From Corynebacterium diphtheriae (GTDB lineage: Bacteria; Actinomycetota; Actinomycetes; Mycobacteriales; Mycobacteriaceae): a stretch of DNA of 64,000 nt. Under the pieces are notes generated by a model. The model searched no databases. It saw only the letters and a list, made by a program, of their open reading frames with translations, and had not been told where the DNA came from. The position numbers and the translations under genes are program-made. The stretch is from NCBI RefSeq assembly GCF_001457455.1, contig NZ_LN831026.1, positions 1,612,001-1,676,000 on the forward strand, given 5' to 3'. Of the stretch, positions 1 through 64,000 are shown in pieces. Numbering within the stretch: position 1 is the first letter of the stretch; each line of letters starts with the position of its first letter.

Positions 1-1134
1 TCCGTCCATATCAACCGGAATGACTACCTCAATGCCATATTCCTTACAGGTATTCATATCGTCTTCACCAAAAGCAGGCGCCTGGTGGACGATACCCGTA
101 CCATCTTCGGTGGTCACATATTCTGCTGCCAAAATCTGGAAAGCATTTTCATGATCAGCGAAGTAATTAAAGATTGGCTGATATATCAAACCAACAAGCT
201 CACTACCTGGACGAACCGCGAGCACTTCATGGTCTTCGCCCAACTCCTTGGCATACGCACCGACGAGAGCCTCAGCCAGCAACACGCGCTGACCGCGAAT
301 GGCCTCAGCGCCCTGATCGCCTACCTTCACCTCAACGTAGTTAACCTGGGGGTTAACAGCCAAAGCCAAGTTCGATGGCAAAGTCCATGGTGTAGTGGTC
401 CAAGCCAGCGCATATGCACCCACGAGAGAGGCATCAGCTGCACTGTCATCTTTTACGCCAGTGATAGGGAACGTGACTGTCAGGGTTGGATCCTGACGCA
501 TCTTATAGGAGTCGTCGAGTCGCGTTTCTTGATTAGACAAAGGCGTGTGCTCAGCCCAAGAATAAGGCAAGACACGAAAGCCTTGATAAATCAAACCTTT
601 GTCATAGAGGGTCTTAAAAGCCCACATGACAGATTCCATGAAGTCCATATCCATGGTCTTGTAACCGTTATCGAAGTCCACCCAGCGCGCCTGACGCGTC
701 ACGTAGTCTTTCCACTCTTGGGTGTACTCCAAAACCGACTTCGCGCAGTAATTGTTAAAGGACTCAAGACCCATTGCCTCGATCTCGCCCTTGTCTTTGA
801 TGCCGAGCTGCTTTTCAGCCTCCAACTCAGCAGGAAGACCATGGCAATCCCAACCGAATACGCGATTAACTAGTTTGCCCTTCATGGTCTGGTAACGAGG
901 CACGATGTCTTTAACGTATCCGGTAAGCAGATGGCCATAGTGCGGCAAACCATTGGCAAAAGGAGGACCATCGTAGAACACGTACTCAGGATTTTCCTGG
1001 CGGTTAGTCAACGAAGCTTTAAAAGTCTCATCGTCTTTCCAGTACTCCAAGACTTGGCGTTCCATATCTGGGAACACATTTGTTCCACCGGACATATCTA
1101 CGCGTGGATATACTCCACCAACTGCGTTTGACAT
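1..1134 (-). CDS. ileS: Isoleucyl-tRNA synthetase, N-terminal part (cut by window edge)
   Basis: The reverse strand encodes 378 residues of a class I aminoacyl-tRNA synthetase that charges tRNA-Ile in the cytoplasm. The frame is open to base 1, so the C-terminal part lies outside the window. The class I signature HYGH is at residues 65-68, preceded by [10 protein letters not shown]. The CP1 editing domain follows, with its Thr-rich [10 protein letters not shown] segment. The ATG at 1134 has an SD (GAAGGAG) five bases upstream. A T-box leader lies upstream, so expression probably rises when tRNA-Ile is uncharged. Identification is firm. Confidence 0.97.
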
Positions 1135-1372
1135 TTTTCTCCTTCACTTTCGCAAGCATTCTGCCTTAAAGTGCGGGGACGCGTTTCCGCGCGGTACCAC
1201 CCCGCTTGAGCATTCCACCAGAGGCATCTGATGTAAGCTCCGCTTCGTTCGTGAAGGAGATGACGGTCCCACCCGTTCGGTTCTACTGCACTTCAACAAT
1301 GCTGCAAAGCACTGATGAAAAGTGGTTCTTCCGAAGACTCCCCAGTGATAGCTGGATCAGCGTCGTCTATCC
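1135..1372 (-). promoter_or_regulatory. T-box riboswitch leader of ileS (probably translational, short Stem I)
   Basis: The transcript upstream of ileS carries the T-box core GGGGTGGTACCGCG (minus strand, about 1203-1190). TGGT can pair with the ACCA end of uncharged tRNA. The core sits in a hairpin with arms GCGGGG and CCCCGC plus an inner CGCG/CGCG helix, the usual antisequestrator form. Near the 5' end a tiny hairpin GCUG-AUC-CAGC (1361-1351), extended by GAUA/UAUC, presents the Ile codon AUC in its loop. This resembles the ultrashort Stem I known from actinobacterial ileS T-boxes. No terminator with a U-tract is seen before ileS, which favours control of translation. Confidence 0.88.
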
Positions 1373-1376
1373 CGAA

Positions 1377-1382
1377 ATTATA
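1377..1382 (-). promoter_or_regulatory. -10 element of the ileS leader promoter
   Basis: A perfect TATAAT lies on the minus strand (1382-1377). It would place the transcript start just before the GAUA...GCUG-AUC hairpin of the T-box leader. No good -35 box is seen at 17 bp; a TTGACT lies only 8 bp upstream. Confidence 0.55.
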
Positions 1383-1460
1383 CCCAGTGAAGTCAAATTA
1401 GAAACTCTTGCCCCCAACAGGGTCATTCTCAATCTTGTTGTCCCTTGGATTCTAGGTGGG

Positions 1461-1508
1461 AAAATAAAAACACACGCACTGTAGGCAGTAAACCCTACAG
1501 TGCGTGTG
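1461..1508 (-). terminator. Rho-independent terminator after wag31
   Basis: Arms CACACGCACTGTAGG (1471-1485) and CCTACAGTGCGTGTG (1494-1508) pair perfectly. On the minus strand they are followed by TTTTTATTTT, just past the wag31 stop. Confidence 0.9.
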
Positions 1509-1531
1509 CACTACATTGATTCAGAAGAGAA

Positions 1532-2533
1532 CTAGACGTTCTTGTCTTCTGGAGCCGATGTACCACGGCTTTCTAACTCGTCGAGCTGCGTCTGTAGCAG
1601 AGTCTTGAGGCGAGTACGGTACTCGCGCTCGAAGGTGCGCAACTCGGAGATACGGCTTTCCAATGCATTTTGCTGCTGCTTGACGGTTGCCATGATTTCT
1701 GTGTGCTTACGCTCGGCATCTGCCTGCAAAGCATTAGCCTTCTCCTCAGCCTGGCGAACCTGCGCCTCAGCGCGAGTATTAGCATCCGATAGAGTCTGAG
1801 CGGACTTCTTCTCCGCATCATAAACGAGTGCCTTGGAACGAGCATCAGCATCAGCCAACTGCTTCTCAGCCTTCTGGCGGGCGTCTGCCAAGGTGGTCTT
1901 TGCCTTAGCCTCTGCATCGGAAACTTGCTTTTCAGCAGCTGCTCGAGCTTCGCTCAGCATCGACTTGGAGTTGCTGTCAGCTTCTGCGGTGAGACGATCA
2001 GCCATTTCCTGAGCCATGCTCAAGACCTTGGCTGCCTGCAGATGGGTGTCAGCAGTTGCGGAACCACCATCGGTTCCAACCGGAGCTACAGCTGCGACTG
2101 GCTGCGCCTTAGTAGCAGCAGATGCTGCTGCACGTGCAGCCTCTTCAGCCTTCTTAGCAGCTGCCTTTGCAGAGTCAGCCTCTTCCCGAGCCATCTTTAG
2201 CTCTGCCTGAGCACGCTCAGTAGCCTTTTGAGCATCAGCCAGCTTGGCCTGGTACTCAGCAGCGACCTTAGCCTCAATTTCCTTACGCAGCTTAGTCTCA
2301 TCCAGGGAGCTCACTGCGGCAGGAGCAGCAGCTGGCTTCGAGCCTTCTGCGCGAGGCGAAGACTGCAACTCTTCAATCTGCTGACGAAGATCATCGTTTT
2401 CTTCTTGAATCTCAGCGAGGGTATCCTCCACCAGATCTAGGAACTGATCGACCTCGTCCTCGTTGTAGCCTCGCTTGCCGATTGGCGGCTTGCTGAAAGC
2501 GACGTTGTGCACATCGGCTGGAGTCAGCGGCAT
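1532..2533 (-). CDS. wag31: DivIVA-family polar growth protein Wag31
   Basis: Cytoplasmic coiled-coil scaffold that marks the cell poles and directs apical peptidoglycan growth in corynebacteria and mycobacteria. The N-terminus [17 protein letters not shown], then [17 protein letters not shown], is the DivIVA membrane-curvature-binding domain. A low-complexity linker follows, then a long Ala/Glu/Lys-rich coiled coil (about residues 75-325). The frame is open to an ATG at 2557, but the family N-terminus begins at the ATG at 2533, which has AAGGGA upstream, giving 333 residues. It is the last gene of the dcw cluster before ileS and has its own terminator. Confidence 0.95.
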
Positions 2534-2600
2534 GGAACTCTTCCCTTCGAGATTCATCTGCGTACATAAACTTCTTTCACGTACGCGGGCTTATCTGTTC

Positions 2601-2630
2601 ACATTACGTAGTTCGCGGCATATATGCCAA
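2601..2630 (-). promoter_or_regulatory. Candidate wag31 promoter
   Basis: Minus strand TTGGCA (2630-2625), 18 bp, TAATGT (2606-2601), about 70 bp upstream of the wag31 start. The 316-bp gap between wag31 and yggT also holds the terminator-like hairpin at 2733-2779; I see no gene in it. Confidence 0.4.
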
Positions 2631-2732
2631 GATTTTTGCGGAATTTACAACAACAATTCCGTGTGTATCTATTCAGATACTACCGGTTCCAGAAACTTTT
2701 TCCGTGAAGCAGGCCCTTGTACGCGGATTTTT

Positions 2733-2779
2733 TAACAAAAATGCCCGATCGCGACAATTTCGGACATAAGTAGGGCATT
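2733..2779 (-). terminator. Terminator-like hairpin after yggT
   Basis: On the minus strand AATGCCC (2779-2773) pairs with GGGCATT (2746-2740) across a loop of about 26 nt, followed by TTTTTGTT. It would separate yggT from wag31 transcription. Confidence 0.6.
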
Positions 2780-2873
2780 CTCACCAAGAACACCCCCTAT
2801 TTTGGGTGGACTTTTCGACCCATCTCATTACCCCATCACTCCAAAAGCATGAACTCGCACAATTGCCAAGGCA

Positions 2874-3161
2874 CTACATCGCTGCAACGATCGCATACTT
2901 GATAAAGAAGAGGAGGAAAAACAACACCAAAATGGATACGTCGAGAGCAACATTGCCCATTCGCATTGGCGGAATCCAACGGCGCAGGAATTTCACTGGC
3001 GGATCTGTGAACACGAATAAAAATTCGGCAAAGATCATGAACCACCGTGGTGCTTGGAAATTACGGGAAAAGGATCGAATCATCTCAACGATAATTCGTC
3101 CGATAAGTATCAATTCATAGATTTGAATCAATATAAGGAGAATGCCTAGGACTTCGCGCAC
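2874..3161 (-). CDS. YggT-family small membrane protein
   Basis: 95-residue protein with two hydrophobic segments (about 4-28 and 70-95) around a basic amphipathic stretch with FTDPPVKFLRRWIPP, typical of the YggT family. The GTG start at 3161 has AAAGG six bases upstream. In actinobacteria a yggT gene regularly lies between sepF and wag31, as here, so a role near the polar growth or division machinery is plausible. The biochemical function of the family is not established. Confidence 0.88.
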   Translation of the reverse strand: MREVLGILLILIQIYELILIGRIIVEMIRSFSRNFQAPRWFMIFAEFLFVFTDPPVKFLRRWIPPMRMGNVALDVSILVLFFLLFFIKYAIVAAM

Positions 3162-3225
3162 AACGCACCTTTCACATCAGCAGCATTGACAACTCCCACC
3201 GCGAACTGGCTAGGAGTAGGCATAG

Positions 3226-3296
3226 AAAAACGCCTTCCTCCATCTAAACCTAAGCCGAGGGACAATGGCAAAGTTTTAGCAAAGAAAAGGCGTTTT
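3226..3296. terminator. Inverted repeat with long loop between sepF and yggT
   Basis: AAAACGCCTT (3227-3236) and AAGGCGTTTT (3287-3296) are perfect 10-bp inverted repeats 50 bp apart. A nested CTAAA/TTTAG lies inside. On the minus strand the structure ends in a run of T, so it may end part of the sepF transcript. The large loop makes this uncertain. Confidence 0.4.
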
Positions 3297-3357
3297 ACTA
3301 CAAGGTATGATGCCCGTTGAGTGCGCACTCTTTGCAAGAGATACACACAAAAACCAC

Positions 3358-3807
3358 TTAGTGAATCAGACCAGCAGCATGCTTGAGGTCGTTTTCATCC
3401 ACAGAGGCTGACTCTGGTACGAGTGCAAAGATACGTCCGTCCAATTTGCGCATCTGGCCACGTAGAGCAAAGCACAGACCAGCAGCGAAGTCGATAATGC
3501 GCTTTGCTTCGCCCTTATGCATGTCGCTCATATCAAACACCACTGCATCACCATCGCGGAAGGGGTCGCCCACCTTGATCGCAGCATCGGAGTAAGTAAG
3601 AAGACGGACTGGCACGATGTGAGTGGGCATGGGACGAGCAGCTCGTGGACGCGCTGAAGCGTAGATTGGCTCCTCGTAACGAGGCGCAGAATATGCTGGA
3701 GCCGGTTCATAGCGTGGCTCGTCATAGTACGCGTCAGAATGCTCCATGTACGGATCCGCTTCGCCATCGAGGCCGAAGAAATTCTTGGTCTTCTTTACAA
3801 ACGACAT
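3358..3807 (-). CDS. sepF: Cell division protein SepF
   Basis: 149 residues. The N-terminal amphipathic helix MSFVKKTKNFFGL is the membrane anchor. A Pro/Tyr-rich linker (about 20-65) follows, and the C-terminal SepF core has VRLLTYSDA, GDAVVFDMSDMHKGEAKRIIDFAAG and the final glycine-rich region. SepF tethers FtsZ to the membrane and is essential where FtsA is absent, as in actinobacteria. The ATG at 3807 has AGAGGGG eight bases upstream. It lies downstream of ftsZ-pgeF in the usual order. Confidence 0.95.
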   Translation of the reverse strand: MSFVKKTKNFFGLDGEADPYMEHSDAYYDEPRYEPAPAYSAPRYEEPIYASARPRAARPMPTHIVPVRLLTYSDAAIKVGDPFRDGDAVVFDMSDMHKGEAKRIIDFAAGLCFALRGQMRKLDGRIFALVPESASVDENDLKHAAGLIH

Positions 3808-3916
3808 GTTGGTGTCCCCTCTTAAACTGAGCTGCTTCTCATTGATTAAACTACGTGGATTTTTGTGTATGCCGATAGAGCGACACAGACAAATGACAAA
3901 TCAGATGATTTGATAT

Positions 3917-4657
3917 TTATTTTTGTTTTTCGGGGAGCCAAATAACTCCCGCCTGCCTTCCCGTTTTACTTTCACGGCGATACGAGAAAAAATCTTGATC
4001 TTCAATAGTACAGCGAGGGTCTGCGTCAATTGCTCGCACTCCTAGCCCAAGCAATTGCCTAATGAGCCCTTTTCGCACATCGATACCCGTGGTCCCCTTG
4101 TGCGTTGTGCATTGGGAGCCCGGCAGATGCTTTTCAACGTCTTCCGCCATCTGCGTGGGCACCTCGTAGTTTTTCCCCGAGGCCGCAGCCCCCATCAACA
4201 CGTGCATGTTGCGAGGATGTGCGCCCAATGTTGTCATGGCTTCCACTGTTTTTGCGACGATCCCGTTACGAGCGCCCAGCCGCCCAGCGTGGACCGCCGC
4301 AATGACACCGGCTTCGGTATCCGAGATAAGTACAGGTACACAATCGGCCACCAAGACACACAATGCAAGACCACGCTTCGTGGCAATTATTGCGTCGGTA
4401 GCAGGTATAACACCGCTGTTTTTATTAGCCTCATCTACCACTGTCACAGTGTTGGAATGGATTTGTTCCATCCACACCAATGAAGTTTCCGGCAGACCAA
4501 TAACCGAGGCGAGACGCTTACGATTAGCAGCCACAGATGCTGGGTCATCACCCACGTGATCGCCTAGGTTAAAAGAGCTATATGGCGGTTGCGATACCCC
4601 TCCTAATCGATTGGTGAAAACCTTACGAACAGGACGGTTGTGCACAGATGTACTCAT
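3917..4657 (-). CDS. pgeF: Peptidoglycan editing factor / YfiH-type purine nucleoside phosphorylase family
   Basis: 246 residues of the DUF152 (YfiH/LACC1) family. Visible motifs are FNLGDHVGDDPASV near residue 30, the metal-ligand region VLVADCVPVLI and AAVHAGRLGARNGIV (His in AVHAG), and the C-terminal RCTIEDQDFFSYRRE. Family members have been reported as purine nucleoside phosphorylases and as hydrolases that correct aberrant muropeptides in E. coli. The ATG at 4657 overlaps the ftsZ stop by one base (TAATG), which implies translational coupling. The ftsZ-pgeF-sepF order is conserved in actinobacteria. Confidence 0.9.
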   Translation of the reverse strand: MSTSVHNRPVRKVFTNRLGGVSQPPYSSFNLGDHVGDDPASVAANRKRLASVIGLPETSLVWMEQIHSNTVTVVDEANKNSGVIPATDAIIATKRGLALCVLVADCVPVLISDTEAGVIAAVHAGRLGARNGIVAKTVEAMTTLGAHPRNMHVLMGAAASGKNYEVPTQMAEDVEKHLPGSQCTTHKGTTGIDVRKGLIRQLLGLGVRAIDADPRCTIEDQDFFSYRRESKTGRQAGVIWLPEKQK

Positions 4658-5892
4658 TAGCGTAGGAAGTCTGGAATATCGAGATCGTCATCAAAGTCAT
4701 CAGAACGCTGATCGCGATAGGACTCACGAGGCACCGACCGGCGCGTGTACATTCCCTCAGAATCATGGGAAGTCCGTCGCGCAGCAGGTTCCTCATTCAA
4801 GCGATGGCGCGGAGCACTATCTGAATCCCCAAACAACGACGTCGACGTAGAGCGATCAGGCGCAGGAGTTGGATTGGTTTCCATTGCAGGTGCTGATTGT
4901 GAAGCAGCTGGCTGCGCAGCTTCGCGTTGACGATCGAGAGAATTCTTCTCACCGTCAAAACCAGTAGCGATCACGGTAATACGAACCTCGTCTCCGAGGT
5001 TGTCGTCGAAAATGGTACCGAAGATGAGGTTAACGTCCTCATCTGCTTTTTCCTGGACCATGGATGCGGCCTCGTTGACTTCTTGCAGACCCAGGTCTGA
5101 GCCACCTGCAACGGAGAGCAAAACTCCCTTGGCACCTTCCATCGTGGATTCCAACAGTGGTGAGTTAATTGCCTGCTCAGCAGCAGTAAGCACTCGATTT
5201 TCACCAGATGCAGAACCAACACCCATCAAGGCGGAGCCAGCATCGTGCATAACAGAACGAACGTCGGCGAAGTCAACGTTAATCAGACCAGGAATGGTAA
5301 TGAGATCGGTAATACCTTGGACACCATTGTGAAGCACGCGGTCTGCTTCGTGGAACGCATCAACCATGGTGATGTTGGCGTCGCCAAGCTGAAGTAGGCG
5401 ATCGTTTGGAATAACGATAAGCGTGTCACAAACTTCACGCAGTGCATCGATACCTTCCATTGCTTGGCGGGTACGGCGTGGGCCCTCAAACTTGAATGGA
5501 CGCGTAACCACGCCGACGGTAAGTGCGCCCAAGCGTTTAGCGATTCCCGCAACGACTGGTGCTGCACCTGTACCAGTACCGCCGCCCTCACCGGCAGTAA
5601 CGAAGACCATGTCCGCCCCTTTAAGGGTTTCTTCGATCTCGTTTTTGTGATCTTCTGCTGATGCGCGTCCAACTTCAGGGTTTGCACCAGCACCAAGGCC
5701 GCGAGTAGCTTCTCGTCCAATGTCGAGCTTGACATCCGCATCAGAGAACATCAATGCCTGAGAGTCGGTGTTGACCGCAATAAACTCAACACCTTTTAGA
5801 CCCTCTTCGATCATTCGGTTAACAGCGTTTACACCGCCGCCACCGACACCAACAACCTTGATTACGGCGAGGTAATTATCTGGGGAAGTCAT
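4657..5892 (-). CDS. ftsZ: Cell division GTPase FtsZ
   Basis: 411-residue tubulin homologue that forms the Z ring. The N-terminal GTPase domain has [10 protein letters not shown] (15-24), the tubulin signature GGGTGTG (103-109) and NTDSQAL. The synergy domain T7 loop region [11 protein letters not shown] is present. A disordered Pro/Ser/Arg linker follows from about residue 320, and the C-terminal peptide [11 protein letters not shown] is the binding site for SepF and other partners. The ATG is preceded by AAAGGCGAG. A 391-bp gap upstream suggests ftsZ has its own promoters in addition to read-through from ftsQ. Confidence 0.98.
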
Positions 5893-6283
5893 TAAGAGAC
5901 TCGCCTTTCACTTTTGTGGGAAAACGTTCACTTGCGATGCACCGATTGCCCCGCCACACCCCACTGACACCATGGAGAGCAGCATTGCTTCAACAACAAC
6001 GCACTTCCATCTATCTTGAGGGAAAAATACGCCAATGTGGCGGACATTTTCGGCGGCGTGTCTAGACCCTAAACCTTTACTTTAGGGTTTTGACATGCGG
6101 AAACATGCATCACATGAGGCTCCACACTACACCACTTACGCCTCACCTTTATCTTTAAGAATCATCTCGTCGGAATACATAAAAACAGGCGTGGCACCAT
6201 GGCTACACCCGTGCAAGACTAAGGAAAAATCCTCCTTTTGAATGACCCCATAGATTCTCTGTGCGACAGGGGATTACGATGAT
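5893..6283 (-). promoter_or_regulatory. ftsQ-ftsZ intergenic region with an inverted repeat
   Basis: No gene is visible in these 391 bp. ACCCTAAA (6066-6073) and TTTAGGGT (6081-6088) form a perfect 8-bp inverted repeat around CCTTTAC, about 175 bp upstream of the ftsZ start. It could be an operator or part of a 5' leader. I could not fix a promoter with confidence. Large gaps with several promoters are known upstream of ftsZ in corynebacteria. Confidence 0.4.
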
Positions 6284-6940
6284 CTATCGGACGGCAATCA
6301 CCGGTGCTCCACTAATATCAAGACGTTGTTCTGCCCTACTCAAAGCAATCATTAATGTTGCCGCTTTATCATGAGCAGATTCCGAGGAACCCCAAAAAAT
6401 CTGGCGCCCATCGTGCAACACCAAATTTAAAGAATAACGATCTGGGGCCTCGATATGGTCGATTGTGGAACGAATCCCGGGATCAATAGCAGAAATAGAC
6501 TCCGCCACAGCAGAAAGAACCTCGGGGTCATCCTGCGAAGGACCTGTGACTTTTACTGAGCCTTCAGAAGGTGAATCAATAACAAAAGCACGTCCTTTTT
6601 CATCAAAAAGATGTTGACCATCACTACGATCCACAAATCCCACATCGGTTCGTTCTACGACCTCAATACGAACCGTGTTGGGGAATGACCGCGTTACCGT
6701 AGCCGAACGAACCCAAGGAAGTTGAGTAACGCTTCCTGCAGCATCATGAGCAGCAACTCGAACTATGTTAGTGCCTTTAGCTATTCCGCTTGCGGTTTCA
6801 ACCTCTTCAGCTGAGCTACGCACAGCGCCATCAATCTCGAATTTTTGGACGGTCATGACGGGAAAAGCCCACAGACAACCGCCAGCAATCGCCACAATAA
6901 GCAGCACAATGCTACTCACAATGGCAATACGCTTTTTCAT
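6284..6940 (-). CDS. ftsQ: Divisome protein FtsQ
   Basis: 218 residues: a short basic N-terminus, one transmembrane helix (about 6-27), then a POTRA domain ([23 protein letters not shown]...) and an FtsQ beta domain ([30 protein letters not shown]). FtsQ links early and late division proteins at the septal membrane with FtsL and FtsB. The ATG at 6940 overlaps the murC stop (ATGA, 4 bp), indicating translational coupling. Confidence 0.92.
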
Positions 6941-8370
6941 TCGCTCTCCCGTAACGCAGTAAGGATTTCGTCGGCAAGCAAGGTCACGCTACCCGCACCC
7001 ATAGTGACGATAATATCGTTGGGCTGAGCAATCTTTTTTACCTGTGCTGCAACTGCTGAAAAATTGGGCTCAAAGACTACAGGTATTGTCATTTTGTCCG
7101 AAATAATACGGGAATCCACGCCTTCAACAGGCTGCTCACGTGCACCAAAGATATCGAGGATCACCGCATGATCGGCAAGCGATAATGCCTCAGCAAATTC
7201 AGCTGCAAATTCCATCGTACGAGAATATAGATGCGGCTGAAAAGCAACCACTACTCGCCCAATGCCGCGCGCTTCCTGCTGTTGACGTGCAGCTTTAAGA
7301 ACAGCTGTTACCTCAGTCGGATGGTGTGCGTAGTCGTCATAGACTTCTGCATCGTGAAATGCTCCGCCGGAAACACGACCATGGAATTCAAACCGCCGGC
7401 GAACACCACTGAAGTCGCTAATACCAGCAGCAAGTCGTTCCAATTCGGCACCAGCGGTCACACCAGCAGTCAAAGCTGCGCATGCGTTGAGCACCATGTG
7501 GTGGCCAGGAATACGCATGATCACATCGACTGTATCGTCACCAACTGTGATTCGAGCGCTGGTACCAGCGGGCCCAACTTCCGTGTGCTCAACAACGGTA
7601 AAGGCCACATCTGGATGCTGTTGCGCTGCATCAAGTGACCCATAGCCGCGAACCGTCATGCGATCTTTAAACTTCTCCCCCAATGCCGCAGCGTGCGGAT
7701 CGTCCAAACACACAACAAGTGTTCCACCTGGCTGCACACGCTCAGCAAAGTCATCAAACACCTTGAAATATGCTTCAGATGTTTTGAAGAAATCCAAGTG
7801 ATCCGGCTCGATATTAGTAACTACTGCAATGTCTGGCTTGTACCGCAGCAAAGAAGCATCCGATTCATCGGCCTCCGCCACAAAGGCTTTGCCGGTGCCA
7901 TCATGCGCATTCGTTCCTGCTTTGTTCAGCTGCCCACCAATTGCAAAGCTAGGATCTTTCCCAGCCGCTTGAAACGCAACCACAGCCATAGATGTCGTCG
8001 AAGTCTTGCCGTGAGTACCAGCAATAAGAACCTGCTGGTGGTCTTCCATGAGCTCGCCCAAAAGGTCCGATCGCCGAATAACGGGAATGTTATTGGCATG
8101 TGCTTCTTGCAGCTCAGGGTTATCTTGGGGGATCGCAGCAAAGGAAGTAACAACTACCGTCGGCATAGTACCAGAGATTGCTAGGTTTTCAGCTTTATGC
8201 CCTACCGCAATCGTTGCTCCCATTGCACGAAGCGCAGCTACCGGACGAGATTCCTTAACATCGGAACCGCTCACAACGCTGCCGCGAGACAACAAAATGC
8301 GCGCTACTCCCGACATTCCCGCTCCACCGATTCCGATCATGTGGACACGGCTTAAGTCGATTGAATTCAT
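6937..8370 (-). CDS. murC: UDP-N-acetylmuramate--L-alanine ligase
   Basis: 477 residues. MurC adds L-Ala to UDP-MurNAc, the first amino acid of the stem peptide. The Rossmann motif [11 protein letters not shown] is at 11-21 and the ATP loop GTHGKTST at 118-125. [11 protein letters not shown] and the C-terminal ligase motif [10 protein letters not shown] are also present. It follows murG by 17 bp and overlaps ftsQ by 4 bp. Length and motifs are normal. Confidence 0.97.
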
Positions 8371-8387
8371 GTTCTATCTCTTCTGTT

Positions 8388-9467
8388 TTATTTGTTGCGA
8401 TCGTGATTTTTCACAATGGAATAGATGATGTCAGCAATCGTCTCCGCAGCGTTAGCGGTGCCAGATTCCTTAGCTGCGATGACCATCGTGTTGTAGGTTT
8501 CTTGATCGCCTAAAATTTTGGCGGCCAATGAGCTAAAAGCCTCGCCATTAAATTCAGAATCCGCAACCAATACCGCTGCGCCTTCCTCCACTAACGGTTG
8601 TGCATTAAGCCCTTGCTCACCATTACCGTGTGGCAATGGCACATAAATAGCAGGAATTCCGGCAGCCGTATTTTCCGCTACCGTCATTGCTCCACTGCGA
8701 CCGATCACGAGATCAGCAATGGCATAGGCGGCGGCCATATCGTCGATATATGCCACTGGTACATATCGTTCTTGTGCCTCGGGAGCAGAATTCTTACGCC
8801 CATATGCGTGAAGAACTTGAACGTCTGGATCAGCTAATACTGCATCGATGCCTTCTGCCACCGCAGCGTTGATGGAACGGGCGCCTTGGGAACCACCGGT
8901 GATCAAGATGGTCTTTTTCTCTGGATCTAGCCCCCACAGTTGTTGTGCTCGATCCAGTGCGGTGTCATCGCCAGACAATGACGATCGGATAGGAATTCCT
9001 ACGACAGTTCCTGGCATGCCGGAGTTAGCTACCGCGTTAAGTCCCATACCGCCTAGCCGAACACCAAGTTTGTTGGCCATACCGGAGCGGGCGTTTGCCT
9101 CGTGAACGATAAAGGGAATTTTTTGAAGTTTTGCTGCAATATACGCAGGCGCTGCTACGTATCCGCCGAATCCGATAACCACATCGGTATCGAATTCTTT
9201 TAAAATCTTGCGGGTTTGAGAAATTGTTGCCAATAGCCGAAACGGCAACTTGAACAAATCTGCATTTATTTTTCGTGGAACTGGCACTGGGTTGATCAGT
9301 CGTAGTTCAAATCCGCGTTCAGGGACAATCGACGTTTCCAGTCCTTTTGTCGTGCCAAGTGCGACAACCTCTGTACCTCGGTGACGTAGCGACTCTGCCA
9401 CGGCAAGAGCTGGCTCAATATGCCCAGCTGTGCCGCCACCTGCGACTACGACTCGTGGAGTGTTCAC
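8388..9467 (-). CDS. murG: Lipid II synthase MurG (GT28)
   Basis: Peripheral membrane glycosyltransferase that adds GlcNAc to lipid I to form lipid II. GGGTAGH lies at residues 10-16 and the donor-site motif ITGGSQGARSIN follows later; VIGRSGAMTVAE and LPHGNGEQGLNA complete the family pattern. The frame is open to an ATG at 9569, but that form would overlap ftsW by about 100 bp. The GTG at 9467 has AGGAG eight bases upstream and follows the ftsW stop by one base, giving 359 residues, the family length. Confidence 0.95.
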   Translation of the reverse strand: MNTPRVVVAGGGTAGHIEPALAVAESLRHRGTEVVALGTTKGLETSIVPERGFELRLINPVPVPRKINADLFKLPFRLLATISQTRKILKEFDTDVVIGFGGYVAAPAYIAAKLQKIPFIVHEANARSGMANKLGVRLGGMGLNAVANSGMPGTVVGIPIRSSLSGDDTALDRAQQLWGLDPEKKTILITGGSQGARSINAAVAEGIDAVLADPDVQVLHAYGRKNSAPEAQERYVPVAYIDDMAAAYAIADLVIGRSGAMTVAENTAAGIPAIYVPLPHGNGEQGLNAQPLVEEGAAVLVADSEFNGEAFSSLAAKILGDQETYNTMVIAAKESGTANAAETIADIIYSIVKNHDRNK

Positions 9468-9468
9468 T

Positions 9469-10977
9469 TCATCTTCTCCTGCGTTTGTTGTCTTGTGGAT
9501 AATTTCGACGTCGAGGTTGGCGCTGTGCTCCCCGCTGCTTGTCGACGCTACCAGTTCTATCGCGGTCACTCGAACCCCACGTGCCTGTTGAACTTTGACG
9601 GTAGCTCACTCGCTCATTGCGTTCGATCTTCGGCGGTTGCCTCTTGGGAGCACCAGATTGGCGTGTTCCCTGTGAAGATCGCCGTGTAGAACGACGCGTA
9701 CGAATATCGGATACATCCGGCTCCCGCAAGAACAGCACTCGGTCCAAGGCTGGCCTTCCATAGGACTGCATCGCTGAAATCGCTTCTGGCTCATAGCGTG
9801 CACAGTTTGCGATCAACCCCAGCGCCGCCAGCGTAATCACCGCAGAACTGCCACCGGCAGAAATCAAAGGAAGTTGAATACCAGTAACCGGAAGAAGACC
9901 AATTACATAGGCCATGTTGATAAAAGCCTGCAAAGAAATACCTGCGGCAAGAGTAGCAACAGCAAGAGAAAGGAAACTGTCTTTAATTCTCAGTGCAATT
10001 CTTAACGCAATAAGAAGGAGCGCGGTAAATAACCCAATGATGATGGCAGCTCCGACAAAACCAAGCTCTTCTCCAACAATGGCAAAAATGAAGTCGTTTT
10101 TCGCCTCTGGAAGATAAAACCATTTAGCTCGTGACTGACCGATCCCCAATCCCGTAAAGGATCCATCGGCAAGAGATAATATGCCCTGATAAGACTGATA
10201 TGCTACGCCATCGATATCATCAAATCGGCCAAAGAGCGCATCTATAAAAACAGTGATGCGGTGACCACGATACCCATGCATCGTGACTGCCAAAACAAAA
10301 GCCACGCCAGAAATTGTCAACGCTGCAACAATTAAACCTCGTGGTAGCCCTGCGAATACGAGCATAATCAACGTGAGAAATCCGAGCATCGCCGTCATAC
10401 CAAGATCCCCCTCAGCCATGACTAATGCACAGGTTAATCCAGCAATAACGGCAAACATCGCACGGCGATCGAAATCAATCCCATAAAAGCGGAAATACAC
10501 TTTAGGTTTACGGGTAAGAAAACTTGCTCCCCAAATCGCTAAGGCCACACGCGCGATCTCTGATGGCTGAATGTTTACAGGCCCAAGCGGGATCCACGAC
10601 TGCGAACCGACTTGTTCTTTACCGGTACCGATGCCAGGAATAAGCACCACGATGAGAAGGAGAATCGAAATACGCATCAGCCACACGGCGTATTTTCTCA
10701 CCTTCCGCGGTGGCATCTGCATGACACCAATCATGGCAATAAAACCGATAACAATCAGCAAAATCTGCTTGGTCGCGTAAGTCCATGCACTACCAGTTTC
10801 TGAAACAGAGGTTGCCATCGACGAGGTAACCACCATCAAAACGCCAGTGAGCACCAACAAGGCGATAACGAACATGACGATGTAATAATCCGTCAGCGGT
10901 CGGCGCATCATTTCGCCCAAAAAACTCGCTATCCGGTCACGAACCCGAGAGCCACGATTCGAAGTGTTGGTGCTCAT
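9469..10977 (-). CDS. ftsW: SEDS peptidoglycan polymerase FtsW
   Basis: About 502 residues with around ten transmembrane helices. FtsW is the SEDS-family glycosyltransferase that polymerises lipid II at the septum together with the class B PBP FtsI. The SEDS pattern is seen in AEGDLGMTAML, the loop region around YQSYQGILSLADGSFTGLGIGQS, FAIVGEELGFVGA and LPLISAGGSS. A long basic, Arg-rich C-terminal tail (about 420-502) is typical of actinobacterial FtsW. The start is placed at the ATG at 10977, with GAGGAG upstream, rather than the upstream TTG. Confidence 0.95.
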   Translation of the reverse strand: MSTNTSNRGSRVRDRIASFLGEMMRRPLTDYYIVMFVIALLVLTGVLMVVTSSMATSVSETGSAWTYATKQILLIVIGFIAMIGVMQMPPRKVRKYAVWLMRISILLLIVVLIPGIGTGKEQVGSQSWIPLGPVNIQPSEIARVALAIWGASFLTRKPKVYFRFYGIDFDRRAMFAVIAGLTCALVMAEGDLGMTAMLGFLTLIMLVFAGLPRGLIVAALTISGVAFVLAVTMHGYRGHRITVFIDALFGRFDDIDGVAYQSYQGILSLADGSFTGLGIGQSRAKWFYLPEAKNDFIFAIVGEELGFVGAAIIIGLFTALLLIALRIALRIKDSFLSLAVATLAAGISLQAFINMAYVIGLLPVTGIQLPLISAGGSSAVITLAALGLIANCARYEPEAISAMQSYGRPALDRVLFLREPDVSDIRTRRSTRRSSQGTRQSGAPKRQPPKIERNERVSYRQSSTGTWGSSDRDRTGSVDKQRGAQRQPRRRNYPQDNKRRRR

Positions 10978-11003
10978 TGTGGTGCTCCTCACCGACAAAA
11001 ATG

Positions 11004-12446
11004 TTAGTCGTGTAAATGTTGTGCAATCGCTGTAGCGAACATGTCTCCACGCTGCCCCATGCCGGTGTACATATCAAGACTAGCTGCTGCAGGAGCCAAT
11101 ACGATCGCATCGCCTGCCTCTGCTTGGGATACCGACCACGCTACCGCCTCATCCATTGCGCGACGTGGATCAGTCTCAGAAACGCTCAGTACCGGAATAC
11201 CAGGAATATGAGTCCGAACAGAATCTTCTATCACATCACGATCAACGCCCAACAACGCTACTGCTTTGATTCGTCCGGCATGTCGAACAATGAGCTCATC
11301 GATTTCTGCTCCCTTGAGCTGCCCACCAGCAACCCACACTACTGAAGAGAAACCAGCAAGTGCGCTATCAGCAGCATGTGGATTCGTTGCTTTCGAATTA
11401 TCAATCGCAACTACTTCCCTATGACGCCCCACGCATTGTCCACGGTGACCTGCGACTTCAAACTTAGACAGGGCTTCTTCAACACATATGGCACTCACTC
11501 CCATCGAGCGCGCTGCGGCAGCCGCAGCAAGGGCGTCGTTAAGCCCTGCCGGACCTGCAGGTTCGATTCCTTCAGCAGATCGCAACACCACGTTATCGCC
11601 AAATGCACAGTCGAAAAGTTGTCCATCGCGCACGCCTACCATGCCTTTAGCTGGCTCGCCTAATGTGAATCCGATGATGGGATCAGCATCTTCGGCACGT
11701 TGGATGCGTCTCATTTCCGTCGTCACATGTTCGTTGTCAAAGCCCGCAATTGCAGTGGGAGCGGCTAATACTTTCGCCTTATCCTGTGCATATTGGGCGA
11801 AACTACCGTGCCAATCAATGTGATCATCAGCAAGATTGAGCAAAATTCCAACGTCAGGGATCAAAGTGGAAGACCAATGCAGCTGAAAACTCGACAGCTC
11901 CGCAACTAACACATCAATACGTGGTTGGGTACTCACAGCATCTGCAACCGATACACCGATGTTGCCGACGGCAGCAGCACGCGCACCAGAATGTTGCATG
12001 ATTTCTGCGAGCATGGCCGTTGTAGTGGTTTTGCCGTTAGTACCGGTAACCACCATCCAGGTTCGCTTCGGGCCAAATACCTCGGCGCGATCGAGTCGGT
12101 ACACCAGCTCAACATCGCCAATCACCTCAAGGCCAGCGCTTTGAGCAGCAACGAGAAGCGGCGAATCAGGTCGCCAACCCGGAGAAGTGACCACCACTGT
12201 GTAGTCTTGAAAACCATCCGAAACCACATCAGCTGGGCTAATAATCTGACAACCAGTTTGTTGAGCAAGCTTATCCAACTGCGCAGAATTGGAATCTGCA
12301 ACGGTGACAGCACATCCCATTTCTCGCAGCAGCTGAGTGATTCCAACTCCGGAAACACCGGCACCTGCGACGAGTACGCGGCCCGCTAACTCAGGAAGCA
12401 AAACCTTGAGCTCTTCAACACTTACTGTCATTTTGGCGGCAGACAT
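11004..12446 (-). CDS. murD: UDP-MurNAc-L-alanine--D-glutamate ligase
   Basis: 480 residues. MurD adds D-Glu to UDP-MurNAc-L-Ala. The N-terminal nucleotide-binding motif VAGAGVSGVG is near residue 30, and the ATP loop GTNGKTTT at 135-142. LLNLADDHIDWH and the C-terminal VAIDNSKATNPHA and VLAPAAASLDMYTGMGQRG segments are diagnostic. The frame extends to 12497 inside mraY, but the ATG at 12446 has ACAGGAG upstream and starts four bases after the mraY stop, so I use it. Confidence 0.95.
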   Translation of the reverse strand: MSAAKMTVSVEELKVLLPELAGRVLVAGAGVSGVGITQLLREMGCAVTVADSNSAQLDKLAQQTGCQIISPADVVSDGFQDYTVVVTSPGWRPDSPLLVAAQSAGLEVIGDVELVYRLDRAEVFGPKRTWMVVTGTNGKTTTTAMLAEIMQHSGARAAAVGNIGVSVADAVSTQPRIDVLVAELSSFQLHWSSTLIPDVGILLNLADDHIDWHGSFAQYAQDKAKVLAAPTAIAGFDNEHVTTEMRRIQRAEDADPIIGFTLGEPAKGMVGVRDGQLFDCAFGDNVVLRSAEGIEPAGPAGLNDALAAAAAARSMGVSAICVEEALSKFEVAGHRGQCVGRHREVVAIDNSKATNPHAADSALAGFSSVVWVAGGQLKGAEIDELIVRHAGRIKAVALLGVDRDVIEDSVRTHIPGIPVLSVSETDPRRAMDEAVAWSVSQAEAGDAIVLAPAAASLDMYTGMGQRGDMFATAIAQHLHD

Positions 12447-12450
12447 ATTT

Positions 12451-13551
12451 TTATACTCCTGTAAGAGATAGCCACTCACCATAGAAAATGGATGCACCGA
12501 TGAGCGCAGCCACCGCTGCGATCAGCCAGAATCGAATCACTACAGTTGTTTCGGCCCAACCACCGTTTTCAAAGTGATGATGGAACGGAGCCATTCGGAA
12601 AATACGAATCTTCTTTGTTCGGTAACCCGCGACCTGGATAACCACCGAAGCAGCTTCGAGTACAAACAAAGCACCAACAATAATCATGAGAAGCTCTGTA
12701 CGAGAAGCCACGGACAATCCCGCAACGAGGCCACCGAGCGCGAGAGAACCGGTATCTCCCATAAAGATCTTGGCGGGAGCAGCATTCCACCACAAAAAGC
12801 CCAAACACGCGCCCAAACCAGCAGCAGCCAAAATTGCAAGATCTAATGGGTCACGGACGTCGTAACAGCCAGGTTGTGCTCCTGCCGAGCATGAGTTCCG
12901 GAACTGCCAGAACGTAATAACGGTGTACGTACCCATCACGATGGCAGTTGAGCCCGCTGCCAAGCCATCCAAGCCATCGGTTAGATTTACTGCGTTAGAC
13001 CATGCAGAAATCAGAATGTAAATGAACAGAAGGAAAATTGCGATTCCTACTGCCTTAGGCCCAATGGCAAGGTCAACTGTGGGCAAATCACGCAAGAAGC
13101 TTAAGTGACTAGATCCTGGGGTTAGTCCATCAGCGTTAGGGAAAAGAAGAATGAGCGCACCAAAGATAAGTGAAATCGCCAACTGTCCGATCAACTTAGC
13201 TTTCTTGTTCAAACCAAGGTTGCGCCCCATGTAGAGCTTGATAAAGTCATCAGCAAAACCAAGACCACCGAGTGCAAGTGTCAAGCCTAAAACCAGCAAA
13301 CCAGAGGCTGTGAAACCACCAGTTCCGGTTACTTGACCCACGATCCCCGTGACTGCATAAGCAACGGTGATACCGATCAAGATTGCGATACCACCCATGG
13401 TGGGGGTGCCGCGCTTGCGCAAATGCGATTTAGGACCATCTTCACGGATCTCTTGCCCCAGCCCCTCGGCGCTAAAACGCCGAATCAAAATGGGTGTAAC
13501 AAAGATCGACGCCAAAAGGCCCACAGCGCCCGCAATAATGATCTGGGTCAT
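12451..13551 (-). CDS. mraY: Phospho-MurNAc-pentapeptide transferase MraY
   Basis: About 366 residues, ten predicted transmembrane helices. MraY transfers phospho-MurNAc-pentapeptide to undecaprenyl phosphate, giving lipid I. Key motifs: [13 protein letters not shown] near the N-terminus, GFADDFIK with the Asp pair, [25 protein letters not shown] and PFHHHFE. The ATG at 13551 has AGGTGA at good spacing; an ATG six codons upstream (13569) is possible. murF ends 25 bp before this start. Confidence 0.96.
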
Positions 13552-13576
13552 TGTTGATTCACCTGTCATTCTTTCT

Positions 13577-15067
13577 TTATTTTGAAGCTAAAATCTCTGC
13601 GGTTTCCCACAAACGATATGCATTAGATGCTTTTACAAGAGCTACGTCTGCAGAACCCATATTCTGATCAAGGAGATCTGCTGCTTCTGCGGTATCGCGA
13701 GCCATAAGTGTAGTCACATTGCTGCGTCGGGCTCCATCTGCCAATGCCAAAGAATCAGCAGAGTCTCCGACAACGATTAATCCATGCACATTCAACTCAC
13801 CGAGGAGCCTGCCAATCTCTTCGTGTGCCGCAACCGACTCCTCCCCTAGCTCACTCATGGGACCCAACACTGCCCACGCGTGCGAGGCTTCGCCCTTGAA
13901 TGACTTGTTGTGAGCAGTAGTGGAAAGCGCCGTAAGACCGGCACGCATCGACTCAGTGTTGGCGTTATAAGCATCATCAATGATGGTTGCGCCATCGCTA
14001 CGGTGCATAAGAGCCATACGGTGCGCAGAAGCGCCAAGGTGGCTACTCAATGCTTCGGCAATATCGTCAATGGTTATGCCTGCCGCATATGCCGCCGCTG
14101 CAGCTGCCAGTGCATTGGAAACTTGATGCTGGCCAGCAACTTGGAGCGTTACGACGTTCTCCGCTTCGCCGATGTGGAGGGTAAAACGAGCACGCGCATA
14201 ATCGTCAAGTTCAATATCGGTGGCATAAACATCCGCGTCCTGCGAATTCGCGGAAAAAGTGATCACCTTCGCATCAGTTCGAGTACGCATGCCTGCAACG
14301 AGATCATCATCTGCATTAAGTACAGCCACACCGTCGTGAGGAAGTGCCTCCGCTAATTCGCCTTTGGCTTGAGCAATAATTTCGCGCGAACCAAATTCGC
14401 CTAGATGCGCGGTGCCAACATTGAGCACAACACCGATTTTAGGAGGGGCAATCTGTGCTAGATGCGCTATGTGGCCAATGCCGCGGGCAGACATCTCCGC
14501 TACTAGATAACGGGTCTGTTCGGTACAGCGTAAAGCTGTATACGGATGCCCGATCTCGTTATTGAAAGATCCAGGAGGAGCCACGGTAGGGGCCTGATTA
14601 CTCAGAATTGACGCCAACATGTCTTTGGTCGAGGTTTTCCCTGCCGAACCAGTAACACCCATGACGGTTAACCCCTGAGCAGTCAACGTATCGATGACTT
14701 TTCGCGCAATAAGTCCCATACCTTGGAGAACAGCCGCAATTGAACCGTCTTCATCATGTTCAGTTGCGTAACTGTTGGCCGATTGCTGTTGACCAGTCGC
14801 AGGTGGCACCACAATAGCGGGCGCTAATCCAGAATCGATCTTCACAGGATGCGCTACCAATGCTGCTGCAGCGCCACTTTCTAACGCAGCTGGCACGAAA
14901 TCATGGCCGTCGACACGCGATCCGGCCAACGCCACAAACAAAGAACCTTCCGATACCTTACGCGAGTCAAATTCCACAGGCCCCGTCACTACGGTTTCTG
15001 GATCAGTGCCTTGTGTGAGTGTTCCACCCAAGATACCTGCGATCTGTTCAACAGTCAGATCAATCAT
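13577..15067 (-). CDS. murF: UDP-MurNAc-tripeptide--D-Ala-D-Ala ligase
   Basis: 496 residues. MurF adds the D-Ala-D-Ala dipeptide to the UDP-MurNAc tripeptide in the cytoplasm. The N-terminal substrate domain has [16 protein letters not shown] and GHDFVPAA. The ATP loop is [11 protein letters not shown], and [13 protein letters not shown] and [13 protein letters not shown] are the central and C-terminal ligase motifs. About 35 residues rich in Thr/Gln/Asn (near residues 95-115) form a loop, a common variable insertion. The ATG has AAGGA nine bases upstream. Confidence 0.96.
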
Positions 15068-15120
15068 TTTCTCAAGTCCTTAAAAACAATGAAGTGCGAT
15101 GAAAACCGGCTATTCATCCA

Positions 15121-16662
15121 TTAATCGAGGTCGAACCCTTGATCATGCAGAGCAGCTGCTACTTCCTCACGATCATCGAAGTGATGATCGACTCCGTTAA
15201 TGAGCTGACCAACTTCATGGCCTTTTCCAGCAACGATGACGGCGTCGCCGGGCTGAGCCCATTGCACTGCAGTACGAATTGCTTCCCTACGATCTCCGAT
15301 TTCACGAATATCTGCTGATCCTGCAACACCATGGGCGCCTTCTAATACTGCCTCACGAATTTTCGCAGGATCCTCCGACCTAGGGTTATCGTCAGTCACA
15401 ATGACCAAATCTGCTCGACGCGCTGCTTCGGCGCCCATAATTGGCCGTTTGCCGGAATCACGATCGCCGCCTGCTCCTACGACGACCGCAATCCGTCCTG
15501 GAACTTGGTCACGGACCGTATCTATAACTGCAGCTACGGCTGCTGGTTTATGGGCATAGTCCACGACAGCAAGGAACTCTTGACCTCGATCGATGCGCTC
15601 CATACGTCCTGGAACTGCAACGTCGGCAATGCCACGAATAAAGGCGTCTTTATCAACACCCACGGATTCTGCCAAAGCCAGCGCAACGACTGTATTCGCA
15701 ATATTAAAGCCGCCAGGCAGTGGCAAATGCACATCCGTTGACTGTGCGCCATGATGCACGATAAATGACTGCGCGCCGACAGGGTTAACGTCGATATTGC
15801 TTACCCAGTAATCAGCTTGGTGGACAGCTGCCTCTTGTTCAGCGCACACAGTGATGGCGTCTGCTCCAGCACGCTCAGCCATGTTTTTGCCCCAGAGATC
15901 GTTTACGCACACAACAGACTTTTCAGCGTGTATCGGCGAAGCTGGGTCAAAGAACAGCGCTTTAGCCTCGAAATACTCTTGCATCGTAGGATGAAAATCA
16001 AGGTGATCCTGTGACAGGTTGGTAAAGCCAGCTGCACTAAACCGCGTCCCTGTTACACGCCCCAACGCCAGCGCATGGCTAGATACTTCCATCACCACGT
16101 GGCTTACGCCTTCTGCCTTCATTTGACTAAATAGCTGCTGCAGCGTGGGAGCTTCAGGGGTTGTCAATTTAGTAGGGACTTTTCGTCCATTGATACGAGT
16201 TCCAGTAGTGCCGATCAACCCGACGTGTAAGCCGGCTGCCATCAAACCGCGCTCAAGGATATAACTCGTCGTGGTTTTACCGCTGGTTCCGGTCACACCA
16301 ATGATGGTCATTTCGTGAGAAGGGTGCCCATAAATCTCCGCACTGAGTATTCCTAGGACTCTGCGAACATCATCTACCTCGATAATGGGACGTTTCTCAC
16401 CGGAATCCACAAGTATTTGGGTTCCCTCGTGATCGCTTAATACAGCTAGTGCTGCCGCTGCTTTCCCTTGGCTAGCGTAGTGAGCTCCATGAGTTTTGGT
16501 GCCTGGAAGTGCAGCAAAGATTGCGTCGGCTGGTAGCTGCGATGAATCCAGTCCAATCGCCGAAATCTCTGTTGCACCCGCTGTAGTTTCTCCCACTAGA
16601 CGTCCACCAGCAAGTTCAGTAAGACGTTCGAGAGTACATGAATGCGGAGATTGAGTAGGCAA
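15121..16662 (-). CDS. murE: UDP-MurNAc-L-Ala-D-Glu--meso-DAP ligase
   Basis: 513 residues. MurE adds the third amino acid of the stem peptide. The ATP loop is GVTGTSGKTTTSY, with TNLSQDHLDFH in the centre. The DNPR motif in TDDNPRSEDP is the signature for meso-diaminopimelate specificity, matching the chemotype of Corynebacterium walls. The start is a TTG at 16662 with AAAGGGG five bases upstream; no better in-frame start is seen. Confidence 0.96.
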   Translation of the reverse strand: MPTQSPHSCTLERLTELAGGRLVGETTAGATEISAIGLDSSQLPADAIFAALPGTKTHGAHYASQGKAAAALAVLSDHEGTQILVDSGEKRPIIEVDDVRRVLGILSAEIYGHPSHEMTIIGVTGTSGKTTTSYILERGLMAAGLHVGLIGTTGTRINGRKVPTKLTTPEAPTLQQLFSQMKAEGVSHVVMEVSSHALALGRVTGTRFSAAGFTNLSQDHLDFHPTMQEYFEAKALFFDPASPIHAEKSVVCVNDLWGKNMAERAGADAITVCAEQEAAVHQADYWVSNIDVNPVGAQSFIVHHGAQSTDVHLPLPGGFNIANTVVALALAESVGVDKDAFIRGIADVAVPGRMERIDRGQEFLAVVDYAHKPAAVAAVIDTVRDQVPGRIAVVVGAGGDRDSGKRPIMGAEAARRADLVIVTDDNPRSEDPAKIREAVLEGAHGVAGSADIREIGDRREAIRTAVQWAQPGDAVIVAGKGHEVGQLINGVDHHFDDREEVAAALHDQGFDLD

Positions 16663-16769
16663 AACGGCCCCTTTCTACACGCTCTCGCCGAGGATAGGCA
16701 GGAGCTTTAATTCCAAAGTGAACACGAGGTTGTGTGTTAAAAAGCTGAACGACGTTGCATCTTCTCTGG

Positions 16770-18794
16770 TTATTGAGCCTGCAACACAAGTTGTCCCTCC
16801 ATTGGTGGCGAAAGTGGAACATTATCACGATCAAGGATCCACGATGCGATATCGTGGAACAATGGCGCAGCCGATTGACCTCCTTCGCCATGGACACCGC
16901 GATGAGGCTTGTCGAGCATAAGCGCTACTACAAATCGCGGATTATCCGCTGGGGCAATTCCCGCAAAAGTAATCCAGTAATTCGAATTCGAATAAGCACC
17001 CGTGTTGGGATCTACTTGCTGAGCAGTGCCGGTTTTACCACTGACTTGATAGCCATCAACAGCTGCACCTGCGCCAGTACCACTATTGATTCCAGTGGGA
17101 TCTTTTTGCACTACACCACGGAACATATCAACAACAGTACGCGCGGTTTGAGCAGACACGACTCGGGTTTCTGCAGGCGGCTGTTGTTCGACTTCGTTTC
17201 CAGAGGAATCCACTACTTTTTCAATAATGCGTGGTTCGATTCGCTGCCCATCATTGGCCAAAGCTTGGTAAATACCTGCCATTTGGAGCAGCGTCACAGA
17301 CATGCCCTGTCCAATAGGGAGGTTTGCAAAGGTTCCGCCAGACCACTGGGAAATGTCGGGTAGGAGGCCCTGTGACTCTACGGGAAGTTCGATACCTGTA
17401 TTTTGTCCGATTCCAAAGCGATGAAGAAGATCGTTAAATCGTTGCTCTCCTAATCGCTGCGCGAGCATAAGAGTACCGACGTTCGAGGACTTACCGAAGA
17501 TGCCAGTTGTGGTATACCCAACTGTTCCATGCTCCCACGCGTCCCGCACGTTTACGCCCGACATCTCGATGCTGCCAGGTACTTGCAAAACTTCATCTGG
17601 GGTTGATTTGCCGTCTTCAATAACTCCCGCAGCGGTAATGATCTTGGCAACAGACCCAGGCTCAAATGGTGAAGAAATGGTGGTGTTTTCAAAAGACTTA
17701 TTGTCTTTGAGCTGCTTTTCAATATCACCATTTGGGTTGATCGTTCCGGAATTTGCCATGGTAAGAACTTTTCCGGTTTTCACATCTAGCACTACTGCAG
17801 AGGCACTTTGGGCACCGGAATTGGACACTGCTTGTTCCAATTGCTGCTGCACATAGGTCTGCATGTCTAGGTCTAACGTCAAAGTGACATTGGCCCCGTT
17901 AGTTGCGGGGACTTCATCGCGTAGCGAACCTGGGATTACTTCTCCACTCGCAGCGACATCAAGAGTTTTGCGTCCGTCAATCCCCGAAAGCACAGAATTA
18001 TTCGATGACTCGAAACCAAACTGGCCTTGTCCATCTTGACTAATCTTGCCAATCACGTTTTCCGCGACAGCACCATTCGGGTACTGACGGATCTGTTGGA
18101 GATCGGCAGCGATACCATGAAATTTCTGCGCAATATTTTCGGCAACATCTGGGTCAACGTTTCGTACTAAAACCTCATAGCTAGTATCAGCTTTTAGTTT
18201 TTTCAGAATATCTTTTGACTTGATGTCGTTAGCAGATGCTTCCGAGTCTTTGATGATCTTCGGAATTTCGTTTGAATACTCTTCTAGGTAGCTATCTACC
18301 TTGTCTTCAATCTTTTTCTTCCTCTGATTTTCATCCCAACTGGAATACTCTTTTTCGTCCTGCAGCTCGATCTTGGCAGTGTATTCAAGCTCTTTGCGCA
18401 ATTGCTTTGGCGACGCCGTCAGCGATCGAGCTTGCATTGTATATGCCAACAATTGGCCCGTGTTGTCATAAATCTCGCCACGACGTGCAGCATCGACAAA
18501 TACTCGAGTGCGCTGTGCAGATGCTTTTTCTGAAAGATCCGGTCCCCAAACGAGTTGTACCCAACCAAGGCGCGCGATAAGTATGGCCGCTACCAGCACA
18601 ACTAGTAAACGAAAAACTCTAAATCGATGATGCGATACTACGGAGTCTTGAGTACTACGCTGCCGGGCATTGACCTCGCGCTTAATTTTCAGATCCTGAT
18701 TTTTCGCACCTAGAGTCGTGGAGAACCGATGCGAATGGTCCCGACTCGACCACGAAGGTCTACCGTGGAATCGATCAGGGTTGCTCGAATTCAC
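16770..18794 (-). CDS. ftsI: Class B penicillin-binding protein FtsI (PBP3)
   Basis: 674 residues. A basic cytoplasmic tail and one transmembrane helix (about 62-80) precede the PBP dimerisation domain (RGEIYDNTGQLLAYT). The transpeptidase domain has the catalytic Ser-x-x-Lys SVAK at 381-384, SSN at 436-438 and KTG at 587-589. FtsI crosslinks septal peptidoglycan and is a beta-lactam target. An insert rich in Lys/Glu/Asp (about 130-195) lies in the dimerisation domain. The start is a GTG at 18794. It lies between the ftsL-like gene and murE, as in other actinobacteria. Confidence 0.96.
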   Translation of the reverse strand: MNSSNPDRFHGRPSWSSRDHSHRFSTTLGAKNQDLKIKREVNARQRSTQDSVVSHHRFRVFRLLVVLVAAILIARLGWVQLVWGPDLSEKASAQRTRVFVDAARRGEIYDNTGQLLAYTMQARSLTASPKQLRKELEYTAKIELQDEKEYSSWDENQRKKKIEDKVDSYLEEYSNEIPKIIKDSEASANDIKSKDILKKLKADTSYEVLVRNVDPDVAENIAQKFHGIAADLQQIRQYPNGAVAENVIGKISQDGQGQFGFESSNNSVLSGIDGRKTLDVAASGEVIPGSLRDEVPATNGANVTLTLDLDMQTYVQQQLEQAVSNSGAQSASAVVLDVKTGKVLTMANSGTINPNGDIEKQLKDNKSFENTTISSPFEPGSVAKIITAAGVIEDGKSTPDEVLQVPGSIEMSGVNVRDAWEHGTVGYTTTGIFGKSSNVGTLMLAQRLGEQRFNDLLHRFGIGQNTGIELPVESQGLLPDISQWSGGTFANLPIGQGMSVTLLQMAGIYQALANDGQRIEPRIIEKVVDSSGNEVEQQPPAETRVVSAQTARTVVDMFRGVVQKDPTGINSGTGAGAAVDGYQVSGKTGTAQQVDPNTGAYSNSNYWITFAGIAPADNPRFVVALMLDKPHRGVHGEGGQSAAPLFHDIASWILDRDNVPLSPPMEGQLVLQAQ

Positions 18795-18824
18795 TCCTAG
18801 ATCCGCCTCACTAAATTGGTTGGC

Positions 18825-19598
18825 TTAACGATGAACAGTCGGTGCGTACGGTGCAACGACTGAACCGTTCGCAGATTCATTTGCGCCCGTATTGACTCCG
18901 TTCGAGGCTACCCCAGCTCCACCGTTAGCAGCGGGTGCGCCATTACCAACCGGCGGGACTGCGTTGAGATTTCCGGCAACTTCACTGGTTTTATTGGGAT
19001 CACTCGATGCACCCTTAGGCGCAATGCGATCACCATTGACGTCAACAACTGGGTGAGTTTTCTCGCCCGGTTCTCTTTGAACTATCACTTCGCCCTCAGG
19101 CTGTGGAAGTAAAATTCCCGCCTGATCCGGTACAACTAATCCCATATCTTGAGCGCGTCGCGCGATGTTGGCAGTCGAGGAAGCATTTTCGACGTCCCGA
19201 TTAAGCGTCTCAATCTGGTTAGACAACGTGTTTTCGTTTGCACGCAGCTGCGTCATCGCAAAGGTTTGTTCCGTTGAGATTCCCGAAAGGTACAGTGAAA
19301 CCGCAACACTTGAAACCAGCATCACGATGATTCCCACTACCCTTCTAACATTCGCGGGCGCTACTGCAGCTCGGGGAGCTTCGTTACGACGTCCTCGATG
19401 CGAGAACACCTGACGAGAACCAGCGGTGTTTCTAAAACTACGAGAACGAAGCGGGCGTTCTTCTACTCGCTGCGCATTGTAGCCGGCTCGAGAACCAGAG
19501 CGATTGTAGGTTAACGTCTGAGTTCCGGTTGTCGACCCCGTACTCAGATCTCGAGAACGGTGGCTGGCCTCCCTACGCGCACGGTCGGTCATGGTCAT
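18825..19598 (-). CDS. FtsL-like membrane division protein
   Basis: 257 residues with a basic N-terminal cytoplasmic region of about 85 residues, one transmembrane helix (about 86-107), a short coiled coil (TQLRANENTLSNQIETLNRDVEN) and a long low-complexity tail rich in Asn, Gly, Ala and Pro. Topology and position between rsmH and ftsI match FtsL, which joins FtsQ and FtsB to activate FtsWI. The tail is much longer than in classical FtsL. Sequence identity of this family is low, so the assignment rests on topology and context. Confidence 0.8.
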   Translation of the reverse strand: MTMTDRARREASHRSRDLSTGSTTGTQTLTYNRSGSRAGYNAQRVEERPLRSRSFRNTAGSRQVFSHRGRRNEAPRAAVAPANVRRVVGIIVMLVSSVAVSLYLSGISTEQTFAMTQLRANENTLSNQIETLNRDVENASSTANIARRAQDMGLVVPDQAGILLPQPEGEVIVQREPGEKTHPVVDVNGDRIAPKGASSDPNKTSEVAGNLNAVPPVGNGAPAANGGAGVASNGVNTGANESANGSVVAPYAPTVHR

Positions 19599-19654
19599 CT
19601 CTAGGTCACCCCAAAACTACTGCGTTTGTTTGTGTCATTGCGTTTTTGATTTCT

Positions 19655-20674
19655 CTACAGAGCTTCGATTGCTCGAACTCTTACTGATGCAGCGCGAGGA
19701 TTTTCCTCGATTTCCGCGTCAGTAGCTTTTTCTGCACCACGGGTCACTACTTTGAATTTGGGCGCATATTCCGGTAGCTCCATGGGAAGCCCTGGCGGCG
19801 TTTTCGAAGTAGAAATGTCTACGAAGTAACGTTTGACAATTTTGTCTTCCAACGACTGGTACGACATGAACACTGCTCGTCCACCTGTAGCCAAACGCTG
19901 CGTAATCTCAGGAAGTACTTTCTCTAGAGATTCCAATTCTCGGTTGACCTCGATCCGAAGCGCTTGGAATGTTCGCTTGGCTGGATGACCACCGGTACGA
20001 CGCGTAGCTGCAGGAATCGTCGCATAAAGCAGCTCAACTAGCCGAGCCGAAGTGTCAAATGGTTCTTTTTCACGCTCTCGGACTATTGCACTTGCAATTT
20101 TTCCTGCGAAACGCTCGTCACCATAGGTTTTAAGGATTCGCGCTAGCTCGCCATGGCTATAGGTATTCAGCACATCAGCTGCAGTGATCCCGATCGTGTT
20201 ATCCATGCGCATGTCTAGTGGCGCATCAACACGGTAGGCAAATCCTCGCTCTGCTTGATCAAGCTGCATTGATGAAACCCCGAGGTCGAAAAGTGCACCG
20301 CTGATACCTTGCTCCAATGCAGTAGCTGCAATGGGGTTTCCAGATTGAGCCAGTTCCTCTAATTTCGGGGCAAATCGATCGAAACGGGTGTGAATACCGA
20401 GGAATCGATCTCCAAATTCTTTTAGTCGTTCGCGCGCCGAAGCTAAAGAGTTAGTATCACGATCGAGGCCTATAACTCGAGCTTCTGGGAAGCTTTCAAG
20501 AAAATACTTGCTGTGCCCACCAGCGCCAAGAGTGCCATCAATAATGACAGCATCTGACCCCATCGCTGTAACCTTAGGCGCAATCAGCTCAGCCATTCTG
20601 GCTCGAAGAACTGGGACGTGACCATGGTTTTCCTCAACATCGAACGAAAACTCTTGCGGCTCACCGTGAGTCAT
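19655..20674 (-). CDS. rsmH: 16S rRNA m4C1402 methyltransferase RsmH (MraW)
   Basis: 339 residues. RsmH methylates N4 of C1402 in 16S rRNA using S-adenosylmethionine. [12 protein letters not shown] near the start, the SAM site [35 protein letters not shown] with the PLDMRMD motif, and [16 protein letters not shown] are family signatures. The ATG has AAAGGGG four bases upstream. It follows mraZ after a 182-bp gap that contains a long hairpin. Confidence 0.97.
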
Positions 20675-20760
20675 TTATCCCCTTTCTCGAGCTTATTCAC
20701 ATGCCCTGAGACACATGTTGTTGGGTCTTTAGGTAGTAAAGGCGGGGTCTACACAGAGCC

Positions 20761-20822
20761 CTGACTGGTACGCTCCATGCTCTGATATCGGGGAAGTACA
20801 CCAGAGCACGGCGTCCAGTCAG
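20761..20822. repeat. Two-part long hairpin between mraZ and rsmH
   Basis: The outer arms CTGACTGG-ACGC and GCGT-CCAGTCAG, with one bulged base, enclose an inner helix TGCTCTG/CAGAGCA around an 18-nt loop. There is no T-run on either side, so it is not a simple terminator. It lies in the mraZ-rsmH transcript and could be a processing or stability element. Confidence 0.7.
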
Positions 20823-20856
20823 AGTTCATGCGTATACTCCGCATACTCACACTGAC

Positions 20857-21288
20857 TTAAAGGAAATCACCGAGGAACTCACCTTCCGCAGAAGAGAAAG
20901 CAGCCTCTGTTTCCTCTTGGTATGCAGCCCAAGCAGCCGCATCCCAAATCTCTAGAAAGTCCACAGAACCAATCACCACACACTCTTTAGACAAGCCTGC
21001 GTACGTACGATGCGCGGCAGAAAGAGTGATTCTTCCTTGCCCATCGGGACGCTGTTCGTCTGCACTCGCCGCGAGATTACGAATAAAGGCTCGTGCCTCA
21101 GGATTAGTCCTTGACACAGCAGCAGCTTTCCGAGCCCGTGCAGCAAACTCTTCGCGAGGGTATACAGCTAACGAATGATCTTGACCCTTCGTAACCATTA
21201 ACCCTCCAGCTAATTCCTCACGAAATTTCGCTGGAAGAGTGAGACGACCTTTGTCATCAAGCTTGGGGGTGTAGGTACCCAAAAACAT
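20857..21288 (-). CDS. mraZ: Transcriptional regulator MraZ
   Basis: 143 residues with two SpoVT/AbrB-like repeats: the N-terminal [17 protein letters not shown] and the second [23 protein letters not shown]. MraZ forms ring-shaped oligomers that bind short direct repeats upstream of its own operon and usually represses the dcw genes. The ATG at 21288 has GGGAGGTGG upstream. Matching 10-bp-spaced repeats lie about 215 bp upstream, so autoregulation is likely. Confidence 0.97.
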
Positions 21289-21757
21289 GGGATACGGCCA
21301 CCTCCCTTTTGCAGCTCCATGCCATCCGCGTCGTTAATCAGCAGTGGTATTTAATTCTGTTTTCCATCTACGGTTCACACCACAAAGTTCGATAAAACTT
21401 CGCGTTATGAACCTTTTCGGCCAAGTACCTTTTGGTTAAAAAGAAAACCCGACCTCGCATCACGGCATGAGCTAAAACACACCACACCGCTTCACTGCAG
21501 CCCACTCTACCCCACTTTCCCCCACTTTCTACACCACCATTTTGTAATTCCTCAACAATCTACCAAACCAAAACTTCCACTACCTGCAGGTTTTACGATG
21601 GGGAACGCTCCCTAAACTTCCAAAAAAATATTGAACTATGCCAAAATACACCCCCTCACACCCCAAGAAACACCCAAAACATCAATAACTTAGCCCCCAA
21701 CAAACACATTGATAGCCTCTTAAAAAGTAGATGTGGGGAAAAGTGGGGAGATTTTGG
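21289..21757 (-). promoter_or_regulatory. Long mraZ upstream region
   Basis: About 470 bp with no convincing gene, AT-rich with many G-runs on the minus strand. A candidate promoter reads TTGAGG (21555-21550), 18 bp, TAGAAA (21531-21526), with the -10 overlapping the MraZ-box array. That predicts a leader of roughly 230 nt before mraZ. Further TTGGG/GGGTG runs on the minus strand around 21643-21680 have similar spacing but weaker conservation. Confidence 0.5.
21501..21530 (-). promoter_or_regulatory. MraZ-box array (operator)
   Basis: Three direct repeats of exactly 10 bp read on the minus strand as AAAGTGGGGG... in successive units: the invariant part is A(A/G)AGTGGG at 21530, 21520 and 21510. 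MraZ operators in other bacteria are short direct repeats with about one helical turn spacing (TGGGN in E. coli, AAAGTG-type in mollicutes). The array overlaps a candidate -10 box, which fits repression of mraZ and the downstream dcw genes. Confidence 0.75.
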
Positions 21758-21760
21758 GGA
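21731..21760 (+). promoter_or_regulatory. Second, oppositely oriented TGGGG repeat array
   Basis: TGGGG recurs on the plus strand at 21734, 21744 and 21755, in the contexts ATGTGGGGAA, AAGTGGGGAG and ATTTTGGGGA. Spacing is 10 then 11 bp. It resembles the MraZ boxes at 21501-21530 but points the other way and lies directly beside the IS110 insertion. It may be a second MraZ site; no plus-strand host gene lies downstream. Confidence 0.45.
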
Positions 21761-21849
21761 ACCTCCCATTACGTTGTTGGCAGTTCCGCTTAAAGGAGCC
21801 CAGGATTCGTACTCCTAGCCCCATGCTGGGGCAGGCTATGTTTATCTGC

Positions 21850-22045
21850 GTTCCTTCTGCCTTGTGGCAGCGGAACTAGTCGCTGGCTTCGGTATGGCTT
21901 ATTTTCGTCCCTGTTAAGAAAATGATCCGGGGGGGTGATGCCGCCGAAGGCAGTGACATACTCCAAACTGCTAATAGGAACCTGACCCGCACACAATGTG
22001 CGAGGTCTCAAAGTAATGTGGATGCCAGCGTGAAGTATGTCCGAC
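21850..22045 (+). ncRNA. Candidate bridge RNA of the IS110 element
   Basis: Three domains can be folded by eye. A 5' hairpin GTTCC-CTGCC/GGCAG-GGAAC lies at 21850-21876. A stem CTGGCTTCGG/CCGAAGGCAG (21883-21892 with 21944-21953, one mismatch) encloses a large internal loop and an inner hairpin ATTTTC/GAAAAT. A second stem GACATACT/AGTATGTC (21955-21962 with 22034-22041) encloses another internal loop and the inner hairpin GACC-GCAC/GTGC-GGTC. This is the target-loop then donor-loop layout of IS110 bridge RNAs. The second loop matches both element ends (ATAGGAACCT at 21974; GTAATG against CATTAC at the left end). RNA ends are unknown. Confidence 0.75.
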
Positions 22046-22097
22046 CACCAGCGATGAAATAAGTCCCATACTCATTCAATTCGCTAGGAGGTCAGAC

Positions 22098-23306
22098 ATG
22101 ACCTACGACTATGTCATCGGCATGGACGCCTGCAAATACTTTCACCACGCTTGCGTCTTAGATATCGACGGCACCCAGGTGCTATCTAAGCGCATCAATC
22201 AAAATGAACAATCCCTGCGCGCACTGTTTTCAGCGTTCAGCGCATACGACCACAAGGTCCTTGTCGTCGTGGACCAGCCCAATAACATTGGGCGACTAAC
22301 TGTCGCAGTTGCCCAAGATATCGGAATCGACGTGCGCTACCTTCCAGGTTTGGCTATGCGTCAACTCTCACGCATCCACGCTGGTAATGCCAAAACTGAT
22401 ATCCGGGATGCATATATCATCGCCCACGCTGCAAAGAACCTTCCGGAATCCCTCCGCAGTGTCGACCGCGTCGAAGAAGCCTTCCTCCAGTTGAAAGTCC
22501 TCAACGGCATCGACGAAGACTTAGCGCGCTCCTACACCAGGCTCATCAATCAGATTCGAAGTGCATTAGTTGGCTGTTACCCGCAATTCGAACAAGCCCT
22601 TCGCGGCCAGATAATCCACCGCAAGTGGGTTCTGCACCTACTTGCACGCTACGGCGGGCCCACCAAAATAAAGCGCTTAGGTAAGGCCAAGGCAGCCGCC
22701 TTTGCTCGACGATATAAGGCACGAAATCCCGAACCTGTCCTCGATGCCATATTCGCTGCCATCTCTGAGCAAACAGTCACTATTGCAGGTGCACACTATG
22801 CCGAAATGGGCGTAGCAATGTCGGCGAAGGACGCACTTTTAAAGCTCGAGCACCGCCAACAAATCGAAAAGGAAGTCATCGAGCTCATCAACGACATCCC
22901 CCACACCCAATTCCTGCTATCCATGCCGGGAATCGGGCCAAAGACAGCTGCCCAAATTCTCATGACCGCGGGCGATATGTCCGACTTTCCGTCAGCTGGG
23001 CACCTAGCCTCCTACGCTGGCTTATCGCCCCGAACGAATCAGTCCGGAACCTCAATCATGTCGAACTCACTGAACCGAGCCGGCAATAAAAAATTAAAGA
23101 ACGCCCTATGGCAATCATCTTTTGCATCCATCAGATTCCACGAGCGTTCCCGGCAATTCTATGAACGAAAGCGCCGTGAAGGCAAAAGGCACAACGCCGC
23201 AGTAGTAGCACTAGCCCGCAGACGACTCAACGTCCTCTACGCCATGATGCGCAACCACGAGCACTACCACGATCCCGCACCATCACAGGAAGACCTAGCA
23301 GCCTAG
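22098..23306 (+). CDS. IS110-family transposase/recombinase
   Basis: 402 residues, apparently intact. The N-terminal DEDD (RuvC-like) domain has D10 in VIGMDACK, D60 in VVVDQPNN and D101/D104 in KTDIRDAY. A coiled middle region follows. The C-terminal Transposase_20 domain has SMPGIGPKTAAQIL, ASYAGLSPRTNQSGTS (catalytic serine expected near 316-319) and RAGNKKLKNALW. The enzyme is expected to act with the bridge RNA encoded just upstream. The ATG has AGGAGG six bases before it. The second acidic residue is Asp here, where the family name implies Glu. Confidence 0.95.
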   Translation: MTYDYVIGMDACKYFHHACVLDIDGTQVLSKRINQNEQSLRALFSAFSAYDHKVLVVVDQPNNIGRLTVAVAQDIGIDVRYLPGLAMRQLSRIHAGNAKTDIRDAYIIAHAAKNLPESLRSVDRVEEAFLQLKVLNGIDEDLARSYTRLINQIRSALVGCYPQFEQALRGQIIHRKWVLHLLARYGGPTKIKRLGKAKAAAFARRYKARNPEPVLDAIFAAISEQTVTIAGAHYAEMGVAMSAKDALLKLEHRQQIEKEVIELINDIPHTQFLLSMPGIGPKTAAQILMTAGDMSDFPSAGHLASYAGLSPRTNQSGTSIMSNSLNRAGNKKLKNALWQSSFASIRFHERSRQFYERKRREGKRHNAAVVALARRRLNVLYAMMRNHEHYHDPAPSQEDLAA

Positions 23307-23320
23307 ACACTAAGAGTAAA

Positions 23321-23354
23321 GCTAGCCGACCGGGTAAAATCCCAGTCGGCTAGC
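23321..23354. repeat. Hairpin after the transposase gene
   Basis: GCTAGCCGAC (23321-23330) and GTCGGCTAGC (23345-23354) form a perfect 10-bp inverted repeat with a 14-nt loop inside the IS right end. No T-run follows, so it may be a transcript 3' end or a structural element of the IS. Confidence 0.6.
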
Positions 23355-23428
23355 TGTCATGCCCGAAAACAAACCCGTCCACACAACCCCACAGAGAGAA
23401 TCCGCCCCCGATTTCTCCACCCGCGAGG

Positions 23429-23434
23429 TTGACA
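23429..23434 (+). promoter_or_regulatory. Outward -35 box in the IS right end
   Basis: A consensus TTGACA lies 14 bp before the right end. In an excised circle it would sit 18 bp from CATTAC of the left end, giving a junction promoter reading into the guide RNA and transposase. Such junction promoters are known for circularising IS families, including IS110 members. Confidence 0.45.
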
Positions 23435-23455
23435 ACCTATATAGGAACACCCCCC

Positions 23456-23501
23456 ATAAAAAAACTCGGGTGCCATCACTTTTTCAGTGATGGCACCCGA
23501 G
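23456..23501 (-). terminator. Terminator of the DUF3040 gene
   Basis: CTCGGGTGCCATCACT (23465-23480) pairs perfectly with AGTGATGGCACCCGAG (23486-23501). On the minus strand the hairpin is followed by a run of seven T residues. Confidence 0.92.
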
Positions 23502-23523
23502 TGGTGCGCGCTACCCGATGAAT

Positions 23524-23916
23524 TTATCCTTCAAAACGCTTACGGAAGTTCTCTTCCATCCGGTCGGCGATTCCGCCTTTAGTTTTCTGCGACATGTTCT
23601 TAGATCCTCGCGGAGCCGAAACAGATAATTCTCCTCCACCCCTAGAACCACGAACAAACCAGATACCTCCCGCTAGCATCACGATAAATCCTGTGATCGC
23701 CAATACAATAAACCAGAGAGTGTGCTGACTAAGAGCCACTCCACCAACCAGCATAACGAGGCCCAACACCATAATGGACACAGAGCGCAAAACTCCGATG
23801 CCTAGACCGCCATTAACTCCTACCCCATTAACAGAGGCGCCAAATTTGGGATCCTCAGCCAAAAGAGATCGTTCAATCTCCCTGAGCGCACGCAGCTCAT
23901 GATCAGAAAGCGCCAC
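23524..23916 (-). CDS. DUF3040 membrane protein
   Basis: 130 residues. The N-terminal motif ALSDHELRALREIERSLLAEDPKF is the DUF3040 signature. Two transmembrane helices lie about residues 45-65 and 70-90, and a basic C-terminal tail ends the protein. The frame extends to a TTG at 23928, but the GTG at 23916 has GGAGG five bases upstream and gives the usual family N-terminus. It is the counterpart of M. tuberculosis Rv2169c, next to mraZ. Function unknown. Confidence 0.9.
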   Translation of the reverse strand: MALSDHELRALREIERSLLAEDPKFGASVNGVGVNGGLGIGVLRSVSIMVLGLVMLVGGVALSQHTLWFIVLAITGFIVMLAGGIWFVRGSRGGGELSVSAPRGSKNMSQKTKGGIADRMEENFRKRFEG

Positions 23917-24036
23917 CGTGACCTCCAAGTCTTGGTTACAAGTAAAAATAAACCGCTTTACTAGGTACTAACGCTCACTCTAGTAGGTAAGTTCCCCACG
24001 AGGTAAGAAACCAAGAATCGAAACACCCCTAGATGG

Positions 24037-24462
24037 TCAGGCAGCCTCTTGCCCTGGATATTCACCTGTCAAAAGATAATCAATGAACTCATCTACGAGG
24101 AGCTGTAAGCGATGCACTACCTCAACAGAAACCCCTGGATCTATACCATTAACCACACGAGAACGAGTGCGCGAAAACTTTTGAAATCGATCGGCCCATT
24201 GAATACCTTCTGGGCCAATCATCCGAAGCTGATCCCATACATTAGATGACTTACGCTTCCGAGAAGCGATTCGACTGCACGCGACCATCGCCCCCGCGGC
24301 ACGCAGCCCCGCCCTGTACGCATACTCCAACGCGGAGGCGTTATCTCCTTGCGCCTCCCACTTCCGCGATTCATTGAGCATCAATTCAGCCTTAGCTAAA
24401 AAGTCATGCCCCTTGCCACTTTTACCGGCAAACCGTGTTGTTGCAGAAATAATGACCGACAT
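24037..24462 (-). CDS. SAV_6107-type HEPN-like protein
   Basis: About 141 residues, mostly helical. The core reads KAELMLNESRKWEAQGDNASALEYAYRAGLRAAGAMV, the pattern of the SAV_6107 HEPN-like family of actinobacteria. No R-x4-6-H motif of ribonuclease HEPN toxins is present, so RNase activity is unlikely. The longest frame starts at 24591, but the ATG at 24462 has AGGGG eight bases upstream. Function unknown; it lies between the DUF3040 and GNAT genes. Confidence 0.75.
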   Translation of the reverse strand: MSVIISATTRFAGKSGKGHDFLAKAELMLNESRKWEAQGDNASALEYAYRAGLRAAGAMVACSRIASRKRKSSNVWDQLRMIGPEGIQWADRFQKFSRTRSRVVNGIDPGVSVEVVHRLQLLVDEFIDYLLTGEYPGQEAA

Positions 24463-24654
24463 GACCATATCCCCTTCCATCTTGAAGCTTTGTGTCGACC
24501 ATAGAAAACAGTTCCAACATCTAAAGCTCATCCTACCACCATCATGGAACGTTTGTTCGAAATTGGTGGTAAAAATATCCAACGCTACCAAATCTTGCGA
24601 AACCGAAAAGATACATAATCAACATCCCTACAGTCCCCTAAATGGTGTGGTTTG

Positions 24655-25233
24655 ATGGTGTACGTGGCCATCACTATCGTTCGAGTTCCTGGACCAGCCT
24701 TTAGCTACCATTGCCCTGATTTCGTACGACTCTATATCGAGGCAATGGGTTATTCACCGACAATTGCTCCAGCACGAATTCGAGTATGGCGCAATGCCAT
24801 TACCGAACAAGGCTTCGTCGCCGTGTGTGCCATTGATGATTCTTCTGACAATCCTGCAGCAATTGGTGAAGGCATCGTAGGAATCGGTTATGGCTTCACT
24901 GGCCGATCCGAACACTGGTGGGATCGACAAATCCACCGTGGTTTGGCTGAACAAAAATGTCCCCCTGTTGCTAGGCCATATTTCGAGCTTGCAGAATTAC
25001 ATGTATCTCCCCGTGCGCAAGGACAAGGAATCGGCCGAAGCTTACTCCATGCACTCATCAAGCACTGCGGCCATGAGCTAATACTGCTATCTACCCCTGA
25101 AGTACCTGACGAAAAAAATGCTGCGTTTCACCTCTACCGCTCTTGTGGTTTTGACGACCTCCTTCGGAATTTTATGTTTGAAGGAGATCGTCGCCCCTTC
25201 GCCGTTCTACAGCGGAAAGCCCATCGCAATTAG
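24655..25233 (+). CDS. GNAT-family N-acetyltransferase
   Basis: About 192 residues. The acetyl-CoA binding motif is seen in ELAELHVSPRAQGQGIGRSLLHALI (Q/R-x-x-G-x-G/A), followed by LLSTPEVPDEKNAAFHLYRSCGF. The position matches Rv2170 of M. tuberculosis, a GNAT reported to acetylate isocitrate dehydrogenase; whether this one shares that substrate is unknown. The start is uncertain: TTG 24652, ATG 24655 or GTG 24664, none with a strong SD. Its stop overlaps the metF stop on the other strand within TTAG. Confidence 0.85.
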   Translation: MVYVAITIVRVPGPAFSYHCPDFVRLYIEAMGYSPTIAPARIRVWRNAITEQGFVAVCAIDDSSDNPAAIGEGIVGIGYGFTGRSEHWWDRQIHRGLAEQKCPPVARPYFELAELHVSPRAQGQGIGRSLLHALIKHCGHELILLSTPEVPDEKNAAFHLYRSCGFDDLLRNFMFEGDRRPFAVLQRKAHRN

Positions 25234-26213
25234 CGAATAGCGTCGTGGCCTTGCTGTGTTCCCCACGCGGGCGCCATGCCGAGATTATGGAGTACTTCTT
25301 GGGTCGCTCGAACATAATTCATGGTCATGAAATGGATGTCTGGGATCCCTTCAGAAATAAGACGCTGTGCCATCTCAGTAGTGACTTCGATTCCTACTTT
25401 GCGAATATCGCCGCGATGAGCTTCCTCATCGCCGCGCGCTGCGTCGAGAAGCCGTTTTTCTAAAGCCTTAGGCAAGGTGGCACCTGCTAATTCCATCTGC
25501 CTACGAACCGACCTCAAGCTGGTAATGGGCATAAGTCCTGGGATGATCGGCTTTGATCCATGTTCGGGATCCGCCTTAACCAAGCGATCTCGCAGTCGTA
25601 AATAGTGATCGACATCAAAAAACATCTGGGTAATCGAAAACTCTGCGCCAGCTCGCAGCTTTTCCAATGTAAATTGCGTATCCGCCTCAATGCTAGGCGC
25701 TCGGTAGTGCCCTTCTGGGAAACTAGCAATTCCTACCTGAAAGTGTGAGGTCTGCTCAGTCTTGCGCACGAGGTCGATCAAATCTTTGGCATAATCTAGG
25801 CCGCCTGCGGTAGGGACCCACGGAGCCATCGGGTCAGTGCCAGGGGGATCGCCTCGCAAGGCAAGTAAGTTAGACAACCCGTGGGACGCATAAGTGCACA
25901 GAATTTCTTCTAATTCTTCTTGGGTGTGTTCCACAAGCGTGAGATGAACGAGCGTGGTCAACGGATGACGAGAAAGCTTGTGCGCGACACGCATTGTGCG
26001 CTCGCGGCTAGATCCGCCTGCACCATAAGTAACGGAGACAAAAGAGGCTCCTAAGTCGTGAAATGCTTCGGCAGCTTTCCAGAGTCGCTCTTCTGCTGCC
26101 TCATCTCGTGGCGGCATAAACTCTACAGAAAACGGAACCTGGCCCGGTGTTGGCATGGAAATGACATCGGTGATTGTGCGCTGATACGCAGCAGGTAGCG
26201 GTTGTGCAGACAT
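25230..26213 (-). CDS. metF: Methylenetetrahydrofolate reductase family protein
   Basis: 327 residues forming a TIM barrel. PFSVEFMPPRDEAAEE, FVSVTYGAGGSSRERT and NLLALRGDPPGTDP are the MTHFR signatures for folate and flavin handling. The enzyme reduces 5,10-methylene-THF to 5-methyl-THF for methionine synthesis. It corresponds in position to Rv2172c, which has been described as an atypical MTHFR, so cofactor use should not be assumed. It is divergent from idsA. Confidence 0.9.
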   Translation of the reverse strand: MSAQPLPAAYQRTITDVISMPTPGQVPFSVEFMPPRDEAAEERLWKAAEAFHDLGASFVSVTYGAGGSSRERTMRVAHKLSRHPLTTLVHLTLVEHTQEELEEILCTYASHGLSNLLALRGDPPGTDPMAPWVPTAGGLDYAKDLIDLVRKTEQTSHFQVGIASFPEGHYRAPSIEADTQFTLEKLRAGAEFSITQMFFDVDHYLRLRDRLVKADPEHGSKPIIPGLMPITSLRSVRRQMELAGATLPKALEKRLLDAARGDEEAHRGDIRKVGIEVTTEMAQRLISEGIPDIHFMTMNYVRATQEVLHNLGMAPAWGTQQGHDAIR

Positions 26214-26367
26214 ACGGGCGTATTTTATGGGAAAAATTGAAGAATATTGCCACCTTGAGGAATTTTATTCATTTTTTACTGTAGGTTGCCGTTATTGAAC
26301 AGCGTCGATACCACTATGTCCCCTAGTTTTCTTAGCTCTTGGCTTAGCTGCGCCCCCACCCTCTAAT

Positions 26368-27543
26368 ATGGGTTTAAAGTCTACACCGAATTTACAGTTT
26401 TTAAGGAATGTGAACCAGTTGTCTACGCACCCCGCCGGTATCTCTGCATGCCATCACTCACTGCCTTCGTTTTCGGAGGTCCCAGCAGCAGTAGAAGAAA
26501 TACTCGCGGAGTTTTTCGAAGGCCGTAAACGCAAGGTAGCCAAGATTGGTGTTCCAGTGAGCAATGCGGTTGAGCTGCTGGTCGAATATGTCCTTGGCGG
26601 TGGAAAACGGATTCGTCCTACGTATGCGTGGGCGGGTTTTGTTGCTAGTGGCGGATTAACTAATAAGACGGAAGATCCCGGCGCGGTACTCACAGCAATT
26701 GGCTCTCTGGAACTGATCCAAGCGTGTGCGCTTATCCACGACGACATTATCGACGCTTCCGATACGAGGCGTGGTAATCCGACTGTGCACCGTGTTGCAG
26801 AACGCACCCATGCAGAATCCCATCGCTTGGGCGATTCCGCACGTTTTGGCGAGTCGATCGCAATTTTGGTTGGCGATCTTGCGATGGTGTGGGCAGATGA
26901 TATGTTCCATAACTCTGGGCTTAGTGATGCTGCAATTCGTCGTGCTTCGAATGCGTGGCGTGGCATGCGCACTGAAGTTATTGGCGGACAACTTCTTGAT
27001 ATTTACATTGAATCCACTGGTAGCGAGAGCATCGAACTAGCGGAAACCGTCAATCGTTTTAAAACTGCCGCCTATACGATTGAGCGCCCTCTTCACATTG
27101 GTGCGGCGTTGGCGGGCGCTGATGACCAGACAGTTCATTGTCTACGAAATTATGGCCGTGATATCGGCTTGGCGTTCCAGCTTCGCGACGATCTTTTAGG
27201 TGTATTTGGTGACCCAAGTGTTACGGGTAAGCCAGCTGGCGATGACTTGCGTGAAGGAAAGCGCACGGTATTGGTGGCCAAAGCATTAGAAATCTTGGAG
27301 TCTGCGGGCTCGATCCACGAGGCGGAAATGATTCGTCGTGACTTAGGTGCAGTGTCGGGGGCCGAAGATATTGCACAATTGGCTTCGATTATTCGCTCCT
27401 CTGGTGCCGCCGATGCGGTGGAAGAGCGCATCGCAACCTTGCGAACTTCTGGCCTTGCGCACATTAGCAATGATGTTATTGATGCAGAGGCCCAAGATTT
27501 TCTAAAACACCTAGCTATCAAGGCTACGTCGAGAAGCTTCTAA
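26368..27543 (+). CDS. idsA: Geranylgeranyl diphosphate synthase, polyprenyl synthetase family
   Basis: Trans-isoprenyl diphosphate synthase that condenses isopentenyl diphosphate with allylic diphosphates. The first Asp-rich motif is in LIHDDIIDASDTRRG, the second in LAFQLRDDLLGVFGD, with GGGKRIRP and GDLAM in between. The C. glutamicum gene in this position (upstream of mptA) is the main GGPP synthase IdsA. The start is uncertain: a TAATAT -10-like box overlaps the ATG at 26368, so translation may begin at GTG 26410 or TTG 26419. Conserved sequence starts near residue 36. Confidence 0.9.
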   Translation: MGLKSTPNLQFLRNVNQLSTHPAGISACHHSLPSFSEVPAAVEEILAEFFEGRKRKVAKIGVPVSNAVELLVEYVLGGGKRIRPTYAWAGFVASGGLTNKTEDPGAVLTAIGSLELIQACALIHDDIIDASDTRRGNPTVHRVAERTHAESHRLGDSARFGESIAILVGDLAMVWADDMFHNSGLSDAAIRRASNAWRGMRTEVIGGQLLDIYIESTGSESIELAETVNRFKTAAYTIERPLHIGAALAGADDQTVHCLRNYGRDIGLAFQLRDDLLGVFGDPSVTGKPAGDDLREGKRTVLVAKALEILESAGSIHEAEMIRRDLGAVSGAEDIAQLASIIRSSGAADAVEERIATLRTSGLAHISNDVIDAEAQDFLKHLAIKATSRSF

Positions 27544-27564
27544 TTCCCCGGAGATCACACACCT

Positions 27565-29052
27565 ATGGATTTTTTGCAGAAACTTCTGCGTACTAGCTCA
27601 ACATTATCGCCAGTGGGCGTAGGAATCTTCGCATCAATTCTGATAGCTTTGGGTTCTTTTGGCGGCGGTGCCATTCGAAATCGCGGCGGGTTGCTCGAGT
27701 CTTTGCACGTCGAGTTTCTGGCTTATGGCCACGGTGCTGGTTTTTCCAATATCACGTTATGGATCGGAACAGCTCTGTACATTATTGCGTGGTATCTTTT
27801 GGGCCGCCGCGTCATGCAATCAGCGGTTTCCCTCAGGTATGTCACACACTGTATTTGGTTGTGGATTACTCCTTTGTTGTTCGCGGCCCCAATTATGTCT
27901 CGTGATGTTTACTCCTATTTGATTCAGGGAACTTTATTACGTGATGGTTTTGATGCCTATACGCAGGGAGCTGCGGTCAATCCCAGCCCTATTTTGTACG
28001 AGGTATCTCATGATTGGCGTAATACGACGACCCCTTACGGCCCTTTGCACCTGTGGTTGGGAGAATGGATCACCACGGTTACCGGCAACCACATTTCGAT
28101 TGGTGTGTTGTTATTTAAGCTCGTTTCGCTTGTAGGTTTTGGAGCGATCGTATGGTCTATACCTAAGATTGCCGCAGCTATTGGCGGAAATCCGACGTTC
28201 GCTCTGTGGCTCGGCGTGGCTAATCCTGTAATGGTGTTTCATTTGATTGGTGGCATGCACAACGAGGCACTCATGGTAGGACTGGTCAGTATTGGCTTTG
28301 TTTTTGCGTTACGACGTTCTCCTGCGTGGATCTTCGCTGGCATCGCTGTAATTGCTGTAGGCATGGCGCTGAAAGCAACTGCTGCTTTTGCACTTCCTTT
28401 TGTCGTTTGGATTGCTGTGGCACAAGCAGGACCTACGCTGCGTTCCCGCATTGTGCGATTTATGATTTTTGCTCTTGTGGGAGCAGTAGAAACAATCGCC
28501 ATCGTTGCACTCATTACATGGGCATCGGGAGCATCATCGGGATGGATCGCAGCTCTTAGTGGTAACACTAAGGTGATTAACCCGCTGGCCTTCCCTTCCC
28601 TGGTAGCAACGCTGATTTCAGGTGTGGGTTCTTTGTGGCTCGACCCGTTCCCGTTCAATGCCGTCGTCGCAGTTATCCGCAAGATCTCCATGGTCTTCAT
28701 GGGACTAGGCGTTATCGGCTGCTGGTGGTATTTCCGTAAGTCGGAACGCGCAGCTGTCCAAGGCACGGCTGCTGGATATATGGTGGCGTTTTTCTTTAAT
28801 GCGGTGACACTGCCGTGGTACTACACGAGCGTCGTCTCGCTGATCGGAACGTTTACACCGCCTGTGTGGTTACAGAAGCTAACAGTGATGGCATCGATAA
28901 TCGTTGCTTTTGCTTTTACGGGCAGTGGCAATCATCAGCTCTACAATCCTGTATGGATGCTTGCTACAACTGTGGCAGCGTGGTGGATGACGCGTTCTAT
29001 TTTTAATGCAAGCACAACGTCATCCCATTCCACGGCCGAATCAGTGCAGTAA
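27565..29052 (+). CDS. mptA: Alpha-1,6-mannosyltransferase MptA (GT-C)
   Basis: 495 residues with about twelve transmembrane helices. The polyprenyl-phosphomannose-dependent GT-C enzyme extends the alpha-1,6-mannan core of lipomannan and lipoarabinomannan on the outer face of the membrane. The first periplasmic loop holds the acidic motif MSRDVYSYLIQG followed by TTPYGPLHLWLGEWI, typical of GT-C mannosyltransferases. It follows idsA by 21 bp and corresponds to Rv2174. Its stop abuts the stop of the convergent gene at 29053. Confidence 0.92.
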   Translation: MDFLQKLLRTSSTLSPVGVGIFASILIALGSFGGGAIRNRGGLLESLHVEFLAYGHGAGFSNITLWIGTALYIIAWYLLGRRVMQSAVSLRYVTHCIWLWITPLLFAAPIMSRDVYSYLIQGTLLRDGFDAYTQGAAVNPSPILYEVSHDWRNTTTPYGPLHLWLGEWITTVTGNHISIGVLLFKLVSLVGFGAIVWSIPKIAAAIGGNPTFALWLGVANPVMVFHLIGGMHNEALMVGLVSIGFVFALRRSPAWIFAGIAVIAVGMALKATAAFALPFVVWIAVAQAGPTLRSRIVRFMIFALVGAVETIAIVALITWASGASSGWIAALSGNTKVINPLAFPSLVATLISGVGSLWLDPFPFNAVVAVIRKISMVFMGLGVIGCWWYFRKSERAAVQGTAAGYMVAFFFNAVTLPWYYTSVVSLIGTFTPPVWLQKLTVMASIIVAFAFTGSGNHQLYNPVWMLATTVAAWWMTRSIFNASTTSSHSTAESVQ

Positions 29053-29421
29053 TTAGAAGCCCATTGCTTGGGCGCGTCGCATGACTTCGCGAGCTAGGTG
29101 CCCATGGATGGCGTCGATAGGCCGACCTGGGAGGCTTTCGTCTTCAGTAAAGAGGAACTCGAAGATTTCTTGGTCGGTATATCCACCATCGGAAAGCAAA
29201 GCGATAACGCCAGGGACGAATTTGTTCGTTGTGCCCTTTTCGGAAAGGAATGCTTCCGGAATTTTTTTAATGCCGTTATCCAGGACACAGATCAGCTTGT
29301 GCTCACCAATCTGGTCGAAAACTCGAGTGACTGGCTGGCCAATGCGCTCAGCGTAATCCGGAACGGTAAGAAGGTTTTCTCCGGCAAGGAGGACAGAACT
29401 TGGAACAATATTGTTACTCAC
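29053..29421 (-). CDS. Rv2175c-like DNA-binding protein
   Basis: 122 residues. The N-terminal half (VPDYAERIGQPVTRVFDQIGEHKL) forms a winged-helix DNA-binding fold in the Rv2175c family. The C-terminal half (VALLSDGGYTDQEIFEFLFTEDESLPGRPIDAIHGHLAREVMRRAQ) is the conserved Rv2175c C-terminal domain. In M. tuberculosis this protein is a substrate of PknL, whose gene is divergent here too. The target DNA is unknown. The N-terminus has Ser and Thr residues that could be phosphorylated. Confidence 0.88.
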   Translation of the reverse strand: MSNNIVPSSVLLAGENLLTVPDYAERIGQPVTRVFDQIGEHKLICVLDNGIKKIPEAFLSEKGTTNKFVPGVIALLSDGGYTDQEIFEFLFTEDESLPGRPIDAIHGHLAREVMRRAQAMGF

Positions 29422-29523
29422 CCTGCCTAATCTATCGTGAATCTGGCCAATAGTGTTGTTTTCCCTCGCAATGAGGCCCCCTGAGTTAGCGAATCACCAC
29501 CTCAGTCAGCCATACTATGTGCT

Positions 29524-31716
29524 ATGGCAGATCTGAAAATCGGCGACGTGCTAGAAAACCGTTATCGCATCGAGGCTCCTATTGCTAGGGGTGGGATGTC
29601 AACGGTCTACCGGTGTGTGGATACCCGCTTGGGTCGGCTTGTCGCTGCGAAGGTAATGGATCAGCGTTATCTGGACGACCCGATTTTCAAAGACCGCTTC
29701 CGTAGGGAAGCTCGCTCCATGGCCCAGTTGAGTCACCCATGTTTGGTGGGAGTCTATGACTTTTCTTCCGATGGCGACAACATCTTCCTCATTATGGAGC
29801 TGATCACCGGCGGCACTTTGCGCGAGCTTTTGGCCGAACGCGGGCCTATGCCTCCTCATGCAGCGGTCGCCGTCATGCGTTCGGTTCTGACTGGTTTGTC
29901 CGTAGCCCACTCGGCGGGCATGGTTCATCGCGATATCAAACCCGACAATGTGCTAATCAACGCCGATCATCAGGTGAAGTTGGCGGACTTTGGTTTGGTG
30001 CGGGCGGCGTCGGCTAGCCAAGCGACTTCCAATCAAATCGTCGGCACGGTGTCTTATCTCTCCCCTGAGCAAGTTTCTGGCGATGACATCGGCCCCGAAA
30101 GCGATGTGTACTCCGCCGGCATCGTGATGTTCGAGTTACTCACCGGCACCACTCCGTTTAGCGGCGACAATCAAATTGCGCATGCTTACGCGCGTCTCGA
30201 TAGTGCAGTGCCAGCACCTTCATCCATGATCGCAGGAATTCCACCGCTTATCGACGCCCTCGTTGCTTCTGCTACAGCGCTACGCCCCGAAGAACGCTTC
30301 GCCGATGCAGCAGAGTTTCTCAATGCGCTAGACGACGTAGCTCAAGAACTACGTCTCCCAGAATTCAGAGTGCCAGTACCTGCCAATGCTGCAGCTTATC
30401 GTTCCAATGAACATCTCACTGGCCATTTCACAACGTCCGACCTCATGACTACGGACCTGCCGAGAGAAACTGAAGGCCTGTTCCCTATCGAAGACGCCAG
30501 CACTCATACTCGTGCCTTCCAGCCAATTACGCCACAGCCTGCTACCCCCGTCGGGCCTGTTGCACAACGAAAACCAGACTATTCTCCTGAACCAGTAGCA
30601 CCACAACATGCCCCAGCTGCAACGCATGAGCCCGTCACCAATCGCTCCAAAATCAGTTTTGTTTTGTGGCTCATAGCTGTCATTACCCTAGCCACTGCGG
30701 TAGCCCTTGGCGCATGGTGGTTTGGTTCTGGACGCTACGGTGAAGTCCCCCAGGTTCTTGGCCTCGACCAAGTACAAGCCGTAGCCGTTACCGAGGAATC
30801 CGGCTTTGGCGCAGTCACCGAGCCTGTATATAGCGACGACGTTCCTAAAAATGCCATCGCTGGCACGAAACCAGACCAGGGCCAACGTGCTGTGAAAGGT
30901 GACGACATCACGTTGCTGGTATCCCAAGGACGCCCGACCGTTCCCGATGTTCCTCAAAGTCGTTCAGCTTCCGAGTACCGTCGCCTGCTCGAAGAGCGCA
31001 CACTTGAGTACCGCGAAAGCGCCCCCGAATTTTCTGATTCCGTGCCCGAAGGAAAAATCGCCCGTGTTGTACCAGGTTCGGGCAACGAAGTCGCAGTCGG
31101 CAGTGCCGTATCAGTTGCACTTTCCCAAGGTCCAGCGCCTGTGACCATCCCCAATGTTTCTGAACGTCCCGTTGATCAAGCGCGAAACGAGCTGGAAAAA
31201 CTAGGATTCGACGTCACCATCGCCAAAGAATTTAGTGACACCATCCCTGGCGGTGACGCAATCGGTACCGACCCCGCAGCAGGCACAACTCTCCCCCGCG
31301 GCAGCTCAGTAACTCTTAAAGTTTCTACCTCTGTAGAAATACCTGATGTTCGTGGAAAATCGCGCCATGCTGCCATCAGCGCTCTTGCTGATGCAGGTAT
31401 TACCGTGGAGTCGATTTCTCGTTCCGATAATGAAGTAGGCAATTCTGCAGACGAGGTCACATCGATTACACCAAGCTCTGGTAATCTCATCGATCCTGCA
31501 CATACCAAAGTCTCGTTGATTCTTGCGGGCAGAGTCGAAGTGCCTTCTGTTGTAGGTAAACGCTACGCTGAGGCTAAACGCGAACTAGAGGCAGCAGGCT
31601 TTAGCGTGACCACAAGCGGGACGAGCAAGTCTTCTGCACGAGTGTATTGGCAGACTCCTGCCGGTGGACGCGCTGAACCAGGAGCTACCATCAAACTCAA
31701 AACCCTGAGCTCTTAG
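29524..31716 (+). CDS. pknL: Serine/threonine protein kinase PknL with five PASTA repeats
   Basis: 730 residues. The kinase domain (about 13-275) has the Gly loop IARGGMSTVY, K43, HRDIKPDN with D137 and DFG at 155-157. A Pro-rich juxtamembrane region and one transmembrane helix (about 378-398) follow. Outside are five PASTA-like repeats starting near 403, 468, 535, 604 and 666 (VPQVLGL, VPDVPQS, IPNVSER, IPDVRGK, VPSVVGK). PASTA domains sense muropeptides or lipid II. TACTAT ends five bases before the ATG at 29524, so the mRNA may be leaderless. M. tuberculosis PknL lacks PASTA repeats. Confidence 0.95.
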   Translation: MADLKIGDVLENRYRIEAPIARGGMSTVYRCVDTRLGRLVAAKVMDQRYLDDPIFKDRFRREARSMAQLSHPCLVGVYDFSSDGDNIFLIMELITGGTLRELLAERGPMPPHAAVAVMRSVLTGLSVAHSAGMVHRDIKPDNVLINADHQVKLADFGLVRAASASQATSNQIVGTVSYLSPEQVSGDDIGPESDVYSAGIVMFELLTGTTPFSGDNQIAHAYARLDSAVPAPSSMIAGIPPLIDALVASATALRPEERFADAAEFLNALDDVAQELRLPEFRVPVPANAAAYRSNEHLTGHFTTSDLMTTDLPRETEGLFPIEDASTHTRAFQPITPQPATPVGPVAQRKPDYSPEPVAPQHAPAATHEPVTNRSKISFVLWLIAVITLATAVALGAWWFGSGRYGEVPQVLGLDQVQAVAVTEESGFGAVTEPVYSDDVPKNAIAGTKPDQGQRAVKGDDITLLVSQGRPTVPDVPQSRSASEYRRLLEERTLEYRESAPEFSDSVPEGKIARVVPGSGNEVAVGSAVSVALSQGPAPVTIPNVSERPVDQARNELEKLGFDVTIAKEFSDTIPGGDAIGTDPAAGTTLPRGSSVTLKVSTSVEIPDVRGKSRHAAISALADAGITVESISRSDNEVGNSADEVTSITPSSGNLIDPAHTKVSLILAGRVEVPSVVGKRYAEAKRELEAAGFSVTTSGTSKSSARVYWQTPAGGRAEPGATIKLKTLSS

Positions 31717-31738
31717 AAGGCTTCAATGAAACGCTAAT

Positions 31739-31781
31739 GGGCCCGAAGCGACGGTGTGCTTCGGGCCCATTATTTTATATG
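31739..31781 (+). terminator. pknL terminator
   Basis: GGGCCCGAAGC (31739-31749) pairs perfectly with GCTTCGGGCCC (31758-31768), followed by ATTATTTTAT on the plus strand. It lies between the convergent genes pknL and aroG. Confidence 0.9.
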
Positions 31782-31783
31782 CG

Positions 31784-33214
<1,431 letters not shown>

Positions 33215-33284
33215 CTATGGATAGATTCACTACAAAGCCAAATTTTCCCATGTGACGGGAAAAAGATTCCCCCATATGGACATT

Positions 33285-33794
33285 TTATCTGTTGACTACA
33301 TTACGTTTGTTCAACGGCAATGATTCGGCACAAATCTTGAACTTTTGCAGATTATGGCGAGCGTCGACAAGCGCGTCGTGATTTCCCTCCGGCAACTTAG
33401 GTAAGCGCGGACGACCGGCCATCTCCCAGTACTGTTTCAACTCATGCGTATATCGGGGCAGCTCCTTGGGCAACCCACGCATATCCCCCCACAACTGAGC
33501 CAAAACCACATGGTCATATGCCCCCACCCATGCCCACAACTCAGTGTTACCAGGTGTGGAAGTCAAAAACTCATAGACTTCCTGCCGAATTGTCGCATTA
33601 CTTTTCCACAACGTACTCGACGGATTAGGCATCTTATCTAACACATTATCGCGGACCCATTTGTTCGCACGTGAATGATCTGCGTCAGTCGACACCGCGT
33701 AATACTCACGGCCGTCCTCACACACAATTCCAATCGAGACAAGATCGATCGTCTCTCCGTCTTCGATAAATTCAGTATCGTAAAAAAACCGCAC
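33285..33794 (-). CDS. DEDD-family 3'-5' exoribonuclease (Rv2179c-like)
   Basis: 169 residues. FYDTEFIEDG near the N-terminus supplies the first Asp and Glu. WAWVGAYDHVVLAQLWG contributes the second Asp, and NHDALVDARHN the His-Asp pair of an RNase H-like exonuclease. The family is annotated as polyadenylate-specific 3'-exoribonuclease AS; Rv2179c has measured 3' exonuclease activity on RNA with overhangs. It lies upstream of aroG on the same strand with a gap of about 110 bp. Confidence 0.88.
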   Translation of the reverse strand: MRFFYDTEFIEDGETIDLVSIGIVCEDGREYYAVSTDADHSRANKWVRDNVLDKMPNPSSTLWKSNATIRQEVYEFLTSTPGNTELWAWVGAYDHVVLAQLWGDMRGLPKELPRYTHELKQYWEMAGRPRLPKLPEGNHDALVDARHNLQKFKICAESLPLNKRNVVNR

Positions 33795-33810
33795 AGATGC
33801 TCACATTCAC

Positions 33811-33853
33811 AAAAGGTGTTGGATAGCTCTCAGACTCTAGACTATCCAACACC
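33811..33853 (-). terminator. Terminator after the plsC-like gene
   Basis: GGTGTTGGATAG (33815-33826) and CTATCCAACACC (33842-33853) pair perfectly. On the minus strand they are followed by TTTTGTG, just after the acyltransferase stop. Confidence 0.85.
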
Positions 33854-33860
33854 CACAACA

Positions 33861-34586
33861 CTAAGCCCCTTCGGGGTATCCCTTACCCGCAGCAAGCGAC
33901 TTTTTAACATCGGCCGCATACAAATCGACGTACTGCTGTCCTGTCAGATCCGCGAGAACCTTCATCACATGATCCGTAAAAAAGCGCATAGCTTCATAGG
34001 AATCAGGATCATAACCAGCATCGCTTACAAAGGAGCGCGGACTAATAGCCTCACCGACCTTGATGACTACTTTGTGCGGACGAGGAATCCAAGTACCAAT
34101 AGGATTGGCGTCTCTCGAACCGATCATCGCAATCGGCACCACGGCCACGTTAGTGTCAAGAGCGATACGAGCCATGCCTGTCTTACCACGATAGATACGT
34201 CCATCAGGAGATCGAGTGCCTTCTGGGTAGATTCCAAAAAGATCACCGCGGTCAAGAACCATACGCGCCGTTTTTAGGAGATCATCACTCGCGCTTTTCG
34301 ACGTCCTGTCGATAGGCACCTGCCCTACCGCAGTAAAAAACCAACGCTGCAAAGATCCAACAAATCCAGGAGTTGTAAAGTACTCTTGCTTGGCGGGGAA
34401 TGTGATCTGCCGTGGCGACATCAGTGGCAGATAGAACGAATCCATAACAGCTTGATGGTTTGAAGCAAGAATTGCCGAACCCTTATCAGGAATATTTTCC
34501 AACCCATGAATCTCAGGTCGGTTGTACACCCGAAGAATAGGCCCCCACAAAATATGCTTAAACGTCCAATACCATTTGTTATGCAT
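33861..34586 (-). CDS. 1-acyl-glycerol-3-phosphate acyltransferase family protein
   Basis: About 241 residues. SNHQAVMDSF carries the catalytic H-x4-D motif, FGIYPEGTRSPDGR the glycerophosphate-binding motif, and VVPIAMIG the last PlsC block. Members acylate lysophosphatidic acid or related lipids at the membrane. The location near pimB suggests a role in phosphatidyl-inositol mannoside or general phospholipid synthesis; this is inference. The start is set at the ATG at 34586 with AAGGA seven bases upstream, not the longer frame at 34625. Confidence 0.9.
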   Translation of the reverse strand: MHNKWYWTFKHILWGPILRVYNRPEIHGLENIPDKGSAILASNHQAVMDSFYLPLMSPRQITFPAKQEYFTTPGFVGSLQRWFFTAVGQVPIDRTSKSASDDLLKTARMVLDRGDLFGIYPEGTRSPDGRIYRGKTGMARIALDTNVAVVPIAMIGSRDANPIGTWIPRPHKVVIKVGEAISPRSFVSDAGYDPDSYEAMRFFTDHVMKVLADLTGQQYVDLYAADVKKSLAAGKGYPEGA

Positions 34587-34637
34587 GGCTTCATCCTTAT
34601 TTTTCCGAGCCGAATGTGCTAACACGATGAACTCAAG

Positions 34638-35591
34638 CTAGACGCGACGCCGAGCCAGATCAGATACCCCGATCATACCGGCATCGCCACCCAATTCGGC
34701 ACACACCACCGTCGGAAGGGGGCGATACCCAGCCCCGACAATCTGCTGTGCCATGTGCTGAGTAGCCTTTTCCAAGAACAAATCGCTTGACGTGGACAAC
34801 CCGCCACCAATCACGATCTGTCCCGGATCTAAAACATCACACACGATAGACAAGGCGCGGCCCATCCATTCAGCAAAATCATCAAAGACCTCGATGGCAA
34901 AAACATCACCCTGGCGGGCCGCTTCGGTCACAGTTTTCCCACTCAATGTGCCCGAATGATAGGCAGCAGCAACCATCGAGTCGCGGCCACGATCGGCGTC
35001 GAGAAGCTCACGCGCTGTCGCTTCAATAGCAGTGCCGGAACAATAACGTTCCAAACAGCCACTCTTGCCACAAGAACACTGCCGACCTTGAGGGACAACG
35101 GTAAGGTGGCCGAACTCAGGAGCTGTACCAAAAGCACCACGGTAGATCTCACCCTCGTGCATCAGTGTGGCACCGATACCAGTGCCAACCGCAAATAAGA
35201 CCCAGTTTTGCGAACCACGTGCCGCTCCGAAGCGGTATTCTCCCCACGCTGCAGAATTCGCATCATGTTCAAGACGAACAGGAAGTCCCAACGCGTCCTC
35301 TAATTCCGCACGCACTGGGCGATCACGCCACGGCAGATGAGGAGCAAAGCGAACGATTTCGCAATCAGGATCCAAAAAACCTGCAACGGCAAGACCTACA
35401 GCCGAAACCTCATGCTTTTCCCGCAATTGAGCTACCAGAGAAATAATGCCTTTTTCCAGAGCCTCAGAAGATTTAGGGGTAGGAACCGAAACGGAGTCGA
35501 TGATCAAACCGGAATCCGTCACCGCCGCTGCTCGCATATTGGTTCCACCGATGTCGAATCCGACAGTGACAGATTCTGACATATTCGTCAT
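34638..35591 (-). CDS. glk: ROK-family glucokinase
   Basis: 317 residues. The N-terminal ATP motif is GFDIGGTNMRAAAV. The substrate region has LEHDANSAAWGEYRFG and GTGIGATLM. The ROK zinc motif is CSCGKSGCLERYCSG, after EFGHLTV. This pattern matches the ATP-dependent glucokinase Glk of corynebacteria, which phosphorylates internal glucose, for example from maltose. A second Met three codons in could be the start. It lies 50 bp upstream of the plsC-like gene, likely co-transcribed. Confidence 0.92.
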   Translation of the reverse strand: MTNMSESVTVGFDIGGTNMRAAAVTDSGLIIDSVSVPTPKSSEALEKGIISLVAQLREKHEVSAVGLAVAGFLDPDCEIVRFAPHLPWRDRPVRAELEDALGLPVRLEHDANSAAWGEYRFGAARGSQNWVLFAVGTGIGATLMHEGEIYRGAFGTAPEFGHLTVVPQGRQCSCGKSGCLERYCSGTAIEATARELLDADRGRDSMVAAAYHSGTLSGKTVTEAARQGDVFAIEVFDDFAEWMGRALSIVCDVLDPGQIVIGGGLSTSSDLFLEKATQHMAQQIVGAGYRPLPTVVCAELGGDAGMIGVSDLARRRV

Positions 35592-35721
35592 TGTTTCGCC
35601 TCGTTAATGGTAGACAACAGCGGTCGCCACAATGGCACAAGCCATAGCTTTCCAAGTATATCGACGACACGGCAGAACTTCACAACGCAGCAGCCACTAG
35701 GCTCGCACAATTTCATCACAC

Positions 35722-36855
35722 TTAGAGAATTAAAGACTTCAACCGAGCACCCATAATCTCCCAAGTCCAATGGTCAACTACATGTTGACGGCCGGCATGC
35801 CCCATCGACATAAGCGCAGCTGGTTGTTGCACAAGGTCGACGATGACATGAGCTACACCCGACGAATCTCGACCATTAACCACAACACCGGTTGCAGGTG
35901 TCACAGTTTCGGGTGCTCCCCCCGAATCACCTGCGATCACCGGAATGCCACACGCTTGAGCCTCCAAAAAGACAATACCCAGTCCTTCAACATCAAGGCC
36001 ACCTCCGCGAGTACGACACGGCATAGCGAACACATCAGCGCCGCGCAGCATCATGCCCATCTTTTCCTCAGATACCCGCCCCTCAAAAGAGATACGAGAA
36101 CTCGCCTTTTGATCACGCGCTGCTAATCGACGTAGCTTCCCCTCAATGCGCCCCTCCCCCACAATCACCAGTCGTGCCTCAGAACAACGCTGAACAACCT
36201 CTGGAAACGCTTTAATAAGCGTATCTTGACCTTTACGCGGCACCAATCGAGAAGTACACACGATAACTTTGTCTTTTTCCGCCCACCCCAATTGATCGCG
36301 CAGTTCGAACTTCTGTTTTTCGTCCACAGGATAAAAGCGTTCAACATCAACCCCCGAGGGCAAATGAACAAATTTCGGATGCTCACCAAAAGCCCTCCGG
36401 AACCTTCGCAATGTGTAGTCCGAAATGTAGGTCACCACATCGGAATGTTGACCAATAAAACGCAACACACTACGCGCACCTGGAACCATCGACCACCCAA
36501 CCTCATGACCATGAGTGGTAGAGATAATTTGAATTGCCCCCGCAGCCCTAGCAGCAGGAGCCATGACAGCTAACGGTGCCGCAGCCCCAAACCAAACCGT
36601 CGATACGCCTTCACTTTTAATCAGATCGACCATCAGCTTTTTCACCTGCGGTGTTGGCAGCATTAGCTTACTCGAATACCGAACCACCTTATAAGGAACA
36701 CTCTTATCAAATTCCCGCGCTGCCACCGGATCTTGTGTAGACGCAAAAACCACAACGTCTTCAGGCGGCAAAAGAGCCACAAAATCCCGCAAATAGGACT
36801 GAATACCTCCCACAGTCGGAGGAAAATCGTTGGTAACTAATAACAGCCTTGGCAC
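35722..36855 (-). CDS. pimB: Phosphatidylinositol mannosyltransferase PimB' (GT4)
   Basis: 377 residues in the GT-B fold. NDFPPTVGGIQSYLRDF at the N-terminus, THGHEVGWSMVPG, the phosphate-binding VCTSRLVPRKGQD and the donor-site EGLGIVFLEAQACGIPVIAG (E-x7-E) identify a GT4 mannosyltransferase. It corresponds to Rv2188c/PimB', which adds the second mannose from GDP-Man to phosphatidylinositol monomannoside on the cytoplasmic face. Its product is the base of lipomannan that MptA, also in this window, elongates. Confidence 0.93.
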   Translation of the reverse strand: MPRLLLVTNDFPPTVGGIQSYLRDFVALLPPEDVVVFASTQDPVAAREFDKSVPYKVVRYSSKLMLPTPQVKKLMVDLIKSEGVSTVWFGAAAPLAVMAPAARAAGAIQIISTTHGHEVGWSMVPGARSVLRFIGQHSDVVTYISDYTLRRFRRAFGEHPKFVHLPSGVDVERFYPVDEKQKFELRDQLGWAEKDKVIVCTSRLVPRKGQDTLIKAFPEVVQRCSEARLVIVGEGRIEGKLRRLAARDQKASSRISFEGRVSEEKMGMMLRGADVFAMPCRTRGGGLDVEGLGIVFLEAQACGIPVIAGDSGGAPETVTPATGVVVNGRDSSGVAHVIVDLVQQPAALMSMGHAGRQHVVDHWTWEIMGARLKSLIL

Positions 36856-36875
36856 GCCAACACTGTAGCAAACAG

Positions 36876-37919
36876 CTAGTAACGACGCGCCCCATAAATC
36901 GGCATAGAGTTAACCGGCACAACTTGCACTGGAATTCCATAATCCGAAGCATGAACCAACATGCCATTACCAGCATAGATACCCACGTGCGTAGCACCGG
37001 GGAAATATCCAACAACATCCCCAGGCTGAAGATCATTAATCGACACTGGCGTACCACCAGCCATTTGAGCCTGCGAAGTTCGAGGAAGAGTCTTTCCCTG
37101 CTGCTGATAAGACCAATACACTAGCCCCGAGCAATCGAACTGCGATGGCCCAGCAGAACCCCACCCATAGGGCGAACCCAACTTCGACATAGCCGCTTCA
37201 AGCGCGCTCATCCCCGAAGGCGAGCCCGCCACACCATCCAAGTTGTAAGCAACTGGACCATTTTTATCAATCCACCGCTGACGATCGGCAGCGTTCAATG
37301 ATTCCACACGGCGACGAAGATCCTCAGAGATTCGCTTGAGTTCCTCTTGTTCTTGCAGCAACTCACGATGCTTCTTTTCCAACTCAGATTGTTTGAACTT
37401 AGACTCCGCAATAGCCATTGTGGCCTCATTACGACGATCAGCCGCATCCTTAGTAACTGCCCCCAAGCGAGCCACCGTATCATTCGCCTTCTGAGACAAC
37501 GTAGCCAAATACGCCGTACGATCAATCGCATTCTGGGGATTTCGCGCAGCAAATGCACTCGTAAGCGGATCCGTGAGCGCGCCCCGATAACGTGATAAAG
37601 CCAAGCGATTAACTACCTGTCGCGATTCACGTTCAGTAGCGGCCGCTTGCTCTGCCTGAGCAGTCAGGTCAGCCGCCCACTGATTAAGCTCCCCTAGCTT
37701 GGCCTGGCCGTCTTCCAAGCCAACTTCTAACTGCTTAACTTCTTCGTTTTTCTCATTAGCACGCCGAGAAGTATCCGTCATCGATGCAATGAGCTCATCC
37801 ACAGGATCCGCTTGAGCAATCCCCTGTGGTGCAGCTATCTCTGCCACGCCACCCAACAACAAGGAAGCCGACACAAAAGTTGAAAGCATGACCCTATGGG
37901 TCATTTTTGAAAAAGCCAC
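36876..37919 (-). CDS. Secreted NlpC/P60 peptidoglycan hydrolase with coiled-coil domain (RipA/RipD type)
   Basis: 347 residues. A signal peptide (about 1-36, ending near QGIAQA) leads into coiled coils (about 40-100 and 155-212). The C-terminal NlpC/P60 domain has the catalytic Cys in QFDCSGLVYWSY, His in GATHVGIYAGNG and a third polar residue in MLVHASDYG. Such enzymes cut D-Glu-mDAP bonds and separate daughter cells; the coiled coil often restrains the active site. It lies downstream of the second NlpC/P60 gene, a tandem pair kept in C. diphtheriae. Confidence 0.93.
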   Translation of the reverse strand: MAFSKMTHRVMLSTFVSASLLLGGVAEIAAPQGIAQADPVDELIASMTDTSRRANEKNEEVKQLEVGLEDGQAKLGELNQWAADLTAQAEQAAATERESRQVVNRLALSRYRGALTDPLTSAFAARNPQNAIDRTAYLATLSQKANDTVARLGAVTKDAADRRNEATMAIAESKFKQSELEKKHRELLQEQEELKRISEDLRRRVESLNAADRQRWIDKNGPVAYNLDGVAGSPSGMSALEAAMSKLGSPYGWGSAGPSQFDCSGLVYWSYQQQGKTLPRTSQAQMAGGTPVSINDLQPGDVVGYFPGATHVGIYAGNGMLVHASDYGIPVQVVPVNSMPIYGARRY

Positions 37920-38009
37920 GAACGGTCCCCGATATCTACACAGTCTTAAGCGATTATCCTACTATAGACATGCCATCATCGATGTGGCTAGTCCCAAGAG
38001 TTCTACATA

Positions 38010-38044
38010 AAAAGATAGAGGCCTCAGCATGTGCTGAGGCCTCT
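38010..38044 (-). terminator. Terminator between the two NlpC/P60 genes
   Basis: AGAGGCCTCAGCA and TGCTGAGGCCTCT (38017-38029 and 38032-38044) pair perfectly with a two-base loop, followed on the minus strand by ATCTTTTTATG. Confidence 0.9.
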
Positions 38045-38058
38045 AATCTCTTCGTATT

Positions 38059-38670
38059 TTAGTAACGCACTGCGTTATAGAAAGGCATGTAATCGATTGG
38101 GGTTTCCGACAAAGGAGTACCCTCCGTTAACGCATGGATAACAGTTCCATTACCGGTGTAGATTCCCACATGGGATGCGCCAGAGTAGAAAGCGATAATA
38201 TCACCTGGCTGAAGGCTTTCACGAGAAACCTGCATACCACCAGCAGCCTGCGCGTAGGAGGTACGAGGAATGCTCTTACCAACCTGAGCATAAGCCCACG
38301 AGGTCAAACCGGAGCAGTCAAAAGCGTTAGGGCCAGCTGCGCCCCAAACGTAAGGGCTGCCGATGCGAGAGCGAGCAGCATCCACAACTGCTTGACCATT
38401 GCTTGCCACTGGAGCTCCGACGAGCGCCGAGTAGTTAACAGGCGCACCCTGACCAGCCAAGGATGGGATCCACTGATCAGCACCAGGAACGTTTGCAATT
38501 CCAGGAACGTTTTCAATACCAGGAACCTCGAAACGGATATCAGTGTTTGGAACAACAACCTCAGCCGCTTGAGCAGGCACTGAAAGCGTAGCTGCGGCAC
38601 CTACAACTGCAGCGGAAGTAGCCACTGCCTTGCGTGCGGTTGAGTTGTCGTTACGGCGATGCTTAGCCAC
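38059..38670 (-). CDS. nlpC: Secreted NlpC/P60 endopeptidase
   Basis: About 203 residues: signal peptide (1-34, cut near SVPAQA-AE), a short linker with two VPGI-type repeats (GIENVPGIANVPG), then an NlpC/P60 domain with Cys in AFDCSGLTSWAY and His in GASHVGIYTGNG. It lacks the coiled coil of its neighbour. The longest frame begins at 38823, but the GTG at 38670 has GGGAGA six bases upstream and gives a normal signal peptide. In C. glutamicum the gene in this position has been reported to be under c-di-AMP riboswitch control; I do not recognise that motif here. Confidence 0.92.
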   Translation of the reverse strand: MAKHRRNDNSTARKAVATSAAVVGAAATLSVPAQAAEVVVPNTDIRFEVPGIENVPGIANVPGADQWIPSLAGQGAPVNYSALVGAPVASNGQAVVDAARSRIGSPYVWGAAGPNAFDCSGLTSWAYAQVGKSIPRTSYAQAAGGMQVSRESLQPGDIIAFYSGASHVGIYTGNGTVIHALTEGTPLSETPIDYMPFYNAVRY

Positions 38671-39355
38671 GGAGATTCTCCCAATCTTCGAGGTCGTCCT
38701 TTTTAACGGACCCTCCAACGATTCTAAAACCATCGGAGGTATTGACCTTTTCAAATTATGTAAGTAGTGCGGCCCATCGTTCGGGCTCAATTTCAATGTC
38801 TCGATTAGGTTACGAAAGTACAACGAGCTTGTCTAGCAAAGATACGCTACGAGCTGTTATCAAACCGTAATTTAAAGAAATAGAGACTTTCCTTAACGTT
38901 TCATAAGCGCTCACCACTTTGTAACAATTTGTTATAAAAATAGCCGAACTTTAACTAAATGACCTGCACAAACAGAAATCGACATCACAGCCACCATCAC
39001 CACCAAAACACCCACAATCAGGACTATCGCTGATCTAAAATAAGTTACTGTGCGTTCAGTCACATTTTTGTAATGTAGCGCGAATTCGAGCTCACAACGC
39101 ACGATTACATACCTATAACAACGCCATCTCCGATGGACTTTGCCACCAAACAACGCTGTTTTTGCGCGCATCATAAGAATCATCGTCACCATCAATAACG
39201 CTTGATGTTTTTCACAGCTATGAGATTGTCCTCATTTGTACAGCGAGAACCCGTCGTATATATAAGGAGGCCGCACATCCCTAACCAATGGAATCAAGAC
39301 TTGTGAAGCGCTCACCACCACTAAAAACGACGCTACATACCTATATATAGGAAGA
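38671..39355 (-). promoter_or_regulatory. Long upstream region of nlpC
   Basis: Nearly 700 bp without a convincing gene. AAGCGCTCACCAC occurs twice, at 38905-38917 and 39306-39318. GTAAC and GTTAT (38921 and 38931, plus strand) are spaced one helical turn apart, like MtrA half-sites. A stem CCTCCGATG/CGTTGGAGG (with two G-U pairs) can form close to the nlpC start. A minus-strand frame at 38932-39195 (87 residues, one hydrophobic helix) starts at TTG without an SD and I do not accept it. CCTATATATAGG at 39340-39351 is a 12-bp palindrome. Confidence 0.5.
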
Positions 39356-39418
39356 GAAAATACAAAGGAGGGGCGTTGGTGGATTCCACTTACGTGAAAT
39401 TTTGCACCAACGCCCCTT
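39356..39418 (-). terminator. Terminator of the qcrCAB operon
   Basis: GGGGCGTTGGTG (39370-39381) pairs perfectly with CACCAACGCCCC (39405-39416). On the minus strand TCCTTTGTATTTTC follows; on the plus strand TTTTTTC follows, so it may work both ways. Confidence 0.88.
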
Positions 39419-39451
39419 TTTCGAGACTCTAGCGAAACAATCTACACAGGC

Positions 39452-41074
39452 TTAGTCTTCTTCGACTCCATCTTGTGCACGGTTGTTTTTCTGCAGATTC
39501 TTGTACATTGCCATTTCTTCCAAATGGTTTTCGTGCTCGATCTCTGCATACTTAGCAGCAAGGCTGTCATTGTCTGGGGTGAAGTAGCCACCGCGGCCTG
39601 GTTCGCCACCGAAGCCGAGGTCATTGAGCTGCTTCGGTACTGGAGCGCCGGCGTATGGCAGTGGTACAGGATGACCATGCTCGTCGACTGGTCCAAGTGG
39701 CTGGTGTACCTCAACAAATGCACCATTTGGCATGATCTTGATAACGCCAGTCTCAATACCGTGCTCAAGGACTTCACGGTCAGAACGCTGCAGGCCAAGG
39801 CAAATACGGTAAGTGATGAAGTACGCCAATGGAGGCAGCACGATCAAGCCAATACGACCGACCCAAGTCATTGCGTTCAGTGAAACTTCGAAGTGATAAG
39901 CGAACAAGTCGTTACCGCCAGACAGCGTGAGCAAGAAGTAGAAGACAATAGCCATCACACCGAGCGATGTACGTACTGGAACGTCGCGTGGACGCTGCAG
40001 CAGATTGTGGTGAGCGTCGTCGCCAGTGATCTTCTTCTCAATGAATGGGTATCCAACCAGCAAACCAACCAGAACACCACAGAGAAGTGCAACCCAGAAA
40101 GCGCCAGGGATTGTGTAGTTGCCGATGTAAAGCTCCCATGCAGGCATGACACGAGCAGCACCGTCAGTCCACAGCATGTAAATATCTGGCTGGGAACCAG
40201 CAGAAACCTGAGATGGGTTGTATGGACCAAGGTTCCAAATAGCGTTGATGGAAGTAAGACCAGCCAACAGTGCCAACACGCCAAAGGTAACCAATCCGAA
40301 TGAAGAGGTTTCCAGGATGAAGACTGGGAGGATTCGAACACCTACGACGTTGTTCTCAGTACGACCTGCTCCTGGGAATTGGGTGTGTTTTTGGTACCAA
40401 ACAAGAGCCAAGTGAGCTGCAATCAAACCAAGGATGATGCCTGGGATGATGAGAACGTGAGCGATGTAGAAGCGATCGAGCATCAAATCGGATGGGAAAT
40501 CGCCACCGAAGATCAGCCAGTGGAGCCACGTACCGATGATTGGCAGAGCCAAAATGATCGCAGACATAATACGCAAACCAACGCCAGAAAGCAGGTCGTC
40601 TGGCAGCGAGTAGCCCATGAAGCCCTCAGCCATACCAAGGAACAACAGCACACAGCCGATGATCCAGTTCGCTTCACGAGGACGACGGAAAGCACCAGTA
40701 AAGAAGATGCGGAGCATGTGGACCGTCATGGAAACCATGAAGGTCAGAGCTGCCCAGTGGTGCATCTGACGGATGAACAATCCGCCGCGAACTTCGAAGG
40801 AGAGGTTCAGTGCAGTCTCGTAGGCACGAGACATTTCGACACCGTTAAGTGGCAAGTACGCACCATCGTAAATCACCTTGGTGATTGATGGATCGAAGAA
40901 CAAGGTCAGGTAAACACCGGTCAGCAGCAAAATAATGAAGCTGTACAGTGCGATTTCACCAAGCATGAATGACCAGTGCGTTGGAAAAACCTTGTTGATC
41001 TGTCGACGGATACCCGAAGCCGCGGTGTAACGCGAATCAATGTTATTGCCGATTTCGGCTAGTTTATTGCTCAT
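39452..41074 (-). CDS. qcrB: Cytochrome bc1 complex cytochrome b subunit
   Basis: 540 residues, about nine transmembrane helices. Cytochrome b carries hemes bL and bH and the quinol sites of the bc1 complex. Conserved pieces include [28 protein letters not shown] with heme-ligand His residues, [16 protein letters not shown], and the second His pair in [27 protein letters not shown]-terminal extension of about 130 residues beyond mitochondrial cytochrome b is usual for actinobacteria. Its start overlaps the qcrA stop by 4 bp. Confidence 0.97.
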
Positions 41075-42291
41075 GAACGACGCTCCCAGAATGCTGGGCC
41101 GACAGGCTCAATGAAGTTGCCTGCGGCGACGAGGTAACCCTCTTCGTCAACGGTAATCGGCAGCTGTGGCAACGCACGTGCGGCTGGGCCGAAGACTGGC
41201 TTGCCGTAGTGCAATGCATCAAACTGCGACTGGTGGCACGGGCACAAAATTCGGTTGGTTTGAGCTTCGTACAAAGAAGTTGGGCAACCAATGTGCGTGC
41301 AGATCTTTGAGTATGCGTAGTAATCGCCGTAGTGGAAGTCTTCCTGCCCCTCACGTTCGATCACTTTATTTGCGTCACTGTTACGCAAACGGATCAACAT
41401 AACAGCGTTACGTGGACCGTGGATAGAGTGCATCTGCTCTTCGTAAACATCAGCGCTGGCATCGTACTTATCACCATCGTTGACGAATTCTGCTGGCAAT
41501 GGGAACACAGTCTCCATAGCCGCTGCAGCCAAATCTTCAGGACGCATACGAACCAAGCGGGACACACCTTGGGTGCTGTAATGAGTTCCAACAGACGTTT
41601 CGTGCTTCTCAGCTGTAACACCGGTGTCACGACCCAGGTAAAGCTTGACGCCTTTTTCATGCAAGGTCCAGCCGGAGGTCCACAAGGTTCCATCACCTTG
41701 AATGCCGAGTTCACCCTTCTTCCAAGGGTTCTTCACCATGCCACCAAGTGGGGCGATGATGGTAAGACCAGCGAGAACACCGCCGATGCCGAGCATGGAC
41801 TTCAATACCTTGCGCCGACCCAAGGTGGAAGTTTCCCAAGAGTCATTCAGCAAAGCTGTGATGGTGCGACGGTCGATTTCTTCGGATGGACCGTCGTGAC
41901 GACGCTGAACCGAGATTTCAGAAGGAATGATCTTCTTAATGTAGAAGATCACGCCGATGCCAAGCGAAAGAATCGCAAGACCAGAGGTAAGGCCAAGCAA
42001 CGGAGTGTAGAAGGTGTAAATCCACAGACCATCTTCGCCTAGCCCCTTGTATTCCCATGGCATGAAGAGATAAACAGCGAGGAAAGCAAGGGCAGAAACG
42101 ATGCCAATACCGAACCAAATTCCAACGGTGCGAGATGCACGCTTAGATGCTGGGTCGCCCTCAACTGGGAAGCGCTCCTTGCGGTAAGCAACGGTAACGC
42201 CATCAAGTTCAGTGCCGAGACGAGCGAGTTCCTCGTTCGACATTGCGTCCAATTCTTTGGAGGTGTAATTCATTTCAGGGTTATTGCTCAT
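41071..42291 (-). CDS. qcrA: Cytochrome bc1 complex Rieske iron-sulfur subunit
   Basis: About 406 residues. Three transmembrane helices (about 65-85, 105-127 and 175-195), rather than one, are typical of actinobacterial QcrA. The C-terminal Rieske domain has [11 protein letters not shown] and CPCHQSQF, which bind the 2Fe-2S cluster. The frame runs to 42348 inside qcrC, but the ATG at 42291 overlaps the qcrC stop by 4 bp (ATGA) and gives the family N-terminus, so translation is probably coupled. Confidence 0.96.
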
Positions 42292-43184
42292 GAGCGCGAT
42301 CCAATCCACATGGCAGCGGCCACCAGGACCACGATTCCAACAAGCCACATCATCATGCCCTCAGTCACAGGACCAAGACCACCGAGGTTCCAACCACCTT
42401 GACTAGGGGTTTCTTTTGCCGACTTGATGTAGGCAATGATGTCTTTCTTCTCGTCTGCAGAAAGCTGACGATCCGAGAACTTCGGCATGTTTTGTGGGCC
42501 GGTAAGCATGGCTTGGTAGATTTCCTGCTCATTAGCTGGATCTAGAACCGGAGCGTACTTGCCACTGGAAAGAGCACCACCACGACCAGTGAAGTTGTGG
42601 CAAGATGCGCAGTTCAAACGGAAGAGATCGGAGCCGCGAGCGACATCGGCTGGATCGATTCCATCTTTGTAGTTGGCGCCACGTAGTGACTCCATGGCTA
42701 CCGAACCATCTTTGTTGTAAACGATAGATGGGCCGCCACCATTAGCTTCGACGTATGCGGCAATCGCTAGAGTCTGAGCCTCGGAGTATCGAGGTGTCTT
42801 TCGCTTTGCTTGTGCCTCATTACGGAGCATTGGCATACGGCCAGAGTGAACCTGGAAATAGGTTGCACCGGAGCCAACGCCGATAAGTGAAGGACCGCGG
42901 TCCTTCACACCTTGAAGGTTTGCACCGTGACAGGTGATACACGCAACGTCGTAGAGATCCTTACCTTCTTGGATAAGGGCCTGCTCGTCTTGTTGCGCAG
43001 TAGCAACCTGTGCGTCTGGAGTTACTGCGTTGACCAAAATGCCTGCACCGGTCAAGCCGACAGCAAGAGCCATAGCACCTGCAGCGGTACGACGGAATTT
43101 ACGACGTGCCCTGACTTTCTTGGCGTTGGTCATCGACTTCTCGGCAGCGCCTGAGTCGATTGGGTTAGGGGTGGTTTCCATCAT
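42288..43184 (-). CDS. qcrC: Diheme cytochrome c1 subunit QcrC
   Basis: 298 residues. An N-terminal anchor helix (about 35-57) is followed by two cytochrome c domains with CITCHG and CASCHN heme motifs, then a C-terminal transmembrane helix (about 277-295). The two hemes pass electrons from the bc1 complex directly to the aa3 oxidase, since actinobacteria lack soluble cytochrome c. Tandem ATGs at 43184 and 43181 are both possible; AAGGG is better spaced for the second. Confidence 0.96.
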
Positions 43185-43266
43185 TTCCCTTAGAGTCTCG
43201 AATACGGAAATTGAGGGTCTTATTTTTTCTTACGGTTATGCAAGGTGATGTTGCAACAACGGTGAG

Positions 43267-43884
43267 TTACTGAATGAAGTAAATCGTGATGAACAGACCG
43301 ATCCACACGACGTCAACGAAGTGCCAGTAGTAAGAGACAACCATGGCTGCGGTTGCCTGCGCTGGCGTGAACTTTGACTTAGATAGTCGAAGCAAAACCA
43401 CGACGAAGGCCAATGCACCGGCAAGAACGTGTGCCGCGTGGAAGCCAGTCGTGATGAAGAACGACGATCCGTAGACACTGCTCTGGATGGTCATACCGTG
43501 CTCTACCAAGTGGAAGTACTCGTATGCCTGACCAACCAAGAAGATCGCACCCAACAGGATGGTCAAGGAGAACCAGCGGCGGACACCGAACACGTCACCA
43601 CGCTCTGCTGCAAATACACCAAACTGAGCCGTCACAGACGACGAAATCAGGATGATCGTAATCACCAAAGCATAAGGAACGTTGAGGTGGTGTGCACCCT
43701 CCTTCCACGAACCATTACCAATACCGTTTGCACGCGAGGTGAAATACATCGCGAACAAGCCAGCAAAGAACATCAATTCCTGAGACAGAAACACAATCGT
43801 GCCGACACTGACCATATTGGGTCGATTAAGTGCCGCAACACGTTGTGGTGCTGCCATATCTTTATTTCCAATTGCGCTCGTCAC
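43267..43884 (-). CDS. ctaE: Cytochrome aa3 oxidase subunit III
   Basis: 205 residues with five transmembrane helices. [22 protein letters not shown] and the His-rich [17 protein letters not shown] plus [16 protein letters not shown] are subunit III signatures. It heads the ctaE-qcrCAB operon. The GTG start at 43884 has no SD and lies about eight bases downstream of a TACTTA box, so the transcript may be leaderless; the ATG at 43857 is an alternative. Confidence 0.96.
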
Positions 43885-44363
43885 GCTAATAAGTATGGTC
43901 TTTTGATTGGCCTAAGTCACTTTTTGCCCCCGCAACTTTAGTTTGCTGGTAGGCGCAATAATTTGTTAACAGCGCAAACTTGACAGCAAAATATTTTAGA
44001 AATTTTCGGGAACTTTTTATTACTGACATCCGACGCACTATTTTCGCAGGTCACAGTGGCCTAATTATGACCCACAATTTACCAATGTTTCCCCTATGTC
44101 CCATCAGTGCAATTGAGTGTGAATATTTTGCAAAAATCCACAAGTTCACATGTGGGTTATCTCACACCAAGAACGGCGGATTATCGGCCAGTTACAACTT
44201 TTGATCGAACCCCCGTCACCTGCATAAATCCTATGACTAAAAACCGGTAGATACCCATTTCAAATACTGTGGGAAATATTTCTACAGATTCTGGGAACTT
44301 TTTACACTACCCCACCGACTATTACACTTCATGCTATTTCGTCACTATACGAAAATAGAAAAG
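43885..44363 (-). promoter_or_regulatory. AT-rich ctaE upstream region
   Basis: About 480 bp with no gene I accept. It contains a GlxR-like site (44151-44166), a candidate ctaE promoter (TGACTT, 18 bp, TACTTA next to the GTG), and a pair of imperfect direct repeats with the shared core GGGAACTTTTTA near 44009 and 44290. A 74-residue plus-strand frame at 43980-44204 has no supporting features. Confidence 0.5.
44151..44166. promoter_or_regulatory. GlxR-type site upstream of ctaE
   Basis: TGTGGGTTATCTCACA differs from the GlxR consensus TGTGA-N6-TCACA at one half-site base. GlxR, the cAMP-responsive CRP homologue, is known to control bc1-aa3 genes in C. glutamicum. The site is about 265 bp upstream of ctaE. 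Confidence 0.6.
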
Positions 44364-44398
44364 GGCTAGTGCCCCCTCTTCCGAGGATGACACTAGCC
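44351..44398 (-). terminator. ctaCF terminator
   Basis: GGCTAGTG (44364-44371) pairs with CACTAGCC (44391-44398). The minus strand continues CTTTTCTATTTTC after the hairpin, just past the ctaF stop. Confidence 0.85.
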
Positions 44399-44421
44399 AG
44401 AACTAGCGTTAAGAAAAACTC

Positions 44422-44853
44422 TTAGTGCTTTTCCTTAGGAATTCCGTACTGCAGGTTCAACATGGTGGTCGTGTAGATCAACAAAACAGCACCGATCGCA
44501 ATCAACCAGTAGTGCATGTAAACGATGCCGAAACCAAGCACTGCAATTGCACCACTCATAGCCAATGGCCAGATGGAGCTTGGGCTGAAGAATCCCAATG
44601 TGCCAGCAGCGTCAGCAACTTCAGCCTCTTCCCAGTCTTCAGGAAGAACGTCAATTCGGTTCTCAGTGAAGTGAAGGTATCCGCCCAGCATGACTGTAAG
44701 CAAAGTACCCAAAATCATGCAGACTCCGCCTGCCCACTCGTAGCCAACCATATAGCCTGAGTCTTCAACGTGCATGGTGGCGAAGAGGTAAATGATCGCC
44801 ATGATGGCAAGGAAGGTTGCCATCGAGTACATGATCTTTGATGTAGCCTTCAT
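44422..44853 (-). CDS. ctaF: Cytochrome aa3 oxidase subunit IV (actinobacterial)
   Basis: 143 residues with four hydrophobic helices (about 8-27, 38-60, 91-110 and 113-132). [19 protein letters not shown] and the [28 protein letters not shown] loop match the CtaF family unique to actinobacteria. It follows ctaC by 23 bp, forming a ctaC-ctaF operon. Confidence 0.94.
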
Positions 44854-44876
44854 GTTCTCTTACTTCTCCTTATTAA

Positions 44877-45965
44877 TTACGCCGCAGCGGTATCGTCGAA
44901 GTTCGCACCGTCACGCGTAGCGCGCTCCGAGTTGAATGGGTGGGTGCTGGTTGCGTATGGAGCCTCACCGATCGACTTCAATGCGTCCGAGTTGGTTGCC
45001 TGTGGATTATCGTTACGGAACTTGAGGTACTGAGCAAATTTCTCAGGAGATACAACGCGGATTTCGAAGTTCATCATTGCATGGTAGGTACCGCACATTT
45101 CTGCACAGCGGCCCACGAATGCGCCTTCTTTTTCAATCTTTTCGATCTGGAACCTACGCTGCTGCTTGTTCTGCTCTGGGTGGTTGTATGCGTCACGCTT
45201 GAAGAGGAACTCAGGAACCCAGAAAGCGTGAGATACGTCTGCAGAAGCTAGATCGAATTCAACTGGAGTATTGGAAGGAAGAACCAAAACTGGAATTTCT
45301 TCAGAGGTACCCAAGGTTTCAATCTTGTTGAAGTGAAGGTAAGAGGTATCCGTCTTGGAACGACCGTTAATCGGGTTCGGATTGTCGCCGCCCTGATCAA
45401 ACTTGGTCTTCTCAGCTGCTTCCTGACGCTTCTCATCGGTGCCAACATAATCGGAACCGGTTGGGGAAAGCTCACCGGCAACCTTTGCATATCCGAACTT
45501 CCAGTTCCACTGGTATCCGGTGACGTCAACGGTAACCTTTGGATCCTTGTCCATTGCCGTGACTCTGTCCTGGGTTTGCACCGTGAAGAAGAACAATGCC
45601 ATAACAATGATGATTGGCACGATGGTCAGTACAAGCTCCAATGGGATGTTGTACTGAGTCTGGCGCGGGAATTCATCCTTGCCAGCTTTCTTTGCGCGCT
45701 TTGCGCTCCACGAGAACATGCCATAGATAAACAGGCCCCACATGATAAAGCCGATAATCCATGCCGTTACCCAAACCCAAACCCAGAAGTTGTACATCGA
45801 GGTAGCTTCTGGGGTAATGCCCTTTGGCCACCCGAATCCCAAAGCGGTACCCAATGGGCCACCTGGAGCCTCAACGTCACAACCCGCAAGAGCTAGGCCA
45901 CCAAAACCGATGACGCTGCCAAGCAGAGCCTTACGGACTGTGCCACGCTTTTCCTGCTGTTCCAC
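44877..45965 (-). CDS. ctaC: Cytochrome aa3 oxidase subunit II
   Basis: 362 residues. A lipoprotein signal peptide ends LALAGC (C29). Two transmembrane helices follow, then a periplasmic cupredoxin domain. The CuA centre ligands are seen in ADVSHAFWVPEF and GRCAEMCGTYHAMMNF. An insert of about 55 residues (near 160-215) with Asp, Asn and Lys is typical of corynebacterial CtaC, where it contacts the bc1 complex. The gene is divergent from ltsA. Confidence 0.96.
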   Translation of the reverse strand: MEQQEKRGTVRKALLGSVIGFGGLALAGCDVEAPGGPLGTALGFGWPKGITPEATSMYNFWVWVWVTAWIIGFIMWGLFIYGMFSWSAKRAKKAGKDEFPRQTQYNIPLELVLTIVPIIIVMALFFFTVQTQDRVTAMDKDPKVTVDVTGYQWNWKFGYAKVAGELSPTGSDYVGTDEKRQEAAEKTKFDQGGDNPNPINGRSKTDTSYLHFNKIETLGTSEEIPVLVLPSNTPVEFDLASADVSHAFWVPEFLFKRDAYNHPEQNKQQRRFQIEKIEKEGAFVGRCAEMCGTYHAMMNFEIRVVSPEKFAQYLKFRNDNPQATNSDALKSIGEAPYATSTHPFNSERATRDGANFDDTAAA

Positions 45966-46391
45966 GCGCGTTTGCCTTCCTGTCGCACTAGTTCTTGAGA
46001 CACTCCACCACTCTCCCCCGCACAGTAAATGCGCAGAAAATCACACGGAGGTCTATCTATATGTAGCGAGGATAGTCGATAGTCACTTCTTTTCCTTAAT
46101 AAATAACAACGGCTTCCCCCGCCATTTTCGTGGGATTTTGCCGGAAATCGGCTGTTTTCACCTCTTTGCCCTAACGCAGCGAAGTTTCACCCACTTTTTA
46201 CGTGATAGATGTCACATTGATTTTCGCTGGTATCATCCAAACGTATAACCACCCCCGCGGGATCACCTACTTGGTTGAATTATTCACTAATTGTTCCCTC
46301 GATACGCGGTAGCGATTCAATCCCCCATCGTTGTTTCGGGGTAACGTAAGACAATCCGGAAGTTACCAATAGACGAGGAGGATCTGCTCAC
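45966..46391. promoter_or_regulatory. Divergent ctaC-ltsA control region with a GlxR-type site
   Basis: 426 bp with no gene. CGTGATAGATGTCACA at 46201-46216 fits the GlxR consensus TGTGA-N6-TCACA with one mismatch. It lies between the two divergent starts and could act on both. ltsA has GAGGAGG ten bases before its ATG. A TACATA box on the minus strand near 46060 is a weak candidate -10 for ctaC. Confidence 0.6.
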
Positions 46392-48314
46392 ATGTGTGGA
46401 CTTCTAGGCATGCTCTCCAGCACAGGACAGGCCAGTAAGTATGCAGCTGCTATAGAAAGTGCTTTGCCGTGCATGCACCACCGAGGCCCTGACGAAGCAG
46501 GTACTTGGCATGACGACCATGCAGTTTTTGGCTTTAATCGCCTATCGATCATCGATCTCGAGCATTCTCACCAGCCCTTGCGATGGGGGCCTGAAGGCGA
46601 GCCCGACCGCTATGCCATGACTTTTAATGGCGAGATCTACAACTATGTAGAGCTACGAAAAAAACTTCAAGACCTCGGCTACACCTTTAACACTTCAGGC
46701 GACGGCGAAACTATTGCTGTCGGTTTCCACCACTGGGGTGCAGATGTAGTGCTTCACTTGCGCGGAATGTTTGGCATAGCCATTTGGGACACCAAGGAAC
46801 AACGTCTTTTCTTGGCCCGCGATCAATTTGGCATCAAGCCGTTGTACTTTGCTACTACCGAAGCTGGCACCGTTTTCGCCTCGGAGAAAAAGTGCATCTT
46901 GGGTATGGCAGATGCTATTGGTCTAGATTTAGGGCTTGACCAACGTGCTATCGAACACTACATCGATCTTCAATACGTTCCAGAGCCTGAAAGTCTTCAT
47001 CAGCACATTCGACGCCTGGAGTCTGGCTGCTTTGCTTTCGTTTCTGTGGGAGGCAATGTCGAGCAGACTCGTTACTTCCGTCCTCAGTTCCCCGCACAAG
47101 AATTCCCAAAGGACAAGGAACAGGATCTCTTCGATCGAATCGCCAAGGCCCTAGAAGATAGCGTCGAAAAGCACATGCGTGCCGACGTCACTGTCGGTTC
47201 TTTCCTGTCTGGCGGCATCGACTCCACTGCGATTGCAACTTTGGCAAAACGCCATAATCCGAATCTGTTGACATTCACTACAGGATTTGAACGCGAAGGA
47301 TATTCGGAAGTCGATGTGGCTGCAGAATCCGCTGCTGCCATTGGAGTAGAACATATCGTTAAGATTGTCTCTCCCGAGGAATATGCCAATGCCATTCCTC
47401 AAATCATGTGGTACTTGGATGATCCAGTAGCTGATCCCTCCCTAGTCCCACTATTCTTCGTTGCTCAAGAAGCCCGCAAGCATGTCAAAGTGGTGTTGTC
47501 AGGCGAAGGAGCAGACGAACTATTTGGTGGTTACACCATTTACAAAGAGCCGCTTTCTCTTGCTCCATTTGAAAAGATTCCTTCCCCGCTACGTCGCGGT
47601 CTTGGCAAAGTAGCCGAAGTTTTCCCTGACGGAATGCGTGGTAAATCCTTGCTCCAACGCGGTTCGATGACGATGGAAGAGCGTTATTACGGAAATGCTC
47701 GTTCCTTCAATTTTGATCAAATGAAGCGCGTTATCCCATGGGCCAAGAAGGAATGGGATCACCGCGAAGTCACCGCACCGATCTACGCCCAGTCTGAGCA
47801 CATGGACCCCGTTGCGCGAATGCAGCATTTGGACCTTTTCACGTGGATGCGCGGCGATATCCTCGTCAAGGCCGACAAGATCAACATGGCTCACTCCTTG
47901 GAGCTTCGCGTCCCGTTCTTGGATAAGGAAGTATTTGAGGTTGCTGAAACCATTCCTTATGACCTCAAGATTGCTAACGGAACGACCAAATATGCGTTGC
48001 GTAAGGCCATGGAACAAATCGTTCCGCCGCACGTGCTACACCGCAAGAAACTCGGATTCCCAGTGCCTATGCGCCACTGGCTAGCTGGCGATGAGCTGTT
48101 CGGTTGGGCTCAAGACACCATTAATGAGTCGATGACCGACCAATACTTTGACAAGGCAGCAGTCTTAGCAATGCTCAATGAGCACAAGAATGGTGTATCT
48201 GATCATTCCCGCAGGCTATGGACAGTCCTTGCCTTTATGATTTGGCACGGAATTTTCGTCGAGCACCGCATTGATCCAGGCATCGAGAAACGCGATTATC
48301 CTGTGTACCTATAG
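46392..48314 (+). CDS. ltsA: Glutamine amidotransferase LtsA (asparagine synthetase B family)
   Basis: 640 residues. The N-terminal Ntn glutaminase starts with C2 (MCGLLGML) and has MHHRGPDEAG and FNGEIYNY. The C-terminal synthetase domain has the PP-loop SGGIDSTAI, GEGADELFGGY and LRVPFLDKEV. In C. glutamicum LtsA amidates the epsilon-carboxyl of meso-DAP in peptidoglycan; loss causes lysozyme and temperature sensitivity. It is divergent from ctaC and ends in a bidirectional terminator shared with erpA. Confidence 0.95.
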   Translation: MCGLLGMLSSTGQASKYAAAIESALPCMHHRGPDEAGTWHDDHAVFGFNRLSIIDLEHSHQPLRWGPEGEPDRYAMTFNGEIYNYVELRKKLQDLGYTFNTSGDGETIAVGFHHWGADVVLHLRGMFGIAIWDTKEQRLFLARDQFGIKPLYFATTEAGTVFASEKKCILGMADAIGLDLGLDQRAIEHYIDLQYVPEPESLHQHIRRLESGCFAFVSVGGNVEQTRYFRPQFPAQEFPKDKEQDLFDRIAKALEDSVEKHMRADVTVGSFLSGGIDSTAIATLAKRHNPNLLTFTTGFEREGYSEVDVAAESAAAIGVEHIVKIVSPEEYANAIPQIMWYLDDPVADPSLVPLFFVAQEARKHVKVVLSGEGADELFGGYTIYKEPLSLAPFEKIPSPLRRGLGKVAEVFPDGMRGKSLLQRGSMTMEERYYGNARSFNFDQMKRVIPWAKKEWDHREVTAPIYAQSEHMDPVARMQHLDLFTWMRGDILVKADKINMAHSLELRVPFLDKEVFEVAETIPYDLKIANGTTKYALRKAMEQIVPPHVLHRKKLGFPVPMRHWLAGDELFGWAQDTINESMTDQYFDKAAVLAMLNEHKNGVSDHSRRLWTVLAFMIWHGIFVEHRIDPGIEKRDYPVYL

Positions 48315-48349
48315 GCGATTGCTTGCTCAGCAACTCCATATAAAAAGAT

Positions 48350-48400
48350 CCCGCTAGTTCTCCTAGAAAAACAACGGAGAACTAGCGGGAATTTTTATTT
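48350..48400. terminator. Bidirectional terminator of ltsA and erpA
   Basis: CCCGCTAGTTCTCC (48350-48363) pairs perfectly with GGAGAACTAGCGGG (48376-48389). AATTTTTATTT follows on the plus strand and ATCTTTTTATA on the minus strand. Confidence 0.93.
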
Positions 48401-48404
48401 ACGT

Positions 48405-48749
48405 TTAGTTAAATGAATCACCACAAGCGCAAGAGCCTGTGGCATTCGGGTTATCAATGGTAAAGCCCTGGGATTCAATCGTGTCAGCAAAGTCGATCGT
48501 CGCGCCAGCAAGATAAGGCACAGACATTTTGTCAACGACTAGACGAACGCCACCGACCTCATCGACCTTATCTCCGTCGAGGTCACGATCGTCAAAATAA
48601 AGCTGGTAACGCAAACCAGAGCAGCCACCTGGCTGAACCGCGATGCGCAGCGAAAGGTCGGTGCGACCCTCCTGCTCCAGCAAAGCTTTAGCTTTTGCAG
48701 CAGCAGCATCGCTCAAAATAACGCCTGTATTGGAAGCAGGTGCAGTCAT
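48405..48749 (-). CDS. erpA: A-type iron-sulfur cluster carrier (HesB/ErpA)
   Basis: 114 residues. The three cluster-binding cysteines are C43 (QPGGCSGLRY), C107 and C109 (GSCACGDSF). A-type carriers hand Fe-S clusters to target enzymes; possible clients in this window are LipA and QcrA, though this is inference. The length is standard. The gene converges with ltsA. Confidence 0.94.
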   Translation of the reverse strand: MTAPASNTGVILSDAAAAKAKALLEQEGRTDLSLRIAVQPGGCSGLRYQLYFDDRDLDGDKVDEVGGVRLVVDKMSVPYLAGATIDFADTIESQGFTIDNPNATGSCACGDSFN

Positions 48750-48967
48750 GTTTCTCCTTCAAATTTTTATAGCTCCGGTGTCGCACAATATTGTGAAACA
48801 CCGTGGGTAGAACCTAGGGTATCGCACCTTAGTGCGTGATCGCATAATGCGGTTACCGATGCTGGTACTAACGGCGTACCCCCAATGTTTATTCCGCAGT
48901 CATTCTATGCCCTCATATCTGGCTGGTCTGTTCCACTTTTCAGCTGATTCCTTGTAGCCTAGAACTC

Positions 48968-49642
48968 GTGAAAACCCCAAGTGACAATTCCTCTGAATCG
49001 CCTAATACTCAAAGCGCTTATGCCTCGCATGCTTCCAAGGCATATACCCCAAAGAAGGGGCGACCTACCCCAACGCGGAAAGAAGCAGAGGTTCACGCTG
49101 GATCTTTCCGTTCTCGTTATTCGCCTAACGAATCATGGAGCGAGGATCGCAAAAAGCGTAAAGAACTCAAAGCTTCTATGAGCAAAGAAGAATGGAAGGC
49201 TTACAAGAAGAAGCAAGCTGATGCTTCCAAGCAGAGGCGTCGCGAAGCCCAAATGGCTATGGACAGCGGCGATGAGCGCTATCTGTTACCTCGTGATCGC
49301 GGTGAAGAGCGCCGCTATATCCGCAACCTCGTCGATTCCAAGCGATACATCAATAACCTAATGATGCCTCTCGCTCTAGCTTTGCTCGTCGTTATGCTTT
49401 TCGGCAACAAGTTCCCCGCCGTCGCCGCAATGATTTCCACCGGTGCCCTCGTCGTGATCTTGGTATTCCTTTTGGAAGGTATTTTGCTTGGTCGCAAGGC
49501 AGCACGCATGGCTCGTGAGAAATTCCCACACACCTCTGAATCCGCTTTCTCTCTCGGATTCTATGCCTACGGTAGAGCAACACAGCCACGTCGCTGGCGT
49601 ACGCCAAAGCCACAGGTCAATATCGGAGATAAGGTTTCCTAA
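48968..49642 (+). CDS. DUF3043 membrane protein
   Basis: 224 residues. The N-terminal region is very basic (KKGRPTPTRKEAEVHAG, KRKELKASMSKEEWKAYKKKQADASKQRR), followed by YLLPRDRGEERRYIRNLVDSKR and two transmembrane helices (about 133-153 and 157-177). This is the DUF3043 pattern. The GTG start lacks an SD and is close behind TAGCCT/TAGAAC boxes, so it may be leaderless. Its stop touches the cobU start, implying co-transcription. Function unknown. Confidence 0.88.
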   Translation: MKTPSDNSSESPNTQSAYASHASKAYTPKKGRPTPTRKEAEVHAGSFRSRYSPNESWSEDRKKRKELKASMSKEEWKAYKKKQADASKQRRREAQMAMDSGDERYLLPRDRGEERRYIRNLVDSKRYINNLMMPLALALLVVMLFGNKFPAVAAMISTGALVVILVFLLEGILLGRKAARMAREKFPHTSESAFSLGFYAYGRATQPRRWRTPKPQVNIGDKVS

Positions 49643-50191
49643 ATGCTCACGCTAGTGTTGGGCGGAGCACGCTCGGGAAAATCAGTGTTCGCTGAACAGC
49701 TCGTGGGGGCACAATCGTGCCTCTACGTAGCCACGGCGCGTCCGTTTGAAGGGGAATTCGACGCTGACTTTCGTTCTCGGATTGCAACACATATCGAGCG
49801 ACGACCTAAATATTGGGACACAAATGACCAACACGACCTCATCGAAATTCTTAAAAACGAGCAGCTAGATCACGACACGCTATTGGTCGATGATCTCGGC
49901 ACATGGCTCACTCACATTCTTGATACTCAAAAAGCATGGGACGACCCCACTCAGTTAGTTTCTACTGTGTGTGACGACCTCGTTGCAGCGCTTTCCGCTG
50001 CTGGCAAGAACCGCAACATCATAGTGGTGAGTCCAGAAGTTGGAATGGGCATTATTCCTTCTCACCCAGCTGGCCGACGCTTCCGCGACTCTATTGGAAA
50101 AGTAAACGCTGCTGTGGCAGCTTGTTGCGACCGAGTGGTGCTCGTTGTTGCGGGATTGGCACTAGAGTTGAAACCCGTAAGTGGCGACTAG
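49643..50191 (+). CDS. cobU: Adenosylcobinamide kinase / guanylyltransferase
   Basis: 182 residues. The P-loop GGARSGKS is at 7-14. YVATARPFEGEF and RIATHIERRPKYW (substrate His for GMP attachment) follow, then LLVDDLGTWL and the C-terminal VVSPEVGMGIIP. CobU phosphorylates adenosylcobinamide and attaches GMP, the first steps of nucleotide-loop assembly. The ATG directly follows the DUF3043 stop. It leads a cobU-cobT-cobS cluster. Confidence 0.94.
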   Translation: MLTLVLGGARSGKSVFAEQLVGAQSCLYVATARPFEGEFDADFRSRIATHIERRPKYWDTNDQHDLIEILKNEQLDHDTLLVDDLGTWLTHILDTQKAWDDPTQLVSTVCDDLVAALSAAGKNRNIIVVSPEVGMGIIPSHPAGRRFRDSIGKVNAAVAACCDRVVLVVAGLALELKPVSGD

Positions 50192-50240
50192 TGCCAACAG
50201 CCTTTGTTACCTATTGCTCCATGCTTCAAGGAGATACCTG

Positions 50241-51311
50241 ATGCAGCCTTCGGATTTTTTTCCAAAGATTGACTACCCAGATGAAGACCTAGCTCAGCAA
50301 GCTCGCGAGCTACAACTTAATCTGACGAAACCTACGGGGTCATTATCGCGGCTTGAGGATCTTGGTGTGTGGTTGTCGTCATGCCAAGGTCAGGTTCCGC
50401 CGCATCAAATTTCCCGCCCTCGCATGGTCATTTTTGCAGGTGACCATGGCATCGCATTAAATAGCGTATCGCCCTACCCCATCGAAGTATCGCTACAGAT
50501 GGCCGAAAATATTCGCAATGGTGGTGCTGGTATCAACGCAATTTCGAATGCTTCCGGAATCGGTGTACGAGTTGCCGATATTTCGCTGAACCACGATGTG
50601 GACGGCCCAGAGCGCGTTTCTCGGTCATGCGGTTCTATCGATCATGAAGATGCGATGACCGAAGAACAATTGGTGCGTGCCATTGAGATCGGTAAGCGTA
50701 TCGCCGACGAGGAAATCGACGCTGGAGCCGATCTTCTTATGGCTGGAGATTTGGGCATTGGTAACACCACACCTTCTGCTGTCATCATTGGCCTTTTTTC
50801 ACACCAGGAACCTGTCGTGGTTACTGGTCGCGGTTCTGGAGTAGACGATGAAGGATGGAAGCGTAAAGTCGCAGCCGTTCGCGATGCGATGTTCCGTGTG
50901 CGCAAATATCGCGATGATCCACTAGCAATTATGCAGAAAGTAACTTCCCCTGAGTTGGTTGCTATGGGAGCTTTTATCGCTCAAGCTGCAGTGCGTCGCA
51001 CCCCAGTTATTTTGGATGGAGTTGTAGTTACCGCATCGGCAATTTTGGCTGAGAACTTAGCGCCTGGTGCGCGTAAGTGGATGCAAGCCGGACATCAATC
51101 AGCCGAGCCTGCTCATAAGTTCGCTTTAAGCTACCTAGGTCTAGAGCCCCTGCTTAAATTGGGACTTCGTTTGGGCGAAGGATCGGGCGCGGCTGCAGCA
51201 TTCCCTCTGGTTCAGATTGCTGCTCATATCATGACGGACATGGCCACTTTTGATACTGCGGGTGTTTCTGGCAAAGGTGCAGTCCCTGCCAATCGCTCGA
51301 TGAAACAGTAG
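50241..51311 (+). CDS. cobT: Nicotinate-nucleotide--dimethylbenzimidazole phosphoribosyltransferase
   Basis: About 356 residues. CobT makes alpha-ribazole phosphate, the lower ligand precursor. KPTGSLSRLEDLGVWL, MVIFAGDHGIA, GDLGIGNTTPSA and the C-terminal LGLRLGEGSGAAAAFPLV are family blocks, with the catalytic Glu in the last. The frame extends upstream to 50181 and overlaps cobU, but the ATG at 50241 has AAGGAG seven bases upstream. Confidence 0.95.
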   Translation: MQPSDFFPKIDYPDEDLAQQARELQLNLTKPTGSLSRLEDLGVWLSSCQGQVPPHQISRPRMVIFAGDHGIALNSVSPYPIEVSLQMAENIRNGGAGINAISNASGIGVRVADISLNHDVDGPERVSRSCGSIDHEDAMTEEQLVRAIEIGKRIADEEIDAGADLLMAGDLGIGNTTPSAVIIGLFSHQEPVVVTGRGSGVDDEGWKRKVAAVRDAMFRVRKYRDDPLAIMQKVTSPELVAMGAFIAQAAVRRTPVILDGVVVTASAILAENLAPGARKWMQAGHQSAEPAHKFALSYLGLEPLLKLGLRLGEGSGAAAAFPLVQIAAHIMTDMATFDTAGVSGKGAVPANRSMKQ

Positions 51312-51318
51312 TTTCTAT

Positions 51319-52143
51319 ATGTCTGGAAAAGCATATTTTGTCAACGGTGAGCATGGGCCTGCGATTATCGAAGGCCCACTGACTGCACTGAATTGGTTGA
51401 CTATTTTGCCTGTTCCCAGCGCCACGGCATTCGATCGTGTCACAGGCGGACGCGTTATGGCATCTGTGCCCTTTATTGGCATTGTGTTGGGAATTGTTGG
51501 CGGTGCTATTGCGTTCGCTGCAACGTCGCTCGGGGTGGCGTCGATAGTCGCTGCGACGAGCATCGTGTGTTTTTGGGAGCTATTTACACGATTTATGCAT
51601 CTCGACGGGCTTGCCGACGTCTCCGATGCCTTAGGTTCCTATGCACCACCCGCGCGTGCACGTGAAATTATCGCGGACCCGGCAACAGGACTGATCGGTA
51701 TGGGCGCATGCCTGATTTCAATTTTGATCCACATCAGTTCTTTCACTGCACTTCTCGATGCTCACCTCTGGTGGATGGTGATGATTACCCCGATGATCGG
51801 ACGGTTTTGTGCCATCTTCGGGGCTCATTCACGGCTCAAACCCATGAACCCTACTGGTTTTGGTGCAATGCTCATTGGCACAGTGAAAACTCACACTATT
51901 ATCGCGTGGTTATGCGTGCTCCTTGTAATATGCATCGGCGTTCCCCTCGTAATGGATCGCGGTGAGCTGATCACTATAACTATCCTGGGGCTGCTGTGCT
52001 CAGTAACTTTAGCTTTAGTAGAAATTCACCATCTTCATCGCCGGTTTGAAGGCATGAATGGCGATACCACCGGCTTTATCATGCATTCTGCGACTGCGCT
52101 TTGCGCATTAGTCTTTGCTGTAGGAGTGGGCATAGTAGCTTAA
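51319..52143 (+). CDS. cobS: Adenosylcobinamide-GDP ribazoletransferase (cobalamin synthase)
   Basis: 274 residues, about seven transmembrane helices. LNWLTILPVP near the N-terminus, RFMHLDGLADVSDALG with the acidic active-site motif, and ADPATGLIGMGAC are CobS signatures. It joins alpha-ribazole to adenosylcobinamide-GDP in the membrane, finishing the cobalamin ring-tail assembly. It follows cobT by seven bases without a clear SD, so translational coupling is likely. Confidence 0.94.
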   Translation: MSGKAYFVNGEHGPAIIEGPLTALNWLTILPVPSATAFDRVTGGRVMASVPFIGIVLGIVGGAIAFAATSLGVASIVAATSIVCFWELFTRFMHLDGLADVSDALGSYAPPARAREIIADPATGLIGMGACLISILIHISSFTALLDAHLWWMVMITPMIGRFCAIFGAHSRLKPMNPTGFGAMLIGTVKTHTIIAWLCVLLVICIGVPLVMDRGELITITILGLLCSVTLALVEIHHLHRRFEGMNGDTTGFIMHSATALCALVFAVGVGIVA

Positions 52144-52158
52144 AGCCGCAAAACTCCA

Positions 52159-52194
52159 GAGCCGACTCCCCCTGTTTTCAGAAGGAGTCGGCTC
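52159..52194. terminator. Hairpin between cobS and ilvE
   Basis: GAGCCGACTCC (52159-52169) pairs with GGAGTCGGCTC (52184-52194) between two convergent genes. T-runs are weak on both sides (AATCTCGTT and TGGAGTTTTG). Confidence 0.75.
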
Positions 52195-52219
52195 AATCTC
52201 GTTATAGAAGAGAAATAAT

Positions 52220-53326
52220 TTACGCCTCTACGAGAGTGTGCATCCATCCGTGAGCATCAGCAACACTTCCGCGCTGGATTCCAGTAAGTGCCTCACGAAG
52301 CTGCATGGTGATCGAACCTGCATCGTTGTTGTTTACCAAGAACTCACCATGGGTGGACTTCACAGATCCAACTGGGGTAATCACGGCCGCAGTACCGCAA
52401 GCAAATGCTTCGCTCATAGCTCCGCTCGTAGCGGTTTCTTCCCACTCGCCCTTAGACACCAAGCGTTCTTCAGTGGTGTAGCCAAGATCGCGAGCAACCT
52501 GCAACAAAGAATCACGGGTAACACCAGGAAGCAGTGAACCGGACAGCTTCGGGGTAATCACGTGAGCCTGATCCCCTTTGCCCATGACGAAGAAGAGGTT
52601 CATTCCGCCCATCTCTTCGATGTAGTTGTGCTCGATTGCATCGAGCCATACAACCTGATCGCAGCCTTTTTCCGCTGCCTGGGTTTGCGCGATGAGCGAT
52701 GCTGCGTAGTTACCTGCGAACTTAGCCGCACCAGTACCACCAGGAGCTGCACGAACGTAATCTTCAGACAGCCATACTGACACAGGCTTGATGCCACCAG
52801 AGAAATAGGCACCGGCTGGCGAAGCAATAACAAAATAGCGGTAAGACTTCGAGGAATGAACACCCAACGTGGTCTCGGTAGCGATCATGAATGGGCGCAG
52901 ATAGAGCGATTCCTCACCACCGGCAGCTGGAACCCAGTCGTGGTCTACTGAGACGAGCTGCTGAATTGACTCGATAAAGACCTCGATAGGAAGCTCTGGC
53001 ATAGCCAAACGCTGAGCGGAGCGCTGGAAACGCGCCGCATTTGCTTCCGGACGGAAGGTACGGATGGTGCCATCAGCATGGCGGTAGGCTTTCAGGCCTT
53101 CGAAAATTGCTTGCCCATAGTGGAACACCGAGGCAGCAGGGTCCAAGGACACTGGCGCATATGGCTGTACCTGTGCATTGTGCCAGCCTTCAGTTTCGTT
53201 CCAATCGATAGTGACCATGTGGTCGGTGAAATACTTGCCAAAGCCGGGGTTGGCAACAATTTCTTGTACTTTGTCTGCTGGAGTTGGGTTCGGATGATCG
53301 ATTTTCTTAAACGTAATAGAGCTCAT
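52220..53326 (-). CDS. ilvE: Branched-chain amino acid aminotransferase
   Basis: About 368 residues, a fold IV PLP enzyme that transaminates leucine, isoleucine and valine with 2-oxoglutarate. [49 protein letters not shown] (region of the PLP lysine), [11 protein letters not shown] and [15 protein letters not shown] are diagnostic. The frame extends to 53362, but the ATG at 53326 ([10 protein letters not shown]) matches the family start. The SD is weak. Confidence 0.95.
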
Positions 53327-53435
53327 GGACTTCAACGTACACCAGACATCCTCGCATGCCATTGGCTAAGCTGGACAACACTAAAATTTTTCCTTGGCTT
53401 TTGCGCCAACTACCAACTTTTGGAGGTATATACCT

Positions 53436-54938
53436 GTGAGCGCACAGTTCTCACTGCCGGCGACCGGACTAGCTACTCAACTCGAGTTGTCTAAGAAACT
53501 CCCCGAGGATATTGATGCTCTTGTCGTCCCAACGTTTAAGGGCGAGGATGGTCTTGAACTCGCAGCCAGCGGTTTGTTCGATGAAAACCTTGAGATTGCC
53601 ATTTGGGATTTACTCGTAGCAGTCGGAGCCACTGGTAAGCAGGGCGAAGTTGTACGCATCCCATCCATCGAGGGCATTGAGGTCGACTTCATCGTCGGCG
53701 TGGGCTTGGGGGATAACGATTCGCTTGACGACGACACCCTGCGTCGTGCAGCTGGCGATGCAGCTCGAAGCTTGGCGGGTGTTCAGCATGTTGCTACGAC
53801 GTTGGGAGCTTTCGGTCTGCAACCTGCTGTTGAGGGCTTTGCACTGGGTGCTTATAACTACACCGGCGTGCGCTCGAAGCAAAAGAAGCCGCTGCCTTTG
53901 GAAAAGGTTACGTTCATTTCCCTTGGTGATAAAAAGGCTGCGAAAGAAGAATTCACCGTAGGCCAGATTATTGCGGAATCTGTGGCTTTGTGCCGCGATC
54001 TAGTCAATGCGCCTTCCTCTCATCTCTACCCAGAGTCCTACGCGGCGATTATCCGAGACACTGCCGAGAAATTCGGCCTCGGTGTAGAAATTTTGGATGA
54101 AAAGAAGCTGGAGAAGCAGGGCTTTGGCGGCATTTTGGCCGTGGGTACCGGCTCCTCCCGTAAACCTCGTTTGGTCCGGTTGACTTGGGCACCAAAGAAG
54201 GCCAAAAAATCCATCGCGCTGGTGGGTAAAGGCATCACCTTCGATACCGGTGGAATTTCTCTCAAGCCAAGCGCTGGCATGGACGACATGATCTCCGATA
54301 TGGGCGGCTCTGCCACCATGGTGGCCACGATCATTGCTGCGGCTCGTCTTGGAGTAAAGCTCAATGTCACAGCAACTATCCCGTTGGCGGAAAATATGCC
54401 AGGCGGCAATGCTTTCCGCCCAGGTGATGTGATTACCCACTATGGCGGAATTACCTCGGAAATCCTTAATACTGATGCTGAGGGCCGCTTGGTGCTCGCG
54501 GACGCTATTGCACGCGCCAGCGAAGACAAGCCCGACTATTTGCTGAACGTCGCAACGCTGACGGGTGCACAAATCGTTGCACTCGGTGATCGCACCTCCG
54601 GAGTTATGGGATCCGATAAATTCCGTGATTCGGTAGCTCTCACCGGTCGTACAGTTGGTGAACCAGCATGGGCAATGCCGCTGCCAGAGGAAATTGGCGA
54701 GGACGTAAAATCCCCTGTTGCCGATATCCGTAACGTCACCGGTTCTCGTTCCGGCGGCATGATGGCAGCTGGCTGGTACCTCAGCCACTTCGTTGGCGAA
54801 GGCATCGAATGGGCTCACGTCGATATTGCGGGACCTGCCTACAACAAAGCGGGCGTCTACGGATACATTCCTAAGCGCGCCACGGGTGTACCTGTACGTA
54901 CATTCGTGCAGGTGCTCTCTAACCTCGCTGAGCAGTAA
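53436..54938 (+). CDS. pepA: Leucyl aminopeptidase (M17)
   Basis: About 500 residues. The C-terminal M17 catalytic domain has VGKGITFDTGGISLKP, DMGGSATM and the NTDAEGRLVLADA signature with two-metal ligands. Members cleave N-terminal amino acids and in some bacteria also bind DNA. The frame reaches back to 53394, but the GTG at 53436 has GGAGG nine bases upstream. It is divergent from ilvE. Confidence 0.95.
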   Translation: MSAQFSLPATGLATQLELSKKLPEDIDALVVPTFKGEDGLELAASGLFDENLEIAIWDLLVAVGATGKQGEVVRIPSIEGIEVDFIVGVGLGDNDSLDDDTLRRAAGDAARSLAGVQHVATTLGAFGLQPAVEGFALGAYNYTGVRSKQKKPLPLEKVTFISLGDKKAAKEEFTVGQIIAESVALCRDLVNAPSSHLYPESYAAIIRDTAEKFGLGVEILDEKKLEKQGFGGILAVGTGSSRKPRLVRLTWAPKKAKKSIALVGKGITFDTGGISLKPSAGMDDMISDMGGSATMVATIIAAARLGVKLNVTATIPLAENMPGGNAFRPGDVITHYGGITSEILNTDAEGRLVLADAIARASEDKPDYLLNVATLTGAQIVALGDRTSGVMGSDKFRDSVALTGRTVGEPAWAMPLPEEIGEDVKSPVADIRNVTGSRSGGMMAAGWYLSHFVGEGIEWAHVDIAGPAYNKAGVYGYIPKRATGVPVRTFVQVLSNLAEQ

Positions 54939-54952
54939 CACCTAATAAGAAT

Positions 54953-54992
54953 AAAGTGGTCAAGGATCTCTAGTCCTTGACCACTTTATTTT
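54953..54992. terminator. Bidirectional terminator after pepA
   Basis: AAAGTGGTCAAGGA (54953-54966) pairs perfectly with TCCTTGACCACTTT (54974-54987). ATTTTATTTATTT follows on the plus strand, and the minus strand continues ATTCTTATT. Confidence 0.92.
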
Positions 54993-55001
54993 ATTTATTT
55001 G

Positions 55002-55397
55002 CTATTGAGATTCCCCGCGTTCTCTTTGTAATTTTTCGCGACGTTCACGTTGTTCTTCGCGTTTACGCAAGATTCGATCCCGCTCAATTTTTTCGCGCAT
55101 CCGCTGAGGGTATCCGGTTTCTTCTACGTCATAGACTGGTACTCCCAAAGTGGAACTAATCACATCTATGCCTTTAGGGCCTCCGATGCGGCGACGTGTA
55201 AATTCGCCAGTGATATCAACCAGTACTACGGACATTTCATTCACAATTGTTTCCGGTTCGACAAAAGCTTCCACAACAGCATGTGTGCTTACCCACTCTT
55301 GGAGGTAGCGAAGGTCTGCTTCCCGCACTGTTTCTCCAGGACCACGGGCAGGCTTAATGTTGGAACGAGGAGATTTTCTGCCAAAAAGGTTGAACAC
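55002..55397 (-). CDS. Conserved hypothetical protein
   Basis: About 131 residues, no family recognised. Visible are a basic N-terminus ([18 protein letters not shown]), a mixed alpha/beta core ([45 protein letters not shown]) and a strongly charged C-terminal helix of Arg, Glu and Lys from about residue 98. The frame opens at a TTG at 55418, but TAGAAT lies eight bases before the GTG at 55397, suggesting a leaderless mRNA starting there. It is divergent from aceF and converges with pepA. Confidence 0.65.
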
Positions 55398-55522
55398 AAT
55401 CCACAATTCTAGGGGCAAAATCGCAATCTTGGGGCCATCCGAGTCACACTGTGCCGGACAAAACGGTATCCTCGTATGTTATTAAAGTTCTTAACACTCG
55501 ACTTGCGAGGAGTCTTTACACA

Positions 55523-57475
55523 ATGGCGCACTCCGTTGTAATGCCTGAACTGGGCGAATCCGTCACCGAAGGTACCATCACCCAGTGGCTGAAGTCCGTT
55601 GGTGACACGGTCACTGCCGACGAGCCGTTGCTCGAGGTATCTACTGACAAGGTCGACACTGAAGTTCCTTCGCCTGTCTCCGGTGTCTTGCTTGAGATCA
55701 AGTTTGAGGAAGATGACACCGTAGACGTCGGAGACGTTATTGCGATTATTGGCGAAGAAGGCGACGCTCCAGCTGCCAAGGAAGAGCAAAAAGTCGAGGA
55801 GCCACAAGCTGAGGCACCAAAGGCTGAAGCAGCTGACTCCACCGACGTAGTCATGCCTGAACTCGGCGAGTCCGTCACCGAAGGCACCATCACCCAGTGG
55901 CTGAAGTCCGTTGGCGACACCGTCGACGTTGACGAACCACTCCTCGAAGTCTCCACCGACAAGGTCGACACCGAAGTCCCATCCCCAGTCGCTGGCACCA
56001 TCCTCGAAATCCTCTTCAACGAAGACGACACCGTCGACGTCGGAGACGTAATCGTTCGCGTTGGCACCCCAGGATCTGCTCCAGCAGCCAAGGAAGAGCC
56101 AGCCGAGGAGCCAAAAGCCGAGACACCAAAGGAAGAGCCAAAAGCTGAGGCACCAAAGGCTGAAGCAGCTGACTCCACCGACGTAGTCATGCCTGAACTC
56201 GGCGAGTCCGTCACCGAAGGCACCATCACCCAGTGGCTGAAGTCCGTTGGCGACACCGTCGACGTTGACGAACCACTCCTCGAAGTCTCCACCGACAAGG
56301 TCGACACCGAAGTCCCATCCCCAGTCGCTGGCACCATCCTCGAAATCCTCTTCAACGAAGACGACACCGTCGACGTCGGAGACGTAATCGTTCGCGTTGG
56401 CACCCCAGGATCTGCTCCAGCAGCCAAGGAAGAGCCAGCCAAGGAGCCAAAAGCCGAGACACCAAAGGAAGAGCCAAAAGCTGAGGCACCAAAGGCTGAG
56501 CCAAAGAAGGAAGCTCCTGCCAAGACCATCAACAACGAGAACGTCCCTTACGTCACTCCGCTGGTCCGCAAGCTGGCTGACAAGCACGGCGTTGATCTGA
56601 CCACTGTTGAAGGCACTGGTATTGGTGGACGCATCCGCAAACAGGATGTTTTGGCTGCTGCTGGCGTTGGCGCAGCCCCTGCAGCACAGGTTGCTCCTGC
56701 CCAGCCAGTTTCTGCAGCATCCACCAAGTCCGTGGATCCAGAGAAGCAGAAGCTGATCGGTACAACTCAGAAGGTCAACCGTATCCGAGAGATCACCGCG
56801 CGCAAGACTGTGGAGGCTTTGCAGATTTCTGCTCAGCTCACCCAGCTGCATGAGGTCGATATGACTAAGGTTGCGGAACTGCGTAAGGCCAACAAGCCAG
56901 CCTTCCAAGAAAAGCACGGTGTGAACCTCACCTACTTGCCATTCTTTGCAAAGGCAATTGTTGAGGCTTTGGTTGCTCACCCGAACGTCAATGCGTCCTA
57001 CAACGCTGAGACAAAGGAGATGACCTACCACGCTGATGTCAACCTCTCCATCGCCGTTGATACCCCAGCTGGTCTGCTTACCCCTGTTATCCACAAGGCT
57101 CAGGAGTTGTCCTTGCCTGAGCTCGCTAAGGCAATTGTCGATTTGGCTGACCGTGCTCGTAACAACAAGCTCAAGCCGAATGATCTTTCCGGTGGCACCT
57201 TCACCATTACCAACATTGGTTCTGAGGGCGCTCTCAGCGATACCCCAATCTTGGTTCCACCACAGGCAGGTATCTTGGGTACCGGCGCTATTGTTAAGCG
57301 TCCAGTAGTCATCACGGAAGATGGCATCGATTCGATTGCTATTCGCCAGATGGTCTACTTGCCACTTAGCTACGATCACCAGATCGTCGATGGTGCCGAT
57401 GCAGGTCGTTTCTTGACCACCATCAAGGATCGCCTTGAGACTGCAAACTTCGAAGGCGACCTCGAACTCTCCTAG
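55523..57475 (+). CDS. aceF: Dihydrolipoamide acyltransferase (E2) with three lipoyl domains
   Basis: 650 residues. Three lipoyl domains carry the lipoyl-lysine motif TDKVDTE at K43, K147 and K259, joined by Ala/Pro/Glu/Lys linkers. A peripheral-subunit-binding domain ([17 protein letters not shown], about 337-372) and the catalytic acyltransferase domain with DHQIVDG (H619, D623) follow. In corynebacteria this E2 serves pyruvate dehydrogenase and also works with OdhA in a mixed complex. The ATG at 55523 has GAGGAG ten bases upstream; the upstream ATG at 55451 is not needed. The lipB and lipA genes, which lipoylate it, follow. Confidence 0.96.
55811..56482 (+). repeat. Near-perfect 336-bp tandem duplication inside aceF
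   Basis: Bases 55811-56146 and 56147-56482 align with a single difference (GAG against AAG in the linker). A further partial copy of the repeat start is seen at 56483. Each unit encodes one lipoyl domain plus linker. The first lipoyl domain is clearly diverged at synonymous sites. Confidence 0.95.
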
Positions 57476-57492
57476 TTCGTAGCACGCTTTAC

Positions 57493-57560
57493 AAACGCCT
57501 CGTGGCAGACCTTGCTTTCACAACAACGCCTGCCACGAGGCGTTTCGTTTTGTCCTCGTT
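57493..57560 (+). terminator. aceF terminator
   Basis: AAACGCCTCGTGGCAG (57493-57508) pairs perfectly with CTGCCACGAGGCGTTT (57540-57555) over a 31-nt loop, followed by CGTTTTG. Confidence 0.85.
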
Positions 57561-57591
57561 GCTTTAGTAATGGCGGACTATAGTGTGATCC

Positions 57592-58344
57592 ATGACTGCT
57601 GTTCGAGATCCGTTCTTTCCAGCCGACCAATCCATCCGTGCTTCCCACAACCCCATAGAAGTGCGCGAACTCGGCATGATGGATTATCAACGCGCATGGG
57701 ATCTCCAAGCAGAGCTAAATAAGCAACGCCAACATGACGAAATCAATGACGTCATTTTGGTGCTGGAGCACCCCAGTATCTACACCGCGGGCAAGCGCAC
57801 GCAGCCTTCTGATCGCCCCCAGAACGGCTTACCGGTTATTGATGTGGATCGCGGGGGCCGGATCACGTGGCATGGTCCGGGGCAGCTGGTGATGTACCCG
57901 ATCATCAAACTTGCCGAGCCCATCGATGTTGTCGATTATGTCCGCCGCGAAGAAGAAGCCCTGATTCACGTCATCCGTACTCATGGGATTCCTAACGCAG
58001 GGCGTATCGACGGCCGCTCAGGAGTGTGGGTCCCAGGAAAAACTCCGGAAGAACACCGTAAGGTTGCCGCTTTAGGTATTCGCATTGCCGGTGGCGTGAC
58101 CATGCATGGTTTAGCTCTGAACTGTGACAATACGGTGGAGTTCTATGATTACATCGTTCCGTGTGGCATCTCCGATGCTGGGGTGACCACGATGTCACAA
58201 GAAGTGGGAAGTGATGTCACCACTCAGTCGATGACAGCTCCCCTACTTGCCGCCCTCGATGATGCGTTTGCTGGTCGGCTCGTTGTCGCCGATCATAGCT
58301 TTGCTTCGGCTCCGGACCCTACGAAGATTCCTCAACGCCCCTAA
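57592..58344 (+). CDS. lipB: Octanoyl-ACP:protein octanoyltransferase
   Basis: 250 residues. LipB moves octanoate from acyl carrier protein to the lipoyl-domain lysine. [55 protein letters not shown] and the catalytic Cys in YIVPCGI are family motifs. TATAGT ends seven bases before the ATG, suggesting a leaderless transcript. It acts with LipA on AceF, encoded upstream. Confidence 0.95.
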
Positions 58345-58462
58345 TTGCAGATACGACAACAAATTAAGGGGTGCTTCTTGCTGGTTGTTTACGTTCGTGT
58401 CGACGACCACAGCAATCACGAGTACTCTGCAAAGGGTGACTAAAGCACCCGAAGGACGCAGA

Positions 58463-59485
58463 ATGCTCAGAGTTGAGGCGCGCAACTCGCAGACCCCCAT
58501 CGAGAGCAAACCACGTTGGATCCGCACCGCTGTTAAAACCGGCCCTGAATATCAGGACATGAAAAAGAAGGTGTCGGGTGCAAGCCTGCACACCGTATGC
58601 CAAGAAGCCGGCTGCCCTAATATCCACGAATGCTGGGAGTCGCGTGAGGCTACCTTCTTGATTGGTGGCGCTAACTGCTCGCGCCGTTGCGATTTCTGCC
58701 AGATTAATTCTGCTAAGCCCGAACCACTTGATCGCGACGAGCCACGTCGCGTTGCAGAATCAGTACGCGAAATGCAGCTGAATTACTCGACCATCACTGG
58801 TGTGACCCGTGACGATCTTGAAGATGAAGGCGCTTGGCTATATGCAGAAGTTGTTCGCAAGATTCATGAGCTCAATCCCAACACCGGCGTAGAAAACCTC
58901 ACCCCTGATTTCTCCGGCAAGCCTGACTTGTTGCAAGAGGTTTTCGAGGCTCGCCCCGAAGTTTTTGCTCACAACCTCGAAACGGTTCCTCGCATCTTCA
59001 AGCGGATCCGCCCCGCTTTCCGTTACGAGCGCTCCTTGGATGTGATCCGCCAAGCCCGCGATTTTGGATTGGTTACCAAATCCAACCTGATCTTGGGCAT
59101 GGGAGAAACTGTCGACGAAATCCGTGATGCCTTGGTTGACCTGCACTCGGCAGGTTGTGACATCATCACGATTACCCAATATCTTCGTCCTGGCCCGATG
59201 TACCATCCCATCGATCGTTGGGTAAAACCTGAGGAATTTATCGATCACGCTGATTTTGCGCGTGAACTTGGATTTGGTGCTGTTATGTCGGGGCCATTGG
59301 TACGTTCTTCTTATCGTGCCGGAAAGCTTTATGCCGAGGCTCTCGCGGCTCGCGGTGAGTCCTTGCCAGAAAACTTGGCTCATTTGGCCACGACTGCCGA
59401 TGGCAGTACTGCGCAAGAAGCAAATACCTTGTTGGAAAAGTACGGTCCTTCCCAAGACACCCCTGTAGTGTCGTCGAAGGCTTAA
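58463..59485 (+). CDS. lipA: Lipoyl synthase (radical SAM)
   Basis: About 340 residues. The auxiliary cluster motif [12 protein letters not shown] and the radical SAM motif CSRRCDFC bind two 4Fe-4S clusters; LipA inserts two sulfurs into the octanoyl chain. The C-terminal [10 protein letters not shown] is the family end motif with the cluster-ligand serine. The frame extends upstream to 58247 into lipB, but the ATG at 58463 has GAAGGA six bases before it. Confidence 0.96.
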
Positions 59486-59547
59486 GACTGGGGCGTAGCC
59501 GGTGGGTTATTTAATGAATCCTGCCTTGCCCCGCTAAGGTGGTATGC

Positions 59548-60321
59548 ATGGCTGACGTGAACAAGCAGGCCGCAAAGGCCGCAAAGAAGGAGCAACGCGC
59601 CGCTAAGCGTGCTCAACGTCGCCAGAACTGGGCACAGATCTGGCAGGCGTTTAATATCCAGCGCAAGCAGGATAAAGCGCTGATCCCTATTATGCTTGCT
59701 GCCTTCTTGGGCACCGGCTTGGCGTTCTTCCTCATCGGTTTGTTGTGGAACGGCCAGTGGTTCATGCTGGTTACCGGCTTGATCCTCGGCGCTGCATTGG
59801 CAATGTTCTTGTTTAGTCGCCGTTTGCAGGCCAGCGTGTACGACCGTGCAGAAGGCCAGGCAGGTGCAGCAGGCTGGGCTTTGGAAAACATGCGCTCCGG
59901 TTATGGCATGGCATGGCGCACTAAGACTGGTGTTGCTTTTACCAAGAACATGGATGTACTTCACCGCACCATTGGCGTGTGCGGCATCGTACTTGTCGGC
60001 GAGGGCAACAAATCCCACCTTCGCCCGCTGGTAAGCCAGCAGCGCAAGCGCTTGGAGCGTCTCGCACCAGGTGTGCCAGTGCATGAGATCTACATTGGTT
60101 CCGGTGAGGGTGAAGTTTCACTGAAGAAGCTTCAGAGCACTTTGATGAAGTTGCCTCGCGTGTACAAGAAGAACGACGTGTACAGCATCGCTAACCGCAT
60201 CGAGTCCATGGACAGCATTAATGCCGGTGGCGCTGCTCTTCCCAAGGGGCCAATTCCTAAGGGCGGCAAAATGTCGGGCATGAATCGTCGCGCTCGTCGT
60301 TCGGCAGAACGCAATAAGTAA
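59548..60321 (+). CDS. DUF4191 membrane protein
   Basis: About 257 residues. A basic Ala/Lys/Arg-rich N-terminus (about 1-30) leads into two transmembrane helices (about 47-70 and 74-94), a cytoplasmic region with RSGYGMAWRTKTGVAFTKNMDVLHRTIGVCGIVLVGEG, and a basic tail GMNRRARRSAERNK. This is the DUF4191 family, corresponding to Rv2219 between lipA and glnA. Function unknown. The ATG at 59548 has AAGGTGG upstream. Confidence 0.88.
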   Translation: MADVNKQAAKAAKKEQRAAKRAQRRQNWAQIWQAFNIQRKQDKALIPIMLAAFLGTGLAFFLIGLLWNGQWFMLVTGLILGAALAMFLFSRRLQASVYDRAEGQAGAAGWALENMRSGYGMAWRTKTGVAFTKNMDVLHRTIGVCGIVLVGEGNKSHLRPLVSQQRKRLERLAPGVPVHEIYIGSGEGEVSLKKLQSTLMKLPRVYKKNDVYSIANRIESMDSINAGGAALPKGPIPKGGKMSGMNRRARRSAERNK

Positions 60322-60329
60322 GAAGATAG

Positions 60330-60363
60330 AAAAATTCCCACGCACGTGTGCGTGGGAATTTTT
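60330..60363. terminator. Bidirectional terminator between DUF4191 and RDD genes
   Basis: AAAATTCCCACGCAC (60331-60345) and GTGCGTGGGAATTTT (60348-60362) pair perfectly, giving T-runs in both directions. Confidence 0.93.
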
Positions 60364-60366
60364 TTG

Positions 60367-60840
60367 CTATCCGAAAACGACTGCGGTGCCGGTAGCTCGG
60401 TCATGCATGCCGCGCCCGTCGGCGTCGACAAGCACTGCGGGGAAAATGAAGCACGTAAACGCAGTACGCGCAAGGGCACGTAGGAAGCCCACATGCGCAT
60501 CGCGAGCGTCGATACGCGCAACTCCAATGCCTACCGATGCTTGTCCTGGGGTGCGTGCAAACAGCCACACGCTCACGACTCCGAGGATAAAAAAGAGAAT
60601 CAGTGCGACAGTCGATGTGCCGCCAAGACCGTCGGTTACGCTGGTAATCAGAACAGCGGCGATAAGACATATGATCCAGTCAATCGCTACTCCCAAAGCA
60701 CGGCGCATGACAGAAGCCAAGGCTCCTGGCCCTTCTTTGGGGAGGCCGAGGAATTCACCTGGCCAACGAGCAATACGGTTTCCATCGAATTCTGCAGGGA
60801 TCTGTGGGCCATCGAGCCAGCTGCGCTTGGGGTTTGCCAT
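60367..60840 (-). CDS. RDD-family membrane protein
   Basis: About 157 residues. ASVMRRALGVAIDWIICLIAAVLI shows the RDD Arg and Asp, followed by further transmembrane helices and the TPGQASVGIGVARID motif typical of the family. RDD proteins are small membrane proteins; some have been linked to cation exchange, most are uncharacterised. The ATG at 60840 (MANPKRSWLDGP) has AAGG eight bases upstream; an upstream frame to 60873 is less likely. Divergent from glnA. Confidence 0.87.
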   Translation of the reverse strand: MANPKRSWLDGPQIPAEFDGNRIARWPGEFLGLPKEGPGALASVMRRALGVAIDWIICLIAAVLITSVTDGLGGTSTVALILFFILGVVSVWLFARTPGQASVGIGVARIDARDAHVGFLRALARTAFTCFIFPAVLVDADGRGMHDRATGTAVVFG

Positions 60841-60920
60841 GTCCCCTACCTTAATATGGATGACAGCAATCACACGAACGTGGTTTCTGGCATGATCGTT
60901 GAAGTAACCGCCGTCACTAT

Positions 60921-60945
60921 TTTTTGATAGCTCTATAGATAATGG
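60921..60945. promoter_or_regulatory. Candidate AmtR site upstream of glnA
   Basis: On the minus strand ATCTATAGAGCTATCA lies in an A/T-rich context, close to the AmtR pattern CTAT-N6-AT-A-G with one clear mismatch in the second half. AmtR is the nitrogen repressor that controls glnA in C. glutamicum. The site is about 95 bp upstream of the glnA start. Confidence 0.4.
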
Positions 60946-61036
60946 GTTAAGCTATTCGCGCATATAACCTACGACCGACTATCAATGTGTCAGCGTTCGC
61001 GCTGTAAACCCATACACCTTATAACGAGGAGTCAAC

Positions 61037-62473
61037 GTGGCTTTTACTTCCACCGAAGACGTCATTAAGTACATAAAAGAAGAAAACGTCGAGTTTCTTG
61101 ATATTCGCTTCACCGACGTTCCGGGCCGTGAACAGCGCATCACCATCCCTGCATCGATGTTCACCGAGGAAGCTGCTGAAGATGGCTTCGCATTCGATGG
61201 TTCCTCCATCCGAGGATTTACCACCATCGATGAATCCGACATGAACTTGCACCCCGACATTGCTACCGCAATGGTCGACCCATTCCGCAAGGCTAAGACA
61301 CTGAACATGAAGTTCTTTGTCCACGACCCATTCACCCGCGAGCCATTCTCCCGTGACCCACGTAACGTTGCCCGCAAAGCCGAGCAGTACCTGGCTTCTA
61401 CCGGCATTGCTGACACCTGTTTCTTCGGCGCAGAAGCTGAATTCTACGTCTTTGACAAAGTCAGCTACGAAATTGAAGGCAACCGCTCCCACTACGAAGT
61501 CGACTCCGACAACGGTTGGTGGAACCGCGGCGTAGACCAAAACCTCGATGGCACCCATAACCGCGGCTATAAGACCCCATTCAAAGGCGGCTACGGCCAG
61601 TGCGCACCATACGACACCCTCGAAGATCTTCGCGACGAGATGACACTCACCTTGCGCGACGCAGGCTTTGACATTGAGCGCCAGCACCCAGAATGCGGTA
61701 CCGGATCACAGCAAGAGATCAACTACCGATTCAACACCCTGCTCCACGCTGCCGATGATCTACAGACCTTCAAGTACATCATCAAAAACACCGCTTTCCG
61801 CAACGGCAAGACCGCAACGTTTATGCCTAAGCCACTAGCAGGCGACAACGGCTCCGGCATGCACGCCCACCAGTCACTGTGGAAGGACGGCAAGCCGTTG
61901 TTCCACGATGAGGTCGGCTACGCAGGCCTTTCCGACATGGCCCGCTACTACATCGGTGGTATCCTGCACCACGCAGGCGCAGTTTTGGCGTTTACCAACC
62001 CAACGCTTAACTCCTACCACCGCCTAGTCCCTGGCTTCGAGGCTCCCATCAACCTCGTGTACTCCCAGCGCAACCGCTCGGCTGCGATCCGCATTCCGAT
62101 CACCGGCTCCAACCCAAAGGCAAAACGCATCGAATTCCGCGCACCAGACCCATCAGGCAACCCATACTTCGGTTTCGCTGCCATGATGCTCGCAGGCCTC
62201 GACGGCATCAAGAACCGCATCGAGCCACACGCACCCGTGGATAAGGATCTCTACGAGCTACCACCAGAAGAAGCCGCTTCCATCCCTCAGGCACCAACCT
62301 CCCTCGAGGCATCCCTGAAGGCTTTGGAGGAGGACAACGAGTTCCTCACCGACGGCGATGTCTTCACCGACGACTTGATCGACACCTACATCAAGCTCAA
62401 GTACGACAATGAAATTGCACCTGTTCGCCTGCGCCCAACCCCGCAGGAGTTCGAGATGTATTTCGACTGCTAA
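61037..62473 (+). CDS. glnA: Glutamine synthetase type I
   Basis: 478 residues. Makes glutamine from glutamate, ammonia and ATP as a dodecamer. [19 protein letters not shown], the [17 protein letters not shown]-site motif and [19 protein letters not shown] are present. Y406 in DLYELPPEE is the adenylylation site of the GSI-beta subgroup, so GlnE control is expected. The GTG at 61037 has GAGGAG five bases upstream. It is the counterpart of M. tuberculosis glnA1. Confidence 0.97.
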
Positions 62474-62487
62474 GAGTTTAGAGTCTA

Positions 62488-62527
62488 GGGCGTGGTTCCG
62501 ATATTCTTTCGGAGCCGCGCCCTTTTC
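62488..62527 (+). terminator. glnA terminator
   Basis: GGGCGTGGTTCCG (62488-62500) pairs with CGGAGCCGCGCCC (62510-62522), including two G-U pairs, followed by TTTTCTT. Confidence 0.88.
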
Positions 62528-63400
62528 TTATCCTTCTTCTACGGCAGTATCTGCCACCAGTTGCTCCATTGTCCCGCTCAGAGCTGCTTCGAGAACGTCA
62601 CTGTCGGGCATATCAAAGTGGTCGTGCCCAAGCAGCAAGCTAAACGACGTCTGGGTATATCCCTGCGTGGTGTAAGCACTGTAGCCTTTGAGAGCGGCAC
62701 CAACGGCATCGAAGTTTTCCAGTGTCGCTTCGGGGACGTCGTCACGCCCTACTACCCAATAAAGCGGTAGCTTATGCGGAAGTTCAGGAATAACCTGTGA
62801 TTCTGGCACTTCACCACCGCTGACCATGACCGCGCCACCAGTAACCAAGGGGCTTAGCTTCGGCAGAACTTTTTGCGCTAGATATTCTGCGCCGCCGGAA
62901 TAGCCCATCCACCAGATTTTGTGCTGGTTAATGTAGGGATGGTCACTTAATTGTTGTTCAATGAGTGCTCTGAGCCATTTGGTTTTACCTTCCGAGGGTT
63001 TCCACCATGCGTGGTCGTTGTCCGCAGAGGGGTCTAGTGGAGCGATGAGAATCATATTGTGGCTACGTGCCACCTCCGCCATAGAAGATAGCCCTTGGCC
63101 AGGATCATCAAACTCATCTTCGCCGTCACCATGTAGGCGCACCACGAGTCCAATGATTCGCGAGTAGTCCAAGCCCGTGTCGTAGATTCGATAATTGCTT
63201 GTCACATTATCGTGGGTAAAACTGTGCATCTCCCCGTGGTCGATGTCGCCATCGTGGGACGTGCTAGAGAATTTTTGTGTAACGGTATCAATTTTTGCAG
63301 GTGCACCTGGGAATGCGATAGCGCCGCCGAGGATACCGAGGACAATGCCCACTGCAGAAGCGATGATGATCTTGAGCTTCGCAGGAACTCTGCGTTTCAT
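62528..63400 (-). CDS. Membrane-anchored or secreted alpha/beta hydrolase
   Basis: 290 residues. A basic start and one hydrophobic segment (about 9-30) form an anchor or signal peptide. The alpha/beta hydrolase fold has VVRLHGDGEDEF (oxyanion region), the nucleophile motif GYSGGAEY (Ser in G-x-S-x-G), VVGRDDVPE as a likely acid and GHDHFDMPD with the likely catalytic His. The substrate is unknown. It faces glnA tail to tail. Confidence 0.82.
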   Translation of the reverse strand: MKRRVPAKLKIIIASAVGIVLGILGGAIAFPGAPAKIDTVTQKFSSTSHDGDIDHGEMHSFTHDNVTSNYRIYDTGLDYSRIIGLVVRLHGDGEDEFDDPGQGLSSMAEVARSHNMILIAPLDPSADNDHAWWKPSEGKTKWLRALIEQQLSDHPYINQHKIWWMGYSGGAEYLAQKVLPKLSPLVTGGAVMVSGGEVPESQVIPELPHKLPLYWVVGRDDVPEATLENFDAVGAALKGYSAYTTQGYTQTSFSLLLGHDHFDMPDSDVLEAALSGTMEQLVADTAVEEG

Positions 63401-63412
63401 GGGGTTTATAGT

Positions 63413-63774
63413 ACGCTTCGTTCTTCCACTCCCGAAGCCATTTCAGACGCTATCGACCACCCAGAACACGCAGCAGGCCGTTTTCTCCACAATTTCATCG
63501 GCGACTTCATCACGAAAGTCTTGAACGGCATCTCCATTGCCGTAGTAGTCACGCTGTCGTCGTCAATGCTTTCCATCCTGATCGGAGTGCTCGTGGGTAT
63601 GCAGTTCAAGCTCACCCCAACCCAGACAGCAAGCATCGGCATTGCAACAGGAACTGCCAATCTCGGCAGGTTTTGGAATTTCAGGGATTGTGGCACCACT
63701 TGCTGCGCTAAATGCCGAGGGCGCTGGGACTCGTGCGTTCAGAAAATTACACTCTTGATTTTGAATAAATCCAC
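63413..63774 (+). pseudogene. Decayed fragment of a polytopic membrane transporter
   Basis: No start codon or SD is visible at the 5' end. One frame reads AISDAIDHPEHAAGRFLHNF, then KVLNGISIAVVVTL and a hydrophobic stretch to IGIATGTANLG (to about 63670). The reading then continues sensibly only in another frame as SAGFGISGIVAPLAALNAEG to a stop near 63758. Both halves look like helices of a PTS EIIC-like (PF13303-type) transporter, but this family call is tentative. A 5' truncation plus a frameshift make it a pseudogene. Confidence 0.6.
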
Positions 63775-63779
63775 ATAGC

Positions 63780-63828
63780 AAAACCGAGACATTCCCTCCC
63801 TCAAAGGAATGTCTCGGTTTTATTTTTA
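63780..63828. terminator. Terminator before the CsbD-like gene
   Basis: AAAACCGAGACATTCC (63780-63795) pairs perfectly with GGAATGTCTCGGTTTT (63806-63821). TATTTTTA follows on the plus strand; on the minus strand it follows the CsbD-like stop. Confidence 0.9.
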
Positions 63829-63843
63829 CTCAAGTGTTAAGCG

Positions 63844-64000
63844 TTAGTTCTCTTCATCTTTTTGGAAAGATCCAAGGACCTTATCTGCAGCGCCCTTGAT
63901 CTTATCGCCGGCATCGCTAACGGCCTGCTTAACATCGGCTTTGGTCTGATCGGCGCGACCTTCGTCGGCAAGCTGCTCGTTCTCAGTAGCCTCTCCTACT
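63844..64000 (-). CDS. CsbD-like stress protein, C-terminal part (cut by window edge)
   Basis: The reverse strand is open from the window edge to a TAA at 63846-63844 and encodes about 51 residues. EATENEQLADEGRADQTK, then VKQAVSDAGDKIKGAADKVLG, matches the CsbD family of small hydrophilic proteins induced by general stress. The N-terminus lies beyond the window. The molecular role of CsbD is not known. Confidence 0.8.
   Translation of the reverse strand, partial: VGEATENEQLADEGRADQTKADVKQAVSDAGDKIKGAADKVLGSFQKDEEN

Follow-up and report, generated by a model that had tools for sequence, protein, structure and literature searches.

The IS110 element found at positions 21765-23449 on the plus strand of the window, i.e. 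the whole stretch of 64,000 nucleotides that was analysed, probably encodes a bridge RNA in its left end, of which the donor loop would read both sides of the element's own junction and the target loop would read its target essentially by way of a G run in its right arm. What can be seen directly in the sequences is that the fold shows covariation, that the donor guides change in step with the ends of the element, that insertion is at C runs and that the left flanks carry little information, and we infer in addition that the RNA is transcribed and bound by the recombinase, that the core is CC, that a UG acts as handshake and that the left target guide has lost its function. Whether this amounts to a widespread IS110 lineage with a one-armed target loop, in which the G-run right guide alone selects the site, the left guide is vestigial and insertions leave an adjacent usable target, is in our judgment an evenly balanced question.

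The assignment to IS110, also made in a preliminary description of this DNA, agrees with the domain-model matches of the recombinase gene at 22098-23306 on the plus strand, which is intact and encodes 402 amino acids, since PF01548 (the N-terminal DEDD domain, 138.8 bits), PF02371 (the C-terminal IS110 domain, 89.5 bits) and NF033542 (205.4 bits, cut-off 140) are all over their cut-offs. The C-terminal portion of the protein furthermore resembles the structures of ISCro4 and IS621. The TIGR-Tas endonuclease model NF052498 scores 46.4 bits on the same gene, below its cut-off of 100. The host genome, a single contig of 2.46 Mb, holds a second full copy of the element at 684517-686200, the 1684 nt of which are identical to the window copy, the other matches in this genome being a piece of the open reading frame (87%) and a right-end piece of 31 nt, and some match to the element is found in 75 of the 201 genomes of the genus that were searched. 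An mraW RNA (RF01746, 68.3 bits with a gathering score of 50) lies at 20736-20844 on the minus strand, between the mraZ-like and mraW-like genes of a cluster just past which the element is inserted, and a strong terminator-like hairpin is found at 23464-23502, just right of the insertion.

The ends of the element follow from its two genomic copies, from ends found throughout the genus and from the unoccupied site of a related insertion. In the two identical copies the left flanks read ...GGGGAACCT and ...GGGATACAC, respectively, both being followed by CCCATTACG, and on the right both copies end in TATAGGAACA followed by C6, which in the window is the target run at 23450-23455. In Corynebacterium copies with both flanks, GGAA[C/T] is followed by A in 36 of 36 and then by CCC in 36 of 36, and the left end likewise begins with CCC in 52 of the 54 insertions with both ends read (35 from Corynebacterium and 19 others), the exceptions being L017 (CAC) and L070 (GAC), of which the former looks like a left end altered later, because L098, with the same left flank, reads CCC. 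The empty site of the related insertion L061, found in another genome, is GATGTCCCCCCCCCGATCG with a run of C9 and equals both flanks joined, so that the element runs from CCCATTACG to GGAACA, CCC being common to element and target. Among the close empty sites for this insertion L129 equals the joined flanks, the C runs are shorter in L130 and L131 and interrupted in L132 and L133. No empty site for the window copy was found among 81 genomes, and for L049 the matches listed from 61 genomes cover one flank or the other, none clearly spanning the junction. As CCC at 21765-21767 is common with CCC at 23450-23452, the ends are uncertain by up to three Cs.

These ends differ from those previously put forward, according to which CT at 21763 formed the left end and the second loop was identical over 10 nt to the joined ends. 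CT at 21763-21764 belongs instead to the target DNA, and the match to the junction extends over 8 nt, since the otherwise identical second copy reads AC here and since both the genus-wide ends and the empty site of L061 agree. The ATAGGAACCT of the loop is indeed present at 21974-21983, and so are ATAGGAAC at 23441-23448 and CATTAC at 21767-21772, but the loop matches the predicted junction over ATAGGAAC only, after which the junction continues with A and C and the loop with C and T, and the remaining 2 nt of the supposed identity are a coincidence. The notion that the match by itself fixes the ends must therefore be given up, as relying on it had drawn the element 2 nt too long on the left and 1 nt too short on the right. 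With the right end (left donor) ATAGGAACA at 23441-23449, placed from its own sequence and the genus-wide ends, the circle junction is predicted to read ATAGGAACA-CCC-ATTACG, a prediction made from the ends, the empty site of L061 and locus L010.

Upstream of the recombinase gene, on the plus strand, a 5' stem-loop at 21850-21876, seen in the single-sequence fold, is followed by a target-binding loop at 21881-21955 (stem 21881-21892/21944-21955, inner part 21895-21898/21940-21943) and a donor-binding loop at 21955-22041 with an outer stem at 21955-21962/22034-22041 and an inner hairpin at 21984-22007. The stems previously described at 21883-21892/21944-21953 and 21955-21962/22034-22041 are thus borne out, and so is the bridge-RNA-like nature of the fold, in that the left-end stretch of 201 nt folds better than dinucleotide shuffles (z -2.62, equalled by 2 of 200 shuffles) and stems covary across relatives. 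In the target-loop stem and the donor inner stem, 98.5% of the cells are paired in 45 distinct relatives as opposed to 30-52% in slid controls and 89.7% in shuffles, the latter control being weakened by the relatedness of the sequences, and 10 of the 19 pairs show changes on both sides. Covariation of this kind is found for these two stems. The donor outer stem does not stay in register from clade to clade in the 45-row alignment; taken row by row a helix of at least six pairs is nevertheless formed in 44 of the 45 relatives, by 21 different helices, and 36 of the 45 rows are equalled by at most 5% of shuffles, the exceptions being L015, L086 and seven diverged rows. The alignment leaves out 14 loci in which the motif search missed one or both loops. 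At the gathering threshold Rfam gives no bridge-RNA match in the window, the mraW RNA being its sole match.

The donor loop would be expected to carry guides for the element's own ends, the left one identical to the right end and the right one complementary to the left end. A left donor guide ATAGGAAC is found at 21974-21981 and a right donor guide GTAATG-T-GG at 22013-22021, in which GTAATG (22013-22018) is complementary to CATTAC at 21767-21772, as had been noted before, and -T-GG is a putative extension. Copies with ends that mismatch the loop were sought, and although the outcome speaks against CT as an end it agrees with the proposal that the second loop matches both ends, since in 53 of 54 copies all 8 nt of the left guide are the same as in the right end and the right guide, located in 68 of 78 copies, is complementary over the 6 nt of GTAAYG in 63 of the 68; the base after the 8-nt left guide matches in only 18 of 54. 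The guides were found by motif search, which biases these counts to copies that retain the motif. By simple arithmetic an exact 8-mer is expected by chance within about 180 nt in some 0.3% of cases and a 6-mer in some 4%, before the correct loop arms are required. Both guides furthermore change with the ends between clades, so that ATAGGAAC in guide and end is accompanied by CATTAC in the Corynebacterium clade and ATAGGGAC with CGTTAC in a diverged clade of 19 relatives at 44-46% protein identity, of which L118 has ATAAGGAC in both donor guide and end, and ATAGGGGC is found on both sides in Streptomyces phage TurkishDelight and AATAGGGG in E. coli ISEc20, though this covariation comprises few independent events. 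As counter-examples, four copies with CATTTC retain GTAATG, and L095 has GTAATA. In the C. parakroppenstedtii relative L018 (2640-4400, 38% identical) the target loop still has its G run but the ends fit the donor loop poorly; it is either damaged or differently built, and as its left end was not picked up it is outside all counts.

The G run and the C-run target go beyond what had been observed previously. The 3' arm of the target loop carries a G7 run at 21929-21935, identified from the alignment and the guide table, and among 70 readable copies 64 have a run of G5 to G8 there. On the DNA side, the run right of the element holds at least five Cs in 52 of the 54 insertions (C4 in 2, C5 in 9, C6 in 21, C7 in 15, C8 in 5 and C9 in 2). 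In these counts L009, L011, L012, L013 and L014, which are the same records as other loci, were dropped beforehand, as were L087 (flank like that of L071) and L110 (left end unread), L010, whose flanks come from two copies, is within the 36 and outside the 54, and L072 and L088, similar sequences in two genomes, may be one ancestral site counted twice. Runs of C4 alone are also seen on the right of L178 and L169, and L174, a damaged relative of ISEc20, has CTCCCC. C-run target sites are rare, since away from the element the window holds 48 runs of at least five Cs, 2 of them being C6 or longer, and in the genome as a whole C6 occurs at 189 places, counted with overlaps and on both strands. The G run would thus serve as the right target guide by pairing with the C run in the target top strand, a proposal drawn from complementarity and not from covariation, because the G run is nearly constant. 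Its length varies among copies (G5 to G8, one AG8), and being a homopolymer it could slip; tabulated against the length of the target C run in the 54 insertions, the length shows no clear relation.

An alternative that we consider unlikely is that the C run is read by the recombinase or through DNA structure and that the G run serves folding by pairing with the CCC of the left arm. The consensus fold does pair this CCC (columns 30-32) with GGG (columns 54-56), each pair being formed in 44 of 45 rows, and two copies with GGCCGG in place of the G run, L074 and L075, are still located at C6 and C5, respectively (L095, with AGGGGG, sits at CCCCA). The G run is however found in the very arm, the 3' arm of this loop, that in IS621 reads the right side of the target top strand.

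The left side of the target is poorly informative, since among the 54 insertions position -1 (C32 T12 A5 G5) holds 0.43 bit and position -2 (C24 T17 A10 G3) 0.27 bit, no other left-flank position being over 0.14 bit. In the 5' arm of the target loop the sequence is itself variable upstream of an invariant CCC at 21909-21911, which we interpret, from the alignment, as the part of the left target guide nearest the core. The bias at -1 and -2 lends some substance to the strongest competing explanation, to which we give a smaller but appreciable probability, namely that this is an ordinary two-armed bridge RNA whose left guide pairs loosely with the left flank, at one or two positions close to the core, which would blur the preference without abolishing it. 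In support of this, position -1 is C in 15 of the 19 diverged copies, where the left arm has four or more Cs, as compared to 17 of 35 in Corynebacterium, and base identity between left arm and left flank is slightly in excess of shuffles (p 0.039 and 0.003 in two registers for all copies, 0.25 and 0.034 within clades). However, the left arm matches just 2.1-2.4 of the 7 left positions of its own flank (n=54), and the left flanks of same-genome copies are no more alike than those of random pairs (agreement 2.65/10 in 17 pairs as opposed to 2.75/10), even though the left-end RNA stretches are identical in 16 of these 17 pairs and differ once in the remaining pair. In genome G534, of the same class as the host, one 200-nt stretch is shared without change by six copies, each of which has a different left flank, the right runs being C4 in one, C6 in four and C7 in one. 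The left target guide is thus not complementary to the left target, which bars the term IS621-like for the target loop but not membership of IS110. That the left end is decayed or unexpressed and the fold a relic is highly improbable, since, although no promoter-like site was found on the plus strand around the left end in a scan that is blind to the circle junction, the stems covary and the two identical copies at different host sites and the six in G534 suggest recent movement. A possible -35 box of a circle-junction promoter is the TTGACA at 23429-23434 on the plus strand near the right end (TTGAC in 54 of 54 right ends), its spacing to a TAC-type -10 being 19-20 nt in the 7 copies examined, with an unconvincing -10 side.

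In the one-armed reading the left arm of the target loop would contribute the invariant CCC beside a likely CC core and make scant demand on the left flank, and strand exchange would most likely take place within the Cs common to donor and target. By position relative to IS621, the G run would correspond to the right target guide, the CCC to the core end of the left guide, and the UG that follows the G run at 21936-21937 to a possible handshake guide pairing with the donor CA. CCC is common to element and target in 52 of 54 left ends, and within it CC is our choice of the two core bases; with such a core the same in donor and target, the right junction would retain the donor A and the left junction the target base. 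Exchange inside CCC is preferred because A is invariant at the right end (54 of 54 copies), in contrast to the variable base on the left of CCC. A core at CT was considered and set aside, CT being target DNA that is AC in the second copy, and a core at CA, although compatible with one IS621-like arrangement of the donor loop, would give donor and target different cores. Since insertion leaves the C run in place at the right end, the site may remain a target, and new copies may therefore land head to tail. At L010 a left-truncated copy is directly followed by a second, new left end, but this junction is 77 nt from the assembled contig end and may be an assembly artefact or come from circle reads.

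Bridge RNAs as such are already known, and in the accessible portions of PMC11208160, PMC11208158 and PMC11187229 they use both sides of the target. The IS621 system, as far as set out in those portions of PMC11208160 and PMC11208158, is alike in having an IS110 recombinase and a left-end bridge RNA with a 5' stem-loop and two internal loops, and in that the 5' arm of the donor loop matches the bottom strand of the junction and the 3' arm the top strand. IS621 however uses both target arms, with a left guide of 9 nt, a right guide of 4 nt and a CT core, whereas the element described here has a C-run target, a nearly free left flank and a likely CC core. The seekRNA elements of PMC11187229, again in its accessible portions, likewise have an RNA from a noncoding end that guides site choice, but the RNAs tested there match both target strands, and in the IS1111 types the RNA lies downstream of the gene. 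The same portions attribute one-sided target logos mainly to misplaced ends; in the present lineage, by contrast, the one-sidedness persists after the ends have been corrected, and one-armed targeting would provide a second explanation for such logos. Among the papers listed in the literature searches, most subscription papers and ISfinder lying outside them, none was found that deals with a C-run-targeting IS110 element or describes a one-sided C-run target. If one guide arm and a homopolymer indeed suffice to place an element, this would show how little target pairing the recombinase needs.

The same C-run layout is also found in relatives across the order of the host, in G534, in a Streptomyces phage and in ISEc20 of E. 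coli. A phylum-wide motif search matched 6 of 396 genomes, of which G534 and G274 hold elements, whereas in the other four no element ends were found around the match, but this is an undercount, as the search misses the window's own element. ISEc20, a name that appears in RefSeq as well as in a phage record, is at least 80% present in 1116 of 5426 E. coli genomes and has the same right end plus C run, G run and type of donor guide, although its host belongs to another phylum and its protein is 42.4% identical to that of the window by tblastn. Twenty loci of this type were read, chosen among the 60 matches listed plus two phage records, and both ends were readable in 17 of them, giving 9 distinct flank pairs, one of which is from phage TurkishDelight. 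In this phage an IS110 recombinase is encoded by gene 49, which carries a hypothetical annotation, and ends of the C-run type can be read. The annotated ISEc20 ends, at L157 and at the E. coli loci L159-L176, take in four Cs on the left and six on the right, and thus include Cs of the target type.
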